A DNA stretch of 64,000 bases, from contig NZ_JAHBZK010000004.1 of NCBI RefSeq assembly GCF_019635465.1, positions 179,311 through 243,310 of the forward strand. Direction: 5' to 3'. Positions 1 to 64,000 of this stretch are shown one piece after another. The notes under the pieces were generated by a model. It was not told the DNA's origin. It made no database searches and worked only from the letters and a program-made list of their open reading frames with translations. The stretch's first letter is position 1, and each line of letters starts with the position of its first letter. Source of the stretch: Hydrogenophaga sp. Its GTDB lineage: Bacteria > Pseudomonadota > Gammaproteobacteria > Burkholderiales > Burkholderiaceae_C. The position numbers and the translations under genes were made by a program.

Positions 1-1
1 G

Positions 2-289
2 ACGTGCGACATCGACGGCGGGGCCGAACTGCAGGTGATCGACAGCGGCACAGGCCTCTCGGACGCCACGCTGGAGCGGCTGTTCCGGCCGTTCTTCACC
101 ACCAAGAACGATGGCAACGGCCTGGGTCTGTGGATCAGCCAGGGGCTGCTGGAACGCTATGGCGGACACATCGCCGCCGGACATCGCGCCGACGGCGTGC
201 ATGGCGCGGTGTTCACGGTGACGCTGTTCACCGAACCGCGCGCGCCAGGTGCCGCGCGCACGAACGACGGGCGACCCGGGGCGCACTGA
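2..289 (+). CDS. Sensor histidine kinase, C-terminal ATPase domain (5' truncated)
   Basis: The gene enters from the left edge, so only about 95 C-terminal residues are visible. They contain the hallmarks of a GHKL histidine-kinase ATPase domain: DSGTGL (G1 box), then LFRPFFTTK (F box), then NGLGLWIS (G2 box), followed by the final beta strand. The normal role would be ATP binding and autophosphorylation of an upstream histidine in a two-component sensor. The input domain and the phospho-accepting histidine are outside the window, so the signal is unknown. No response regulator follows; the next gene is convergent. Family assignment is secure, function is not. Confidence 0.85.
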   Translation, partial: TCDIDGGAELQVIDSGTGLSDATLERLFRPFFTTKNDGNGLGLWISQGLLERYGGHIAAGHRADGVHGAVFTVTLFTEPRAPGAARTNDGRPGAH

Positions 290-302
290 GCCGAAGGCTC
301 AG
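286..302. terminator. Hairpin shared by two convergent stop codons
   Basis: CTGAGCC-GAA-GGCTCAG forms a perfect 7-bp stem with a 3-nt loop. The left arm contains the TGA stop of the histidine kinase (287-289) and the right arm contains the TGA of the convergent DUF1330 gene (301-299 on the minus strand). No T-tract follows on either side, so a bidirectional terminator is plausible but not proven. Confidence 0.4.
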
Positions 303-601
303 GGCTGGGGACCGTCGTAGCCTTCGATGATGATGAGATCGATCTCGGAGACCGGCAGGCGGTGCTGGATCGCGGCCTGGTAGGCGGGCGAGTGGTAGCA
401 GGCCATGGCCTGCTCGTACGACGGAAACTCGATCAACACGTTGCGGCTGCGCGCGCTGCCTTCCAGGCATTCGTAGCGGCCACCGCGCACGAGGAACTTT
501 GCCCCGAACTGGCGGAAGGGTTCGGCGTTGGCCTGCAGGTACTTCTTGTACTGCTCCATGTCGTGCACTTCGCCGCGGGCGATCCAGTAGGCCTTGGTCA
601 T
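299..601 (-). CDS. DUF1330 family protein (EthD/dimeric alpha-beta barrel type)
   Basis: A 100-residue protein starting MTKAYWIARGEV, with the DUF1330 pattern: a beta strand at the N-terminus, SRNVLIEFPSYEQA in the centre, and a C-terminal strand DLIIIEGY. Members are small dimeric ferredoxin-like-fold proteins of unknown biochemical role. The ATG at 601 was chosen because it gives the usual family length; a much longer open frame continues upstream through the TorD gene but is out of frame with it. It is the last gene of the minus-strand run that begins with boxC, 17 bp after the TorD-like gene, so it may be cotranscribed. Function unknown. Confidence 0.85.
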   Translation of the reverse strand: MTKAYWIARGEVHDMEQYKKYLQANAEPFRQFGAKFLVRGGRYECLEGSARSRNVLIEFPSYEQAMACYHSPAYQAAIQHRLPVSEIDLIIIEGYDGPQP

Positions 602-618
602 GGTGTCTCCGTTGCGGC

Positions 619-1236
619 TCAGACCAGCAGGTCGAAGCCCTGTGCCTCGACGCCGATGAAAGCGGCTGTGAACGCGGCCAGCGCCGCATAGAACCGCGCC
701 CGCGGTTGCGCCGTCAGGGTGTCGCACAGCTGTGGCACCCAGGTCTGCACGTGGGTCGAGAAGAACTCGCGCTGGCGCGTGAGGTTGGCCACCTCGACGT
801 CGTCGCCGGCGATCAGGTAGCGCATCACCTCGCACACGTAGGCCACGTGGTCCTCGGTTTCGGACATGGTGTCGTCGCGCGCCAGGCCCAGCTCGGCCAG
901 GTCGCTGCGCAAACGCGCCAGCGGTTTGTCGTTGAGAAAGCCGCTGAGGTAGTGCGAGCCGTAGAGAAAGACCTCGGGCTTGCCGACGCCGCCGAACAGG
1001 GTGTCGTACTCGTCGGCAATCTGCGCGTCGCTCAAGTCGCGCGCGGTGGCCACCACGTTGCGCCAGGTGTCTTCGAGGAAGGCGCCCGCCGCCGGCGCTT
1101 CGGTCACGGCCACTCGCAACTGGCTCAACAGGTCGGGCGACGGCGGCGCGTAGTACAGCGCTGCCAACAGGCCATAGACCTCGGCGCGGGCGGTTTCCTC
1201 GTCGAGCGTGGAGGACACGGGGATGCGTTCCATCAT
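619..1236 (-). CDS. TorD/DmsD-family molybdoenzyme chaperone
   Basis: 205 residues with the all-helical TorD architecture and the family's acidic DEYDTLFGG motif at about residues 75-83. TorD-type proteins bind the twin-arginine leader and apo-form of a periplasmic molybdoenzyme and hold it back from export until the cofactor is inserted. The gene lies 11 bp after the stop of the polyferredoxin gene, and DUF3305 and DUF3306 genes are just upstream. That combination is usually found next to formate dehydrogenase operons, so the likely client is a formate dehydrogenase. No such client gene is visible here. A second ATG directly follows the first (1236 and 1233). Confidence 0.85.
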   Translation of the reverse strand: MMERIPVSSTLDEETARAEVYGLLAALYYAPPSPDLLSQLRVAVTEAPAAGAFLEDTWRNVVATARDLSDAQIADEYDTLFGGVGKPEVFLYGSHYLSGFLNDKPLARLRSDLAELGLARDDTMSETEDHVAYVCEVMRYLIAGDDVEVANLTRQREFFSTHVQTWVPQLCDTLTAQPRARFYAALAAFTAAFIGVEAQGFDLLV

Positions 1237-1247
1237 GGCGCGGTCTC

Positions 1248-3350
1248 TCAAAGATCGGTGATGCGGGCCTCGCCCGGGTTGGAATAGATGTCGACGACAC
1301 GGCAGTCGCCGCACATCTTCAGCCGCTCCAGGGCCTCGCCCTGGAACATCGAGTGGCCGGCCAGGCGGCCCAGCATGGCCTCGATGCCCTTGAGCGTGCC
1401 AAAGGGTCGCCCGCAGCGCACACAAGAATAGGGTTGGGCTTCGTTGATCACCTGAGGCTGCTTGCGCGCTTCGCTCAGCACCAGGCGCGGCTGCAGGGTG
1501 ATGGCGTCTTCGGGGCAGGTGCTCACGCACAGGCCGCACTGCACGCAGTTCTTCTCGACAAAGCGCAGTTGCGGGCGCTCGGTGTTGTCGAGCAACGCAC
1601 TCGCGGGGCAGGCGCTGACGCAACTCAGGCACAAGGTGCAGGCGTCGGCGTTGACGGCGACGGCGCCGAAGGGCGAGGCCGCCGGCAAGGCCACCACCTC
1701 GCTCTGGCGCGTCAGCGTGGCGCTGTCCTGCAGCAGATGGTCGAGCGCGAGCTCCAGCGTGGCGCGCTTGTCGGCCTGCACCGCAAAGCTGGCCCGGCGG
1801 CGCACGCCTTGCGCGGGCGGTGAAGCCAGCTGCGCGTCGAGCGTGCCCACGTCATCGGCGCGGATCACGCGGAAGTGCGTGCCGCTGTAGCCCAGGCCAT
1901 TGACGATGGCCTGGGCCACCGCCATCTGCTCGCGCACCGCGTCCACGTACTGCGGCGCGTCCTCGTCGGTCATCAGCACCCACACCTGCGAAGCACCGTA
2001 GGCGAAGGCGGTCAGCCACAGGTCCAGCCCCACCGAGGCGGTGTGCCACAGCGGCAACGGAATTACCCGCGCCGGCACGCCCTTGACCGCCTTGGGTCGA
2101 AGCATGGCCTCGCGGCCCAGCGCGTCGATCAGCGCGGTGCCTGCGGTCTGTCCGTGCAGCAGCAAGGCGGCGTCCTGGCCACCGGCGCGGGCGAAGGTGC
2201 CGAGCACGGTGCGCAGCTTCACGCCCTGTTCGCTGGCGCGCGGGTAGGCGTAGCTCAGCGCACCGGTCGGGCACACGGTGGTGCAGGCGCCGCAACCCAC
2301 ACAGAGATTCGGATTGACGGCGATCTGCTGGCGCTCGACCTCGCTGCGGATCGCCAACGCCGAGCAGACCTGCACGCAGGCGTCGCAACCCACGGTCTCG
2401 TTGCGGCCGTGGGCGCAGAGCTTTTGCTTGTATTGAAAGAACTTGGGCTTGTCGAACTCGCCCACCAGGTCGCGCACGCGCACCAGGGCTTCAATGCCGG
2501 CGTCGCTGTGCAGGCCACCGGGCAGGTGGAAGTACCCCTGGGGATGCGCGTGCTGGGCAAAGGCCGGTTCGGCGCGAAGGTCGATCACGATGTCGAAGCG
2601 ATCCGCGTGCACCACCGGCTCGCGCTGGAAGTTGATCGCGCCCACGGCCTCGCAGGCCTTCACACAGTCGCGGTGGCTGCGGCACTTGCCCATGTCGATC
2701 TGGTAGTCCAGGCCGATGGCGCCTTCAGGGCACGCAGCCACGCAGGCGTTGCAGCGGGTGCACAGGTCAAGGTCGATCGGGTTGTGGCTGCGCCAGCTCA
2801 CATCGAACGCACCCAGCCAACCCTGCACCGACGCGAGCTCGCCCGCCAGCACCGGCCACTGGCGCGCTTGCTGCCCACGCCCACCCTGGGCCAGCAGGCT
2901 GACATCGAGCACGTCGCTCACGCGCGCCGCAAAGGCCTCGGCCTGGTCGAGCGCGCCGATGATCAGCGTGCGCCCGGCGCTGCGGTAGGTGACGGTGGGC
3001 ACCGGCTCGGGCTCGGGCAGGCGCGCGGCCGCGAGCAACGCCGCCATCTTGGGTGTGGCGGCCTTGCCCTCGCGACCCCAGCCGCCGGTTTCGCGCAGGT
3101 TCACGAAGCGGATCGGGCGCACGTCGAGCGCGACCGCGCCCTCGGTCTGCGCCGACAGTTCGGTGAACAGGCGGCTCTCCTGCGTGCAGGCCACCACCAG
3201 TTCGTCGCTGCTGCGACACGCGCGCTGGAAGGCGGGCGCATCGCGCCGGCACAGCGTAGTGTGTGGCTTCAGGTCTTCATCCAGCACCTCGCCCAGGGTC
3301 TTGGCGTCCAGGGGCAGGGTCTGGTTGCAGTTGCAGATCAGCGTGGTCAT
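1248..3350 (-). CDS. Multi-cluster 4Fe-4S ferredoxin-type protein (formate dehydrogenase-associated)
   Basis: 700 residues rich in cysteine clusters spread along the chain: CTRCNACVAACPEG, CRSHRDCVKAC, CDACVQVC, CVGCGACTTVCP, CTLCLSCVSACP and CVQCGLCVSTCP. Two further CxxC pairs (CVRCG, CGDC) sit near the C-terminus. Such proteins are predicted electron-transfer or maturation factors that travel with DUF3305, DUF3306 and TorD-like genes near formate dehydrogenases; the exact role is not established. The start at 3350 gives MTTLICNCNQTL. It lies inside the 3' end of the DUF3306 gene, giving a 74-bp out-of-frame overlap. A longer reading frame goes on upstream but is low-complexity shadow of DUF3306. 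Confidence 0.85.
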   Translation of the reverse strand: MTTLICNCNQTLPLDAKTLGEVLDEDLKPHTTLCRRDAPAFQRACRSSDELVVACTQESRLFTELSAQTEGAVALDVRPIRFVNLRETGGWGREGKAATPKMAALLAAARLPEPEPVPTVTYRSAGRTLIIGALDQAEAFAARVSDVLDVSLLAQGGRGQQARQWPVLAGELASVQGWLGAFDVSWRSHNPIDLDLCTRCNACVAACPEGAIGLDYQIDMGKCRSHRDCVKACEAVGAINFQREPVVHADRFDIVIDLRAEPAFAQHAHPQGYFHLPGGLHSDAGIEALVRVRDLVGEFDKPKFFQYKQKLCAHGRNETVGCDACVQVCSALAIRSEVERQQIAVNPNLCVGCGACTTVCPTGALSYAYPRASEQGVKLRTVLGTFARAGGQDAALLLHGQTAGTALIDALGREAMLRPKAVKGVPARVIPLPLWHTASVGLDLWLTAFAYGASQVWVLMTDEDAPQYVDAVREQMAVAQAIVNGLGYSGTHFRVIRADDVGTLDAQLASPPAQGVRRRASFAVQADKRATLELALDHLLQDSATLTRQSEVVALPAASPFGAVAVNADACTLCLSCVSACPASALLDNTERPQLRFVEKNCVQCGLCVSTCPEDAITLQPRLVLSEARKQPQVINEAQPYSCVRCGRPFGTLKGIEAMLGRLAGHSMFQGEALERLKMCGDCRVVDIYSNPGEARITDL

Positions 3351-3888
3351 CGTGGGAAGGGGTGGGTGCGTCGCCGCTGGTCTGCGCCACGGCACCCGTG
3401 TCGGGCGCCTGAGGTGCGGATGCCTCGGTCTTCTTCGGTTCTTCGGGGTCGTCGACGAGCTTGAGGAATTGCGCGCCAACCATCTTGGCCATCTCCACTT
3501 TCGACAACGGGCTGGGCAGGCTGTAGTCGTCGATGTAGATGTCCAGGCCGTCCATCACGTTGAAGTGCGGGTCGGCAAACAGTTTCTTCACTGCGGCGTT
3601 GCGCACCTCGCTGGGCACGTCGCTGCCAACAAAGCGGCGGAAGTCGGATTCGGGTGTGAGTTGCTCGGCCTCTTGCAGGGTCGGTGGCGGCGCCTCGGGT
3701 GGGGGCTCGGCAACCGGGCCGTCGGCCACTGGTGTGGTGACGGTCGCTGGGCTTGCACCCTGCACGCGCGAGGGGGGTGCGATCGGCTGCACTGGGTCGA
3801 GCGGTTGATCGGCCACCGGCTGGCCGCTGCGCTGGGCCTGTTTGCGTCGCGACCAGCGCGACAGAAAGCCTTCGTCGTCCTGCGCCAT
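3277..3888 (-). CDS. DUF3306 family protein
   Basis: 203 residues. The N-terminal FLSRWSRRKQ is typical of DUF3306. A proline/valine-rich linker follows (about residues 25-70), then the conserved core around SDFRRFVGSDVPSEVRNAALKKLF-like sequence (here with V for L) and FNVMDGLDIYIDDYS. The tail beyond the core overlaps the start of the polyferredoxin gene by 74 bp. The start codon at 3888 is one base away from the stop of the DUF3305 gene, so translation is probably coupled. The family has no known activity; it co-occurs with DUF3305 and TorD-like chaperones beside formate dehydrogenase genes. Confidence 0.85.
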   Translation of the reverse strand: MAQDDEGFLSRWSRRKQAQRSGQPVADQPLDPVQPIAPPSRVQGASPATVTTPVADGPVAEPPPEAPPPTLQEAEQLTPESDFRRFVGSDVPSEVRNAAVKKLFADPHFNVMDGLDIYIDDYSLPSPLSKVEMAKMVGAQFLKLVDDPEEPKKTEASAPQAPDTGAVAQTSGDAPTPSHDDHADLQLQPDPAPGRQDPGRGAG

Positions 3889-3889
3889 G

Positions 3890-4519
3890 TCAGTGTCCGT
3901 CGGGGCCGCCGCGGCGCTTCTCGGTGGAGATGCGCACCGGCTGACCGAAACGGTCCGTCAGGGGTTTGAAACTGTCCGGGCGCTTGCGCTTCTTGGGTTC
4001 GGGCACGTAGGTGGCGTCGACGAAGCTGCGCATCCAGTCGATCACCTCGTCGGGCGCGGGCACCTGGTCCACGCGTTCCTGTGCGTCGAGCCAGCGGCCG
4101 GCGTCGTGGTAGCTCAGCGTGACGATCTGCGGCACCGCCACCGGCTCGTCGTCGAGCAGCCGCTCCTCGTCGAGCCGCCACATGACCCAGAAACACGGCT
4201 GCGGGCTGTTCACGTTGAGGTAGTAGCCCTCGGCGTCGTCGCGAAACAGCTCCACCCGAAAGCGCGGAAACAACCAGTGGCTGCTGCCGGGCGCTGACGC
4301 GCCGCCGTCGATGGGCTCGACCGCTTGCGGCTCGTGGCGTTCGTCGCGCTCGAGCAGCAAGGTCTCTTCGGGCGCCGCGTGCAGCATCACGTCGGCAAGC
4401 ACCCAACGCCACGGTTGCCAGCGCGCCATGGCGCCGGCCACCGGTTCGCGCCGCATCACGACGTCGACTTCGATCGCCGGACGCTGCCGCGTGGACAGGG
4501 ACGTATGGTGAGCATGCAT
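3890..4519 (-). CDS. DUF3305 family protein
   Basis: 209 residues from an ATG at 4519. The core matches DUF3305: VDVVMRREPVAGAMARWQPWRW near the start, then YYLNVNSPQPCFWVMWR, then VTLSYHDAGRWLDAQERVDQ. The C-terminus is rich in lysine and arginine (EPKKRKRPDS). No clear Shine-Dalgarno sequence precedes the ATG, and the N-terminal region contains several histidines that may not be native, so the true start could be slightly downstream. It is the first gene of the accessory block, 80 bp after the end of boxA on the same strand. Function unknown; association with formate dehydrogenase assembly is inferred from the usual gene neighbourhood. Confidence 0.8.
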   Translation of the reverse strand: MHAHHTSLSTRQRPAIEVDVVMRREPVAGAMARWQPWRWVLADVMLHAAPEETLLLERDERHEPQAVEPIDGGASAPGSSHWLFPRFRVELFRDDAEGYYLNVNSPQPCFWVMWRLDEERLLDDEPVAVPQIVTLSYHDAGRWLDAQERVDQVPAPDEVIDWMRSFVDATYVPEPKKRKRPDSFKPLTDRFGQPVRISTEKRRGGPDGH

Positions 4520-4599
4520 ATGAGGGGGAGACTGTACGTCATCACCCCACCCGGTATGAATAGTCCACTGATCCAGGGCAAACGCCGGTGGCTGCGTGC

Positions 4600-5874
4600 T
4601 CAGTAGGTCTCGAGGTGCAAACGGCCTTCGCGCTGCAGCGCGCTGCCGACGCTGTCCCAGTCGAGGCCGGCACCGGCGGCAATGTCGCGCAGGGCCAGCA
4701 CCACGCCCTCTTCCATGCTCTTGAGGCCACACACATAGAAGTGCGTGTTCGGGTCCTTGAGCAAGGCGGCCACATCGGCCGCTCGCTCGCGCATGGCGTC
4801 CTGCACGTATTTCTTGGGCTGCCCCGGCGTGCGGCTGAAGGCGAAGTTGGTGTCGATGAAGTCCTTGGGCAGGCTTTGCAGCGGCCCGAAGTACGGCAGT
4901 TCTTCCTTGGTGCGCGCGCCAAAGAACAGCATCAGCTTGCCGCCCTCGAACTTGCCCGAGGCACGCAGGCGCCGGCGCCATTCGGTCATCGCCCGCATGG
5001 GCGCCGAGCCGGTGCCGGTGCAGATCATCACGATGTGGCTCTTCGGATGGTTGGGCATCAGGAAGCTGGCGCCGAACGGGCCGATCACTTCGACCTTGTC
5101 GCCCACCTTCAGGTCGCACATGTAATTGCTGGCCACGCCGCGCACAGGCTGACCCTGGTGATCCTCGAGCACGCGCTTGATGGTGAGCGAGAGGTTGTTG
5201 TGGCCGGGACGTTCGCCATTGCGCGGGCTGGCAATGCTGTACTGGCGTGCGTGGTGCGGCTTGCCCTTGGCATCGGTGCCGGGCGGGATCACGCCGATGC
5301 TCTGACCTTCGAGCACCGGGAACGGCATGGCGCCGAAGTCCAGCACGATGTGGTGGGTGTCGTACTCGGTGCCCACCTCGGTGACGCGCAGGTTGCCTGT
5401 GACCGTGGCGGTGATGGTCTTCTGCGCGGCCTTGGGGCCGTACAGGTTGGTGAATGCGTGGGCAGCCGACCAGGGCGGCAGCGTGGCGCCGTAGCGACTG
5501 GCCACGAAGCGCTCGTCGTCCGTGGCGGCAGTGGCGGGCGCGGCGGGAGCCGCTGCCTGCGCGGGCTCGGCCACGCCGGCGTCGGCCAGTTCGTCGGGCG
5601 ACAGCTCAGCCGGCAGCGACTCCCAGCCGAACTGGTCGTCGATCGAGTAGGCCCGCGCCTTGGGCATGGTGCGCCAGTTGTCGATCGAGCCCGTGGGGCA
5701 AGGCGGCACGCAGGCCATGCACAGGTTGCACTTGTCGGCGTCCACCACGTAGTTGTTCGAGTCGTGCGTGATCGCGCCCACCGGGCACGTGGCCTCGCAG
5801 GTGTTGCAGCGGATGCAGATTTCCGGATCGATCAGGTGCTGCTGGATCACAGCGAGTTCAACAGGTGCATTCAT
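4600..5874 (-). CDS. boxA: Benzoyl-CoA 2,3-epoxidase, reductase subunit BoxA
   Basis: BoxA passes electrons from NADPH to the BoxB oxygenase during epoxidation of benzoyl-CoA in the cytoplasm. Two 4Fe-4S motifs lie at the N-terminus (Cys20/23/26/30 and Cys49/52/55/59, CxxCxxCxxxCP). An Ala/Pro-rich linker follows at about residues 90-120, then a ferredoxin-NADP reductase module with ARQYSIAS (FAD), [19 protein letters not shown] (nucleotide) and [11 protein letters not shown], ending in the typical HLETY. The start at 5874 gives 424 residues. An ATG at 5880 is also in frame, but GGAG abuts that ATG, whereas it is six bases before the chosen one. boxB and boxC lie upstream in the same operon. 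Confidence 0.95.
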
Positions 5875-5886
5875 AGCCATCTCCAG

Positions 5887-5921
5887 AAAAACCTCAGGCC
5901 CGGTCGAATGCACGGGCCTGA
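5887..5921 (-). terminator. Terminator-like hairpin between boxB and boxA
   Basis: Read on the minus strand, TCAGGCCCG, a 10-nt loop and CGGGCCTGA form a perfect 9-bp stem, followed after GG by five Ts. It lies directly before the boxA Shine-Dalgarno GGAG, so it could act as a partial intraoperonic terminator or as an mRNA-stabilising 3' end for boxCB. Confidence 0.5.
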
Positions 5922-5957
5922 TCGAGGATGCCGCGGATCCGGGTTGCCCGGTCCGCT

Positions 5958-6008
5958 GGCATCGCCCCCTTGAGGGGGTGACGCGCCGCAGGCGCGGCGC
6001 AGGGGTGG
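5958..6008. repeat. Palindromic intergenic repeat (REP-like)
   Basis: Two adjoining GC palindromes fill the end of the boxA-boxB gap: CCCCCTTGAGGGGG and CGCGCCGCAGGCGCGGCG. A similar CCCC-TTG-GGGG plus GCCGC-rich unit is, from memory, common between genes of Comamonadaceae. Only one copy occurs in this window, so its repeat status cannot be shown here. Confidence 0.45.
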
Positions 6009-7436
<1,428 letters not shown>

Positions 7437-7471
7437 GTCTTGTTTCCTCGGGTTGGGTGGCTGGGGGTCGG

Positions 7472-9130
7472 TCAGACGCGGTTGAAGTCGAAGAGCGCTT
7501 TGTCGCCCTTGCCGTACACCTTGAGTGCGCCTTTGTCGCCGACGGCATTGGGCCGGATGAAGATCCAGTTCTGCCAGGCGCTGAGGCGACCGAAGATGCG
7601 GGTGAACATGTTTTCCTTCTGGGCGAAGCGCAGGTTGGCTTCGAGCCCGGTCAGGGCGTCCGGCGACATGGCCGCGCGCTCTTCGATGGCGATGCGGATC
7701 TCGTCGGCCCAGTCGATGTCGTCGGGGGCCGAGGTCACCAGGCCCAGTGCCAGGGCGGCGTCGGCGTCGAGGGCCTTGCCCACCGCGGCACGCACGGCTT
7801 CCATCGGCGCTTCTTCTTCGTAGAAGCGGCGCTGCAGGCGCGACTGGCCGTTGACCATGGGCAGCAGGCCCAGGTTGAACTCGCCCAGGGTGATGCGGGG
7901 TGCCTTGTCGGCGTCGTCGGGCAGGGCCAGCATGTAGGCGCGGTCGGCGCAGAAGGCCAGTTCGGCCAGTGAGCCGGCGAAGCAGGAGCCGGGTTCGATC
8001 AGCGCGAACAGGCTGCGCGAGGACACGTCCAGGCGGGCAAAGGTGCGGCGCATCAGGCCGATGACCTCGCGCACGAACCAGTGGTCCTGGTGGCGCAGCA
8101 CGGTCGCGTCGGCGGCCAGCACGGCAGCGGCATCGCCTTCGGTCTTGAGCAGCCAGGTGCCGATGTCGAGCTCGTTGGTGCGCAGGTTGAGGATGGCGTC
8201 GTCGAGTTCGCGCGCCATCTGCATCGGCCACCAGGCGATGCCGGCGGCTTCGATGCCGGCGATGTCGGTGGGCTGGGCGCCGCTGGGGGCCTTGACCGTC
8301 AGCGTGGCCGTGCGCTTGGCGCGGTCAATGGCGACGTTGACGTAGGTGTAGGCGATGCCGTCGGCGCTGTCGGTGCGCTGCAGGCGGGCCAGGGTGACGC
8401 CTTTGCCGTTGGCCGGGCGATCGCTTTGCGAAGCCAGGGCCTGGGCGCGCTCTTGCACATGGGCAGCGAACTGCTGGGGCTTGGCGATCGAGTCGACCAG
8501 GCGCCAGTCCACCGCCTTCTTGCCGCGTACACCTTCGCTGGTGGTGCAGAAGATGTCGGCCAGGTCGTGGCGCACATGACGCTTGTCGGTCACGCGGGTG
8601 AGGCCACCGGTGCCGGGCAGCACGCCCAGCAGCGGCACCTCGGGCAGGCTCACGGCGCTGCTGCGGTCGTCCACCAGCACGATCTCGTCGCAGGCCAGGG
8701 CCAGTTCATAGCCGCCACCGGCGCAGGCGCCGTTGAGGGCGGCCACGAATTTGAGCCCGCTGTGCCTGGACGAATCCTCGATGCCGTTGCGCGTCTCGTT
8801 GGTGAACTTGCAGAAGTTGACCTTCCAGGCGTGGGTGGACAGGCCGAGCATGAAGATGTTGGCGCCCGAGCAGAAGACGCGGTCCTTGAGGCTGGTCACC
8901 ACCACGCTGCGCACCTGCGGGTGCTCGAAGCGGATGCGGTTGAGCGCGTCGTGGAGCTCGATGTCGACGCCGAGGTCGTAGCTGTTGAGCTTGAGCTTGT
9001 AGCCGGGACGGATGCCGGCGTCTTCGTCGATGTTGACGGCCAGGGTGGCGACGGGACCGTCGACGGTGAGTTTCCAGTGGTGGTATTGGCTGGGATCGGT
9101 GCGGTAGTCGACGGATGCGGGCTGGCTCAT
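7472..9130 (-). CDS. boxC: 2,3-epoxybenzoyl-CoA dihydrolase BoxC
   Basis: 552 residues with two enoyl-CoA hydratase-like halves. The N-terminal half has VVVTSLKDRVFCSGANIFML and a GACAGGGYELALACD oxyanion-hole region; the C-terminal half is more divergent. BoxC opens the epoxidised ring without oxygen and yields 3,4-dehydroadipyl-CoA semialdehyde plus formate. The ATG at 9130 has an excellent AGAGGAG site 6-7 bases upstream, which rules against the longer frame starting at 9238. It is the first gene of boxCBA and has its own promoter with TGCA operator boxes. Release of formate may explain the formate dehydrogenase-type accessory genes downstream. Confidence 0.96.
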   Translation of the reverse strand: MSQPASVDYRTDPSQYHHWKLTVDGPVATLAVNIDEDAGIRPGYKLKLNSYDLGVDIELHDALNRIRFEHPQVRSVVVTSLKDRVFCSGANIFMLGLSTHAWKVNFCKFTNETRNGIEDSSRHSGLKFVAALNGACAGGGYELALACDEIVLVDDRSSAVSLPEVPLLGVLPGTGGLTRVTDKRHVRHDLADIFCTTSEGVRGKKAVDWRLVDSIAKPQQFAAHVQERAQALASQSDRPANGKGVTLARLQRTDSADGIAYTYVNVAIDRAKRTATLTVKAPSGAQPTDIAGIEAAGIAWWPMQMARELDDAILNLRTNELDIGTWLLKTEGDAAAVLAADATVLRHQDHWFVREVIGLMRRTFARLDVSSRSLFALIEPGSCFAGSLAELAFCADRAYMLALPDDADKAPRITLGEFNLGLLPMVNGQSRLQRRFYEEEAPMEAVRAAVGKALDADAALALGLVTSAPDDIDWADEIRIAIEERAAMSPDALTGLEANLRFAQKENMFTRIFGRLSAWQNWIFIRPNAVGDKGALKVYGKGDKALFDFNRV

Positions 9131-9193
9131 GGCGGTCTCCTCTGGGATGGGGCGCGTCGGCATTGGAATGCCGGACACGGCAACGTGACCGGA

Positions 9194-9237
9194 ATAATAG
9201 TGCATGCCTTCGGGCGACGTCAATGCACTTTTCTGCA
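9194..9237 (-). promoter_or_regulatory. boxC promoter with BoxR-type TGCA operators
   Basis: On the minus strand, TTGACG (9223-9218) and TATTAT (9199-9194) are separated by 18 bases, a good sigma-70 promoter. TGCA occurs at 9201-9204 in the spacer and at 9224-9227 and 9234-9237 just upstream of the -35 box. The last two form TGCA-N6-TGCA. The same unit occurs at the boxD promoter. TGCA repeats are known operator elements of BzdR/BoxR regulators; binding here is inferred. Confidence 0.75.
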
Positions 9238-9261
9238 TGTTTTCGCCGCCGGTCGGATCGG

Positions 9262-10188
9262 TCAGGCGCGCACCAGGGTGCGGACCTGCTTGCGCAAGGC
9301 TTCGAATGCCTCGTCAACGCCGGGGTAGGCGCTGGTGTTGAAGTGCAGCTCGGCCTTGGAATAGAAGGCCGAGCGGCCCGCGAGAATGCGTTTGAGGTCT
9401 TCCATGGCCTCGCGGCTGGCGGCCATGGGCCGCATGTCGCCCTGCGCCGCCACGCGGCCCATGTGGTCGGCCGGGTCGGCCTGCAGCCACACCGTGGTGC
9501 AGTGCGCGAGCATCAGGTTGAAGTTGGCCGCGTCCGACACCAGACCACCTGGGGTGGCAATCACCACCTCAGGGTAGATCTGGATCGCCTCTTCCAGGGC
9601 GCGGCGCTCGTAACGCCGGTAGGCGGGCGTGCCGTACAGGGCGTGGATTTCTTCGATGCTGCAGCCCGCGAACTTCTCGATTTCGCGGCTGAGCTCGATG
9701 AAGGCGTAGCCGAGGTCGTCGGCCAGGCGCTGGCCCAGCGTGGATTTGCCGGCACCGCGTAAACCGATCAAGGCGATGCGCGTGCGGCGGGTCGCGTCGG
9801 TGTCGGCCTGCCCCTGCCCCAGCGCACCGGCCACGGCCATGCGCACCCGGCGCAAATCGCCTTCAGAGCGGCCCGACAACATCTCGCGGATCAGCAACCA
9901 TTCGGGTGAGCTTGTGCTCACATCGCCGATCAGCTCCGCCAGCGAGCACTGCAAGGCATCGGCCACTTGCAGCAGCACCAGGATGGACGCGTTGCCGGTG
10001 CCGTACTCCAGGTTGGCCAGATGGCGCTCGGACACGTCGGCCGCGATCGCCACAGCCTTGCGCGTCATGCCCCGGCGCGATCGCAGCGTGCGCACCCGCT
10101 CACCCAGGGCCACCAGAAACGGGTGACGCGCCTCTTCGTCGGCGGTGGCTGGCGGTCGCGCGGGGGCACTGGTGTCGGCGGCGTCCAT
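9262..10188 (-). CDS. boxR: BoxR transcriptional regulator (HTH plus shikimate kinase-like domain)
   Basis: 308 residues in two parts. An XRE-type helix-turn-helix lies at about residues 25-88 (RTLRSRRGMTRKAVAIAADVSERHLANLE region). A shikimate kinase-like domain follows with the P-loop GLRGAGKST at about 142-150. This is the BzdR/BoxR fold, in which the kinase-like domain senses benzoyl-CoA and relieves repression. It lies between boxC and the divergent boxD gene, and the TGCA boxes in both flanking control regions fit its role as the local repressor. Start uncertain: ATG at 10188 chosen, with ATG at 10194 also in frame; neither has an obvious Shine-Dalgarno. Longer upstream readings run antisense to boxD. 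Confidence 0.93.
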   Translation of the reverse strand: MDAADTSAPARPPATADEEARHPFLVALGERVRTLRSRRGMTRKAVAIAADVSERHLANLEYGTGNASILVLLQVADALQCSLAELIGDVSTSSPEWLLIREMLSGRSEGDLRRVRMAVAGALGQGQADTDATRRTRIALIGLRGAGKSTLGQRLADDLGYAFIELSREIEKFAGCSIEEIHALYGTPAYRRYERRALEEAIQIYPEVVIATPGGLVSDAANFNLMLAHCTTVWLQADPADHMGRVAAQGDMRPMAASREAMEDLKRILAGRSAFYSKAELHFNTSAYPGVDEAFEALRKQVRTLVRA

Positions 10189-10222
10189 GGGCATGCAAAG
10201 GGTTGCTTGGGGAATTCCAGAC

Positions 10223-10280
10223 TTGCCAAAGCTCGAGACATGCACTTTAATGCACATCCCACTGCACGCAAGATAGTGCA
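10223..10280 (+). promoter_or_regulatory. boxD-boxR intergenic control region with four TGCA boxes
   Basis: TGCA occurs at 10241, 10251, 10263 and 10277. The first pair is an exact TGCA-N6-TGCA, as at the boxC promoter. On the plus strand TTGCCA (10223-10228) and TTTAAT (10246-10251) are 17 bases apart and would make a promoter for boxD whose -10 lies inside the first operator pair. The minus-strand promoter for boxR must also lie here but is less clear. Confidence 0.65.
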
Positions 10281-10293
10281 CTTTATCGCTTCC

Positions 10294-11895
<1,602 letters not shown>

Positions 11896-11917
11896 CCGAA
11901 CGACCGAGGAGACAAGC

Positions 11918-13474
11918 ATGACCGCGTCGACCGTGGCCGCACCGCCGGCCCGCTTCAACTTTGCCCGTTACCTGTTCGAGCGCAACGCCGCGCGCGGCGA
12001 CAAGACGGCCCTGATCGACGACCAGGGCAGCCTGCGCTATGGCGAACTCGCCGATGCCGCGCGGCGCTTCGGCCAAGCGCTGGTGTCGCTGGGTCTGCGG
12101 CGCGAAGAACGCGTGCTGCTGTTCGCGCACGACAGCAGCGACTGGGTGGTGGCGTTCCTGGGCGCGCTGCATGCGGGTGTGGTGCCGGTGGCGGTCAACA
12201 CCCTGCTACCCGCCAAGGACATCGCCTACATGCTGGGCGACAGCCGCGCGCAGGCCGTCATTGCCTCGGGTGCGCTGCTGCCGGTGGTGCAGGAGGCCAT
12301 GGCACTGGGCGGGCATGCGGTGCAACACCTGATCGTCTCGCGTGGCACTGACCTGCCCGCAGGCGCCCACGCCTTCGACAAGCTGGTGGCCCAGGCCACC
12401 CCGGGCGACGGCGCCGACACGCACGGCGACGAGCCAGCCTTCTGGCTGTATTCGAGCGGCTCCACCGGCGCGCCCAAGGGCACGGTGCACACCCAGGCCA
12501 ACCTGTACTGGACGGCCGAGCTGTATGGCCAGGGCGTGCTGCAGATGCGCGAGAGCGACGTGGTGTTTTCCGCCGCCAAGCTGTTCTTCGCCTATGGCCT
12601 GGGCAACGCGCTGAGCTTTCCGCTGAGCGTGGGGGCCACGGTAGTGCTGATGGCCGAGCGGCCCACCCCGCAGGCGGTGTTCAAGCGCATGACCGAGCAC
12701 AAGCCCAGCATCTTCTGTGGCGCACCCACCGGCTACGGCGGCATGCTGGCCAGCCCCGACCTGCCGGCCAGGAGCGCGGTCGCCCTGCGCCTGTGTTCAT
12801 CGGCGGGCGAGGCCCTGCCGCAGGACATCGGTGAGCGCTGGACCCGCCACTTCGGTGTCGAGATCATCGACGGCATCGGCTCGACCGAGATGCTGCACAT
12901 CTTTCTGTCCAACGTACCGGGCCAGGTGCGCTACGGCACCACGGGCTTCCCCGTGCCGGGCTACGCGGTGGAGCTGCGCGGCGAAGACGGCCACGCGGTG
13001 GCGGACGGCGAGATCGGCGACCTCTACATCCAGGGCCCCAGTGCTGCGCTGATGTACTGGAACAACCGCGGCAAGAGCCGCGACACCTTCCAGGGCGGCT
13101 GGACCAAGAGCGGCGACAAATACCTGCGCAACGCCGACGGCACCTACACCTACGCCGGGCGCAACGACGACATGCTCAAGGTCAGCGGCATCTACGTCAG
13201 CCCCTTCGAGGTCGAGGCCACGCTGGTGCAGCACCCCGCCGTGCTGGAGGCCGCGGTGATCGGCAAGACCGACGACGACGGCCTGACCAAGACCAAGGCC
13301 TATGTGGTGCTCAAGCCCGGCCAGCAAGCCAGCGCCGCGGATCTGCAGGCCTTCGTCAAGGAGCGCCTGGCACCCTACAAGTACCCGCGCTTCATCGAGT
13401 TCCTGGACGAACTGCCCAAGACCGCCACCGGCAAGATCCAGCGCTTCCGGTTGCGCGAGCGCGAGAACGCCTGA
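11918..13474 (+). CDS. bclA: Benzoate-CoA ligase
   Basis: 518 residues of the acyl-adenylate-forming family. The P-loop SSGSTGAPKG lies at about 179-188, GSTEM in the centre, the GWTKSGDKY hinge region after that, and the catalytic lysine motif PKTATGKIQ with Lys506 at the end. It activates benzoate with ATP and CoA to benzoyl-CoA, the entry step for the BoxABCD route. GAGGAGACAAGC precedes the ATG, a strong ribosome-binding site. Cotranscription with boxD is likely. Substrate choice (benzoate rather than a substituted analogue) rests on the neighbourhood and on the family match. A 277-bp palindromic element starts 16 bp after the stop. Confidence 0.93.
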   Translation: MTASTVAAPPARFNFARYLFERNAARGDKTALIDDQGSLRYGELADAARRFGQALVSLGLRREERVLLFAHDSSDWVVAFLGALHAGVVPVAVNTLLPAKDIAYMLGDSRAQAVIASGALLPVVQEAMALGGHAVQHLIVSRGTDLPAGAHAFDKLVAQATPGDGADTHGDEPAFWLYSSGSTGAPKGTVHTQANLYWTAELYGQGVLQMRESDVVFSAAKLFFAYGLGNALSFPLSVGATVVLMAERPTPQAVFKRMTEHKPSIFCGAPTGYGGMLASPDLPARSAVALRLCSSAGEALPQDIGERWTRHFGVEIIDGIGSTEMLHIFLSNVPGQVRYGTTGFPVPGYAVELRGEDGHAVADGEIGDLYIQGPSAALMYWNNRGKSRDTFQGGWTKSGDKYLRNADGTYTYAGRNDDMLKVSGIYVSPFEVEATLVQHPAVLEAAVIGKTDDDGLTKTKAYVVLKPGQQASAADLQAFVKERLAPYKYPRFIEFLDELPKTATGKIQRFRLRERENA

Positions 13475-13525
13475 CCCGGCGTCCGTCGCCTAGGGATGCT
13501 CTGCACAACCCGCGCCGTGCGCGCC

Positions 13526-13622
13526 GTGACCTGGCGGGATGAGCCGCAAGGCGCGAATGCCAGGGCAAGCCTGGACGGCTTGCCCGCATTCGCAACGCAG
13601 CGGATCGCCCGCCAGGCCACGG
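13526..13622. repeat. Left internal hairpin of the MITE-like element
   Basis: Nested complementary arms: CCGTG-A-CCTGGCGGG (13525-13538) against CCCGCCAGG-C-CACGG (13608-13622). Inside, GCGAATGC-CA-GGGCAAGCC (13553-13571) pairs with GGCTTGCCC-GCATTCGC (13577-13593) around a 5-nt loop TGGAC, giving a 17-bp stem with a 2-nt bulge. Such a structure could form in single-stranded DNA or RNA. Confidence 0.7.
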
Positions 13623-13744
13623 CCCATGCGGGTTCGGCCCAAAACGGGCGCGTGCCGCACCTGTTGGTTTGTGTGTGCCACCCGGCACACACGGCACCAA
13701 GCAGGCACGCCACCCATCCCGTTTTGGACCCGAACGCGCATGGC
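13623..13744. repeat. Right internal inverted repeat of the MITE-like element
   Basis: 13623-13648 is an imperfect inverted copy of 13718-13744 (two mismatches and one gap; both arms include CCATGCG, GTTCGG and CCAAAACGGG). Between them lies a perfect 9-bp hairpin, GTGTGTGCC-ACCC-GGCACACAC, at 13671-13692. Confidence 0.65.
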
Positions 13745-13764
13745 GGGGGTTGTGCAGAGCATCC

Positions 13765-14616
13765 CTAACCCACCTCCAGCGCCGTCAAGGCGTACTGGCG
13801 GGCCAGGTCGAGTCGGGGCGCCGGGCCGCGGTACATGCGCGCCGTCGGAAAGCCGGGCGTCATGCCCAGTCGCTCGGCCAGCGCGATGGCTTCGCGGTTG
13901 GGCTCCGGGATGTCCAGAAACACCGGCTCCTTGAGCATCACGCAGCCCAGCAGCGCGTCGAGCAAGGCGTCGGCAATGGCGGGTGTGTCAGCGCACAACG
14001 GGCCGATCTTGTGGCCTTCGGCACAGGCGCGCACCACGCCATAGCCGCGCAGGCGACCGTCTTCCAGCCAACCCAGCGCCATGCCCTGGCGCTGCTGTAT
14101 CCACGCCTGCAGGAACACCGGTCGCGCCTCGGGATGAAAAGCGCGGTCGTAGCTGGCGAGCAGCTCGAACGGCACCGAGGTGAGCTTGACCACATGGGGA
14201 CCGCGTGGACGCGGGGCGTGGCCCATGGTCTGATAGCGGCGGTTGTGCCAGGCCAGATCGAAGCCGCTGCGGCGGTAGTTGTGCTGCTGTTCGACCACCC
14301 CATCGAGCCCGACCACGCAACCTTTGAGGTGATCGAGCGCGGCGTTCCAGACCGCCATGCCAAGACCGCGGCCACGCCACTCGGGTTGCACGATGTACAG
14401 GCCGATGAAGCCGTAACTCACCCCGTAGCGCAGACCACTGATGCACGCCACCGGTTCTTCGCCCTGCCAGGCCATGAAGTGGCCGCGCACGTCGATGGAA
14501 TGAAAGATGTCCGCGTCCTGCCGGCCAGGGTTCCAGCCCTCGCGGGCGGCCCAGTCGAGCGCGAGGTGCAACTCGGCGCGCGACATGCGCAGGATGTGCA
14601 GAGGCGTGTGGGTCAT
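13765..14616 (-). CDS. GNAT-family N-acetyltransferase
   Basis: 283 residues. The GNAT core lies in the first half: VACISGLRYG, then FIGLYIVQPEWRGRGLGMAVWNAALDHL, where RGRGLG is the acetyl-CoA pyrophosphate-binding signature. The second half looks like an additional acetyltransferase-type domain (GYGVVRACAEGHKIGPL, FLDIPEPNREAIALAERLGM). Double-domain GNATs of this kind have unknown substrates. Start ATG at 14616 (MTHTPLHILRM); the reading frame continues further upstream but that part is non-conserved in character. The TAG stop (13767-13765) uses the last bases of the MITE-like element. The next upstream gene, apbC, is on the same strand, 106 bp away. Confidence 0.9.
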   Translation of the reverse strand: MTHTPLHILRMSRAELHLALDWAAREGWNPGRQDADIFHSIDVRGHFMAWQGEEPVACISGLRYGVSYGFIGLYIVQPEWRGRGLGMAVWNAALDHLKGCVVGLDGVVEQQHNYRRSGFDLAWHNRRYQTMGHAPRPRGPHVVKLTSVPFELLASYDRAFHPEARPVFLQAWIQQRQGMALGWLEDGRLRGYGVVRACAEGHKIGPLCADTPAIADALLDALLGCVMLKEPVFLDIPEPNREAIALAERLGMTPGFPTARMYRGPAPRLDLARQYALTALEVG

Positions 14617-14722
14617 GTGGGGCTCCCGTCGGATGCGCCAATGTCCAACGATACGCCCTGGGGTTCCATACCCCACATGCGGTAGATGTTGCCTCGGACA
14701 TACCCGAGGCGCCCGTCCGACG

Positions 14723-15814
14723 TCAGGTGTCCGAAGAAATCTTGATGCTCGGAAACTTGGACGAGAAGTCCTTGGCCTTGGCGGCGATCTTGATCGCCAC
14801 CTGGCGGGCCACCTGCTTGTACAGACCGGCGATCTCGCCGTCGGGGTCGGCCACCACCGTGGGCGTGCCACTGTCGGCCTGCACCCGGATGCTCATGTTC
14901 AAAGGCAAGGCGCCCAGGTAGTCCATGCCGTACTCGGCGGCCATGCGCTTGCCGCCGTCGGCCCCGAAGATGTGCTCCACGTGGCCGCATTTCTCGCACA
15001 CGTGCACCGCCATGTTCTCGACGATGCCCAGGATGGGCACGCCCACTTTCTCGAACATCTTGATGCCCTTGCGCGCGTCGAGCAGCGCGATGTCCTGCGG
15101 CGTGGTGACGATGACCGCGCCGGTGATCGGCACACGCTGCGACAGCGTGAGCTGGATGTCGCCGGTGCCCGGCGGCATGTCGACGATCAAATAGTCCAGG
15201 TCCTTCCAGTTGGTCTGGCGCAGCAGCTGCTCCAGCGCCTGCGTGGCCATGGGGCCGCGCCAGATCATGGCCTCGTCGCGGTCGATCAGGAAGCCGATCG
15301 AAATGCACTGCACACCAAAGTTCTCCAGCGGCTCCATGGTCTGGCCGTCGGTGCTCTCGGGACGGCCCTCGATGCCCAGCATCATGGGCTGGCTGGGGCC
15401 GTAGATGTCGGCGTCCAGCACACCGACCTTGGCGCCTTCGGCCGCCAGTGCCAGCGCCAGGTTGACCGCCGTGGTGCTCTTGCCCACACCGCCCTTGCCC
15501 GAGGCCACGGCGATGATGTTCTTCACGTTGGGCATGAGCTGCACGCCGCGCTGCACCGCGTGCGCGATGACCTTGGTGACGATGTTGGCCGACACGTTCT
15601 CGACGCCCGGCACCGTGCGCGCGGCGGCGATCAGCGCCTTGCGCAGGCCCGCCACCTGGCTCTTGGCCGGGTAACCCAGCTCGACATCGAAGGACACGTC
15701 GCCATCGCCGATCTGCAGGTTCTTCAAGGCCTTGGTGGAGACGAAATCGCGCCCGGTGTTCGGGTCTTGCACGGCTTGCAGCGCCTGCAGCAGCGCCTGT
15801 TGGTCGACGGACAT
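14723..15814 (-). CDS. apbC: Iron-sulfur cluster carrier protein ApbC/Mrp
   Basis: 363 residues. An N-terminal MIP18/DUF59-like domain (about 1-90) is followed by a ParA/MinD-type ATPase with the deviant Walker A SGKGGVGKST at about residues 106-115 and VDMPPGTGD. The pair CEKCG is the surface CxxC that holds a transferable 4Fe-4S cluster. It delivers clusters to cytoplasmic apo-proteins. Divergent from metG, with about 165 bp between the two starts. Confidence 0.95.
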   Translation of the reverse strand: MSVDQQALLQALQAVQDPNTGRDFVSTKALKNLQIGDGDVSFDVELGYPAKSQVAGLRKALIAAARTVPGVENVSANIVTKVIAHAVQRGVQLMPNVKNIIAVASGKGGVGKSTTAVNLALALAAEGAKVGVLDADIYGPSQPMMLGIEGRPESTDGQTMEPLENFGVQCISIGFLIDRDEAMIWRGPMATQALEQLLRQTNWKDLDYLIVDMPPGTGDIQLTLSQRVPITGAVIVTTPQDIALLDARKGIKMFEKVGVPILGIVENMAVHVCEKCGHVEHIFGADGGKRMAAEYGMDYLGALPLNMSIRVQADSGTPTVVADPDGEIAGLYKQVARQVAIKIAAKAKDFSSKFPSIKISSDT

Positions 15815-15949
15815 GGGAAAGGAACTCCAGGGTGTGGGAATGGCCGGACGACCCGCACGGCGCCGGCTTGCTCTGAGGCGGCGGCAAGTCTACCGTCCAG
15901 GGCCTCCGGCGACAGATTCACACAAGCGGTGTGCGGACATCGGGCCGCC

Positions 15950-15955
15950 TAAAAT
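15950..15955 (+). promoter_or_regulatory. Putative metG -10 box
   Basis: TAAAAT lies 27 bases before the metG ATG and is followed by CGCCGG. The same TAAAAT-CGCCGG arrangement precedes DUF3460, and TAAAAT precedes gpmA. No good -35 match is visible, so this is a moderate call. Confidence 0.45.
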
Positions 15956-15981
15956 CGCCGGTTCCCCAAAGAAAGCCCGCC

Positions 15982-18036
15982 ATGAGCCCGCGCCGCCTGT
16001 TCGTCACCACCGCCCTCCCCTACGCCAATGGCCATTTCCACATCGGCCACATCATGGAATACATCCAGGCGGACATCTGGGTGCGGTTCCAGCGCATGCA
16101 GGGGCATCAGGTGCACTTCGTCTGCGCCGACGACGCCCACGGCGCGCCGATCATGATTGCGGCCGACAAGGCCGGCAAGACGCCGCAGCAGTTCGTGGCC
16201 GACATCGCCGCCGGCCGCAAGCCCTACCTGGACGGTTTTCACATTGGCTTCGACAACTGGCACAGCACCGACGCACCCGAGAACCACGAGCTCGCACAAC
16301 AGATCTACAAGGACCTCAAGGCCGCCGGCCTGATCGAGACCCGCACCATCGAACAGTTCTTCGACCCCGAGAAGAACATGTTCCTGCCCGACCGATTCAT
16401 CAAGGGCGAGTGCCCCAACTGCCACGCCAAGGACCAGTACGGCGACAACTGCGAGGTCTGCGGCAAGGTCTATAGCCCCACCGACCTGATCAACCCGTAC
16501 TCGGCGCTCTCGGGGGCGCAGCCGGTGCTCAAACATTCCGAGCACTTCTTCTTCAAGCTGTCCGATCCGCGTTGCCTGGCCTTCCTCAAGCAATGGACGA
16601 ACAGTGGCGCGGTGCAGCCCGAAGTGCTCAACAAGATCAGCGAATGGATCGCACCCGATGAGAACGGCCAGACCAAGCTGGGCGACTGGGACATTTCGCG
16701 CGATGCCCCGTATTTCGGCATCGAGATCCCCGACGCGCCGGGCAAGTACTTCTACGTCTGGCTGGACGCGCCGGTGGGCTACCTGGCCTCGCTCAAGAAC
16801 TGGCTGGGCAAACAGGGCATCGACTACAACGCCTTCATGGCCGATCCGGCGACCGAGCAGTACCACTTCATCGGCAAGGACATCATCACCTTCCACACCC
16901 TGTTCTGGCCGGCGATGCTGCATTTCAGCGGCCGCAAGACGCCCAACGCGGTGTTCGTGCACGGCTTCCTCACCGTCAACAACGGCGAGAAGATGAGCAA
17001 AAGCCGCGGCACCGGCCTGGACCCGCTCAAGTACCTCAAGCTGGGCATGAACCCCGAGTGGCTGCGCTACTACCTGGCGGCCAAGCTCAGCGCGCGCAAC
17101 GAAGACGTCGACTTCAACCGCGACGATTTCATGCTGCGCGTCAACAGCGACCTGGTTGGCAAGTTCATCAACATCGCCAGCCGCGCGGCCGGCTTCATTG
17201 CCAAACGCTTCGAAGGAAGACTGGGGTCGCCATCAATCGACGGTTCGGCGCTGCTGCAGGCCTTGCAGGCCAAAGCCGACACGGTGGCCGGCCTGTTCGA
17301 CACCCGCGAGTACGGCAAGGCCCTGCGCGAGGTGATGGCTCTGGCCGACATGGTCAACGCCTACGTGGACCAGAACAAGCCCTGGGAGCTGGCCAAACAG
17401 GACGGCCAGGACGCGCGGCTGCACGACGTCTGCAGCACCTGCATCGAAGCCTTCCGCCTGCTCACGCTGTACCTGAAGCCGGTACTGCCCGCGCTGGCCG
17501 CGCAGGTTGAGGCCTTCCTCAATGCACCGGCGCTGCAATGGGCCGATGCGCAGCGGCTGCTGGGCGCTGGCCACGCCATCAACGCCTACCAGCACCTGAT
17601 GCAGCGCGTGGACCCGAAGCAACTGGAGGCCTTGTTCGAGCCGCCGCCAGCGCCTGTCGAAGCGGCGCCGCTGCCCGGTGGCGAGGCCGTGGCCGACACC
17701 ATCACCATCGACGACTTTGCCAACGTCGACCTGCGCATCGCCAGGATCGTCGAGTGCGAGCGCGTCGAAGGTTCCACCAAGCTGCTGCGCCTCACGCTGG
17801 ACGTGGGCGAAGGAAAGACGCGCAACGTCTTCAGCGGCATCGCCAGCGCCTACCAGCCCGAGCAACTGAAAGGCAAGCTCACCGTGCTGGTGGCCAATCT
17901 GGCCCCGCGCAAGATGAAGTTCGGTGTGAGCGAAGGCATGGTGCTGGCCGCCAGCCACGCCGATGAAAAGGCCGTGCCGGGCATCTTCGTGCTGGAACCC
18001 ACCGCCGGCGCGGTGCCGGGCATGCGCGTCAGGTAA
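15982..18036 (+). CDS. metG: Methionyl-tRNA synthetase
   Basis: 684 residues, class I synthetase. HIGH motif at residues 20-23, a zinc-knuckle pair (CPNC and CEVCG), KMSKS at about 337-341, an anticodon-binding helical domain, then a C-terminal tRNA-binding (EMAP-like) domain from about residue 575 ([21 protein letters not shown] region) that also drives dimerisation. It charges initiator and elongator tRNA-Met. ATG at 15982 chosen because [17 protein letters not shown] is the normal N-terminus; the frame continues 17 codons upstream. Its TAA stop directly abuts the stop of the convergent BamE-like gene, with no space for a terminator. Confidence 0.97.
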
Positions 18037-18561
18037 TCAGCGGCGCTGAAGGTCAGGGTCGGGCATCGAGCCCGTCTTGATGACGCGCAGATCACGGTTG
18101 TAGGTCACCGTGAAGATCATCGTCTCGGTCTGCCCCTTGGGCTGGTAGCGCCAGTCCTGGCTGGTCTCGCCGCTGAGTGCAAAGGTCTGCACCTTGCGCG
18201 GCTTGCCCAGCATGCGGCGCACCTGCTCCACCGCCATGCCGGGTTGCACGCGCGCGAAGTTCTCTTCGGTCAGCACCTGCGACACCTTCACCAGAATGCC
18301 GTTGGCGCCGACGGTGATCATGTAGTTCACCACGCCCTCGGGCTGGCGGTTGTATTCGTAGATCTGCGCGCCGTCCTCGCCTTCCCACACCGCTTCGGGC
18401 TGACCGAATTTCTCGCGCACGTCGGCTTCGGTGGACACACCGGGCTCGAGCTCGGCAATGTTTTGCAGATCGCAGGCGCCCACAAAGCCCACAGCCGCCA
18501 GCACGGCGGTGAGGGTGCGGCCGATGCGCCACCAGGCGCTGCGCGTGTCGGGTCGGGTCAT
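18037..18561 (-). CDS. BamE/SmpA-OmlA-domain lipoprotein
   Basis: 174 residues. An N-terminal signal peptide ends in a lipobox, VGAC, with Cys at about residue 30, so the protein should be a lipid-anchored envelope protein. The mature part contains two half-repeats of the SmpA/OmlA fold: LEPGVSTEADVREKFGQP and VQPGMAVEQVRRMLGKPRK. The first resembles BamE, which helps assemble outer-membrane beta-barrels. The length and the duplicated half suggest a BamE-like relative rather than BamE itself. Convergent with metG, divergent from the SulP transporter. Confidence 0.85.
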   Translation of the reverse strand: MTRPDTRSAWWRIGRTLTAVLAAVGFVGACDLQNIAELEPGVSTEADVREKFGQPEAVWEGEDGAQIYEYNRQPEGVVNYMITVGANGILVKVSQVLTEENFARVQPGMAVEQVRRMLGKPRKVQTFALSGETSQDWRYQPKGQTETMIFTVTYNRDLRVIKTGSMPDPDLQRR

Positions 18562-18580
18562 GGCGTGCCTCCAGCGGGAT

Positions 18581-18605
18581 TGCGCGGCAGTAAATGCGCG
18601 GCAGT
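18581..18605. repeat. Two direct copies of an 11-bp sequence in a divergent intergenic region
   Basis: TGCGCGGCAGT at 18581-18591 and again at 18595-18605, with AAA between them (14-bp period). They lie between the BamE-like and SulP starts, so they could be a regulator site or a small duplication. Confidence 0.4.
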
Positions 18606-18652
18606 GTAGGCCGTGTCAGCCAGGTGGCTGTTGCGACCGGTAACATCGCGCC

Positions 18653-20314
<1,662 letters not shown>

Positions 20315-20350
20315 AATCGCCGGCTTCCCCTGCTCCGGACGCCACCCGCC

Positions 20351-20563
20351 ATGTCGATCTTTCGCCGCCCCGACTACCGCTCCGACACCACCGAGTTCAT
20401 CGATCAGCTCAAGTCCGCCAAGCCCGGGCTGGAGCAGTCGCAGCGCCAGGGCCGCGCCCTGTTGTGGGACAAGCAGATCGACCGCGATTTCATGGCCGAC
20501 GCCCAGGCGGCACGCGTGGCGCAAAAGCCCTACGTCTACCAGACCGAACCCGGCCTGAAGTGA
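20351..20563 (+). CDS. DUF3460 family protein
   Basis: 70 residues beginning MSIFRRPDYRSDTTEFIDQLK, the complete DUF3460 pattern (SxFxxxxYxSxxTxFL... and LLWDKQ... FMADAQAARVAQKPYVY). Small soluble beta-proteobacterial protein of unknown function that commonly precedes scpA or sits near panthothenate/NAD genes. It ends 19 bp before scpA, so the two are probably cotranscribed. Confidence 0.9.
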   Translation: MSIFRRPDYRSDTTEFIDQLKSAKPGLEQSQRQGRALLWDKQIDRDFMADAQAARVAQKPYVYQTEPGLK

Positions 20564-20582
20564 CCCGCCCGAGCGCGGCGCC

Positions 20583-21437
20583 ATGACCGATCCCACGCCC
20601 TCGCTCGAGGAGGCCCCGCAAGGCCTTGATGAGGTGCTGCCCCGCGTGGTTGACGGCGTCGCACTGGCCCGCCTCTATGGCGAGCCGCTGTTCAAGCTGC
20701 CGCAGGACCTCTACATCCCGCCCGACGCATTGCGCGTCTTCCTCGAAGCCTTCGAGGGCCCGCTCGATCTGCTGCTGTACCTGATCCGCAAGCAGAACTT
20801 CAACATCCTGGACATCCCCATGGCGGGGGTCACGCGCCAGTACCTGGAGTACGTGGAGGAAATCCGCGCGCACAACCTCGAGCTGGCGGCCGAGTACCTG
20901 CTCATGGCGGCCATGCTGATCGAGATCAAGTCGCGCATGCTGCTGCCGCCCAAGAAGACGGCCGAGGGCGAGGAAGCCGAAGACCCGCGCGCCGAGCTGG
21001 TGCGCCGGCTGCTCGAATACGAGCAGATGAAGCTGGCCGCGCAACGGCTGTCCGAGGTACCGCAGTACGGCCGCGACTTCCTGCGCGCGCAGGTGTACGT
21101 CGAGCAGGCGCTGGTGCCGCGCTTTCCGGACGTGCACGCCATCGACCTGCAATCGGCCTGGCGCGACATCCTCAAACGCGCCAAGCTCGTTCAGCACCAC
21201 AAGATCAGCCGCGAGGAGCTCTCGGTGCGCGAGCACATGAGCATCGTGCTGCGCAAGCTGCAGGGTCGCCAGTTCGTCGAATTCGGTGACCTGTTCGAGG
21301 TGACCCAGGGCGCGCCGGTGCTGGTGGTCACCTTCATCGCCATGCTCGAGCTGGCCAAGGAAACCCTGATCGAGCTCACGCAGGCCGAGGCCTTCGCGCC
21401 CATCTACGTTCGTCTGGCGTACACGCCATCGGCATGA
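20583..21437 (+). CDS. scpA: Segregation and condensation protein A
   Basis: 284 residues with the ScpA kleisin pattern: [34 protein letters not shown] in the N-terminal domain and a C-terminal winged-helix part ([20 protein letters not shown]). ScpA bridges the SMC heads together with ScpB in chromosome condensation. No scpB or smc is in this window. nadB follows after 40 bp on the same strand. Confidence 0.95.
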
Positions 21438-21477
21438 CCCATTCCGGCCGCGTCAGCGGCCTGCTCCGCTACGACAC

Positions 21478-23067
21478 ATGACCCAAGAATTCGACGTGCT
21501 GGTGATCGGCAGCGGCCTGGCCGGCCTGAGCACCGCGCTGCACCTGGCCAGCACCCACCGCGTGGCGGTGATAACCAAACGCGCCCTGCTCGATGGCTCG
21601 AGCAACTGGGCGCAAGGCGGCATCGCTGCGGTGCTGGCCGAAGGCGACAGCCTGGACTCGCACGTGGAGGACACGCTGGTGGCTGGTGCCGGCCTCAGCG
21701 ACCTGGACGCCACCCGCTTCACGGTGGAGAACGCGCCCAAGGCCATCGCCTGGCTGCGCGAACTCGGCGTGCCGTTCTCGACCGAGCACGGCGAGCTGCA
21801 CCTCACGCGCGAGGGCGGCCACAGCCACCGGCGCGTGGCCCACGTGGCCGACGCCACTGGGGCGGCGGTGCAGGCCACGCTGGTCGAGCGCATCAAGGCC
21901 ACACCCAACATCGCGGTGTTCGAGCACCACATGCTGGTCGACCTGATCACCGAACGCCGCATCAAGGGCGCCGCGGGCGAGCGCCGCTGCTTTGGTGCCT
22001 ACGTGCTCGACACCGTGCGCGACGAAGTGGTTACCTTTGCCGCGCGCCACACTGTGCTGGCCACTGGCGGCGCCGGCAAGGTCTACCTGTACACCACCAA
22101 CCCCGACACCGCCACCGGCGACGGCATCGCCGCGGCCTGGCGGGCGGGCTGCCAGGTGGCGAACATGGAGTTCATCCAGTTCCACCCCACCTGTCTGTAC
22201 CACCCGCACGCCAAGAGCTTTCTCATCACCGAAGCCGTGCGCGGCGAAGGCGGCATCCTCAAGCTGCCACCGCACCTGGGTGGCCACCGCTTCATGCCCG
22301 ACCACGACCCGCGCGCCGAACTGGCGCCGCGCGACGTGGTGGCGCGCGCGATCGACTTCGAGATGAAGAAGCACGGTCTGGACTGTGTGCACCTGGACAT
22401 CTCGCACCAGAGCCCCGCATTCCTGCACGAGCACTTCCCCAACATCCTGGCGCGCTGCGCCGAGCTGGGCATCGACATCACCAAGGAGCCCATCCCCGTG
22501 GTGCCGGCCGCCCACTACACCTGTGGCGGTGTGGTGACCGACCTGGACGGCCGCACCGAGATGGCCGGGCTGTTCGCGGTGGGCGAGACCACCTGTACCG
22601 GCCTGCACGGCGCCAACCGCCTGGCCAGCAATTCACTGGTCGAGTGCATGGTGTTTGCACAGGCCGCTGTCGGCGCCATCCGAGGTACACCGCTCGACGC
22701 CCCGCCGGCCCTGCCCGAATGGGACGACAGCCGCGTCACCGATGCGGACGAGATGGTCGTCATCTCACACAACTGGGACGAGCTGCGCCGTTTCATGTGG
22801 GACTACGTCGGCATCGTGCGCACCAACAAGCGCCTGGAACGCGCGGCGCACCGCATCACGCTGCTGCAGCGCGAAATCCACGAGTTCTACGCCAGCTTTC
22901 ACGTCACGCGCGACCTGCTGGAGCTGCGCAACCTGGTACAGGTGGCCGACCTGATCGTCATGTCGGCCCTGCTGCGGCACGAAAGCCGCGGGCTGCACTT
23001 CAGCCTGGACTACCCGGACATGCTGCCCGAGGCCAGGCCGACGGTACTGGTGCCGCCGGCGCGGTGA
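21478..23067 (+). CDS. nadB: L-aspartate oxidase
   Basis: 529 residues. FAD-binding [14 protein letters not shown] near the N-terminus, [35 protein letters not shown], and [17 protein letters not shown] near residue 380 are the succinate dehydrogenase/NadB flavoprotein signatures. It oxidises L-aspartate to iminoaspartate, the first step of NAD synthesis. nadA and nadC lie directly downstream but on the opposite strand (15-bp convergent gap), so the pathway genes are clustered but not in one operon. Confidence 0.96.
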
Positions 23068-23082
23068 CAGGGCCGCTCCTGC

Positions 23083-24186
23083 TTACGCAGCGCCAATCCC
23101 CGGCACCAGCGCCCCTGCGTCCTGGCCAGCCTTGTGCGCGGCGGTGAAGGCCAGCATGCGATCGATCGGCAAGCGTGCGCGCGGGATGAGCGCCGGGTCG
23201 ACCTGAATCTGGTTGGCACCCGATTCGAGCACCGCAGCCACGCCGGCCAGGCCGTTCATGGCCATCCAGGGGCAGTGTGCGCAGCTCTTGCAGGTGGCGC
23301 TGTTGCCGGCGGTGGGCGCTTCGATGAACACCTTGCCCGGGTTCTGCTGGCGCAGCATGTGCATCATGCCCTTGTCGGTGGCGACGATGAACTCGGTGGC
23401 ATCGAAGTCTTTCGCGGCCTTGAGGATGCCCGAGGTGGAGCCCACGGCATCGGCCAGCGCGATCACGTCGGCCGGGCTCTCGGGGTGCACCAGCACCTTG
23501 GCCCTGGGGTGCTCCTTCTTGAGCGCTTCCAGCTCGAAGGCCTTGAACTCGTCGTGCACGATGCACGAGCCGTTCCACATCAGCATGTCGGCGCCGGTCT
23601 CGCGCTGGATGTAGCCACCCAGGTGTTTGTCGGGCGCCCACAGGATTTTGTGGCCCTTGTCCTTGAGCGCGCGCACGATGTCGAGCGCGCAGCTGCTGGT
23701 CACCAGCCAGTCCGAGCGCGCCTTCACCGCGGCGCTGGTGTTGGCATAGACCACCACGGTGCGGTCGGGGTGCGCATCACAGAAGGCACTGAACTCATCG
23801 ATCGGACAGCCCAGGTCAAGCGAGCAATTGGCATCGAGGTCCGGCATGAGCACGGTTTTCTCGGGGCTGAGGATCTTGGCCGTCTCGCCCATGAAGCGCA
23901 CGCCCGAGACCACCAGCGTGGTGGCCGGGTGGTCGCGACCGAAGCGCGCCATCTCGAGCGAATCGCTCACGATGCCGCCGGTTTCCATCGCCAGGTCCTG
24001 CAGGTCGGGGTGCACGTAGTAGTGCGACACCATCACCGCATTGCGTTCCTTGAGCAGGCGCTTGATGCGGTCCTTGAGCTCGGCCCGTTGCTTGGGGCCC
24101 GGCTCCACCGGCACACGCGCCCAGGCGTGTTGCGTGGGGCAGGCGGGTTGTTCGTATTCGACGTCGATGATGGCTTCGTGGGTCAT
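23083..24186 (-). CDS. nadA: Quinolinate synthase
   Basis: 367 residues. NadA condenses iminoaspartate with dihydroxyacetone phosphate to quinolinate and carries an oxygen-sensitive 4Fe-4S cluster. Visible motifs are [48 protein letters not shown] and the C-terminal [15 protein letters not shown]; cysteines in these segments are the expected cluster ligands. The ATG at 24186 overlaps the nadC stop (ATGA), so translation is coupled. Confidence 0.96.
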
Positions 24187-25049
24187 GGCAGTTGCTCCAT
24201 TCGCATGGAGAAGTCGATGGCCTTGACGTCCTTGGTCAAGGCGCCGATGGAGATGCGGTCCACGCCGGTCTCGGCCAGCGCGCGCACCGTGGAAAGATTG
24301 ACCCCGCCCGAGATCTCGAGGATGGCGCGACCGGCGTTGCGTGCGACCGCCTCGCGCAGCGTGGGCAGGTCCATGTTGTCCAGCAGCACCATGGTGGCGC
24401 CGCTGGCCAGGGCTTCGTCCAGCTGGGCCAGGGTCTCCACCTCGATCTCGACAAAGCGCGCGCTGGGCGCTGTCTCGCGCACACGCTGCAGCACGGCGGC
24501 CACGCCACCCGCGGCGGCGATGTGGTTCTCCTTGATGAGCACCGCGTCGAACAGGCCGATGCGGTGATTGACCCCGCCACCCGTGCGCACCGCGTACTTT
24601 TGCGCCAGACGCAGCCCCGGCAGTGTCTTGCGCGTGTCCACGATGGCCGCGCGTGTGCCGGCCACGGCATCGACGTAGGTGGCCGTCTTGGTGGCCACCG
24701 CCGACAACAGCTGCAGGAAGTTCAGTGCCGTGCGTTCGGCCGTCAACAGCGTGCGGGCGCGCCCGGTGATGGTGACGACCACCTGGTCGGGTGCACAGCG
24801 TTCTCCCTCGGCCACCTGCCAGTCCAGCACGGCCTGCGGGTCCAGCGCGTGCACCGCGGCGTTCACCCAGGGAATGCCGCAGATCACCGCGCTCTCGCGC
24901 GCCAGGATGCGCGCGCGCACCCTGCGATCGGCATCCACCAGCGCGGCGGTCAGGTCGCCGCCGGCAACGTCTTCGGCCAGCGCGCGGGCCACGTCGCTGG
25001 TGGCAAGTTCGGCCAGGTCATCGGCCGTGAAGTCAGAGAGGTGTTTCAT
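24183..25049 (-). CDS. nadC: Nicotinate-nucleotide pyrophosphorylase (quinolinate phosphoribosyltransferase)
   Basis: 288 residues. [64 protein letters not shown] and [25 protein letters not shown] identify NadC, which turns quinolinate plus PRPP into nicotinate mononucleotide. The ATG at 25049 ([11 protein letters not shown]) was chosen; the frame is open about 24 codons further upstream into the promoter region. First gene of nadC-nadA, divergent from panB. Confidence 0.96.
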
Positions 25050-25106
25050 CGTGGGCGTTGGGCAATGCGGGACAGTGCGCAGCGGCGCACCCGCATGGTG
25101 CGATGC

Positions 25107-25114
25107 ACTATAGT
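25107..25114. promoter_or_regulatory. Palindromic -10 region shared by nadC and panB
   Basis: ACTATAGT is self-complementary, so TATAGT reads as a -10 box on both strands between the divergent nadC and panB genes. No clear -35 was found on either side. Confidence 0.4.
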
Positions 25115-25157
25115 CCCGCATTCTCGTTCACCGCCCGCCGCCGCGCCGGTCTCCGAC

Positions 25158-26033
25158 ATGAGCAACCCCACCCCCGCCACGCCCTACGGCACCTTGCCGG
25201 CCGCCTCGCCGCTGCCCGCGCGCAAGCCGGTGAGCCTGCCGCGCCTGGCAGAACTTCGCGAACGTGGCGAGAAGATCACCATGCTCACTGCCTACGACGC
25301 CACGTTTGCCGCGGTGGCCGACGCGGCGGGCGTTGAAACCATTCTGGTCGGCGATTCGCTTGGCATGGTGTGCCAGGGTCTGGCCAGCACCGCCGGCGTC
25401 ACGCTGGAGACCATGGCCTACCACGTGGAGAGCGTGGCGCGTGGCCTGCGCCGCGTTCAGGGCACGGCCTGGCTGCTGGGCGATCTGCCCTTCGGCAGCT
25501 ACCACGAGTCCAAAGAGCAGGCCATGCGCAGTGCGGCGCAACTGGTTCACGCCGGTGCCCACATGGTCAAGCTCGAAGGTGGCGGCTGGACGGCCGAGAC
25601 TGTGCGCTTCCTGGTGGAGCGTGGCATTCCCGTCTGCGCCCATCTGGGCCTGACACCACAAACGGTGCACGCCATTGGCGGCTATCGCGTGCAAGGCCGC
25701 GACGACCAAACTGCCCTGACCCTCAAACGCCACGCACTCGAACTGCAGGACGCAGGCGCCACCATGCTGGTGCTCGAAATGGTGCCTGCGGCGCTGGCCA
25801 CCGAGATCACCGGGCAACTGCCACGCTGCCACACCATCGGCATCGGCGCCGGACGCGGCACGGCCGGGCAAGTCCTGGTCATGCACGACATGCTGGGCAT
25901 CAACCTGGGCAAGAACCCGAAGTTTGTGCGCAACTTCATGGAAGGCGCGCACTCGGTGCGCGAGGCCATGGCCGCCTACGTCCAGGCCGTCAAGGACGGC
26001 AGCTTCCCAGACGACAAGCTCCACGCCTGGTGA
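25158..26033 (+). CDS. panB: 3-methyl-2-oxobutanoate hydroxymethyltransferase
   Basis: 291 residues. PanB adds the hydroxymethyl group from methylene-tetrahydrofolate to ketoisovalerate in pantothenate synthesis. Signatures: [27 protein letters not shown]-type core, [23 protein letters not shown] and TIGIGAG. panC follows 83 bp downstream on the same strand. Confidence 0.96.
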
Positions 26034-26038
26034 CCTGA

Positions 26039-26968
<930 letters not shown>

Positions 26969-26984
26969 TCGCCGGCCCAAGCGC

Positions 26985-28013
26985 TCAGGCGCCCTCGACC
27001 TTCGGGTCGCGACCCATCAACGCGGCCACCGCTTCCCTGGGCTTGAGCTGGCCTTCGAGCAAGGCCACCACCGCGTCGGTGATCGGCATGTCCACGCCCA
27101 GCTGGCGCGCGCGCAGGGCCACCGTGCGTGCGCTGTACACACCCTCGGCCACATGACCCAGCGAAGACACCGCTTGCACCAGCGTCTGGCCTCGCGCGAG
27201 TTGCAGGCCCACCTGGCGGTTGCGCGACAGATCGCCCGTCGCCGTGAGCACCAGGTCGCCCAGGCCCGACAAGCCCATGAAGGTGTCGGCCCTGGCGCCC
27301 AGCGCCAGGCCCAGCCGCGTCATTTCGGCAAGGCCGCGCGTGATCAACGCGGCGCGCGCGTTCAGGCCAAGGCCGAGACCGTCGCACAAGCCCGTGGCGA
27401 TCGCGAGGACGTTCTTGACTGCACCGCCGACCTCCACGCCGGCCACGTCGTCGTTGGCATAGACGCGCAAGGTGGGGCCGTGAAACGCCTGCACCAGCGC
27501 GTCACGTACCTCGGCATGCGCGCTGGCGGCCACCAGGGCGGTGGGTTGCCCGCGCGCAACCTCTTGCGCAAAGCTGGGGCCGCTGAGCACGCCCGATTTC
27601 AAGGCCGGTGCAACGGCGGCCGCGATTTCGTGGCCCAGCAGGCCAATGCCGGCACCGGCCACCGGGCGCTCGAAACCCTTGCACAGCCAGGCCACGGGCA
27701 CCGGCACCGGCAGGTCGCTCAGGCTTTGCAGCCACTGGCGCAGCGCCGCCATGGGCGTTGCCACGATCACCAGGTCGGCGCCGGCCGCCAACGCCAGGGC
27801 GTCACCGTCGAGCACCTGCACGGCCGGCGACAGGGACAGACCCGGCAGATAGCGGCGGTTCTCACGCGCCGACGCTATGTCGCGCGCCTGGGTCGCGTCG
27901 CGCGCCCAGAGCGTGACCTGCGTCTGGCCGTGGCGCGCAGCGCCAATGGCCAGCGCCGTGCCCCAGGCCCCGGCACCCAGCACCAGGGTGCGATGCAAGG
28001 CCTGCTGGGTCAT
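26985..28013 (-). CDS. gpsA: NAD(P)-dependent glycerol-3-phosphate dehydrogenase
   Basis: 342 residues. [10 protein letters not shown] at the N-terminus binds NAD(P); [43 protein letters not shown] (with the catalytic lysine in AVKNV) and [14 protein letters not shown] follow. It makes sn-glycerol-3-phosphate for phospholipid synthesis. ATG at 28013 chosen; the frame extends upstream over secB but that part is shadow. secB ends 20 bp upstream, and the secB-gpsA pair is conserved in many proteobacteria. Confidence 0.96.
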
Positions 28014-28033
28014 GGCCGGCTGCTCGGCAAGGC

Positions 28034-28489
28034 TCAGGTGATGATGCGCGGCGCGTCGTCCGCCTGTTGCGCCTGCTGCTGCTCGTACATGGCCTGGAAG
28101 TTGATTTCGGCCAGGTGTACCGGCGGGAAGCCGCCACGCTGGATCACATCGGCCACGTTGCCACGCAGGTAGGGGTAGATGATCTGCGGGCAGGCAATGC
28201 CCAGGATCGGACCCATCTGGTCTTCGGGCAGGTTGCGGATCTCGAAGATGCCCGCCTGTTTGCACTCGACCAGGAAGACCGTCTTGTCCTGGATCTTGGT
28301 GGTCACGGTGGCGGTCACGCGCACCTCGAAAACGCCGTCGGCAGCCGGCTGGGCGTCGACGCCGAGCTGGATGTCGACGCTGGGCTGCTCCTGCTCGAGC
28401 AGGATGGCCGGCGAATTGGGCTGTTCCAGCGAGGCCTCTTTGAGGTAGATGCGCTGGATCTGGAAGACGGGGGTATCGGTGTCGGCCAT
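28034..28489 (-). CDS. secB: Protein-export chaperone SecB
   Basis: 151 residues with the SecB pattern [50 protein letters not shown] and [32 protein letters not shown]. The tetramer keeps preproteins unfolded and hands them to SecA. Order on this strand is rhodanese, grxC, secB, gpsA, as in many proteobacteria. A hairpin separates grxC from secB. Confidence 0.97.
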
Positions 28490-28512
28490 GGCGTGTCTCG
28501 GCTGTCGGAATG

Positions 28513-28546
28513 AAAAGGCCCGCCGGGGAGGTTTCCCTCAGCGGGC
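28513..28546 (-). terminator. Hairpin with T-tract between grxC and secB
   Basis: On the minus strand GCCCGC, an inner GGGA/TCCC pair and GCGGGC form a stem (28546-28518), followed by CTTTT. It may end the rhodanese-grxC transcript. A CATAAT (28562-28557) just upstream could be the secB -10 box, in which case the hairpin would lie in the secB leader. Confidence 0.45.
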
Positions 28547-28583
28547 ACAGGGCGGGATTATGTCAGCCGCCCGTGACGGTTCG

Positions 28584-28844
28584 TCAGGCCGACTGCAACA
28601 GGGGCGTCAGACCGCCCCGCGCGTCCAGCGCGTGCAGGTCGTCGCAGCCGCCGACATGGGTGTTGCCAATGAAGATCTGCGGCACGCTGGTGCGGCCCGT
28701 CAGCTCGGTCATGCGTGCCCGCAAGGCGGGCTGCCCATCCACCACGATCTCCTCGACGTCGGTCACGCCACGGGCTTGCAGCAAGGCCTTGGCGCGGTGG
28801 CAATACGGGCAATAGTCGCTGGAATAAATCGTGACCTTGGACAT
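28584..28844 (-). CDS. grxC: Glutaredoxin 3
   Basis: 86 residues, dithiol glutaredoxin. The active site YCPYCHRAK lies at about residues 11-19, TSVPQIFIGNTHVGG carries the cis-proline and the glutathione-binding GGCDD. It reduces disulfides using glutathione in the cytoplasm. 36 bp after the rhodanese gene. Confidence 0.96.
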   Translation of the reverse strand: MSKVTIYSSDYCPYCHRAKALLQARGVTDVEEIVVDGQPALRARMTELTGRTSVPQIFIGNTHVGGCDDLHALDARGGLTPLLQSA

Positions 28845-28880
28845 CGGGCGGCGAAACGAAGTTTGGAACAGGCCCGATTG

Positions 28881-29291
28881 TCAGGACTTCACGACCGGCA
28901 GGCCGGCCGAGCGCCAGGCACCCATGCCGCCCGTCAGGGATTGCACCTTTTCGTAACCCAGCTTCTTCGCCACCGCGATGCCCCGGTTGGCGCGCGCGCC
29001 CGAGGCACACACGAAGATCAGCGGCGTGGCCTTGTTCTTGACCGCGCCTGGCAGCTTTTCTTCGAGCTGGCCTACGGGCAGGTTCTTCGCGCCGTTGATG
29101 TGGCCTTGTGCAAATTCGTCGGCCTCGCAGACGTCGATGACCACCGCCTTTTCGCGGTTCATCAGCATCACGGCGTCGTTGGCGTTGAGCGTGCCGGCCC
29201 GGCCGCCCGATTTGACGGTTGGCCACAGCAGCATGGCGCCGGACGAAAACGCCACGGCGATCAGAACCCAGTTATCAAGAAAGAAGCTCAC
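28881..29291 (-). CDS. Membrane-anchored rhodanese-like protein
   Basis: 136 residues from a GTG at 29291. One N-terminal transmembrane helix ([16 protein letters not shown]), then a single rhodanese domain with the catalytic cysteine in FVCASGARA (about residues 91-99). Proteins of this type move sulfur or act as redox sensors; the real substrate is unknown. The GTG start is chosen because GAGGG lies five bases upstream and because homologues start with (M/V)xFFxDNW. An ATG at 29372 would run the gene into gpmA and its promoter. Confidence 0.88.
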
Positions 29292-29311
29292 GGTTGCCCT
29301 CGGCGGTTCAG

Positions 29312-29343
29312 CAAAGCCCAGCATTCTAAAATGCCGGGCTTTG
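29312..29343. promoter_or_regulatory. Palindrome enclosing the gpmA -10 box
   Basis: CAAAGCCC-A-GCAT (29312-29324) pairs with ATGC-C-GGGCTTTG (29331-29343), leaving a 6-base loop. TAAAAT (29327-29332), the likely gpmA -10 box, starts in this loop. The palindrome may be an operator, or a transcript end for either strand. Confidence 0.45.
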
Positions 29344-29364
29344 TCCCTCCCCGACCACAGCGCC

Positions 29365-30108
29365 ATGTACAAGCTCGTCCTGATCCGTCACGGTGAATCC
29401 ACCTGGAACCTTGAGAACCGCTTCACCGGCTGGACCGACGTCGACCTCACCCCCACCGGGATCAGCCAGGCGATGTCCGCGGGCCAACTGCTCAAGGCCG
29501 AGGGCTATGACTTCGACGTCGCGTACACCAGCGTGCTCAAGCGGGCCATTCATACCCTGTGGTACGTGCTGGATGCCATGGATCGCACCTGGCTGCCGGT
29601 GGTCAAGAGCTGGCGCCTGAACGAGCGCCACTACGGTGCGCTGCAAGGTCTGAACAAAGCCGACATGGCCGCTCAATACGGCGACGAGCAGGTGCTGGTC
29701 TGGCGCCGCAGCTACGACACCCCTCCGCCCGCGCTCGAGCCCACCGACCCGCGCAGCGAGCGCGCCGACCGCCGCTACGCCCGCCTCAAGCCCGAGGACA
29801 TCCCACTCACCGAATGCCTCAAGGACACCGTGGCGCGGGTCATTCCGTTCTGGAGCGAGGCCCTGGCGCCGGCCATCCAGTCCGGCAAACGCGTCGTGGT
29901 GGCCGCGCACGGCAACAGCATCCGGGCCCTGGTCAAGTACCTCGACGGCATTTCGGATGGTGACATCGTTGGTCTGAACATCCCCAACGGTATCCCGCTG
30001 GTGTACGAGCTCGACGCCAACCTCAAGCCGATCCGCCATTACTACCTCGGTGACGCCGAGGCGGCGGCCCGGGCGGCAGCCGCCGTGGCCGCTCAAGGCA
30101 AGGCCTGA
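29365..30108 (+). CDS. gpmA: 2,3-bisphosphoglycerate-dependent phosphoglycerate mutase
   Basis: 247 residues. [12 protein letters not shown] contains the phospho-accepting histidine; RHYG (in [10 protein letters not shown]), the tail loop and [16 protein letters not shown] with the second histidine complete the dPGM active site. It interconverts 3- and 2-phosphoglycerate in glycolysis. The C-terminus is an alanine-rich tail. ctpA follows after 160 bp, the same order as in many Burkholderiales. Confidence 0.96.
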
Positions 30109-30207
30109 CGCCTCCTGATGCGACCCAGGGCGGCAGGATCGCACGCCCAGCGCTCAAACCGGTGCCGTTGGGTGGGGAACCCCCCGGGGCGGCGCCGCTC
30201 CAAGGTG

Positions 30208-30213
30208 TATATT
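30208..30213 (+). promoter_or_regulatory. Putative ctpA -10 box
   Basis: TATATT about 55 bases before the ctpA ATG in the 160-bp gpmA-ctpA gap. No clear -35. The rest of the gap contains GC-rich runs (CCCCCCGGGGCGGCGCCGC) and no gene. Confidence 0.35.
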
Positions 30214-30268
30214 GGCCCGGCGCCTGGCGGACACGCCCGCGCGCGCGTTATCGCAAAGGTGTAGCTCC

Positions 30269-31747
30269 ATGACGAACCAGGTCGCTTCCAAGCTCAAGAT
30301 CGCCGGATGGGTAGCCGTCGGCGCGATCGCAGGCGCGCTGACCACCGTGCAACTGCAGGCCATCGCCCGCAACAACCTGGCCCCCCTGCCGCTCGAGGAG
30401 TTGCAGCAACTCGCCGCGGTCTTCGGCATGGTCAAGACCGACTACGTTGAGCCGGTTGACGAGAAGAAGCTCATCTCCGACGCCATCTCCGGCATGGTGG
30501 GCAGCCTCGACCCGCACTCGCAGTACTTCGACAAGAAGTCGTTCAAGGAATTCCGCGAAGGCACCAGCGGCCGCTTCGTCGGCGTCGGCATCGAGATCAC
30601 GATGGAAGACGGCCTCGTCAAAGTGGTCTCACCGATCGAGGACTCCCCTGCCTTCCGCGCCGGCCTGAAAAGCGGCGACCTGATCACCAAGATCGATGAC
30701 ACCGCGGTCAAGGGCCTCAACATCAACGAGGCCGTCAAGCTCATGCGCGGCGAGCCGCGCACCAAGGTGCTTCTCACGGTGCTGCGCCGCGACGAGGACC
30801 GCAGCTTCAGTGTCACGATCACCCGCGAAGAGATCAAGACGGTGAGCGTGAAGGCGCGCCAGATTGAACCGGGTTACGCCTGGGTGCGCGTGTCGCAGTT
30901 CCAGGAGCGCACCGCCGAAGACTTCACCCGCAAGCTCGAAGAGATCTACAAGGCCGATCCCAAACTGAAGGGCCTGGTGCTCGACTTGCGCAACGACCCG
31001 GGTGGCCTGCTGGACGCCGCCGTGGCCCTGTCAGCGGTGTTCCTGCCCGAGAACGTGACGGTCGTGTCCACCAACGGCCAGCTCGAAGAGAGCAAGTTCG
31101 TCTACAAGGCGGCACCGCAGCATTACCTGCGCCGGGGTGGCACCGACCCGGTGCGTCATCTCACGGAAGCCACCAACGGCCTGTTCAAGCGCATCCCGCT
31201 GGTTGTGCTGGTCAACGAAGGCTCGGCCTCGGCCAGCGAGATCGTGGCCGGTGCCCTGCAAGACCACAAGCGCGCCACCCTCATGGGCGGTCAGACCTTC
31301 GGCAAAGGCTCGGTCCAGACGGTGCGTCCGCTGGGCCCCGATACCGGTCTGAAGCTCACCACCGCGCGCTACTACACACCTTCTGGCACCTCGATCCAGG
31401 GCAAGGGCATCGTGCCCAACGTGATGGTCGACGAAACCGCCGAGGGCAACCTGTTCACGGCGCTGCGCACCCGCGAGGCCGACCTGGCCAACAGTCTGGG
31501 CAGTACGCCGCACGGCCCGATGACAGACGCCCAGCGCGACGCCGAGCAAAAGCGCGAGGAAGCCCGCGAGACCGCCCGCAAGCGCCTTGAGGAAGAAGCG
31601 CGCAAGAACCCGGGGCAGCGCCTGGTCCCCGAATTCGGCAGCGACAAGGACTTCCAGCTGCAACAGGCGCTCAACCAACTCAAGGGTCGCCCGGTGCTGG
31701 TCAGCAAGTCCGCCAGCGTGCGACCCGAAGAGAAGAAAGAAAACTGA
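30269..31747 (+). CDS. ctpA: S41-family C-terminal processing peptidase
   Basis: 492 residues. An N-terminal signal anchor (about 10-32) would place it in the periplasm. A PDZ domain spans about 100-190 (RFVGVGIEITMEDGLVKVVSPI; GDLITKIDD). The S41 protease core has the Ser321-Lys346 dyad in GSASASE and FGKGSVQ. A charged helical tail (EQKREEARETARKRLEEEARK) lies at about 430-455. It cleaves periplasmic proteins at C-terminal sites. ATG at 30269 gives MTNQVASKLKIAGW; an ATG at 30212 in frame lacks a ribosome-binding site. The moeB-like gene follows after 45 bp. Confidence 0.94.
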   Translation: MTNQVASKLKIAGWVAVGAIAGALTTVQLQAIARNNLAPLPLEELQQLAAVFGMVKTDYVEPVDEKKLISDAISGMVGSLDPHSQYFDKKSFKEFREGTSGRFVGVGIEITMEDGLVKVVSPIEDSPAFRAGLKSGDLITKIDDTAVKGLNINEAVKLMRGEPRTKVLLTVLRRDEDRSFSVTITREEIKTVSVKARQIEPGYAWVRVSQFQERTAEDFTRKLEEIYKADPKLKGLVLDLRNDPGGLLDAAVALSAVFLPENVTVVSTNGQLEESKFVYKAAPQHYLRRGGTDPVRHLTEATNGLFKRIPLVVLVNEGSASASEIVAGALQDHKRATLMGGQTFGKGSVQTVRPLGPDTGLKLTTARYYTPSGTSIQGKGIVPNVMVDETAEGNLFTALRTREADLANSLGSTPHGPMTDAQRDAEQKREEARETARKRLEEEARKNPGQRLVPEFGSDKDFQLQQALNQLKGRPVLVSKSASVRPEEKKEN

Positions 31748-31792
31748 GCCTGTGGCGCCTGGCGTTCGCCGCCAGGGTGCCCTCCCCGCCGC

Positions 31793-32545
31793 GTGAACGA
31801 CGCCCAGCTGCTGCGCTACTCGCGCCACATCCTGCTCGACGAGCTCGGGGTCGAAGGCCAGGCTCGACTGCTGAACAGCCATGCCCTGGTCATCGGAGCT
31901 GGTGGCCTGGGGTCACCGGTGGCCTTGTACCTGGGCAGCGCGGGCGTCGGCCACATCACGGTGGTCGACCACGACACGGTCGACGAAACCAACCTGCAGC
32001 GCCAGATTGCCCACAACCTCGCCCGCGTCGGGCAACCCAAGGCCTTGTCGGTGCAGGCGGCAGTTGCCGCCATCAACCCGGACGTGCAGGTCACCCCCCG
32101 CATTGAGCGTGCCGACGCAGACCTGCTGGACGCGCTGGTGCCGACGGCCGACGTGGTGATCGATTGCTGCGACAACTTCGCGACCCGCCACGCCGTCAAC
32201 CGCGCCTGCGTGAAGCACCGCAAGCCCTTGGTGTCGGGCGCAGCCATTCGCCTGGACGGCCAGTTGGGCGTGTTCGACAGCCGCCAGCCCGACGCGCCCT
32301 GCTACGCCTGCCTGTTCCCTGAGGACAGCGGTGTCGAAGAAACCCTGTGCGCCACGATGGGCGTGTTCGCTCCTTTGGTTGGCATCGTGGGCACCATGCA
32401 GGCCGCCGAAGCCCTGAAGCTGCTCAGCGGCATGGGTTCGCACATGGTCGGGCGCCTGCTGATGATCGACGGCCGCGAGCTGTCATTCAACCACATCGGC
32501 GTACCTCGCCAGGCCAACTGCCCAGTCTGCGGCTCAGCGCACTGA
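31793..32545 (+). CDS. MoeB/ThiF/HesA-family adenylyltransferase
   Basis: 250 residues from a GTG start. LLRYSRHILLDELGVEGQ, the nucleotide-binding VIGAGGLGSPVALYLGSAGVGHITVVDHDTVDETNLQRQ-type core, DCCDNFATRHAVN and the zinc pair CYAC/CPVC identify an E1-like enzyme that adenylates the C-terminal glycine of MoaD or ThiS. No moaD or thiS lies nearby, so whether it serves molybdopterin or thiamine cannot be decided. Its 3' end overlaps the convergent nuclease gene by 12 bp. Confidence 0.92.
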   Translation: MNDAQLLRYSRHILLDELGVEGQARLLNSHALVIGAGGLGSPVALYLGSAGVGHITVVDHDTVDETNLQRQIAHNLARVGQPKALSVQAAVAAINPDVQVTPRIERADADLLDALVPTADVVIDCCDNFATRHAVNRACVKHRKPLVSGAAIRLDGQLGVFDSRQPDAPCYACLFPEDSGVEETLCATMGVFAPLVGIVGTMQAAEALKLLSGMGSHMVGRLLMIDGRELSFNHIGVPRQANCPVCGSAH

Positions 32546-33055
32546 CAGAGATTTCGGCGGGTACTGGCACGGCCCGTGGCGCCGGCGAAAGTCACGCGGC
32601 GGTTCGGCATCGGGGGCCGAGAAGACCCCCAGTTGACGCGATCGAGCAATCGCCTCTTCCGCCACGTAGGGGCCCTGGCCATGCCAGCGCGAGGCCCAGG
32701 CCAGGCCACTCACCACCAACTGGCGGTTGATGTCTTCCGCACCCAGGGTCAGGCGGGCGATGCCCCGCCCGTAGTCGTCCTTGGCGCGCTCACTCACCTG
32801 CACCTCGGCACCCAGGCTTCGATCGGCCAACGCATCCCGCGCCGCCAGCCCACCCGTCTGGCAGATCTCGGGAGCATCAATGCCATCCAGGCGGAGCTTG
32901 CGCCAGCGTCCCCCATCCATCGGCTGCACCCACACCGTGTCGCCATCGAAGACGCGCATCACGCGCGCCTGGTACACATGCGTCTGCACGCCCCACGACC
33001 ACCCGGGAGCCGTCAGGCACAGCGCAAGAACAACCGACCGGGTCGCCGCGATCAA
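32534..33055 (-). CDS. Thermonuclease family protein (SNase fold), secreted
   Basis: 173 residues from a TTG. A hydrophobic signal peptide (SVVLALCLTAPGWSWG) precedes a staphylococcal-nuclease domain: RVFDGDTVWV, LRLDGIDAPE (Arg and Glu of the active site) and DYGRGIARL (second Arg). It should cut nucleic acid outside the cytoplasm. The TTG at 33055 overlaps the TGA of DUF3185 (TTGA), which suggests coupled translation. An ATG at 33118 would lie inside DUF3185 and add a basic, non-signal N-terminus. Confidence 0.85.
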   Translation of the reverse strand: MIAATRSVVLALCLTAPGWSWGVQTHVYQARVMRVFDGDTVWVQPMDGGRWRKLRLDGIDAPEICQTGGLAARDALADRSLGAEVQVSERAKDDYGRGIARLTLGAEDINRQLVVSGLAWASRWHGQGPYVAEEAIARSRQLGVFSAPDAEPPRDFRRRHGPCQYPPKSLSVR

Positions 33056-33273
33056 CCTTTGCGGCCACCCATGAGCAGCAGCACCACGCCCACGGCGATG
33101 GCCCCGACGCCGGCCCACACCGGCACGTTGACCGTTTCCTGCTGTTTGACAGACAGCTGCAGGGGGCCCAGCTTCACGGCCTCGGACTCCTTGGTGTAGC
33201 TGAAGCTGCCCATCACGAGGCCAATGGCGCCGGCCGCAATGAGCACGACGCCGATCACTCTGGCGAGGTTCAT
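33052..33273 (-). CDS. DUF3185 family small membrane protein
   Basis: 73 residues. Two transmembrane helices (ARVIGVVLIAAGAIGLVMG and VWAGVGAIAVGVVLLLMG) flank a short loop, ending in GRKG. This is the DUF3185 pattern. Function unknown. Coupled to the nuclease gene by a 4-base overlap; the DM13 gene ends 44 bp upstream. Confidence 0.87.
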   Translation of the reverse strand: MNLARVIGVVLIAAGAIGLVMGSFSYTKESEAVKLGPLQLSVKQQETVNVPVWAGVGAIAVGVVLLLMGGRKG

Positions 33274-33317
33274 GTGTCTTTCCCGGAAATCAACAAGGGC
33301 CCGATGATGCACCAGCG

Positions 33318-33791
33318 CTACTCGCGGTACTGGGCGGCCGAGATGAACTCGTTGAAGGTCTCGCACCAGACCACCACGGTGTTGAACGCCTGCAGGTCAA
33401 CACCGGCGGGCAGCTCGACGATGAAATTGTTGAAGGTCTTCACGTCGCCCACGCGCAGCATCGCGCTCTTGTGCTGTTGAAACTCCGCCTCGGTCTCCAC
33501 GAACCGCGGTGACAGATAGAGCTTGTAGTCCGGTCCTGGCGCCAGTCGGCCATCGAACACCACGGCCGACGGGCCGACGCTGATCCGCCCCTCGCCGAAG
33601 TGCAGCGCGTCGCTGCCCTTGAGGTCGCGACGGAATTGCGCCACGTGGCTGGCGCCCTGACTGGCTTGAGCCACGGCCTGCGCGTCCGGCGCGGGCGGAG
33701 CGATGAGCAGTGGCAGGGTGTAGATGCCGGCGGCGAAGCCGATCGCCAACACCAGACCGTGCGAAAGGAGCAACAGGACGGCGCGTTTCAT
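33318..33791 (-). CDS. DM13-domain protein
   Basis: 157 residues. An N-terminal hydrophobic anchor (LLLLSHGLVLAIGFAAGIYTL) is followed by a DM13 domain, with FDGRLAPGPDYKLYLSP and the signature VVVWCETFNEFISAAQYR at the end. DM13 has been proposed to bind redox cofactors through its conserved cysteine; its function in bacteria is unknown. ATG at 33791 (MKRAVLLLL) chosen, with AAGG seven bases upstream. Confidence 0.87.
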   Translation of the reverse strand: MKRAVLLLLSHGLVLAIGFAAGIYTLPLLIAPPAPDAQAVAQASQGASHVAQFRRDLKGSDALHFGEGRISVGPSAVVFDGRLAPGPDYKLYLSPRFVETEAEFQQHKSAMLRVGDVKTFNNFIVELPAGVDLQAFNTVVVWCETFNEFISAAQYRE

Positions 33792-33842
33792 GGTGGTGCC
33801 TTCGGGTGATGAAACAGGTCCGTCGCCCGCCGGCACGGCCTC

Positions 33843-34337
33843 TTACACCCTGGCGCCCAGGCCACGCAGCCCGGCTACGGTGAGCAGCACCGCCTGCGCG
33901 GCCTCGGTGCCCTTGGCGCCAAAGTGCTGCTGCAGGAATTTGCGGTGTTCCACGTGCTCGTGAAAGTGGTGCGGCGCCTGCACCGCGCAGATCACCGGCA
34001 CGCCGGTCTGCAACTGCACGTCCATGAGCGCCTGCACCACGGTGCTGGCCACGAAGTCGTGGCGGTAGACACCACCGTCGACCACCAGGGCACTGCCCAC
34101 CACGGCGGCGTAGCGACCGGACTGCGCCAGGCGCTGCACGTGCAGCGGAATCTCGAAGGCGCCGGCCACGTCGAAGACGTCGATGGCGTCGGGCCCGAAG
34201 CCGCCACGGCCCATCTCGGCAAAAAAGGCATCACGGGAACGCTGCACGATGTCGGCGTGCCAGGACGCCTCCACGAATGCGAACCGCAGGTCCGCTGGCA
34301 ACTTGGGCAGATCGGTGAGTTGGGGGGCTTCGGCCAT
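33843..34337 (-). CDS. ribH: Type II 6,7-dimethyl-8-ribityllumazine synthase (RibH2-like)
   Basis: 164 residues. VEASWHADIV, DVAGAFEIPLH, GRYAAVVGSALVVDGGVYRHDFVA and PHHFHEHVEHRKF follow the RibH2 pattern of Brucella and Mesorhizobium rather than the common RibH, so this is probably a second, decameric-type lumazine synthase. It condenses the ribityl pyrimidine with 3,4-dihydroxybutanone phosphate in riboflavin synthesis. No other rib gene is close. An in-frame ATG at 34346 is an equally possible start. It follows DUF429 by 8-17 bp and lies downstream of a BLUF photoreceptor gene. Confidence 0.88.
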   Translation of the reverse strand: MAEAPQLTDLPKLPADLRFAFVEASWHADIVQRSRDAFFAEMGRGGFGPDAIDVFDVAGAFEIPLHVQRLAQSGRYAAVVGSALVVDGGVYRHDFVASTVVQALMDVQLQTGVPVICAVQAPHHFHEHVEHRKFLQQHFGAKGTEAAQAVLLTVAGLRGLGARV

Positions 34338-34354
34338 GGTCGGCATTGTAGGAA

Positions 34355-35200
34355 TCAGGCGCCCACGATCCACCCCTCCAGGGGGTCAAAGGCCGGCAGA
34401 CCCCACAGGGGGTGTCCGGATTCGTGCTGGTGCAAGGCCCACGCCGCCTGCAACAGGCACAAGACGGCGTCGAGCCGGTCACCGCTGGCGTCGTCGGCCA
34501 GGTCGTCGCGCTGGGCATGGCTCAGCCGCAGGCGCAAACCGGAGGTCTGCAACAACGGCGCCTGCCCGTTCTCGAGGGCATTGATCAGGGTCTTGCGTGC
34601 GATCAACCGGTCGGGTGTCTGTTTGGCCTTGTCGTCGCTCTTGTAGGAGGTGCTGCCGATCACGCTGCGCGCCAGCATGCCGGGGTAGGCCTCCAGCGCC
34701 ACCCGCTGCGGGTCGCCCGCCTGCAGGCCTGCCAGCGTGACGCCAGCGGCGCGCAGGCGCGGCACACCCGCGTGCAGCATGAAGGCCACCGGCGGGTTGA
34801 CCCATTTCATGCTCGGGCTGGAGCCCGCCGGACCGTCGGTGACGCGGTGCGCGAATTTCCCGCCGGCAGGACGCGCGTCGCAGAAACCGGCAAACCGATC
34901 GCGGATCGCCTCGCGCGTCTGGTTCGCGTAATGGTCCATGCAGGCGGACCAGTCCTCGGGCCAGCCCAACGAATGCACCAGTTCGCGGGGCAGGCCAAAC
35001 GGCAGGTCAAAGCCACCGACCCAGGGCCCGGGCGCACGCAGCCTATCGGTCCAGCTGTCCAGCGAGTCGAAATGCTCGATGCCCTGCAGCACGACGCGCC
35101 CCCGATCGACCCTGCCCGACGCCAGCGTGATGGGTTTGCGCCGAGATGGCGCGCTGGTGAAGTCGCATCCCAGCAAGGTGAACGGTGTTGAAGTCGTCAC
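34355..35200 (-). CDS. DUF429 family protein (predicted RNase H-fold nuclease)
   Basis: 281 residues from a GTG. LLGCDFTSAPSRRKPITLASG matches the N-terminal strand of DUF429, with an aspartate placed like the first metal ligand of the RNase H fold; WVGGFDLPFGLPRELV and DDASGDRLDAVLCLLQAAWAL carry further acidic residues. The family is predicted, not shown, to be a nuclease. The GTG overlaps the stop of the EamA gene (GTGA). Confidence 0.82.
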   Translation of the reverse strand: MTTSTPFTLLGCDFTSAPSRRKPITLASGRVDRGRVVLQGIEHFDSLDSWTDRLRAPGPWVGGFDLPFGLPRELVHSLGWPEDWSACMDHYANQTREAIRDRFAGFCDARPAGGKFAHRVTDGPAGSSPSMKWVNPPVAFMLHAGVPRLRAAGVTLAGLQAGDPQRVALEAYPGMLARSVIGSTSYKSDDKAKQTPDRLIARKTLINALENGQAPLLQTSGLRLRLSHAQRDDLADDASGDRLDAVLCLLQAAWALHQHESGHPLWGLPAFDPLEGWIVGA

Positions 35201-36078
35201 GCCAGCCCCAGCGCCACCACACCCAGCGCGATGCACAGTGCGCCCAACAGGCGCAGGCCGCGGTCGCTTTCGCGCAGCAAATGCCCGCCGATGAGGGCCG
35301 CGAACAGCATGGACACCTCGCGCGCCGGCGCCACATGCGACAGGGGCGCGCGTTGCATGGCAAACAGCACCAGGACATAGGCCACCGGACTGAACACCGC
35401 CACCAGCAGGGCGTGACGCCATTGCGTGCGCCACAACCCCCAGGCTTCGGCCGGCTTGCGCAGCACGACCGGTGTGAACAGCAGCAGGCGCACCAGGTTG
35501 CCCATGTAGTCGACGAGGATCGGCGACATCAGCACCACCTTCACGGCGTAGCCATCCACCACCGAGTAGCCCGCGATGAAGACCCCGGTCAACAAACCGT
35601 AGCGCACGCCTCGCAGCACCCGCACGCGTGCGGCCGGATCGTGCGCAGCGCGCCACAGCCCCGGCCCGCCGGCCACGAGGAACACGCCGCCCACCACCGC
35701 CGCAATGCCGAAGGCGCCCAGGCTGCTGAGCTGTTCGCCGAGGAACAACACGGCCACCAGGGCCGTGATCAACGGGCCGCTGCCACGCGCCAGGGGATAG
35801 ACCACGGTGAGATCGGCGCGCCGGTAGCCGCGCAGCAAGGTCACGAAATAGAACACGTGGATGACGCCACTGGCCACCACCATCGCCCACTCGATGGCAC
35901 CCCATTGCACCACCACGCCGCGTCCGTACCACCAGCCCACGGGCGCCCACACCACGGTGATCAGCACCGCCGTGAACCAGGCAAAACGGGCGTCACCGCC
36001 AGCGTGCTTGGCGGCAATGTTCCAGCCCGCGTGGATCAGGCCGGCGAGCAGGATGAGGGCAAACGCGTCGAGCGTCAT
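35197..36078 (-). CDS. DMT-superfamily transporter (EamA)
   Basis: 293 residues with about ten hydrophobic segments arranged as two EamA repeats (first about 5-135, second about 150-290). Conserved features are GLIHAGWNIAAK at the start and PLARGSGPLITALVAVLFLGE in the first repeat. Substrate unknown; families of this type export amino acids or metabolites. It lies 46 bp after the BLUF gene and is coupled to DUF429. Confidence 0.9.
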   Translation of the reverse strand: MTLDAFALILLAGLIHAGWNIAAKHAGGDARFAWFTAVLITVVWAPVGWWYGRGVVVQWGAIEWAMVVASGVIHVFYFVTLLRGYRRADLTVVYPLARGSGPLITALVAVLFLGEQLSSLGAFGIAAVVGGVFLVAGGPGLWRAAHDPAARVRVLRGVRYGLLTGVFIAGYSVVDGYAVKVVLMSPILVDYMGNLVRLLLFTPVVLRKPAEAWGLWRTQWRHALLVAVFSPVAYVLVLFAMQRAPLSHVAPAREVSMLFAALIGGHLLRESDRGLRLLGALCIALGVVALGLA

Positions 36079-36124
36079 GGCAAGGCCACCGCCAGGCAGC
36101 GCCCGCCCGGAGAACGCCGGGGCC

Positions 36125-36547
36125 TCAAGCGCGGCCGATGATGCTGGCCGTGGCCATCAGCTCTTCGAGCAGCGCCAGCGACACCGCGCCCGACACCGCG
36201 TAGGGATCGAGCTCGGGCCGCTCGGAGTACTTGAGCACGATGGAGGTGTTGAGCTTGGCCAGGTTGACCTGCCCCATGGTCCAGCCACCGAAGCGGCGCT
36301 CGCTGATTTCCTGGTAGTGCAGCAGCACCACGTCCTGGTGCCGCGGGTCGGCCACGATATGGTTGTAGAGCGTGTTGACCGCGCCGCGACCGCCTTCGAT
36401 GGCCTGCAGGAAGATCCCGCCGCCGTAGCACAGCACGCCGGTGATGCCGTTGGACATGTTGTGCTGACGCGAGGATTCGAGGATGCCTTCAATGGCCTTG
36501 GCGTCCTTGTCGACAGCGCGGCTGACATAGAGCAGACGAACGAGCAT
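36125..36547 (-). CDS. Standalone BLUF-domain blue-light photoreceptor
   Basis: 140 residues, almost all BLUF. The photocycle residues are in place: Tyr7 (LVRLLYVS), Asn30 (SRQHN) and Gln48 (IFLQAIEG), with NGITGVLCY between them; spacing of Asn and Gln (18) equals that in PixD. The domain binds FAD non-covalently and shifts its hydrogen bonds in blue light. A helical C-terminal tail (about 95-140) may be the output or dimer interface. There is no EAL, cyclase or other effector domain, so it must act on a partner. GAGGC lies just before the ATG. It follows folE by 26 bp. Confidence 0.93.
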   Translation of the reverse strand: MLVRLLYVSRAVDKDAKAIEGILESSRQHNMSNGITGVLCYGGGIFLQAIEGGRGAVNTLYNHIVADPRHQDVVLLHYQEISERRFGGWTMGQVNLAKLNTSIVLKYSERPELDPYAVSGAVSLALLEELMATASIIGRA

Positions 36548-36573
36548 GGGTGCCTCGGGGGTTCAGCGGGGGT

Positions 36574-37299
36574 TCAGCGGGGAACAAGGGCGAGGAATTC
36601 GCGGCGCAGGTTGGCGTCCTTGAGGAACACGCCGCGCATGACCGAGTTGATCATCTTGCTGTCCATGTCCTTCACGCCGCGCCAGGCCATGCAGTAGTGG
36701 CTGGCCTCCATCACGATGGCCAGGCCATCGGGCTGGGTCTTCTCCTGGATCAGGTCGGCCAGCTGGATCACCGCCTCTTCCTGGATCTGCGGACGGCCCA
36801 TGATCCATTCGGCCAGACGCGCGTACTTGGACAGGCCGATCACGTTGGTGTGCTCGTTGGGCATGACCCCGATCCACAGCTTGCCGATGACCGGGCAGAA
36901 GTGGTGACTGCAAGCGCTGCGCACCGTGATCGGGCCGACGATCATCAGCTCGTTGAGGTGTTCGGCGTTGGGAAATTCGGTGACCGAGGGCCCCTTGATG
37001 TAGCGACCCGCGAAGACCTCCTTGAGGTACATCTTGGCCACGCGGCGCGCGGTGTCGCCGGTGTTGTGGTCGCTCTCGGTGTCGATGACCATCGACTCCA
37101 GCACGCCCTGCATCTTGACGGTCACCTCGTCGAGCAGCTTGTCCAGCTCGCCCGGCTCGATGAACTCGGCGATGTTGTCGTTGGAATGGAAGCGATGGCG
37201 AGCCGCCTTGAGCCGCTCGCGGATCTTCACGGACACGGGCACGCCTTCGTCGTCGCCACCAGGGGCGCCACCGGCGGCCTGATCAGGGTCGGTCTTCAT
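36574..37299 (-). CDS. folE: GTP cyclohydrolase I
   Basis: 241 residues. SACSHHFCPVIGKLWIGVMP contains the zinc cysteine and histidine, GLSKYARLAEW and RPQIQEE follow, and EASHYCMAWRGV holds the third ligand. It turns GTP into 7,8-dihydroneopterin triphosphate for folate. The N-terminal 35 residues are variable. ATG at 37299 chosen; ATG at 37305 is two codons upstream, inside the small palindrome AGCAT-AGGGG-ATGCT (37301-37315). nudB, whose product acts on the folE product, is 5 kb upstream on the same strand. Confidence 0.95.
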   Translation of the reverse strand: MKTDPDQAAGGAPGGDDEGVPVSVKIRERLKAARHRFHSNDNIAEFIEPGELDKLLDEVTVKMQGVLESMVIDTESDHNTGDTARRVAKMYLKEVFAGRYIKGPSVTEFPNAEHLNELMIVGPITVRSACSHHFCPVIGKLWIGVMPNEHTNVIGLSKYARLAEWIMGRPQIQEEAVIQLADLIQEKTQPDGLAIVMEASHYCMAWRGVKDMDSKMINSVMRGVFLKDANLRREFLALVPR

Positions 37300-37351
37300 A
37301 AGCATAGGGGATGCTATCACCGGGCCCCATTTTCCCGACACCGTGGGCCTT

Positions 37352-39037
37352 TCAGGGCGCCAGGGCGGCCAGATCGGCCAGGCAGGCGGCCTGCAACAGC
37401 GGCGTGTCGCGGCACAGGCGCAGCATGCGCGGGCCGCTCAGCACGTAGCCGCATTTGTGGCGCGCGCTGGACGTCACGGCGTCAAAGCCGATCTCCACCA
37501 CCAGCGAGGGCACCAGGCTGTGGACCGGCCCGAAACGCGCCGCCACCGTTGAACGCGCGGCCGCGGCCAGCGCCTGGCGCTCCGCGGGCTGGAGACCCTC
37601 GCCCGTGCGGGTAAGCGTCAGCAATTGCAGGTCGCCGGCCACCGGCGGGTGTCCCGCGGCAATGGCTTGCTGAACGGCGGCCAGTTCCGCGGCATCCCTC
37701 GGGGGCCGGTTCCAGACCCCGAAGCCGAAGTCGGCCTGCCCCGGTGCCGTTGGCGCATACATCAGCACCGCCTTCAGGCGACGCGCTTCCGCCGGCCAGA
37801 ACCAGACGGGCCAGGGCAGGTCGCCGCGGCTGTCGGCCGAGCGCCTGAGCAACAAGCCGAGCGCCGATTCGGCACGCGCGCGGTCTCGCCAGGTGGCCAC
37901 GGCGGGCCAGTCATGGGCGGGCAGGGGCAACAGACACACCAGTGACGGTTCGCCCTGCGCGAACGATGCCAGCGCGTCCAAGCGTTCGGACAGCGTTTGA
38001 TTCAACGGCGTCTGCCCGGCCAGTTGCAACAGGTCGGTGGCCAGGAAGCCCGCGACCACGGTGGCGACCCCACGCCGCCCACCCGGTGGGCGCGCCAGGC
38101 GTTGCTGCAGCGGCAGAAAGGGCCCCGCTCGCGCGACGCCATCCGGCTCCGGCTCGCCCGGACGAAGGGCCACGGCATGGCCCTCAACCACGGTGTCGGC
38201 GGGCCAGTGCTGGGCCAGGGCCACCAGTTCGGGCAGGTGCCCGCTCAGCCATTCGCCGTCGGCCGACCACACCGAGACCGCGTTGCGACCCTTGACGATC
38301 TGCACCGGCAGACCATCGGGGCGCCAGGTCACCACCCAGTCGCTCGCCTCGCCCAGGGTCTGCACGGGGTCACCGGCCAGCACCTGTTCAGGCGCAAACA
38401 CCTGCGGCAGATTGACCCGCCGCAGCGCCGGCCCCGGGCTGTCCAAGGGCGCCACCAGGCCACGCCAGACCGCCACCTCGTGCAAGGGCTGTGCGCCAGC
38501 CTCCACCCTGCGCGCCGCCACCAGCGCGGGCGTCAGGCCGGCGAATGCCGCCACAGCCTGATGCCACACCCGATCACGCACCCCCGTCCGAAAACCGCCG
38601 ATCAGCAGCCGGTTGAACACCCAGCGCGCCTGCGGCGTCAGCGTCTCCCACGCGGCGCTCAGGTGCGCGTCGAGTGGCTCGCCGTCCAGTGGCTGCATGG
38701 CGGGCAATGTCTGGGTCATCCACTGCGCAAGCCCGTCCCGGCTGAGCGCTGTTGGCGGCGCCAATGCCAAAACCAGCGCACAGCCCTCCGCCACATCGCC
38801 CACCGCGTCGAGCGCGGTCTGGAACAGCCACGGCGACAGACCCGATGCCACCTGCGCGGCGTGCTGCAGGCGTTCGCTGTCGATGACCCGTCTCGGTCGG
38901 TGGCCCGCCAGCAGGTGCATGGCCCAGGCGGCATCGGCCTCGGGCGCTTCTTGCAGATACCGCAGCAGCGCCGCCTGTTGGTCGGCGTTGTCGCTCTGTG
39001 CCTCGAGTGCGTCCACCAGGGCCGCAAAGCGGTTCAT
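37352..39037 (-). CDS. ATP-dependent DNA ligase homologue lacking the catalytic lysines (probable pseudoenzyme)
   Basis: 561 residues aligned by eye with the ligase-associated family: an N-terminal helical domain (about 1-190), a nucleotidyltransferase-like domain (about 200-425) and an OB-fold part ending in FGPVHSLVPSLVVEIGFDAV and RHKCGYVLSGPRMLR. Motif I should read KxDG but is WRPDG, with Arg239 in place of the AMP-accepting lysine. Motif III DGE is EGH (285-287). In motif V the lysine is Arg398 and the preceding glutamate Leu393; the KWK of motif Va is lost. Only three lysines occur in the whole protein. The frame is intact, so it is probably expressed but not a ligase. It overlaps the exonuclease gene by ATGA. 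Confidence 0.85.
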   Translation of the reverse strand: MNRFAALVDALEAQSDNADQQAALLRYLQEAPEADAAWAMHLLAGHRPRRVIDSERLQHAAQVASGLSPWLFQTALDAVGDVAEGCALVLALAPPTALSRDGLAQWMTQTLPAMQPLDGEPLDAHLSAAWETLTPQARWVFNRLLIGGFRTGVRDRVWHQAVAAFAGLTPALVAARRVEAGAQPLHEVAVWRGLVAPLDSPGPALRRVNLPQVFAPEQVLAGDPVQTLGEASDWVVTWRPDGLPVQIVKGRNAVSVWSADGEWLSGHLPELVALAQHWPADTVVEGHAVALRPGEPEPDGVARAGPFLPLQQRLARPPGGRRGVATVVAGFLATDLLQLAGQTPLNQTLSERLDALASFAQGEPSLVCLLPLPAHDWPAVATWRDRARAESALGLLLRRSADSRGDLPWPVWFWPAEARRLKAVLMYAPTAPGQADFGFGVWNRPPRDAAELAAVQQAIAAGHPPVAGDLQLLTLTRTGEGLQPAERQALAAAARSTVAARFGPVHSLVPSLVVEIGFDAVTSSARHKCGYVLSGPRMLRLCRDTPLLQAACLADLAALAP

Positions 39038-40053
39038 TCGGGTGCCTCGCCAGCGTCGCCGTACGCGGTGTCAAACTGATCCGCGCGCAAACCCAGCTCG
39101 CGCAGGTGGCGCACCAGCACTTGCTCGCTGCCGTGGGTGACGATGATGCGCTCGGCGCCGCTCGCCGCGATGGCCGCGAGCAGACCGGGCCAGTCGGCGT
39201 GGTCGCTGAGCACGAAGCCGCGGTCGAGGTTGCCACGTCGGCGCATGGCGCGGGTCTGCATCCAGCCACTGGCAAAGGCCGTGCTGGCATGGCGCACCCC
39301 TGCCAGCTCGGGCGACTGCAGCGCGCTCGGCGGGCACAGCAGCAGCGCTCGGCCCCAATCGGCAGCGTCGCTCAGCGCACCGGGCAGGCAGGTGGCCGGC
39401 AAGGGCACACCTGCGGCCCGGTAGGCCGCATTGATGGGCTCCACCGTGTGGTGACACACCAGCGGGCCGATCGACGCATCAACGCCCGCCAGCAGCCGCT
39501 GGGCTTTGCCCAGGCTGTAGCAATGCATGACGCTGGTGCGGCCGGCGGCGGCGTTGGTGGCCCACCAGGCATTGATCTCGCCGAACAGCTCGGCGTCGCT
39601 GCGCCAGTGGTAAATCGGCAGGCCGAAGGTTGATTCGGTGATGAAGACGTCGCAGCGCACCGGCTCGAACGGCGCGCAAGTGCGATCGGGCACGGCCCCA
39701 TCGGGCGTGGTGCGGTAGTCGCCACTGGCCACCCACACCCGCCCTTCGTGTGCCACGCGCACCTGTGCCGAGCCCAGCACGTGGCCCGCCGGGTGCAGCG
39801 ATATCTGCACACCGTTGTGGTTCACCGTTTCGCCGTAGGCCAGCGCCTGCAGCGAGATGCCCTGCCCCACCCGCGCGCGCAGCAATCCCGCGCCCACGTC
39901 GGCAGCCAGGTAGTGCCGATGCCCACTTCGCGCGTGGTCGGCGTGCGCATGCGTGATCACGGCACGGTCCACGCGCCGCCAGGGGTCGATGAAGAAGTCG
40001 CCCGCCGGGCAATACAGGCCCTGCGGTCGCCGAACGATCAGGTCCCCATCCAT
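39034..40053 (-). CDS. Ligase-associated DNA exonuclease (metallo-beta-lactamase/SNM1-like)
   Basis: 339 residues. The metal site THAHADH lies at residues 34-40, then HPAGHVLGSAQV, SGDYRTTPDG, and FVLSDHADW further on. This is the mRNA 3'-end-processing-factor-like nuclease that travels with an ATP-dependent ligase, a ligase-associated phosphoesterase and an Lhr-type helicase in DNA repair islands. All metal-binding positions look intact, unlike the ligase downstream. The helicase and phosphoesterase are not in this window. clsB ends 10 bp upstream. Confidence 0.9.
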   Translation of the reverse strand: MDGDLIVRRPQGLYCPAGDFFIDPWRRVDRAVITHAHADHARSGHRHYLAADVGAGLLRARVGQGISLQALAYGETVNHNGVQISLHPAGHVLGSAQVRVAHEGRVWVASGDYRTTPDGAVPDRTCAPFEPVRCDVFITESTFGLPIYHWRSDAELFGEINAWWATNAAAGRTSVMHCYSLGKAQRLLAGVDASIGPLVCHHTVEPINAAYRAAGVPLPATCLPGALSDAADWGRALLLCPPSALQSPELAGVRHASTAFASGWMQTRAMRRRGNLDRGFVLSDHADWPGLLAAIAASGAERIIVTHGSEQVLVRHLRELGLRADQFDTAYGDAGEAPE

Positions 40054-40063
40054 GGCTCGGCCA

Positions 40064-41338
40064 TCAATAGCGGTGGCCGGTCAGGAACAGCACCGTGCGC
40101 ATGACGCCGAACGCAAAGCGGTCCAGCAGGCGCTGGTGCCAGGGCCGGGCGTTGAGGGCCAGCGCGTCGACCCGCGTGCCCGCGGTGCGCATGAGGTGGT
40201 CCAGCTGTTCGTGCAGCAGCGACGAGAAGCGCCGGTCGGTGGTCATCACGTTGGCTTCGCGCGCCAGCAGCAACGACAAGGGGTCGAGGTTGGTGGAGCC
40301 CACCGTCGCCCAGCGCTGGTCGACCACCGCCACCTTGGCGTGCAGCGCGCTCGGGGCGTACTCGTGCACTTCGATGCCGGCATTGACCAGGCGCTTGAGC
40401 ACCGGGCGCGCGGCGCGGTATTGCAGAAAACTCTCGTAGCGCCCTTGCAGCAACAAACGAATTCGCACACCCCGATTGCGCGCAAAGAACAGCGCCCGGC
40501 GCAGCTTGCGCCCGGGAATGAAATACGCGTTGGCGATCACGATCTCGTGGCGCGCCTCGCCAATCGCCTTGAGGTAGGCCCGCTCGATGTCGTGGCGGTG
40601 CGAGACGTTGTCGCGCAGCACCAGCGCCGCCCGCGCCCCATCGACCCCGATCAGCGAGCTTTCGCCGGCGTCGGCGCTCGGGGTGCCGAAGCCCCGGGCG
40701 TGCGCTTCGATCTTGCGCAAGAGGCGCGAGAAATCGCCCACCGGACGCGAACCGCGCAGGGCCTCCCAGGCGGCGCTGAACTCGCGCTGGCGCGCCGCAC
40801 GCACCGCCTGCAGGCGCCACCACAACTGGTCCATGGTCTCGACCATGTCCTGCACCAGGGGGCCGGCCACGCGCAGGGCGTAGTCCAGCCGGGGCTCGCT
40901 CAGTCGACCCAGGGCCACGTCATCGAGGTCGTCGATGAGGTTGATACCGCCGCAGAAGCCCACCGTGCCATCGACCACGCAGAGCTTGCGGTGCAGGCGG
41001 CGCCAGCGGCTGGGGATGAGCAGACCGAGACGGCCCAGCGGCGAATAGGTGCGCCAGGCCACGCCGGCCGCATCGAAACGCTGCTGCCACTCGGGCGGCA
41101 CCTGCGGGGTACCCACACCATCGACCACCAGCCGCACCGCCACGCCGCGTCGCGCCGCGCGCTCGAGCGCCTGCGCCACCATCAGCGCCGAGCCCTGGAA
41201 CTCGAAGATGTAGGTCTCGACATGGACCACCTGTTGCGCCGCATCGACCGCGTCGACCAGCGCCGGAAAGAAGGCGTCACCGCCTTGCAGCAGCAGCAAC
41301 TGGTGGCCGTCTCGCAATGGGGTGCTCAAGCGCTTCAC
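40064..41338 (-). CDS. clsB: Cardiolipin synthase B-type phospholipase D protein
   Basis: 424 residues from a GTG. Two HKD motifs are present: HRKLCVVDGTVGFCGG (about 115-130) and HAKVAVVDQRWATVGSTNLD (about 295-315). ClsB makes cardiolipin from phosphatidylglycerol and a second lipid or alcohol donor. The GTG start overlaps the TGA of the EEP-family gene (GTGA). That pairing repeats the ybhP-clsB order of enterobacteria. Confidence 0.92.
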   Translation of the reverse strand: MKRLSTPLRDGHQLLLLQGGDAFFPALVDAVDAAQQVVHVETYIFEFQGSALMVAQALERAARRGVAVRLVVDGVGTPQVPPEWQQRFDAAGVAWRTYSPLGRLGLLIPSRWRRLHRKLCVVDGTVGFCGGINLIDDLDDVALGRLSEPRLDYALRVAGPLVQDMVETMDQLWWRLQAVRAARQREFSAAWEALRGSRPVGDFSRLLRKIEAHARGFGTPSADAGESSLIGVDGARAALVLRDNVSHRHDIERAYLKAIGEARHEIVIANAYFIPGRKLRRALFFARNRGVRIRLLLQGRYESFLQYRAARPVLKRLVNAGIEVHEYAPSALHAKVAVVDQRWATVGSTNLDPLSLLLAREANVMTTDRRFSSLLHEQLDHLMRTAGTRVDALALNARPWHQRLLDRFAFGVMRTVLFLTGHRY

Positions 41339-42063
41339 AGCTCCAGGTCGGCGATCAGGGGCAGGTGGTCGGACATGCGCCGCCAGGCCGGCCCGTGGGG
41401 CACGTGCGCCGACACCGGCCGCAGGCCCCGCACGAAGATGCGGTCCAGGTGCAGCAGTGGCAGCCGCGCCGGAAAGGTGGGCAGGCGGATGCCCTCGAAG
41501 GTGTGCAGGTCGAGCGCGGCCATGGGCTTGAGCAGTTGCGCGCTCCAGTCGTTGAAGTCACCTGCCACGATCAGTGGCGCACTGGATGGCACCTCGCGCG
41601 AGATGAACTGCCCCAGCCGCTGCACCTGGCGCTCGCGGCTGGCGTGGATGAGTCCCAGGTGCACGACCACCACGTGCACGTCGGTGCCATCGACCAGCAA
41701 CTGGGCATGCAACAGCCCGCGTTGCTCGAAGCGGTGGTCCGATACATCCGCATGGCCCACGCCCAGCACCGGCCAGCGCGAGAGCAAGGCGTTGCCGTGC
41801 TCACCATGGCGGGTGGTGGCGTTGGTGCGGTAGACGGCTTCGTAGCCTTCGGGGGAGAGGTAGCCCGCCTGATCGAGGTCGGGCCAGCGGGTGAAGTAGC
41901 GCTCCAGCTTGCGGTGGTGGCTGCGCACCTCCTGCAGACAGACGATGTCGGCGTCGAATTGCTCCACCGCATGCACCAGGTTGTGGATCTCCAGTCGGCG
42001 TGCCGGGCCCAGGCCCTGGACGCCTTTGTGGATGTTGTAGGTGGCCACGCGCAGCAGGCTCAT
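41335..42063 (-). CDS. Endonuclease/exonuclease/phosphatase family protein (YbhP-like)
   Basis: 242 residues with the EEP fold signatures: ATYNIHKG at the start, CLQEVRSHH, VVVHLGLIH, GDFNDW and SDHLPLIADLEL at the end. The catalytic Asn, Glu, Asp and His expected of a metal-dependent phosphodiesterase are visible. The substrate is unknown; the conserved link to clsB suggests a lipid or lipid-headgroup substrate rather than DNA. ATG at 42063 (MSLLRVATYN); ATG at 42075 also in frame. Confidence 0.9.
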   Translation of the reverse strand: MSLLRVATYNIHKGVQGLGPARRLEIHNLVHAVEQFDADIVCLQEVRSHHRKLERYFTRWPDLDQAGYLSPEGYEAVYRTNATTRHGEHGNALLSRWPVLGVGHADVSDHRFEQRGLLHAQLLVDGTDVHVVVVHLGLIHASRERQVQRLGQFISREVPSSAPLIVAGDFNDWSAQLLKPMAALDLHTFEGIRLPTFPARLPLLHLDRIFVRGLRPVSAHVPHGPAWRRMSDHLPLIADLEL

Positions 42064-42091
42064 GGCGCAAATCATCGCACGCGGCGTGGCG

Positions 42092-42574
42092 TCAGTCAGG
42101 CGCCCGACCGCCCAGACGCGGCAGCCAGCCAATGGCTTCGGCATTTGATGGCGAAAAGCAGCGCTCCATGGCCGCCTGCCACGGGAGCCAGACCTGGTCC
42201 CGGTGCTCGCGTGGGCTCAGGCGAACCGGCGCCGCACGGAGCACGCACAGGCCGAAGAGGTGCTCGGTGTTGTGGGTCACGCCCGGGGCGTAGCGGTGGC
42301 GCCATTGCGGGTAGATCTCGTACACGTTTTCCAGCCCCCAGTCGCGCAGGCGGTGGTCGGCGGCCCGGGCGTCGAGACCCGTCTCTTCGGCCACTTCGCG
42401 CACGGCCGTGGCCTCGAAGGCTTCGTTCAAGTGGTCTTTGGACCCGGTCACCGATTGCCAGAAACCCGGCGCGTCCGCGCGCTCGATCAGCAAGACCTCC
42501 AGCGCCGGGGTGTGAATCACCACCAGCACCGACTGGGGCACCTTGAAGCGGGGCGCTACGTGGGGGGTGGGCAC
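42092..42574 (-). CDS. nudB: Dihydroneopterin triphosphate diphosphatase
   Basis: 160 residues of the Nudix family. The Nudix box TGSKDHLNEAFEATAVREVAEETGL lies at about residues 42-66 (REVAEETGL complete). SVLVVIHTPALEVLLIERA and the NTEHLFGLCV segment fit NudB, which removes pyrophosphate from dihydroneopterin triphosphate in folate synthesis. Three bases after yqjK and 28 bp before the EEP gene. Confidence 0.92.
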   Translation of the reverse strand: MPTPHVAPRFKVPQSVLVVIHTPALEVLLIERADAPGFWQSVTGSKDHLNEAFEATAVREVAEETGLDARAADHRLRDWGLENVYEIYPQWRHRYAPGVTHNTEHLFGLCVLRAAPVRLSPREHRDQVWLPWQAAMERCFSPSNAEAIGWLPRLGGRAPD

Positions 42575-42577
42575 AGC

Positions 42578-42880
42578 TCAGGGGCGTTGGGCCGCGCTCA
42601 CGCGCAGCCACAGCCGCCAAACGGTCCACAACCGCCACGGCGTGGTGAACAAACGGCTGGGCCGGCGCGCCACCCACACGCCGGTCACCACCGCGAGCGG
42701 CACCACCAGCGCCGGCGGCCGCGCACGCAGCCACTGCCAGGCCTCCAGGCCGCGCTCGGCCCAGGTGAGCGCCGGCGACAGCGCCTCGGCGTGGGCCAGC
42801 GTGCGATCGCGCAAGCGGCGCGAGCGTTGCTGCAACTGCGTGCGGCGCAGCGCCAGTTCGTCGGCCCGTGACGGGTTCAT
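42578..42880 (-). CDS. YqjK-like protein
   Basis: 100 residues. An N-terminal basic helical segment (LRRTQLQQRSRRLRDRTLAH) is followed by a hydrophobic stretch (ALVVPLAVVTGVWVARRP), as in the small YqjK membrane-associated family. Function unknown. The ATG overlaps the stop of the YqjE-like gene (ATGA). It completes a yqjD-yqjE-yqjK set as in enterobacteria. Confidence 0.82.
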   Translation of the reverse strand: MNPSRADELALRRTQLQQRSRRLRDRTLAHAEALSPALTWAERGLEAWQWLRARPPALVVPLAVVTGVWVARRPSRLFTTPWRLWTVWRLWLRVSAAQRP

Positions 42881-43251
42881 GGCTCGAGCGCCTCGCGGTC
42901 CTGGCGCAACTCGTCGATGCTGGCCGAGAACAGGCGGGATCCGCGCAACACCCGCGAGCGCGCCTGCCAGGCCGCCAGCAACCCCGCCACCAGAAACACG
43001 CCGGCAAACACGGCCAGCGCCAGCAAGCGGTGCGTGTCCCACAAGGCGACGGTGACGAGCATGGCCACAAAGCACAGGCCCAAGGCCAGGCAGACCAGCG
43101 CAATGGCGCCATAGGCCACCAGACCGGCCACACGCAGAACCTCTTCCTGCGCCTCGACGCTGAACAGCTCGAGCCGGACCTGCGCCAGCTCGAGCAAAGT
43201 GCCCGCCAGGCCACGCAGCGACCCGGACAGGCGTTGGCCCGCGGGACCCAT
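42877..43251 (-). CDS. Phage-holin-family/YqjE-like membrane protein
   Basis: 124 residues. An N-terminal amphipathic part (LSGSLRGLAGTLLELAQVRLELFSVEAQEE) precedes two transmembrane helices (VAYGAIALVCLALGLCFVAML and LLALAVFAGVFLVAGLLAAW). This is the YqjE pattern; function unknown, possibly membrane stress. ATG at 43251 chosen, 8 bp after the YqjD-like stop; the longer frame upstream overlaps that gene. Confidence 0.87.
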   Translation of the reverse strand: MGPAGQRLSGSLRGLAGTLLELAQVRLELFSVEAQEEVLRVAGLVAYGAIALVCLALGLCFVAMLVTVALWDTHRLLALAVFAGVFLVAGLLAAWQARSRVLRGSRLFSASIDELRQDREALEP

Positions 43252-43259
43252 GGGCCCGC

Positions 43260-43580
43260 TCAACGGCGACCGATCAGCAGGCCGAGCAACAAGCCCACGC
43301 CAGCGGCGGTGCCGATCGCCTGCCACGGGTGCTGGTGCACGTACTCATCAGTGGCACGCGCCGCCTCTTTGGTCTTGGCGGCCACGGTCTCTTCGATGTC
43401 GGCCAGCCTGTGTCGGGCGGCCATGAGGTTGTCGCGAATGCGTTCGCGCATTTCGACCACCTTGCCTTCGGTCTCGCCTGCGGTGGCATGCAGCAACTCT
43501 TCGGCGTCGGCAATCACGCGTTGCAGGTCGCGCACGAGCTTTTTCTTGCTGGCGGTGCTGTCGTTGACGGCTTCGGTCAT
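43260..43580 (-). CDS. DUF883/ElaB-YqjD family membrane-anchored protein
   Basis: 106 residues. A helical, charged body (LVRDLQRVIADAEELLHATAGETEGKVVEMRERIRDNLMAARHRL) ends in YVHQHPWQAIGTAAGVGLLLGLLIGRR, the characteristic C-terminal membrane anchor. In enterobacteria these proteins bind ribosomes at the inner membrane in stationary phase. ATG at 43580 has GGAG nearby. First gene of yqjDEK-nudB. Confidence 0.9.
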   Translation of the reverse strand: MTEAVNDSTASKKKLVRDLQRVIADAEELLHATAGETEGKVVEMRERIRDNLMAARHRLADIEETVAAKTKEAARATDEYVHQHPWQAIGTAAGVGLLLGLLIGRR

Positions 43581-43662
43581 GGGAGGCTCCTTTCCTGTGG
43601 TTGGGCCCATCGGCGATGGACAACACGGGGTGCGATCGGCACAGGATACGCAGGTTCCATGC

Positions 43663-43686
43663 AAAAAGGCGCCCGAAGGCGCCTTT
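43663..43686 (-). terminator. Rho-independent terminator of aspS
   Basis: On the minus strand AAAGGCGCC-TTCG-GGCGCCTTTTT forms a perfect 9-bp stem with a TTCG tetraloop and a run of five Ts, 30 bp after the aspS stop. It also separates the aspS operon from yqjD downstream. Confidence 0.85.
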
Positions 43687-43715
43687 GCGGTGTTGTCCTA
43701 CAAGGCCGGGCCGAC

Positions 43716-45518
<1,803 letters not shown>

Positions 45519-45533
45519 GGGATGCTTTCTTTC

Positions 45534-46211
45534 TCAGTCGGGGTTGTGCGCCGCGTCGGTGGCGGCCTGGGTGCTTTGGGGTTTCGGTCCGCCGGGCACG
45601 ATCACGCCCATGGACACGATGTAGGTGAGCGCTTCGTCCACGCTCATATCGAGTTCGACGCAGTCGCGCGCGCGCAGCAGCACGAAATAGCCGCCCGTGG
45701 GGTTCGGCGTGGTCGGCACGTACACACTGAGGAACTGATCGCCGTCGTCGGCTTCGGCCGACTCGCTCTGCAATTGCTTCAGCACTTCGCCCTGCGGGGC
45801 GCCGGTCAGGAAGGCGATCGTCCACATGCCAGGCTGCGGCCATTGCACCAGCAAGGCCTTGCGAAACGCGTTGCCCTTTTCGGAGAACAGCGTGTCCGAG
45901 ACCTGTTTCACGCCGGAATAGATGGAGCGAACGATGGGGATGCGGTGCAGCAGGGCGTGCCACCAGTGCACGATCTTGTTGCCGATGATGTTGGAGGCCA
46001 GTGCGCCGATGGACAGCACGATCACCACCGCGAAGATCACGCCCAGGCCGGGGATGTGCACGCCCAGCCAGGCATCCGGGCGCCAGGACGCCGGCAGGAT
46101 GTTGAGCGTCTGGTCGAGCGTGCCGACCACCCAGTCAAGCACCCAAAGGGTGACGATGAGCGGCACCAGGACGAGCAGTCCCGAGAAGAGCCACTTGCGC
46201 AGGGCGGTCAT
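45534..46211 (-). CDS. DUF502 family membrane protein
   Basis: 225 residues. Two transmembrane helices lie in the N-terminal third (LFSGLLVLVPLIVTLWVLDWV and GVIFAVVIVLSIGALASNIIG), followed by the conserved HRIPIVRSIYSGVKQVSDTLF and VYVPTTPNPTGGYFVLL segments of DUF502. The role is unknown. It sits between fmdB and aspS, an arrangement common in beta-proteobacteria. Confidence 0.92.
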   Translation of the reverse strand: MTALRKWLFSGLLVLVPLIVTLWVLDWVVGTLDQTLNILPASWRPDAWLGVHIPGLGVIFAVVIVLSIGALASNIIGNKIVHWWHALLHRIPIVRSIYSGVKQVSDTLFSEKGNAFRKALLVQWPQPGMWTIAFLTGAPQGEVLKQLQSESAEADDGDQFLSVYVPTTPNPTGGYFVLLRARDCVELDMSVDEALTYIVSMGVIVPGGPKPQSTQAATDAAHNPD

Positions 46212-46231
46212 GTATCGAAGGCTCTAAAGGT

Positions 46232-46582
46232 TCAGGTGGACGAGCCACCACCACTGCCACCACCGGACGACGGTGGCGACGCGGCGGGCGTGCTGGCAGG
46301 CGCGGGTGCCGGCGAGGCAGCGGGGGCGTCGGCCGCCTTGGAACTCCCCTCAGCCGCCTTGCCGTCACCGCCCGTGGCGGGGGCACTGGCGCCACCACTG
46401 CCACCGCGGAAGTCGGTCACGTACCAGCCCGAGCCTTTGAGCTGGAAGCCGGCCGCGGTGACCTGTTTGCGAAAGGTGTCGGCGCCGCAGGCCGGGCAGG
46501 TGCTCAGCGGGGCGTCGGAGATCTTTTGCAGCACGTCCTTGGCATGGCCACAGGACGCGCACTTGTAGGCATAGATGGGCAT
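46232..46582 (-). CDS. FmdB-family zinc-ribbon regulatory protein
   Basis: 116 residues. MPIYAYKCASCGHAKDVLQK and CPACGADTFRKQVTAAGFQLKGSGWYVTDF make the FmdB/CxxC-CxxC zinc ribbon (about 1-60). The rest is a low-complexity Ala/Pro/Ser/Gly tail ending in SGGGSGGGSST. FmdB proteins are putative regulators with no settled role. First gene of the operon leading to aspS. Confidence 0.9.
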   Translation of the reverse strand: MPIYAYKCASCGHAKDVLQKISDAPLSTCPACGADTFRKQVTAAGFQLKGSGWYVTDFRGGSGGASAPATGGDGKAAEGSSKAADAPAASPAPAPASTPAASPPSSGGGSGGGSST

Positions 46583-46769
46583 GGTGAGGAAGGCAAAGTC
46601 CCCGCGGCGCTGGGTGCAACCCCTGTCGGGGCACCACCGGCGAGCCGGCGGTACCGGTGCGGCGGTGTCTCCCGGTCGATCACTTCATGCGAAGTGGGTT
46701 GCGCCGAGCACAGCGGGGATGAATTCGTGGATGAAACCGTCCACCGAGCGTCGGCGGACAAAACCCGCG

Positions 46770-46775
46770 ATTATA
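46770..46775 (-). promoter_or_regulatory. Putative fmdB-DUF502-aspS -10 box
   Basis: TATAAT on the minus strand. The -35 region is weak. It would give a 5' leader of about 180 nt before fmdB. The 229-bp gap between ubiB and fmdB (46583-46811) otherwise holds only GC-rich short inverted repeats such as GCCGG-CTC-GCCGG near 46640. Confidence 0.5.
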
Positions 46776-46783
46776 AATTCCGG

Positions 46784-46801
46784 GGCGCCTTTGCGGGCGC
46801 C
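46784..46801 (-). terminator. Hairpin downstream of ubiB
   Basis: GGCGCC-6 nt-GGCGCC, extended by flanking G/C pairs, lies 11 bp after the ubiB stop. There is no proper T-tract on the minus strand, so termination is uncertain. Confidence 0.35.
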
Positions 46802-46811
46802 GGGCGGGGTT

Positions 46812-48377
46812 TCACCACACCCGGATGCGCAACAGGATCTGGGTGACGATGAGACCGAGCACAAATCCGACGCCGCCGTAGATGATGCCCTGCAGCAAGC
46901 GGTTGGTGCGGCGCTGCTCGGCCAGCAGGGCGTCGATCTCGCTGCGCAGCTCGTGTGGGCGGTGCTTGAGGTAGTCGTGCAGCAGGCGCGGCAAGGCTGG
47001 CAGCAGCTTGGCGTACTGGGGGGCTTCGGCCTTGAGCTGGGCCAACAGCCGCTGCGGCCCCACCTGCTCCAGCATCCATTGCTCCAGGAAGGGCTTGGCC
47101 GTGGCCCAGAGGTCGAGCTCCGGGTCAAGCTCTCGCCCCAGGCCCTCGATGTTGAGCAGGGTTTTCTGCAGAAGCACCAGCTGCGGCTGGATCTCGACGT
47201 GAAAGCGGCGCGAGGTCTGGAACAGGCGCATCAGCACCATACCGAGCGAAATCTCCTTGAGCGGGCGGTCGAAGTAAGGCTCGCACACCGCTCGAATGGC
47301 CGACTCCAGCTCGTCGACGCGGGTGTCCGCCGGCACCCAGCCCGACTCGATGTGCAGCTCGGCCACGCGTTTGTAGTCACGGCGGAAGAAGGCCGTGAAG
47401 TTCTGCGCCAGGTACTCCTTGTCGAAGGCGGTGAGCGTGCCCACGATGCCGAAGTCGAGCGAGATGTAGCGCCCGAAGCTGGCCGGATCGATGCTGACCT
47501 GGATGTTGCCCGGATGCATGTCGGCGTGGAAGAAACCGTCGCGAAACACCTGGGTGAAGAAGATCGTCACCCCGTCGCGCGCCAGCCTGGGGATGTCCAC
47601 GCCCTGGCGGCGCAGCTCGTCCGTGCGGTTGATGGGCACACCAGCCATGCGCTCCATCACCATGACGTCGGTACGGCACCAGTCCCAGTACATCTCGGGG
47701 ATGATGACCAGATCGAGGCCGGCCATGTTGCGGCGCAACTGCGCGGCATTCGACGCCTCGCGCAGCAGGTCGAGCTCGTCGTGCAGGTACTTGTCGAACT
47801 CGGCCACCACCTCGCGCGGCTTGAGCCGGCGTCCGTCGGCCGAGAGCCGCTCGAGCCAGCCCGCCATCATGCGCATGAGCGCCAGGTCCTTGTCGATGAC
47901 GGGCAGCATGTTGGGGCGCAACACCTTGACCGCCACCTCGCGCCCGGCTGCGGCACCGCTGCGCAGCGTGGCGAAATGCACCTGCGCGATCGAGGCGCTG
48001 GCCACCGGAACGCGGTCGAAATGCGCGAACACCTCGTCCAGCGGGCGGCCGAATGCGCGTTCGATGGTGGCCACCGCCACATCGCCAGGGAACGGCGGCA
48101 CGCGGTCCTGCAGGCGGGCGAGTTCGTCGGCAATGTCAGGCGGCAGCAGGTCGCGGCGGGTGGACAACACCTGCCCGAACTTCACGAAGATAGGGCCCAG
48201 ACGCTCAAGTGCCTCACGCAGGCGTTGCCCGCGGGGCTTGTCCAGCTTGCGGCCGATCGTGACGACGCGGGTGAGTCGGCGCAGCCAGGGGTGGTCGAAG
48301 CTGGAGAGCACCAGCTCGTCCAGCCCGTGCCGCAGCGCCACCCAGACGATGAAGGCGCCGCGCAGCAGCCGCCTCAC
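46812..48377 (-). CDS. ubiB: Ubiquinone biosynthesis kinase-like protein UbiB
   Basis: 521 residues from a GTG. The UbiB-specific KxGQ-like motif appears as [32 protein letters not shown] (about 69-100), followed by the kinase-like lobe with [19 protein letters not shown] and SLDFGIVG, and two C-terminal transmembrane helices ([23 protein letters not shown]). UbiB is an atypical ATPase needed for coenzyme Q assembly at the membrane. The GTG overlaps the ubiJ stop (GTGA). Confidence 0.95.
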
Positions 48378-48952
48378 CGCTCCACCCCGGCGCCTCGGGC
48401 CGGCGGACGCGGCATGCGCGCCACGAAGGCCTTCACGGCGTCGGCCAAGCGCCGCGCGCCGCCAACCAGGGTGTGGGCCACCGCGTCACCGGTGACGCGC
48501 GAGAGGTCCTCTTCGACATCCCAACGCACGTTGTCGACCAGCCAGGCGACCTCGGCGGCCAGTTGCACGTCGCCCTGGATGTCCACACCGGGCTTGTCGC
48601 CAGCCAGCACGCGTTGCGCGATGTCGAAGGGCGACTGCTGCGTGAGCGTCACCGTGAGCTCGGGCGGGTTCGCCAGCGGGTCGCAGCGCTCCAGCAACCC
48701 CGCGCGCGTCGCCGCCAGGGTGAGGTGTATCTCGCCCCATTCGACCTTGATCGGCTTGCCGGCCTGGCGCCGCAGACGCTCGGTGGCCACGGGCTCTTGC
48801 TGCAGCACGTGGTTGAGCAGCAGCACCACGCGGTTCTGCGTCTCGTCGACCACCCAGGCGGGCGGGCGCAATGCACCCAGCAAGCCCTGGATCAAACCTT
48901 CGGGGGAGCGCCGGCTGGCGCTTGCGGTGGGGTCGGGAGGTACTTCAGCCAT
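48374..48952 (-). CDS. ubiJ: Ubiquinone biosynthesis accessory factor UbiJ (SCP2 domain)
   Basis: 192 residues. An SCP2-like lipid-binding N-terminal domain (about 20-120; [28 protein letters not shown], then [34 protein letters not shown]) is followed by a basic C-terminal helix. UbiJ with UbiK organises the coenzyme Q metabolon and binds its hydrophobic intermediates. Coupled to ubiB by a 4-base overlap; the Tim44-domain gene lies 69 bp upstream. Confidence 0.9.
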
Positions 48953-49021
48953 GACCGCCCGATTCTGACGGATAACCGCACGCCCGAGCGAGCGCTCCAG
49001 CGCGCGGCAACGGTCGACGAC

Positions 49022-50050
49022 CTACTGCAGCGCCTGCACGCCGGCCACCAGCCACCCGCCGGGGCCGGCCTTGGGGCGGGTGATGTTCCAGACTTCGCGA
49101 AACGGGCTTGGGCCGGCCGATGCCTCTTCGCGGATCAGGCCAGAAAACTCCACGCTGGCCATGAAGTCGTCGTCCAGCTCCTCGATGCCCAGCAATTGCG
49201 CTTCAAGCATGACCACATCGGTCCTGTTCGGCTCGCCCGTGCTGGCGCGCTCCCGCTCGGCCAGCTGGCCCTGGATCTGCGCCAGCATGTCGTCGGTCAT
49301 CATGGCGCGCAGGGCCGGGATGTCGGCGCGGTCCCAGGCGTCCTGAAGACCGATGAAATTGGCTTTGGAGGCCTTGAGGAAACCCTCGGCATCGAAGCCG
49401 GCCGGGATGCCCCAGCTCTGGCGGCCCAGCAAGGCGGATCCGATCATCGACCCCGGCTGCCCTGCCACGGCGGCATCGAGCCCAGCCGGACTGGTGCGCT
49501 CCCAGGGGCGCGCCGACGCGTCGTTGCCAACGTTTTGCGGACTGTAGGTGCGCGGCACCGTGGGTTCGAAATCGACCGGTGCCCGTGCCGGCACAGGTAC
49601 CGTGGCCTGGTAGGCCAGCCCACCCGCGGCCTGCGGCGAGGCCACCGGCGACCTGCGCCGGGTCAGCAGCCGCACCACAGTCAGCACGGCCATCGCCACC
49701 AACGCGATCAAGAGGAACTGAGCAAAGGCTTCGCCAAACCCCAGCGCGGACGCCAGCCAGGCCAGGCCGAGGCCGGCCGCCAGGCCGGTCAACATGCCGG
49801 CCCAGGGGCGCTGCGGCGCGGCGGGTGCGGTGGTCGACGCGGGGCGCGTTGCCGTGGACGACGGGGCGGTCTTTGCCGGCGCGGCCTGAGAGGCAGGAGC
49901 GCTCGGCTGCGATGGCGCGGTGTTGCGCTGCTGCGTCACGTTGGTCGACTGCTTGCCAAAGGACAGCCCACCGCCCAGGCGTTTGGCCAGCACATCGGCC
50001 GAGCCCATTGCCAGCGCGAGTGCCAACACCATCGACCACACCTTGTTCAT
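49022..50050 (-). CDS. Tim44-like domain membrane protein
   Basis: 342 residues. A signal peptide (about 1-20) is followed by a Gly-rich segment KRLGGGLSFGKQ, an Ala/Pro/Thr-rich linker, two transmembrane helices (about 85-130) and a C-terminal Tim44-like domain (about 205-340). In mitochondria Tim44 is part of protein import; in bacteria such proteins are of unknown role. GGAG lies eight bases before ATG 50050. It sits between ubiE and ubiJ-ubiB, so a link to ubiquinone assembly at the membrane is possible but unproven. Confidence 0.88.
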   Translation of the reverse strand: MNKVWSMVLALALAMGSADVLAKRLGGGLSFGKQSTNVTQQRNTAPSQPSAPASQAAPAKTAPSSTATRPASTTAPAAPQRPWAGMLTGLAAGLGLAWLASALGFGEAFAQFLLIALVAMAVLTVVRLLTRRRSPVASPQAAGGLAYQATVPVPARAPVDFEPTVPRTYSPQNVGNDASARPWERTSPAGLDAAVAGQPGSMIGSALLGRQSWGIPAGFDAEGFLKASKANFIGLQDAWDRADIPALRAMMTDDMLAQIQGQLAERERASTGEPNRTDVVMLEAQLLGIEELDDDFMASVEFSGLIREEASAGPSPFREVWNITRPKAGPGGWLVAGVQALQ

Positions 50051-50104
50051 CAGCCCTGTCTCCTTATCTGCCAACCCTCGAGGGGTCTGGCGCCACACAC
50101 TAGT

Positions 50105-50836
50105 TCAACACTTGATGCCCACGTGCAATGCCACGACGCCCCCCGTGAGGTTGTGTACATCGACGTGACCGAATCCCACCGACTTCATCATCTGGCGCAG
50201 CGTCTCCTGGTCGGGGTGCATGCGGATGGACTCGGCGAGGTAGCGGTAGCTGGCCTCGTCGCCGGCCACCCACTTGCCCAGTTTTGGCAGCACCTGAAAC
50301 GAGTACCAGTCGTACGCCTTCTCCAGGGGTTTGGCCACCCGGGAAAACTCCAGCACCAGCAGCTTCCCGCCCGGCTTGAGCGTGCGATGCATTTCGGCCA
50401 GCGCAAGTTCCTTGTGCGTCATGTTGCGCAGCCCGAAGGCCACCGAGACACGGTCAAAGCTGTTGTCGGCAAACGGCAGGTGTTCGGCGTCGCACACCAG
50501 GGTGGGCAGCACAACGCCGGCATCGAGCAAGCGCGTGCGACCCTCGCGCAGCATGGCCTCGTTGATATCGGTATGGAACACGCGCCCGGTGGGCCCGACT
50601 TCGCGTGCAAACGCCATGGCCAGATCACCCGTGCCACCGGCAATGTCGAGCACCTGGTCGCCCGGCTTCACATTGGCCACGGTGATGGTGTAGCGCTTCC
50701 AGAGTCGGTGCAGGCCCGCCGACATCAGGTCGTTCATCACGTCGTAACGCGACGCGACCGAGTCGAACACCCCGCGAACGTGGCGCGCCTTGTCGCCCTC
50801 GTCGACGTGCTGGAAACCGAAATGCGTCTGGGCCAT
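50105..50836 (-). CDS. ubiE: Demethylmenaquinol/2-polyprenyl-benzoquinol methyltransferase
   Basis: 243 residues. SAM-dependent class I methyltransferase: [26 protein letters not shown] is the UbiE/COQ5 signature, and [16 protein letters not shown] is motif I. It adds the C-methyl group in ubiquinone synthesis. GAGGAG lies seven bases before the ATG. DUF971 precedes by 14 bp and the Tim44 gene follows. Confidence 0.96.
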
Positions 50837-50850
50837 GGGCGTCTCCTCGG

Positions 50851-51264
50851 TCAGTGGTGGCCGCAGCCGGCACCGGCTTTGTCGGGCATCGGGTCATCTC
50901 GACCGACGCCGGCCGCCTGCAAGCGGGCTTCGTAGTCGGCCCAGAGTTCGGCCTGCTTCGAGCCCAGGAAGTACAGGTAGTCCCAGGAAAAGATGCCGGA
51001 AGAGTGGCCGTCGTCGAAGGTGGGCTGCACCGCGTAGTTACCCACAGGCTCCAGGCCGACCAGTTTCACCTCGCGCTTGCCTGTCTGCAGCACCGCCTGG
51101 CCAGGGCCGTGCCCTTGCACCTCGGCCGACGGTGAGTACACGCGCATCAGCTCGAAGGGAATGCGGTAGGTCTGCCCATCGGAGAAGCTGACCTCAAGCA
51201 CGCGCGAGGCGCCGTGCACCGTGATGTCTTGCGGGGTGGGGGTGTTTCGATCGAGGCCAGCCAA
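50851..51264 (-). CDS. DUF971 family protein
   Basis: 137 residues from a TTG start. The DUF971 core is [36 protein letters not shown] followed by [28 protein letters not shown]; the C-terminus has GCGHH. DUF971/GBBH-like domains often bind zinc or take part in Fe-S or hydroxylase pathways; the function of this stand-alone version is not known. TTG at 51264 is chosen because GGAG lies seven bases upstream and the result begins (M)[16 protein letters not shown] as in related proteins; the frame's ATG at 51348 lies inside the upstream gene. Confidence 0.88.
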
Positions 51265-51280
51265 GGTTCGTCTCCGTTGA

Positions 51281-54200
51281 TCAGACAAGCACGCGTTCGA
51301 TGCCACCCCGGTTGGCGCGCTCAACGTACTCGGGCAGCCAGTTCTCACCCAGGATGTGGCGCGCCATCTCGACGACGATGTAGTCGGCCTCCAGCAGGCC
51401 GTTGTTCAGATCGTCGCCGTAGCGGCTGAGGCCTTGCAGGCAGCTGGGGCAGCTGGTGAGGATCTTGACGTTGGCATCGGCGCTGACGGCCCCGCTGCTG
51501 CGCAACGCGGCTTCGCCCTTGCGGATTTCCTCTTCCTTTCGGAAGCGCACCTGGGTCGATACGTCCGGACGGGTCACGCCCAGGGTACCGGACTCGCCGC
51601 AGCAACGTTCGCTCTTGAGCACCTGCTCGCCCACCAGCGCTTTCACCGTCTTCATCGGCTCCTGCAGCTTCATGGGGCTGTGGCAGGGGTCGTGGTACAG
51701 GTACGCGCCCTGGCTTTCGAGCTTGACGCCCTTCTCGAGCAGGTATTCGTGGATGTCCACGATGCGGCAACCCGGGAAGATCTTGTCGAATTCGTAGCCC
51801 TGCAGCTGGTCGTAGCAGGTGCCACAGCTCACCACCACCGTCTTGATGTCGAGGTAGTTGAGCGTGTTGGCCACACGGTGGAACAGCACCCGGTTGTCGG
51901 TGATGATCTTTTCGGCCTTGTCGAACTGGCCCGAGCCGCGCTGGGGGTAGCCGCAACAAAGGTAGCCCGGCGGCAACACCGTCTGCACACCCGCGTGCCA
52001 GAGCATGGCCTGGGTGGCCAGCCCCACCTGGCTGAACAAGCGCTCCGAGCCACAGCCCGGGAAATAGAACACCGCCTCGGTCTCGGCGGTCGTCGCCTGC
52101 GGGTTGCGGATGATCGGGACGTAGTCCTTGTCCTCGATGTCCAGCAGTGCGCGTGCCGTCTTCTTGGGCAGGCCACCCGGCATCTTCTTGTTGATGAAGT
52201 GGATGACCTGTTCCTTGATGGGTGCAGGCCCCAGCGTGGCCGGTGGCGCGCCCGTCTGCTTGCGGGCCAGGCGCTTGAGCAGGTCGTTGGCCAGCCGCTG
52301 CGCCTTGAAGCCCACGCCCACCATGGCCGAACGCACCAGCTTGATGGTCTCGGGATTGGTGGCGTTGAGGAAGAACATGGCCGCTGCGTTGCCAGGGCGG
52401 AAGCTCTTCTGACCCATCTTGCGCAACAGGTTGCGCATGTTCATGGTCACGTCACCGAAGTCGATCTTGACCGGGCAAGGCGACTCGCACTTGTGGCAGA
52501 CCGTGCAGTGGTCGGCCACATCCTCGAACTCCTGCCAGTGCTGGATGCTGACCCCACGGCGCGTCTGCTCTTCGTACAGGAAGGCTTCGATCAGCAACGA
52601 AGTGGCCAGGATCTTGTTGCGCGGGCTGTAGAGCAGGTTGGCGCGCGGCACGTGCGTCGCGCACACCGGTTTGCATTTGCCGCAACGCAGGCAGTCCTTG
52701 ACCGAATCGGCGATGGCGCCGATGTCGCTTTGCTGCATGATGATCGACTCGTGCCCCATCAGGCCGAAGCTCGGCGTGTAGGCGTGCGACAGGTCGGCGC
52801 GACGCGCCCCGTCCATGGGCTGACGCAGCAGCTTGCCTTTGTTGAATCGGCCCTCCGGGTCGACCTTGGCCTTGTACGCGGCGAACGGCGCGAGTTCGTC
52901 GTCGCTCAGGTACTCGAGCTTGGTGATGCCGATGCCGTGTTCCCCGGAGATCACCCCGTCCAGGCTGCGCGCCAGCACCATGATGCGGTCGACCGCGGCG
53001 TGCGCGGTTTGCAGCATCTCGTAGTCGTCGCTGTTGACCGGGATGTTGGTGTGCACGTTGCCGTCGCCCGCGTGCATGTGCAGCGCCACCCAGACCCGCC
53101 CCTTGAGCACGCGCTGGTGAATGGCATTGCACTCGGCCAGCAGCGGGCCAAAGGCGGCACCGCTGAACAACTGCTGCAGCGGTGCGCGGATCTGGGTCTT
53201 CCAGCTCGCACGCAGACTGTGGTCCTGCAGCTGAGGAAACAGATGGTCGACACCCGCCAGCCACCCGGCCCACTGGCTGCGCACCTCACGCACCAGGGCC
53301 AAGGCCTGTTGCACGCGGTCCTCCAGCAGTTCGGCCGACGGAATTTCGTTGGCGTCGTCGCTCTTGCCCAGCGGCAGGTGGCCGCGGGTGAAAAAGGCCT
53401 CCAGCTCGTCGGTCAGGCGGATCTTGTTGCGCAGCGACAGCTCGATGTTGATGCGCTCGATGCCCTCGGTGTACTCGCCCATGCGCGGCAGCGGGATCAC
53501 CACGTCTTCGTTGATCTTGAAGGCGTTGGTGTGGCGGCTGATGGCTGCGGTGCGCTTGCGGTCGAGCCAGAACTTCTTGCGCGCTTCGGGGCTGATGGCG
53601 GTGAAGCCTTCGCCGCTGCGCGAGTTCGCGATGCGGATCACCTCGCTGGTGGCCCTCGCCACCGCATCCGGGTCATCGCCCACGATGTCGCCGATGAGCA
53701 CCATCTTGGGCAATCCGCCATTGCCCTTCTTGCTCTTGGTCGCGTAGCCCACCGCCTTGAGGTAGCGGTCGTCCAGGTGTTCGAGGCCGGCCAGCACCAC
53801 GCCCGAGCGCTTTTGCTCGGCGAACATGAAGTCCTTGATCTCGACGATGCTGGGCACCGCGTCCTTGGGATTGCCGAAGAACTCCAGGCAGACCGTGCGC
53901 GTGTGCTCGGGCATGCGGTGCACGATCCAGCGCGCGCTGGTGATCAGGCCATCGCAGCCCTCTTTCTGGATGCCGGGCAGGCCCGAGAGGAATTTGTCGG
54001 TGACGTCCTTGCCCAGGCCTTCCTTGCGGAAGGTGCGCCCGGGAATCGCCAGCGTCTCGGTGCGGCGCAGCGCCTTGCCGTCGGGCGCGAAGTACTTGAG
54101 TTCGAAGGTGGCCACCTCGGCGTCGTGGATCTTGCCGCGGTTGTGGTCCACACGGGTCACCTCCAGCCACTCGGCCTGCGGGGTGACCATGCGCCAGCTG

Positions 54201-55150
54201 ATCAGGTTGTCCAGCGCGGTGCCCCACAGCACCGCCTTCTTGCCACCCGCATTCATGGCGATGTTGCCGCCGATGCACGAGGCTTCGGCCGAGGTCGGGT
54301 CGACCGCAAAGACATGGGCCGCGCGCTCGGCGGCGTCGGCCACGCGCTGCGTGACCACCCCGGCTTCGGTCCAGACTGTCGGCAGCGGCTCGTCGTAGCC
54401 GGGCACCGTCACCCACTCGACCTCGCTCATGGCCTCGAGCTTTTCGGTGTTGATGACCGCACTCTTCCAGGTGAGCGGGATGGCACCGCCGGTGTAACCG
54501 GTGCCACCCCCACGCGGGATGATGGTCAGGCCCAGGTCCACGCAACCTTGCACCAGGCCGGCCATCTCGGCCTCGGTGTCCGGGGTGAGGACCACGAACG
54601 GGTACTCGACGCGCCAGTCGGTGGCGTCGGTGACGTGCGACACGCGCGACAGCCCGTCGAACTTGATGTTGTCGCGCGCGGTGAGCCGCCCCAATACCTT
54701 GTTGGCGCGTTGGCGCAGGGCGGCAACTTCGTCGAACGCGCGGGCAAAGGCCTCAACCGCGCCCCGCGCCAGCTGCAGCAATTCGCCCACCAAGGCGTCA
54801 CGGGCGGGATCGTCCTGCGGGGTGCGGCGCTTTTGCACCTCGCTCAGGCGATGGTGCAGCGCATCAACCAACTGGCCGCGGCGCTTGGGGCTGCCCAGCA
54901 GGTCGTCTTGCAGATAGGGATTGCGTTGCACCACCCAGACGTCGCCCAGCACCTCGTAGAGCATGCGGGCGGAGCGACCGGTGCGGCGCTCGCCACGCAA
55001 CTCGTCCAGCAGCGACCAGGCGCGCTCGCCGAGCAGGCGGATGACGATTTCGCGATCCGAGAACGAGGTGTAGTTGTAGGGGATTTCGCGCAGGCGGGGC
55101 GCGTCGTCGGTGGCGGAGGCGAGCAGCGGATGCGGGGTCGGTGCGTTCAT
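51281..55150 (-). CDS. FAD-binding oxidase/Fe-S oxidoreductase fusion (DUF3683 family)
   Basis: 1,289 residues. Order of parts: DUF3683 N-terminal region (about 1-170); FAD-binding PCMH domain with [16 protein letters not shown] (about 213-228); FAD-oxidase C-terminal domain with [10 protein letters not shown] and GEHGIG; a ferredoxin section with [11 protein letters not shown] and [12 protein letters not shown]; two cysteine-rich CCG domains with [33 protein letters not shown] and CCGESGTLG. This is a GlcD-GlcF or D-lactate dehydrogenase-like chain made as one protein. The substrate is unknown, with a D-2-hydroxyacid most likely. ATG at 55150 chosen. Divergent from ugpB. Confidence 0.92.
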
Positions 55151-55234
55151 GGGACCCTCGGCGCTGACAAGGAGCACCGAGCCCGAGATGGTATCGCAGC
55201 GCAACATCCCCTCTGCGGCCCGTGGAAACCCCGG

Positions 55235-55263
55235 TTGTCATGCGCGGGCAACCCGGCTGCAAT
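55235..55263 (+). promoter_or_regulatory. Putative ugp promoter
   Basis: TTGTCA (55235-55240) and TGCAAT (55258-55263) are 17 bases apart, about 70 bases before ugpB in the 181-bp divergent gap. ugp operons are under PhoB in other species; a full Pho box could not be recognised here, though TTGTCAT and CGTCACAAAA are partial matches. Confidence 0.4.
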
Positions 55264-55331
55264 CCATTCGTCACAAAAGACCGATAGCCTGCGGCTTCCG
55301 CAGTACTCAACCCCCCAGAGGAGAACAACCA

Positions 55332-56648
55332 ATGAAGTCCCGCTTTTTGCCGGCCTTGGGCGCGCTGACGCTCGCCACCGCTTTCTCGATGCCGGCCCAC
55401 GCACAGGTGGAAATCCAGTGGTGGCATTCCATGACCGGTGGCCTCAACGACTGGGTCACCGACCTGTCCAACGATTTCAACGCCAGCCAGAAGGCCTACA
55501 AGATCGTGCCCACCTACAAGGGCAGCTACGACGAGTCGATGACGGCCTCGATCGCCGCCTTCCGCGCCGGCAATGCCCCCCACATCCTGCAGGTGTACGA
55601 GGTGGGCACGGCCACCATGATGGCCGCCAAAGGCGCCATCGTGCCGGTGGGCAAGGTGCTGTCCGACGCCGGCTACAAGTTCGACCCCAAGGCCTACATC
55701 CCGGCGGTGGTGGGTTACTACACCGCGCCCAACGGCCAGATGCTGAGCCTGCCGTTCAACAGCTCGACCACGGTCCTCAACTACAACAAGGACCTGTTCC
55801 GCAAGGCCGGGCTCGACCCGAACACGCCGCCCAAGACCTGGCCCGAACTGGTGCTGGCCGCGGCCAAGCTCAAGGCCTCTGGCGTGGCCTGCCCGTTCAC
55901 CACCAGCTGGCAGAGCTGGACCCAGCTCGAGAGCTTCTCGACTTGGCACAACACCCTGTTCGCCACCCAGAACAACGGCTTTGGTGGCATGTCGGCGCGC
56001 CTGGCGTTCAACAGCCCGCTGCACGTTCGCCACATCGAGAACCTGGCCAACATGGCCAAGCAGGGCCTGTTCCACTACCGCGGCCGCGGCAACAAGGGTG
56101 ACGCGCCTTTCTACTCGGGCGAATGCGCCATGGCCACGGCCAGCTCGTCGACCTACGCCAGCATCAAGAAGAACGCCAAGTTCGACTTCGGCATTGCCCC
56201 GCTGCCTTACTACCCGGACGTGCCGGGTGCACCGCAGAACACCATCATCGGTGGCGCGTCGCTGTGGGTGATGTCGGGCAAGAAGGCCGACGAGTACAAG
56301 GGCGTGGCCGAGTTCTTCAAGTACCTCACCAACCCCGAGGTGCAGGCCAAGAGCCACCAGCGCACCGGCTACCTGCCAATCACCCTGGCCGCCATGGAGC
56401 TGACCGAGAAGTCCGGCTTCTACAAGCAGAACCCCGGCACCGACACCGCGGTGAACCAGATGATCCGCAAGACCACCGACAAGTCGCGTGGCGTGCGCCT
56501 GGGCAACTTCAACCAGATCCGCGCCATCATGGACGAGGAGATGGAGCTGGTGTGGTCGGGCAAGAAGACCGCCAAGGAGGCGCTGGACGAAGCGGTCAAG
56601 CGCGGCAACGAGCAGCTTGAGCGCTTCCAGAAAGCCAACAAGGGCTGA
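55332..56648 (+). CDS. ugpB: sn-glycerol-3-phosphate ABC transporter, substrate-binding protein
   Basis: 438 residues. A signal peptide with a cleavage site at about 24/25 (AHA-QV) is followed by the family pattern VEIQWWHSMTG, VPTYKGSYDESMTASIAAFRAGNAPHILQVYEVGTATMM-type segments, and LPFNSSTTVLNYNKDLFRKAGLDP. It binds sn-glycerol-3-phosphate or its diesters in the periplasm. GAGGAG lies upstream of the ATG. A strong hairpin separates it from ugpA. Confidence 0.95.
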   Translation: MKSRFLPALGALTLATAFSMPAHAQVEIQWWHSMTGGLNDWVTDLSNDFNASQKAYKIVPTYKGSYDESMTASIAAFRAGNAPHILQVYEVGTATMMAAKGAIVPVGKVLSDAGYKFDPKAYIPAVVGYYTAPNGQMLSLPFNSSTTVLNYNKDLFRKAGLDPNTPPKTWPELVLAAAKLKASGVACPFTTSWQSWTQLESFSTWHNTLFATQNNGFGGMSARLAFNSPLHVRHIENLANMAKQGLFHYRGRGNKGDAPFYSGECAMATASSSTYASIKKNAKFDFGIAPLPYYPDVPGAPQNTIIGGASLWVMSGKKADEYKGVAEFFKYLTNPEVQAKSHQRTGYLPITLAAMELTEKSGFYKQNPGTDTAVNQMIRKTTDKSRGVRLGNFNQIRAIMDEEMELVWSGKKTAKEALDEAVKRGNEQLERFQKANKG

Positions 56649-56681
56649 GCCACAATCGCGGCCTCGTTATGAGGCCCACAC

Positions 56682-56709
56682 ACGGCCGGGGCATGCCCCG
56701 GCCGTTTTG
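56682..56709 (+). terminator. Terminator-like hairpin between ugpB and ugpA
   Basis: ACGGCCGGGGCA pairs perfectly with TGCCCCGGCCGT (56682-56705), followed by TTT. It begins 33 bp after ugpB and ends just before the ugpA ribosome-binding site. It probably ends or stabilises most transcripts after ugpB, so that binding protein is made in excess of the permease. Confidence 0.75.
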
Positions 56710-56726
56710 TCGATAGGAGTCTTCGC

Positions 56727-57614
56727 TTGGCCGTCGAAAAACGCGTCCGATTCAAGAGCTGGTGGTTGCCTGCGGTGCTGCTGGCACCCCAGGTGATCGT
56801 CATCGCCGTGTTCTTCTTCTGGCCCGCCGGCCAGGCGCTGGTGCAGTCGCTGCAGCAGCAGGACGCCTTCGGCACCTCGACCGAATGGGTGGGCCTGGAC
56901 AACTTCCGCCGCCTGATCGACGACAGCAGCTACCTGGCATCGTTCAAGACCACCGCGGTGTTCTCGGTGCTCGTCGCCGGGCTGGGCCTGTCCATATCGC
57001 TCGCGCTGGCGGTGTTTGCCGACCGCGTGGTGCGTGGCTCGTCGATCTACAAGACGCTGCTGATCTGGCCCTACGCCGTGGCCCCGGCTGTGGCGGGCGT
57101 GTTGTGGCTGTTCATGTTCGCGCCCTCGATCGGCATCGTGAGCTACGGACTGCGCCACATGGGCGTCGAGTGGAACCACCTGCTCAACAGCAACCAGGCC
57201 ATGGCGCTCATCGTGTTCGCTGCGGTGTGGAAGCACATCTCGTACAACTTCCTGTTCTTCCTCGCGGGCCTGCAATCGATTCCGCGCAGCCTGATCGAGG
57301 CGGCGGCCATCGACGGCGCCGGCCCCTGGCGCCGCTTCTGGAACATCGTGTTCCCACTGCTGTCGCCGACCACCTTCTTCCTGCTGGTCATCAACATCGT
57401 CTACGCCTTCTTCGACACCTTCGCCATCGTCGACGCCACGACCGAGGGCGGCCCGGGCAAGGACACGGCCATCCTGGTCTACAAGGTCTACTACGACGGC
57501 TTCAAGGCGCTGGACCTGGGTGGCTCGGCCGCGCAGTCGGTGGTGCTGATGGCCATCGTGGTGGTGCTTACCGTCATCCAGTTCCGCTACGTCGAGCGCA
57601 AGGTGAATTACTGA
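56727..57614 (+). CDS. ugpA: sn-glycerol-3-phosphate ABC transporter, permease UgpA
   Basis: 295 residues from a TTG, with AGGAG seven bases upstream. Six hydrophobic segments are present, and the permease-ATPase coupling motif lies in [27 protein letters not shown] (EAAxxDGA-type). It forms the channel with UgpE. ugpE starts 2 bp after its stop. Confidence 0.95.
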
Positions 57615-57616
57615 TC

Positions 57617-58468
57617 ATGGTTGAACGCCGCCCCCTCGCCACCGCCATCTCGCACATCGTGCTCGTGCTGGGCGTGATCATCATCGCCTTCCCGCTCTAC
57701 ATCACCTTTGTGGCCAGCACCCACACCGCACAGGAGATCGTGCAGGTGCCCATGCCCCTGCTGCCCGGGCCGCACCTGATCGAGAACTACACCCAGGCCA
57801 TCAACGGCACCAGCGGCAGCGCAGCGTCCACCGCACCGGTGGGCCGCATGATGACGGTCAGCCTGGTCACTGCACTGGTGATTGCCATCGGCAAGATCGC
57901 GATCTCGCTGCTGTCGGCGTTTGCGATCGTGTACTTCCGCTTCCCGGGACGCATGTTCTTCTTCTGGGCGATCTTCGTCACGCTGATGCTGCCGGTGGAG
58001 GTGCGCATCGGCCCCACTTACCAGGTGGTGTCTGACCTCGGCATGCTCAACAGCTACGCCGGTCTGACGGTGCCCCTGATCGCCAGCGCCACCGCCACGT
58101 TTTTGTTCCGCCAGTTCTTCCTCACCGTGCCCGACGAGCTGGTGGAGGCGGCCCGGGTGGACGGCGCCGGGCCCATGCGCTTTTTCTGGGACGTGCTGTT
58201 GCCGCTGTCGTCCACCAGCGTCGCGGCGCTGTTTGTCATCCAGTTCATCTACGGCTGGAACCAGTACCTGTGGCCGCTGCTGGTCACCACCGACGAGAGC
58301 ATGTACCCGGTGGTCATGGGCATCAAACGCATGATCTCCGGCGGTGACGCCGCCAACGACTGGAACATCGTCATGGCCACGGCCATCCTGGCCATGATTC
58401 CGCCCGCCCTCGTGGTCCTGTTCATGCAACGCTGGTTCGTCAAGGGCCTGGTCGACTCAGAGAAATAA
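57617..58468 (+). CDS. ugpE: sn-glycerol-3-phosphate ABC transporter, permease UgpE
   Basis: 283 residues, six hydrophobic segments, coupling motif [23 protein letters not shown]. The periplasmic stretch [19 protein letters not shown] is polar and glycine/serine-rich. Stop and ugpC start abut (TAA then ATG), so the genes are translated together. Confidence 0.95.
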
Positions 58469-59479
58469 ATGGCTGCCATTCAGTTCAACAACGTCATCAA
58501 GCGCTACGGCCAGGGCAAGCAGGCGCTGCAGGTCATCCACGGCGTCAATGCCGACATCGGCGACGGCGAGTTCATCGTCATCGTCGGTCCCTCGGGTTGC
58601 GGCAAAAGCACCTTGCTGCGCATGGTGGCTGGTCTGGAAGAAGTCACCGGCGGCGAGATCAGCATCGGCCCGCGCGTCGTCAATGCGCTGGAGCCGGCCG
58701 AGCGCGACATCGCCATGGTGTTCCAGAACTACGCGCTCTACCCGCACATGAGCGTGTTCGACAACATGGCCTACGGCTTGAAGATCGCCAAGGTGCCCAA
58801 GGACGAGATCAAGGCGCGCGTGGACAAGGCCGCGAAGATCCTGGAGCTGGGCCACCTGCTCGAGCGCAAGCCGCGTCAGCTCTCCGGCGGCCAGCGCCAG
58901 CGCGTGGCCATGGGGCGTGCCATCGTGCGCCAGCCGCAGGTCTTTCTGTTTGACGAGCCGCTGTCCAACCTGGATGCCAAATTGCGCGCCCAGACCCGCA
59001 TCGAGATCCAGAAGCTGCACCGCGAGCTCGGCATCACCAGCCTGTTCGTCACCCACGACCAGGTCGAGGCCATGACGCTGGCCCAACGCATGATGGTGAT
59101 GAACGCCGGTCACATGGAGCAGTTCGGCACCCCCGAGGCGGTCTACAACCGGCCGGCCACCACCTTCGTGGCCAGCTTCATCGGCTCGCCACCCATGAAC
59201 CTGCTGCAGCACGCGCCTGGCGCGCGCGAAGGCCGCATCCTGGGCATCCGCCCGGAGCACCTAGACCTGAGCGACGACGGCTGGGCCATGACGGTGGAAA
59301 CCGTGGAGTTGCTGGGTGCCGAGCGCCTGGTGCACTGCCGCCTGGGCGATGAAGCCGTCATCCTGCGCACCCACGAAGGCGACGGCGCGCCCCCCGTGGG
59401 CAGCACCGTCCACGCCCGCCCACGCGAAGACCGCCTGCACTGGTTCGACGCCGCCACCCAGCGCCGCATCGACGACTGA
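58469..59479 (+). CDS. ugpC: sn-glycerol-3-phosphate ABC transporter, ATP-binding protein UgpC
   Basis: 336 residues. Walker [10 protein letters not shown], signature [14 protein letters not shown], Walker [14 protein letters not shown] and the switch histidine in [10 protein letters not shown]. The C-terminal regulatory domain (about 235-336; [16 protein letters not shown]) is of the MalK/UgpC type. It drives uptake by UgpA-UgpE. ugpQ starts four bases after the stop. Confidence 0.95.
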
Positions 59480-59483
59480 CACC

Positions 59484-60230
59484 ATGGCCCTGCCCCCGTG
59501 GCCCTACCCTTTGTGGATTGCCCACCGCGGCGCCGGCAAGCTGGCGCCCGAGAACACCCTGGCTGCCTTCCGGCTGGGTGCGGCCCATGGCTACCGCATG
59601 TACGAATGCGACGCCAAACTCAGCGCCGACGGCGTGGTTTTTCTGCTGCACGACACCACCCTGGAGCGCACCTCGAACGGCCACGGCGTGGCCGGCGAGC
59701 GCACCTGGACAGAGCTGAGCCGGCTCGACGCCGGTGGCTGGCATTCGCGCGCATTTGCGGGTGAACCCCCGGCCACCCTGGCCAGCGTGGCGCGCCATTG
59801 CCAGGCCAACCGGCACTGGCTGAACATCGAAATCAAACCCACGCCGGGCGCGGAACTGGAGACCGGCCGCGTCGTGGCGGCCGAAGCCCAGCGCCTGTGG
59901 GTGCACCAGCCCGATCGCCTGCCGCTGCTGACCTCGTTTCGCCCCGAATCCTTGCTGGGCGCCAAACAGGCCGCCCCCGATCTGCCGCGCGGGCTGCTGC
60001 TCGACACGCTATGGAGCGGCTGGGAGGCCCAGGCCGCGGACCTGCAGGTGCAAGCGCTGATTTGCAACCAGGCGCTGTGGGATCGACCTCTGGTTCGTCT
60101 GGCGCGCGCCCAGGGCTGGCGCATGCTGGCCTACACCGTCAACGACGAATGGGCCGCCGAGCGGCTGATCGACCTCGGCCTGGACGGCATCATCACCGAC
60201 CGGGTAGACCTGTTCGCGCCGGTGAGCTGA
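59484..60230 (+). CDS. ugpQ: Glycerophosphodiester phosphodiesterase
   Basis: 248 residues. IAHRGAGKLAPENTLAAF near the N-terminus contains the HRG and EN catalytic residues; ECDAKLSADGVVFLLHDTTLERTSNG holds the metal and second histidine; LDGIITDRVDLF ends the barrel. It splits glycerophosphodiesters brought in by UgpBAEC into alcohol and glycerol-3-phosphate in the cytoplasm. No signal peptide is present, which fits UgpQ. Confidence 0.95.
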   Translation: MALPPWPYPLWIAHRGAGKLAPENTLAAFRLGAAHGYRMYECDAKLSADGVVFLLHDTTLERTSNGHGVAGERTWTELSRLDAGGWHSRAFAGEPPATLASVARHCQANRHWLNIEIKPTPGAELETGRVVAAEAQRLWVHQPDRLPLLTSFRPESLLGAKQAAPDLPRGLLLDTLWSGWEAQAADLQVQALICNQALWDRPLVRLARAQGWRMLAYTVNDEWAAERLIDLGLDGIITDRVDLFAPVS

Positions 60231-60234
60231 ACGC

Positions 60235-60495
60235 TCAGCGCGCGCGCAGCCACCAGGCCAGGGAGCCCAGCACCAGCACCAAGGCCGCATAGGTCGCGAC
60301 ACGTCCGTCGCGCCCGAACACCACCAGACCGGCCACCAGCACCACCACGCCGGCCGCCATCAGCACGGCAAACTGGGTCGCCGGGCCAAAGCGCGCGGTG
60401 CGCCTGAACCGCAAGCCGGCCCACAGCAGGGCAGCCACCACCACGGCCGGCGCCACGAAGGTGGCCAGGTGCACCAGCGACAACCAAAAGCTCAT
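60235..60495 (-). CDS. Small membrane protein of unknown function
   Basis: 86 residues with three hydrophobic helices (LVHLATFVAPAVVVAALLWAGL, FAVLMAAGVVVLVAGLVVFG and TYAALVLVLGSLAWWL). No domain recognised. ATG at 60495 (MSFWLSLVHLA) chosen; no Shine-Dalgarno sequence is evident. Convergent with ugpQ (4-bp gap) and divergent from hemA. Confidence 0.75.
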   Translation of the reverse strand: MSFWLSLVHLATFVAPAVVVAALLWAGLRFRRTARFGPATQFAVLMAAGVVVLVAGLVVFGRDGRVATYAALVLVLGSLAWWLRAR

Positions 60496-60531
60496 GGGAA
60501 AACCGGCACACCGTTCATAAGCGGCAAATTT

Positions 60532-60537
60532 TATAAT
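60532..60537 (+). promoter_or_regulatory. hemA -10 box immediately before the start codon
   Basis: A perfect TATAAT ends seven bases before the hemA ATG (60545). Transcription would begin at or next to the A of the ATG, giving a leaderless message. The -35 region is weak. Confidence 0.6.
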
Positions 60538-60544
60538 CCGGGCC

Positions 60545-61837
60545 ATGTCGGTCTGGACGCTCGGTATCAACCACCAGACGGCCCCGCTGGATCTGCGGGG
60601 CCGTTTTGCGTTCGCGCTCGACCAGATCCAGCCCACCTTGCACCAGTTGCGCGACCGCCTGCCGCGCCAGCCCGAGGCCACACTGCTGTCCACCTGCAAC
60701 CGCACCGAGCTGTACGGCGCCGGCGACCCCTCGGTGCTGGAACCCACGCTGGAGTGGCTGGCCCAGACCGGCGGCGTCAGCACCCAGGTGCTGCGCGACC
60801 ACGCCTATGTGCTGCGCGACGACCAGAGCGCCCGTCATGCGTTTCGCGTGGCCAGCGGCCTGGACAGCATGGTGCTCGGCGAGGCCCAGATCCTCGGGCA
60901 GATGAAAGACGCGGTGCGCGCAGCCGACGAGGCCGGCGCCCTGGGCACCACGCTGCACCAGCTGTTCCAGCGTTCGTTCGCGGTGGCCAAGCAGGTGCGC
61001 AGCTCCACCGAAATCGGCGCGCACTCGATCAGCATGACCGCCGCTGCGGTGCGTCTGGCCTCTCAGCTGTTCGAGGACCTGCGCGAGATCCGCGTGCTGT
61101 TCGTCGGCGCCGGCGACATGATCGAACTGGCCGCCACCCACTTCGCTGCCCGCACCCCAAAAGGCATGGCCATTGCCAACCGCACGATGGAACGCGGCGA
61201 AAAGCTCGCCTCGCGCTTTGGCGCCCAGGTGATGCGCCTGGCGGACGTGCCCGAGCGGCTGCACGAATTCGACGCCGTGGTCAGTTGCACCGCCAGCACC
61301 CTGCCCATCATCGGCCTGGGTGCGGTCGAGCGCGCCATCAAACGTCGCAAGCACCGACCGATGTTCATGGTTGACCTGGCGGTGCCGCGCGACATCGAGG
61401 CCGAAGTCAAGGACCTGTCCGACATCTACCTCTACACCGTGGACGATCTGGCCCAGGTGGTGCAGACCGGCAAGGACAACCGCCAGGCCGCCGTGGCGCA
61501 GGCCGAAGCCATCATCGACGCGGGCGTGCTGAGCTTCATGCACTGGATGGAACGCCGCGACCCCGCCAACGGCGTGGTGCCACTCATCCAGCAGATCAAT
61601 GCCCAGGCCGACGCCTGGCGCGCACACGAACTGGCGCGGGCCAGGAAGCTGCTGGCGCGCGGCGAGCCGGTGGACGCGGTGCTGGACGCGCTGTCAAAGG
61701 GACTGACCCAGAAGATGTTGCACGGCACGCTGGCCGAGTTGCATGCCGGCGACGCCGCCGCGCGAGCCGCCACGGCCGAGACCGTCACCCGGCTGTTCCT
61801 GCGCGAGACGGCGCCGCCGCGCGAGCCGCGCAACTAG
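60545..61837 (+). CDS. hemA: Glutamyl-tRNA reductase
   Basis: 430 residues. STCNRTELY contains the catalytic cysteine; [24 protein letters not shown] (NADPH) and the C-terminal dimerisation helix follow. It reduces glutamyl-tRNA to glutamate-1-semialdehyde, the first committed step of heme synthesis. The start codon lies only seven bases after TATAAT and lacks a ribosome-binding site. hemA-prfA-prmC is the usual order. Confidence 0.96.
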
Positions 61838-61895
61838 CGACGCCAGTGCCTTTGCGGGCGCCCATCGGGCAGCCCCGTCCTTGGCAAGCACCTTC

Positions 61896-62981
61896 ATGAA
61901 ATCTTTTGTCCGTGATTCCCTCCTGCGCCAACGGGCTCGCCTGCACGAGCTCGATGCCCTCTTGTCGGCGCCCGATGTGGTGGACAACATCGGGCGCTTT
62001 CGCGCGCTCAGCAAAGAGCACGCGGAAGCCAGCGAGGTGGTCGGCGTGTTCGATCGCTTCTGCCAGCGTGAGGCCGACCTCGACGCGGCGCGCGAGTTGA
62101 CCAGAGACGCGGAGATGGCCGACATGGCCCGCGAGGAAATCGCCGCCTGCGAGCAGGACCTGGCCGAACTCGACACCCAGTTGCAGACCCTGCTGTTGCC
62201 GCGCGACCCCGACGACGTGCGCAACGCCTTCATCGAAATCCGCGCGGGCACCGGCGGCGACGAATCGGCGCTGTTCGCCGGCGACCTGGCGCGCATGTAC
62301 AGCCGCTATGCCGAGCGCCAGGGCTGGCGCGTGGAGACGCTGAGCGAGTCGCCCAGCGAGCTGGGTGGCTACAAGGAAGTGGTGCTGCGCATCGAAGGCG
62401 ACGGCGCCTACGGACGGCTGCGCTTCGAGTCCGGTGGCCACCGCGTGCAGCGCGTGCCCGCCACCGAGGCGCAAGGACGCATCCACACCAGCGCCGCCAC
62501 CGTCGCGGTGATGCCCGAGCCCGACGAAACCCAGGCCATCGAGCTCAACCCCGCCGAGTTGCGCATCGACACCTTCCGCGCCAGTGGCGCGGGCGGCCAG
62601 CACATCAACAAGACCGATTCGGCCGTGCGCGTGACCCACCTGCCCACCGGCATGACCGCCGAGTGCCAGGACGGCCGCAGCCAGCACGCGAACAAGGCCA
62701 AGGCCCTGCAGGTGTTGGCCGCCCGCCTGCGCGAGAAGGACCGCGCCGAGCGCGCCGCCAAGGAAGCCGCCACGCGCAAAGGGCTTATCGGCAGTGGCGA
62801 CCGCAGCGACCGCATCCGCACCTACAACTTCCCGCAGGGGCGGCTCACCGACCACCGCATCAACCTCACGATCTACCAGCTGGGTGCCGTGATGGAAGGA
62901 GAGCTGGACGACGTGGTACACGCCCTGCAGGTGGCGCGGGGGGCCGAGCTGATGGCCGAGCTGGAACAGAGCGCGGCATGA
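61896..62981 (+). CDS. prfA: Peptide chain release factor 1
   Basis: 361 residues. The stop-codon reading tripeptide PAT lies at about residues 188-190 ([14 protein letters not shown]), and the peptidyl-transferase motif GGQ at about 233-235 ([16 protein letters not shown]). It releases at UAA and UAG. ATG at 61896; upstream in-frame codons overlap hemA. The TGA overlaps the prmC start (ATGA). Confidence 0.97.
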
Positions 62982-63805
62982 CGCTGGCAGAGCAGTTGAG
63001 CGCGCTGGTGCAGGCCGGTCTGCCGCGGCTGGAGGCACAGCAGTTGCTGCTTCTGGCACTGGGACGGGACCCGCACGCCCGGGCCTGGCTGCTGGGCCAC
63101 GACGGCGACACCATCGATGAAGCCGCCAGCCAACGCCTGGCCGAGCTGCTGCAACGACACTGCGACGGTGAGCCCATGGCCTACCTGCGCGGCGAGCAGG
63201 CCTTCTTTGGTTTGCCGCTGCAGGTCAACCAACATGTGCTGGCGCCCCGCCCCGACACCGAAACCCTGGTGCAGTGGGCGCTGGACCTGGCCGGCGACGC
63301 GCCGTTGCGGGTCGCCGACCTGGGCACAGGTAGCGGTGCCATTGCGCTGGCGCTCAAACACCAGCGGCCTGCCCTGTCGGTGGTGGCCACCGATCGCAGC
63401 CCGCAGGCACTGGCGGTGGCACGCGCCAATGCCAGCGAACTGGGGCTGACCGTGCGCTTTGCGTCGGGTCACTGGTTCGACGCCCTGCCTGGCGAGCGCT
63501 TTGGCCTGTTGGTCAGCAACCCGCCCTACATCGCCGAGGGCGACCCCCATCTCGCCGCCTTGCGCCACGAACCCCGCTCGGCGCTGACCGCCGGCGCCGA
63601 CGGCCTGGACGACCTGCGGGCCATCATCGCCCGCGCCCCGGCCCACCTCGATCCGGGCGGCTGGCTATTGCTGGAGCACGGGCACGACCAGGGCGATGCC
63701 GTGCAACAACTGCTGCGCGAACGGGGATTCGGGGCGGTGAGCGGCCGCACCGACCTTGCGGGCATCGTGCGCTGCAGCGGCGGCCAATGGCCGGTCGCGC
63801 GATAA
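62978..63805 (+). CDS. prmC: Peptide chain release factor N5-glutamine methyltransferase
   Basis: 275 residues. SAM-binding [15 protein letters not shown] and the substrate motif [11 protein letters not shown] identify PrmC, which methylates the glutamine of the GGQ motif in release factors. Translation is coupled to prfA. Its TAA stop lies in GATAAT (63801-63806), a possible -10 box for the glutaredoxin gene. Confidence 0.96.
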
Positions 63806-63849
63806 TCCGCCCCTCGCCGGCCTGCACCCGGCCCCCACAGGACCCACCC

Positions 63850-64000
63850 ATGAGCGACACCCAGACCCGCATCGACCAACTGGTCAAGGCCAACGACATC
63901 GTGCTCTTCATGAAGGGCAACGCCAGCTTCCCCATGTGCGGCTTCTCGGGCCGCGCCATCCAGATCCTCAAGGCCTGCGGCGTGGACACCCGGGCCGTGA
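63850..64000 (+). CDS. grxD: Monothiol glutaredoxin Grx4 (3' truncated)
   Basis: The first 50 residues are visible before the right edge: MSDTQTRIDQLVKANDIVLFMKG, then ASFPMCGFSGRA with the monothiol CGFS active site at about residues 31-34, then ILKACGVDTRAV. Such proteins bind and hand on 2Fe-2S clusters with glutathione. It follows prmC by 44 bp, the common order in this group. Confidence 0.93.
   Translation, partial: MSDTQTRIDQLVKANDIVLFMKGNASFPMCGFSGRAIQILKACGVDTRAV

Follow-up and report, generated by a model that had tools for sequence, protein, structure and literature searches.

The window analysed here, a stretch of 64,000 nucleotides of DNA from Hydrogenophaga sp., contains an uninterrupted gene for a homologue of the LigB-type, ligase-associated ATP-dependent DNA ligases (termed P0001) from which, as read from the alignment with its relatives, the catalytic motifs are absent, and on which purifying selection is weak yet present. 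In the explanation that we favour, and in which we have moderate confidence, P0001 is a pseudoenzyme derived from an active LigB-type ligase and kept under this weak purifying selection as a non-catalytic partner of the adjoining exonuclease, with another ligase performing the sealing.

Gene structure and catalytic motifs of the ligase homologue

The gene, its domains and its motif sites are as follows.

37352..39037, minus strand: predicted catalytically dead LigB-type (ligase-associated, TIGR04120-like) DNA ligase homologue P0001, 561 aa; NF006701 (PRK09247) 297 bits against a cut-off of 543, TIGR04120 (cisplatin damage response ATP-dependent DNA ligase) 265.5 against 400
38423..39037, minus strand: N-terminal domain (PF04675, the DNA-binding domain of the family), residues 1-205; Pfam 28.2 bits against a cut-off of 24.6; the best-kept part, with 37/54 conserved columns
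37742..38422, minus strand: nucleotidyltransferase domain remnant, residues 206-432; 36/76 conserved columns kept
37355..37741, minus strand: OB-fold region, residues 433-561, alignable with relatives; 27/55 conserved columns kept, GHGRR lost; PF04679 13.8 bits against a cut-off of 27.5
38312..38326, minus strand: motif I site, WRPDG (residues 238-242) instead of WKxDG in the alignment
38177..38185, minus strand: motif III site, EGH (residues 285-287) instead of DGE in the alignment
37844..37858, minus strand: motif IV site, GLLLR (residues 394-398) instead of G(L/F/M)MLK in the alignment
37793..37804, minus strand: motif V site, WFWP (residues 412-415) instead of WKWK in the alignment

An initial annotation of this DNA had described an intact frame with the three-part layout of the ligase-associated enzymes, overlapping an exonuclease gene by ATGA. 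All 561 codons are indeed open, P0001 aligns over its full length with LigB-type relatives (the NF006701 and TIGR04120 profile matches span it nearly end to end), and the start of the ligase gene and the stop of the exonuclease gene share the ATGA. No match to the Pfam adenylation domain was obtained in P0001 at E values up to 1. AlphaFold models generated from two sequences reached a pLDDT of 40 for P0001 and 33 for the exonuclease, and are unusable.

Motifs were read in an alignment of P0001 with 60 loci and later in a table of 116 rows, in which the 96 active full-length rows represent 93 distinct sequences. The reported loss of the AMP-accepting lysine was reproduced, as EWKxDGIR is changed to TWRPDGLP, with Arg239 at the position of a lysine in 96/96 active rows, and so was the replacement of DGE by EGH. 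Further residue changes that had been claimed, namely an arginine at position 398 (EG(L/M/F)MLK to LGLLLRR) and the missing KWK, are equally present, but their labels "V" and "Va" differ from what we take to be the usual numbering, in which Lys398 ends motif IV and WKWK is motif V. Additionally, GHGRR is gone from the C-terminal region.

Lys249, Lys422 and Lys528 are, as previously counted, the only lysines of P0001, compared to 9-31 per chain (mean 19) in the active rows. The column of Lys249 holds Arg in 48 and Lys in 41 of these 96 rows, that of Lys422 holds Asp in all 96, and Lys528 corresponds to the lysine of RHKSG in the OB region, present in 91/96 rows; none of the three is located at the adenylation site, and the alignment thus offers no displaced lysine that would contradict the loss of catalysis. 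Neutral simulation gave a mean of 11-14 lysines, with three or fewer in 5 of 1800 runs. The scarcity of lysine is nevertheless less telling than at first sight, since the intact neighbouring exonuclease has a single lysine in 339 aa (1-4 in the seven exonucleases counted), and lysine depletion was dropped as a mark of special selection because this neighbour is even poorer in lysine.

Gene order and genomic context

Two further genes of the locus are needed for the comparison with relatives.

39034..40053, minus strand: intact ligase-associated MBL/beta-CASP exonuclease (TIGR04122); 440 bits against a cut-off of 325; 14 conserved H/D columns kept; ATGA overlap with the ligase gene
36574..37341, minus strand: folE-like GTP cyclohydrolase I, downstream of the ligase gene and a conserved synteny neighbour (profile search, synteny comparison)

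The genome from which the window is derived (3.9 Mb in 29 contigs, 88% complete) contains a single TIGR04120 match at E 0.001, namely P0001. In a Hydrogenophaga MAG (locus L062) the ligase gene and ten neighbours are collinear with the window (33843-45518, eleven genes) in the order aspS, NUDIX, EEP-type, cls, exonuclease, ligase, folE-like, BLUF-like, EamA-like, DUF429-like and ribH-like; a stretch from a further genome of the genus (L069, genome G256) is contained letter for letter in L062. The neighbours are 72-96% identical between window and L062 and the ligases 40%, and in comparison with eight relatives the exonuclease is 72-76% and the ligase 38-43% identical. The collinear order indicates that P0001 is encoded by the native ligase gene, altered at its original location, and P0001 is, on the criterion of gene order, the positional orthologue of the LigB-type ligases.

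The folE-like gene scores below the NCBIfam cut-offs. The helicase TIGR04121 and the phosphoesterase TIGR04123 gave no match over their cut-offs in the window genome (88% complete), and of the published four-gene cluster (LigB, Lhr-Core, MBL and phosphoesterase) only the exonuclease-ligase half is visible there.

Other dead ligases in the family

All 67 genomes of the window's genus in the collection were searched, and 45 of them, including that of the window, contain a TIGR04120 match; the best other match in the genus is 43% identical to P0001. At family level, 82 of 200 genomes were over the TIGR04120 cut-off, and a second draw of 399 genomes, which overlaps the first, gave at least 176 with a match and at least 168 over the cut-off. 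Eight genomes of the second draw that fell below the cut-off were inspected separately: the window genome (G000) and G170 carry dead ligases, G302 carries a second-type ligase only, and G043, G323, G345, G353 and G396 carry fragments. These fragments were rejected as dead ligases, the motif I lysine being kept wherever the pieces cover motif I. In G353 the ligase (L089, L095) consists of two overlapping pieces in different frames with an apparent frameshift, and the motif I lysine is kept. The motif-by-motif reading covers the fetched loci; single-residue losses in other genomes over the cut-off would escape it.

The dead ligase of G170 (L067) was found in the first family draw and belongs to another genus, in which five of 13 genomes have a homologue: two are active (L082 and L083) and three dead (L067, L084 and L085). 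An order-level search of 399 genomes with the four dead sequences gave 71 genomes with a match at E 1e-40; no further dead ligase was detected among the loci of the 30 of these 71 genomes that were read, one locus being that of the window itself and the other 29 keeping the motifs. Among the 116 aligned rows the dead ligases are therefore P0001, L067 (present twice, also as L081), L084 and L085, the other irregular rows being fragments. Against the TIGR04120 cut-off of 400 bits, L067 scores 307.6, L084 269.4 and L085 201.7, and their lysine counts (two, three and none, respectively) resemble the three of P0001. All four have a proline at the second motif V lysine and a leucine in place of Ile243.

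The second ligases of four genomes (L063-L066), which have low TIGR04120 scores, were also considered as dead and rejected, given that KxDG and the motif IV and V lysines are kept. A different ATP-dependent ligase is present in five genomes of the family (L063, L064, L065, L066 and L092), four of which carry the usual one too.

Number of losses

In a joint tree the four dead ligases were grouped (92/99), with warnings of joined long branches and odd composition. When P0001 was the sole dead sequence in the tree it was nested among 13 rows that form the main clade of its genus (100/99), beside L068 and L034; L047 and L053 are rows of the same genus that lie outside this clade. Across the two trees the branch of P0001 is very long (4.3-8.8 changes per column). 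In the exonuclease tree the window falls in the main clade of its genus (98/95), and the three exonucleases of the other genus form a separate clade (100/98). Based on the nesting of P0001, the exonuclease tree and the native gene order, a single origin of P0001 and the other dead ligases was rejected, not with certainty, and two independent losses, one in the lineage of the window and one in the other genus, are supported, again not with certainty. L067 was not joined with the active ligases of its genus, and its belonging there was not rejected (AU p 0.114); its loss may be common with that of L084 and L085.

Selection on the ligase gene

In codon models of nine genes, which are strongly diverged and in most pairwise comparisons close to synonymous saturation, the P0001 branch had an omega of 0.20 or 0.25 (two placements) when its length was free, compared to 0.08 elsewhere, and omega = 1 was rejected with 2dlnL values of 72 or 46 (free length) and 135 (tied fit). 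When the branch was assigned the exonuclease length (3.5 neutral changes per codon), omega was 0.45, i.e. 5-6 times background, while lengths of 2.5 and 5.0 gave 0.64 and 0.31, both of which fit better than 1. The dN/dS analysis that the initial annotation had proposed thus detects selection, but a weak one, in the free fits (0.20-0.25) and in those fixed near the exonuclease length (0.31-0.64) alike; as omega lies above background and below 1 in all fits, constraint is weak but present. Similarly, for L084 and L085, which occupy one locus and are 46% identical where their MFS neighbour is 93% identical, omega was 0.29 with free length and 0.54 with the length set by the MFS neighbour, 1 being rejected in both, and other ties gave 0.78 (shorter) and 0.38 (longer). 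The window exonuclease is mildly relaxed, with an omega of 0.105-0.108 compared to 0.062.

The view that selection maintains the frame of a non-ligating homologue is supported by these fits, as omega = 1 was rejected in each of those for the P0001 branch, and by the lack of stops: neutral simulation to equal column loss, with a simple model of substitutions and no indels, yielded roughly 9-14 nonsense hits and 6-9 standing stops, where P0001 has none. Furthermore, P0001 is alignable end to end through ten internal gaps, a protein alignment that deals in whole codons and so excludes only an uncompensated frameshift.

Retention was then assessed over the 185 columns in which 95% or more of the active rows agree, of which P0001 keeps 100 and loses 85. 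Within residue types, the columns kept by P0001 coincide with those kept by L067 (84 compared to 73 expected, OR 5.3, p 0.0002) and L084 (74 compared to 65.5 expected, OR 3.4, p 0.0014), and show no correlation with those kept by L085 (61 compared to 59.4 expected, p 0.33); on the 108 fully invariant columns the respective p values are 0.0002, 0.0006 and 0.14. P0001 retains 11/11 conserved tryptophans, an outcome of none of 1800 neutral runs with stops forbidden (about half were kept), in a test that was picked after the residue table had been viewed. The test is strong only for P0001, since the 8/11 tryptophans in each of L067, L084 and L085 were reached by 28-66 of 300 runs per setting and lie within the simulated range.

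Losses fall more heavily on polar columns, of which P0001 keeps 30/81 compared to 70/104 nonpolar ones (p 5e-5); L067 (p 0.0004), L084 (p 0.07) and L085 (p 0.012) show the same tendency. This pattern, together with the retention of 0/8 conserved lysines and 13/26 conserved arginines and a net charge of -7, slightly below the range of the active rows (-6 to +9), lends no support to the suggestion of the initial annotation that P0001 is perhaps a DNA-binding scaffold. The N-terminal domain is the best kept, the 37/54 columns retained there by P0001 comparing to 63/131 elsewhere (p 0.015); the excess is also seen in L067 (p 0.03) and is not significant in L084 and L085.

Co-occurrence with the exonuclease

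Within the 67 genomes of the window's genus, 43 have both genes, two have the ligase only (G240 and G217, both fragmented), none has the exonuclease only and 22 have neither. Eleven of the 13 genomes of the other genus were tested, with both genes present in five and neither in six, the exonuclease match in the six ligase-less genomes being absent or below 45 bits. The TIGR04122 exonuclease is over its cut-off in 4/4 dead-ligase genomes, and likewise in G272 of the other genus, which has an active ligase. In G267, which also has an active ligase, the exonuclease is in two pieces about 1.6 kb apart (L143, 7513-10291) and under the cut-off, the second piece containing an in-frame TGA; this is the reverse of the situation in the window. 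Fisher values for this co-occurrence overstate independence, as the genomes are related.

The exonuclease adjoins the ligase in most loci fetched. Where the other genus has a dead ligase (G170, G266 and G268, three species), the two genes lie on different contigs, and the contig ends place them at least about 20 kb apart in G170 and more in the other two; since the exonuclease has moved away there, operon coupling is not kept in that genus. The exonucleases of these three genomes (L139, L140 and L141) are found at one kind of locus, with queF-like and arsC/spx-like neighbours as read by eye, and L084 and L085 still have folE-like, BLUF-like and DUF429-like genes in their vicinity, like the ligase gene of the window.

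The proposed link of P0001 to the exonuclease is indirectly supported by these distributions, given that all 43 exonuclease-bearing genomes of the window's genus have a ligase gene or fragment, 0/22 ligase-less genomes have the exonuclease, and an unlinked one persists in G170, G266 and G268. The co-occurrence holds for active ligases too, and is therefore, on its own, no proof of any importance of the dead form.

Parallel changes in the exonuclease

One stretch of the exonuclease differs at conserved positions from its relatives.

39247..39450, minus strand: exonuclease residues 202-269, in which the conserved positions 202, 203, 238, 252, 253 and 269 are changed both here and in the other dead-ligase lineage

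From 129 conserved exonuclease columns the window has lost nine, G266 nine, G268 seven and G170 twelve. The same six losses (202, 203, 238, 252, 253 and 269) are found in the window and in G266 and G268, which are close kin and not independent of each other (hypergeometric p 1e-6 and 1e-7), and when stratified by variability the overlap has a p of 5e-6 (88 rows, 137 columns). The exonuclease of G170 has four losses in common with the window (five in the 137-column set), and two of its twelve losses are conserved Asp (277 and 284). Arg252 is invariant in 92/92 exonuclease rows from other loci (89 distinct sequences) and is lost in 4/4 dead-ligase genomes. Mild deviations at positions 202, 203, 238 and 253 occur in a few further exonucleases as well; if only columns without any variation in the 92 rows are counted, two are in common (252 and 269; p 0.003-0.008), or one with G170 (p 0.22). 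The parallel changes are thus to be taken as a lead, four of the six columns being mildly variable elsewhere. Even the best matches to solved structures lie within residues 38-191 of the exonuclease and do not reach the changed positions.

We tentatively propose, as a possibility that we consider somewhat doubtful, that the ligase of the pair was converted on at least two independent occasions into a non-sealing protein dedicated to the exonuclease, that the exonuclease changed in step at Arg252 and Gly269 and probably at 202, 203, 238 and 253, and that these positions may mark a surface of protein-protein or shared-DNA communication.

Alternative explanations

Decay in progress, whereby P0001 drifts after the loss of catalysis without any function and under residual constraint only (for example against misfolded or aggregating products), is regarded as unlikely. 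The very long branch, the five- to six-fold increase of omega in the tied fit, the 85 lost columns and the depletion of lysine would all be expected from it, and given such an omega P0001 could be on its way out; it is, however, at odds with the lack of the six to nine or so stops that neutral drift leaves, with a frame free of uncompensated frameshifts through ten gaps, with the full set of tryptophans, with retention correlated with that of L067 and L084, and with the persistence of three dead ligases in a second genus alongside an unlinked exonuclease. Were the frame instead kept open merely for the sake of translation or transcription, an internal stop being polar on the downstream folE-like gene, then the position of that gene directly 3' of the ligase gene on the same strand would be accounted for, as would the exonuclease-ligase overlap, which suggests coupled translation. 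Selection for openness alone would not be expected to produce an omega below 1, the retained tryptophans (which simulations with stops forbidden still lose) or the correlated columns, and downstream of two dead ligases of the other genus there is a convergent MFS gene, all of which renders this explanation very improbable.

P0001 could also have acquired a new activity unrelated to the exonuclease, such as non-covalent nucleotide sensing or the binding of a new target. Core positions that are kept where the active site is lost, and the leucine and proline common to all four dead homologues, fit this idea; it is nonetheless improbable in view of the co-occurrence with the exonuclease, and inspection of the four-row alignment revealed no further common motif. 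It is exceedingly improbable that P0001 is a still-active ligase that employs a displaced lysine or some other residue: although three lysines remain and migrated residues have a general precedent among pseudoenzymes (PMC10211241), none of these lysines aligns with motif I, the loss extends jointly to motifs III, IV and V, and lysine counts in the other dead homologues run from zero to three, L085 having none.

Proposed role and relation to known systems

In the favoured explanation of an exonuclease partner, an active LigB-type ATP-dependent DNA ligase would have been changed in place into the pseudoenzyme P0001, which is predicted from its motifs to be unable to accept AMP on a lysine and hence to seal nicks by ligase chemistry. 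Weak but real selection would act on what is presumably a folded core, and P0001 may help to position, stabilise or regulate the exonuclease or hand on its product, probably through physical contact, with sealing assumed to fall to another ligase, presumably the NAD+-dependent LigA. Several findings count against such a role: constraint is so relaxed that P0001 could be disappearing, its retention does not correlate with that of L085, the joint tree fails to separate two losses, conserved charged positions are preferentially lost, the dead ligases of the other genus are no longer next to the exonuclease, and the exonuclease itself is mildly relaxed in the window and lacks two conserved Asp in G170. 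P0001 is like the TIGR04120/PRK09247 ligases in adjoining a TIGR04122 exonuclease, in its three-part layout and full-length alignment and in its orthology, and unlike them in lacking the catalytic lysines, DGE, WKWK and GHGRR and in scoring below the family cut-off.

A likeness may be proposed to inactive DNA ligase IV, with which end joining proceeds and ligase III does the sealing. To our knowledge, the eukaryotic partners of ligase IV are absent from the window's bacterium. As reported in two studies, inactive human and mouse ligase IV (K273A/K273S) supports joining and repair and promotes ligase III, which performs the sealing, in accordance with the model for P0001; unlike P0001, these proteins are engineered point mutants of an NHEJ ligase and not natural pseudoenzymes (PMC9638927, PMC11754673). 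The N-terminal domain of ligase IV is described as binding the Artemis nuclease, which may be compared to the N-terminal domain being best kept here beside an MBL/beta-CASP exonuclease, with the difference that binding occurs there through an Artemis peptide (PMC3664939). Fusions of a nuclease with LigB, reported from Opitutus terrae and a Dry Valley metagenome, show exonuclease and ligase in one polypeptide where the window has separate genes, and the ligase module expressed in that study was active, unlike the predicted dead P0001 (PMC10140301). Among the matches listed in the open-access literature on inactive or pseudo DNA ligases and on the bacterial ligase-associated system, there was no natural bacterial pseudo-ligase.

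The biological role of the LigB pathway is stated as not known (PMC10140301). The existence of naturally dead ligases that accompany the exonuclease suggests that the contribution of the ligase can be other than sealing, and these ligases represent ready-made separation-of-function variants for comparing the exonuclease with and without a sealing partner. The exonuclease positions that changed in step constitute a short list of candidate contact residues, and should the structural role prove true, P0001 would provide, in bacteria and by natural means, a parallel to what has been reported for inactive ligase IV as a structural factor.
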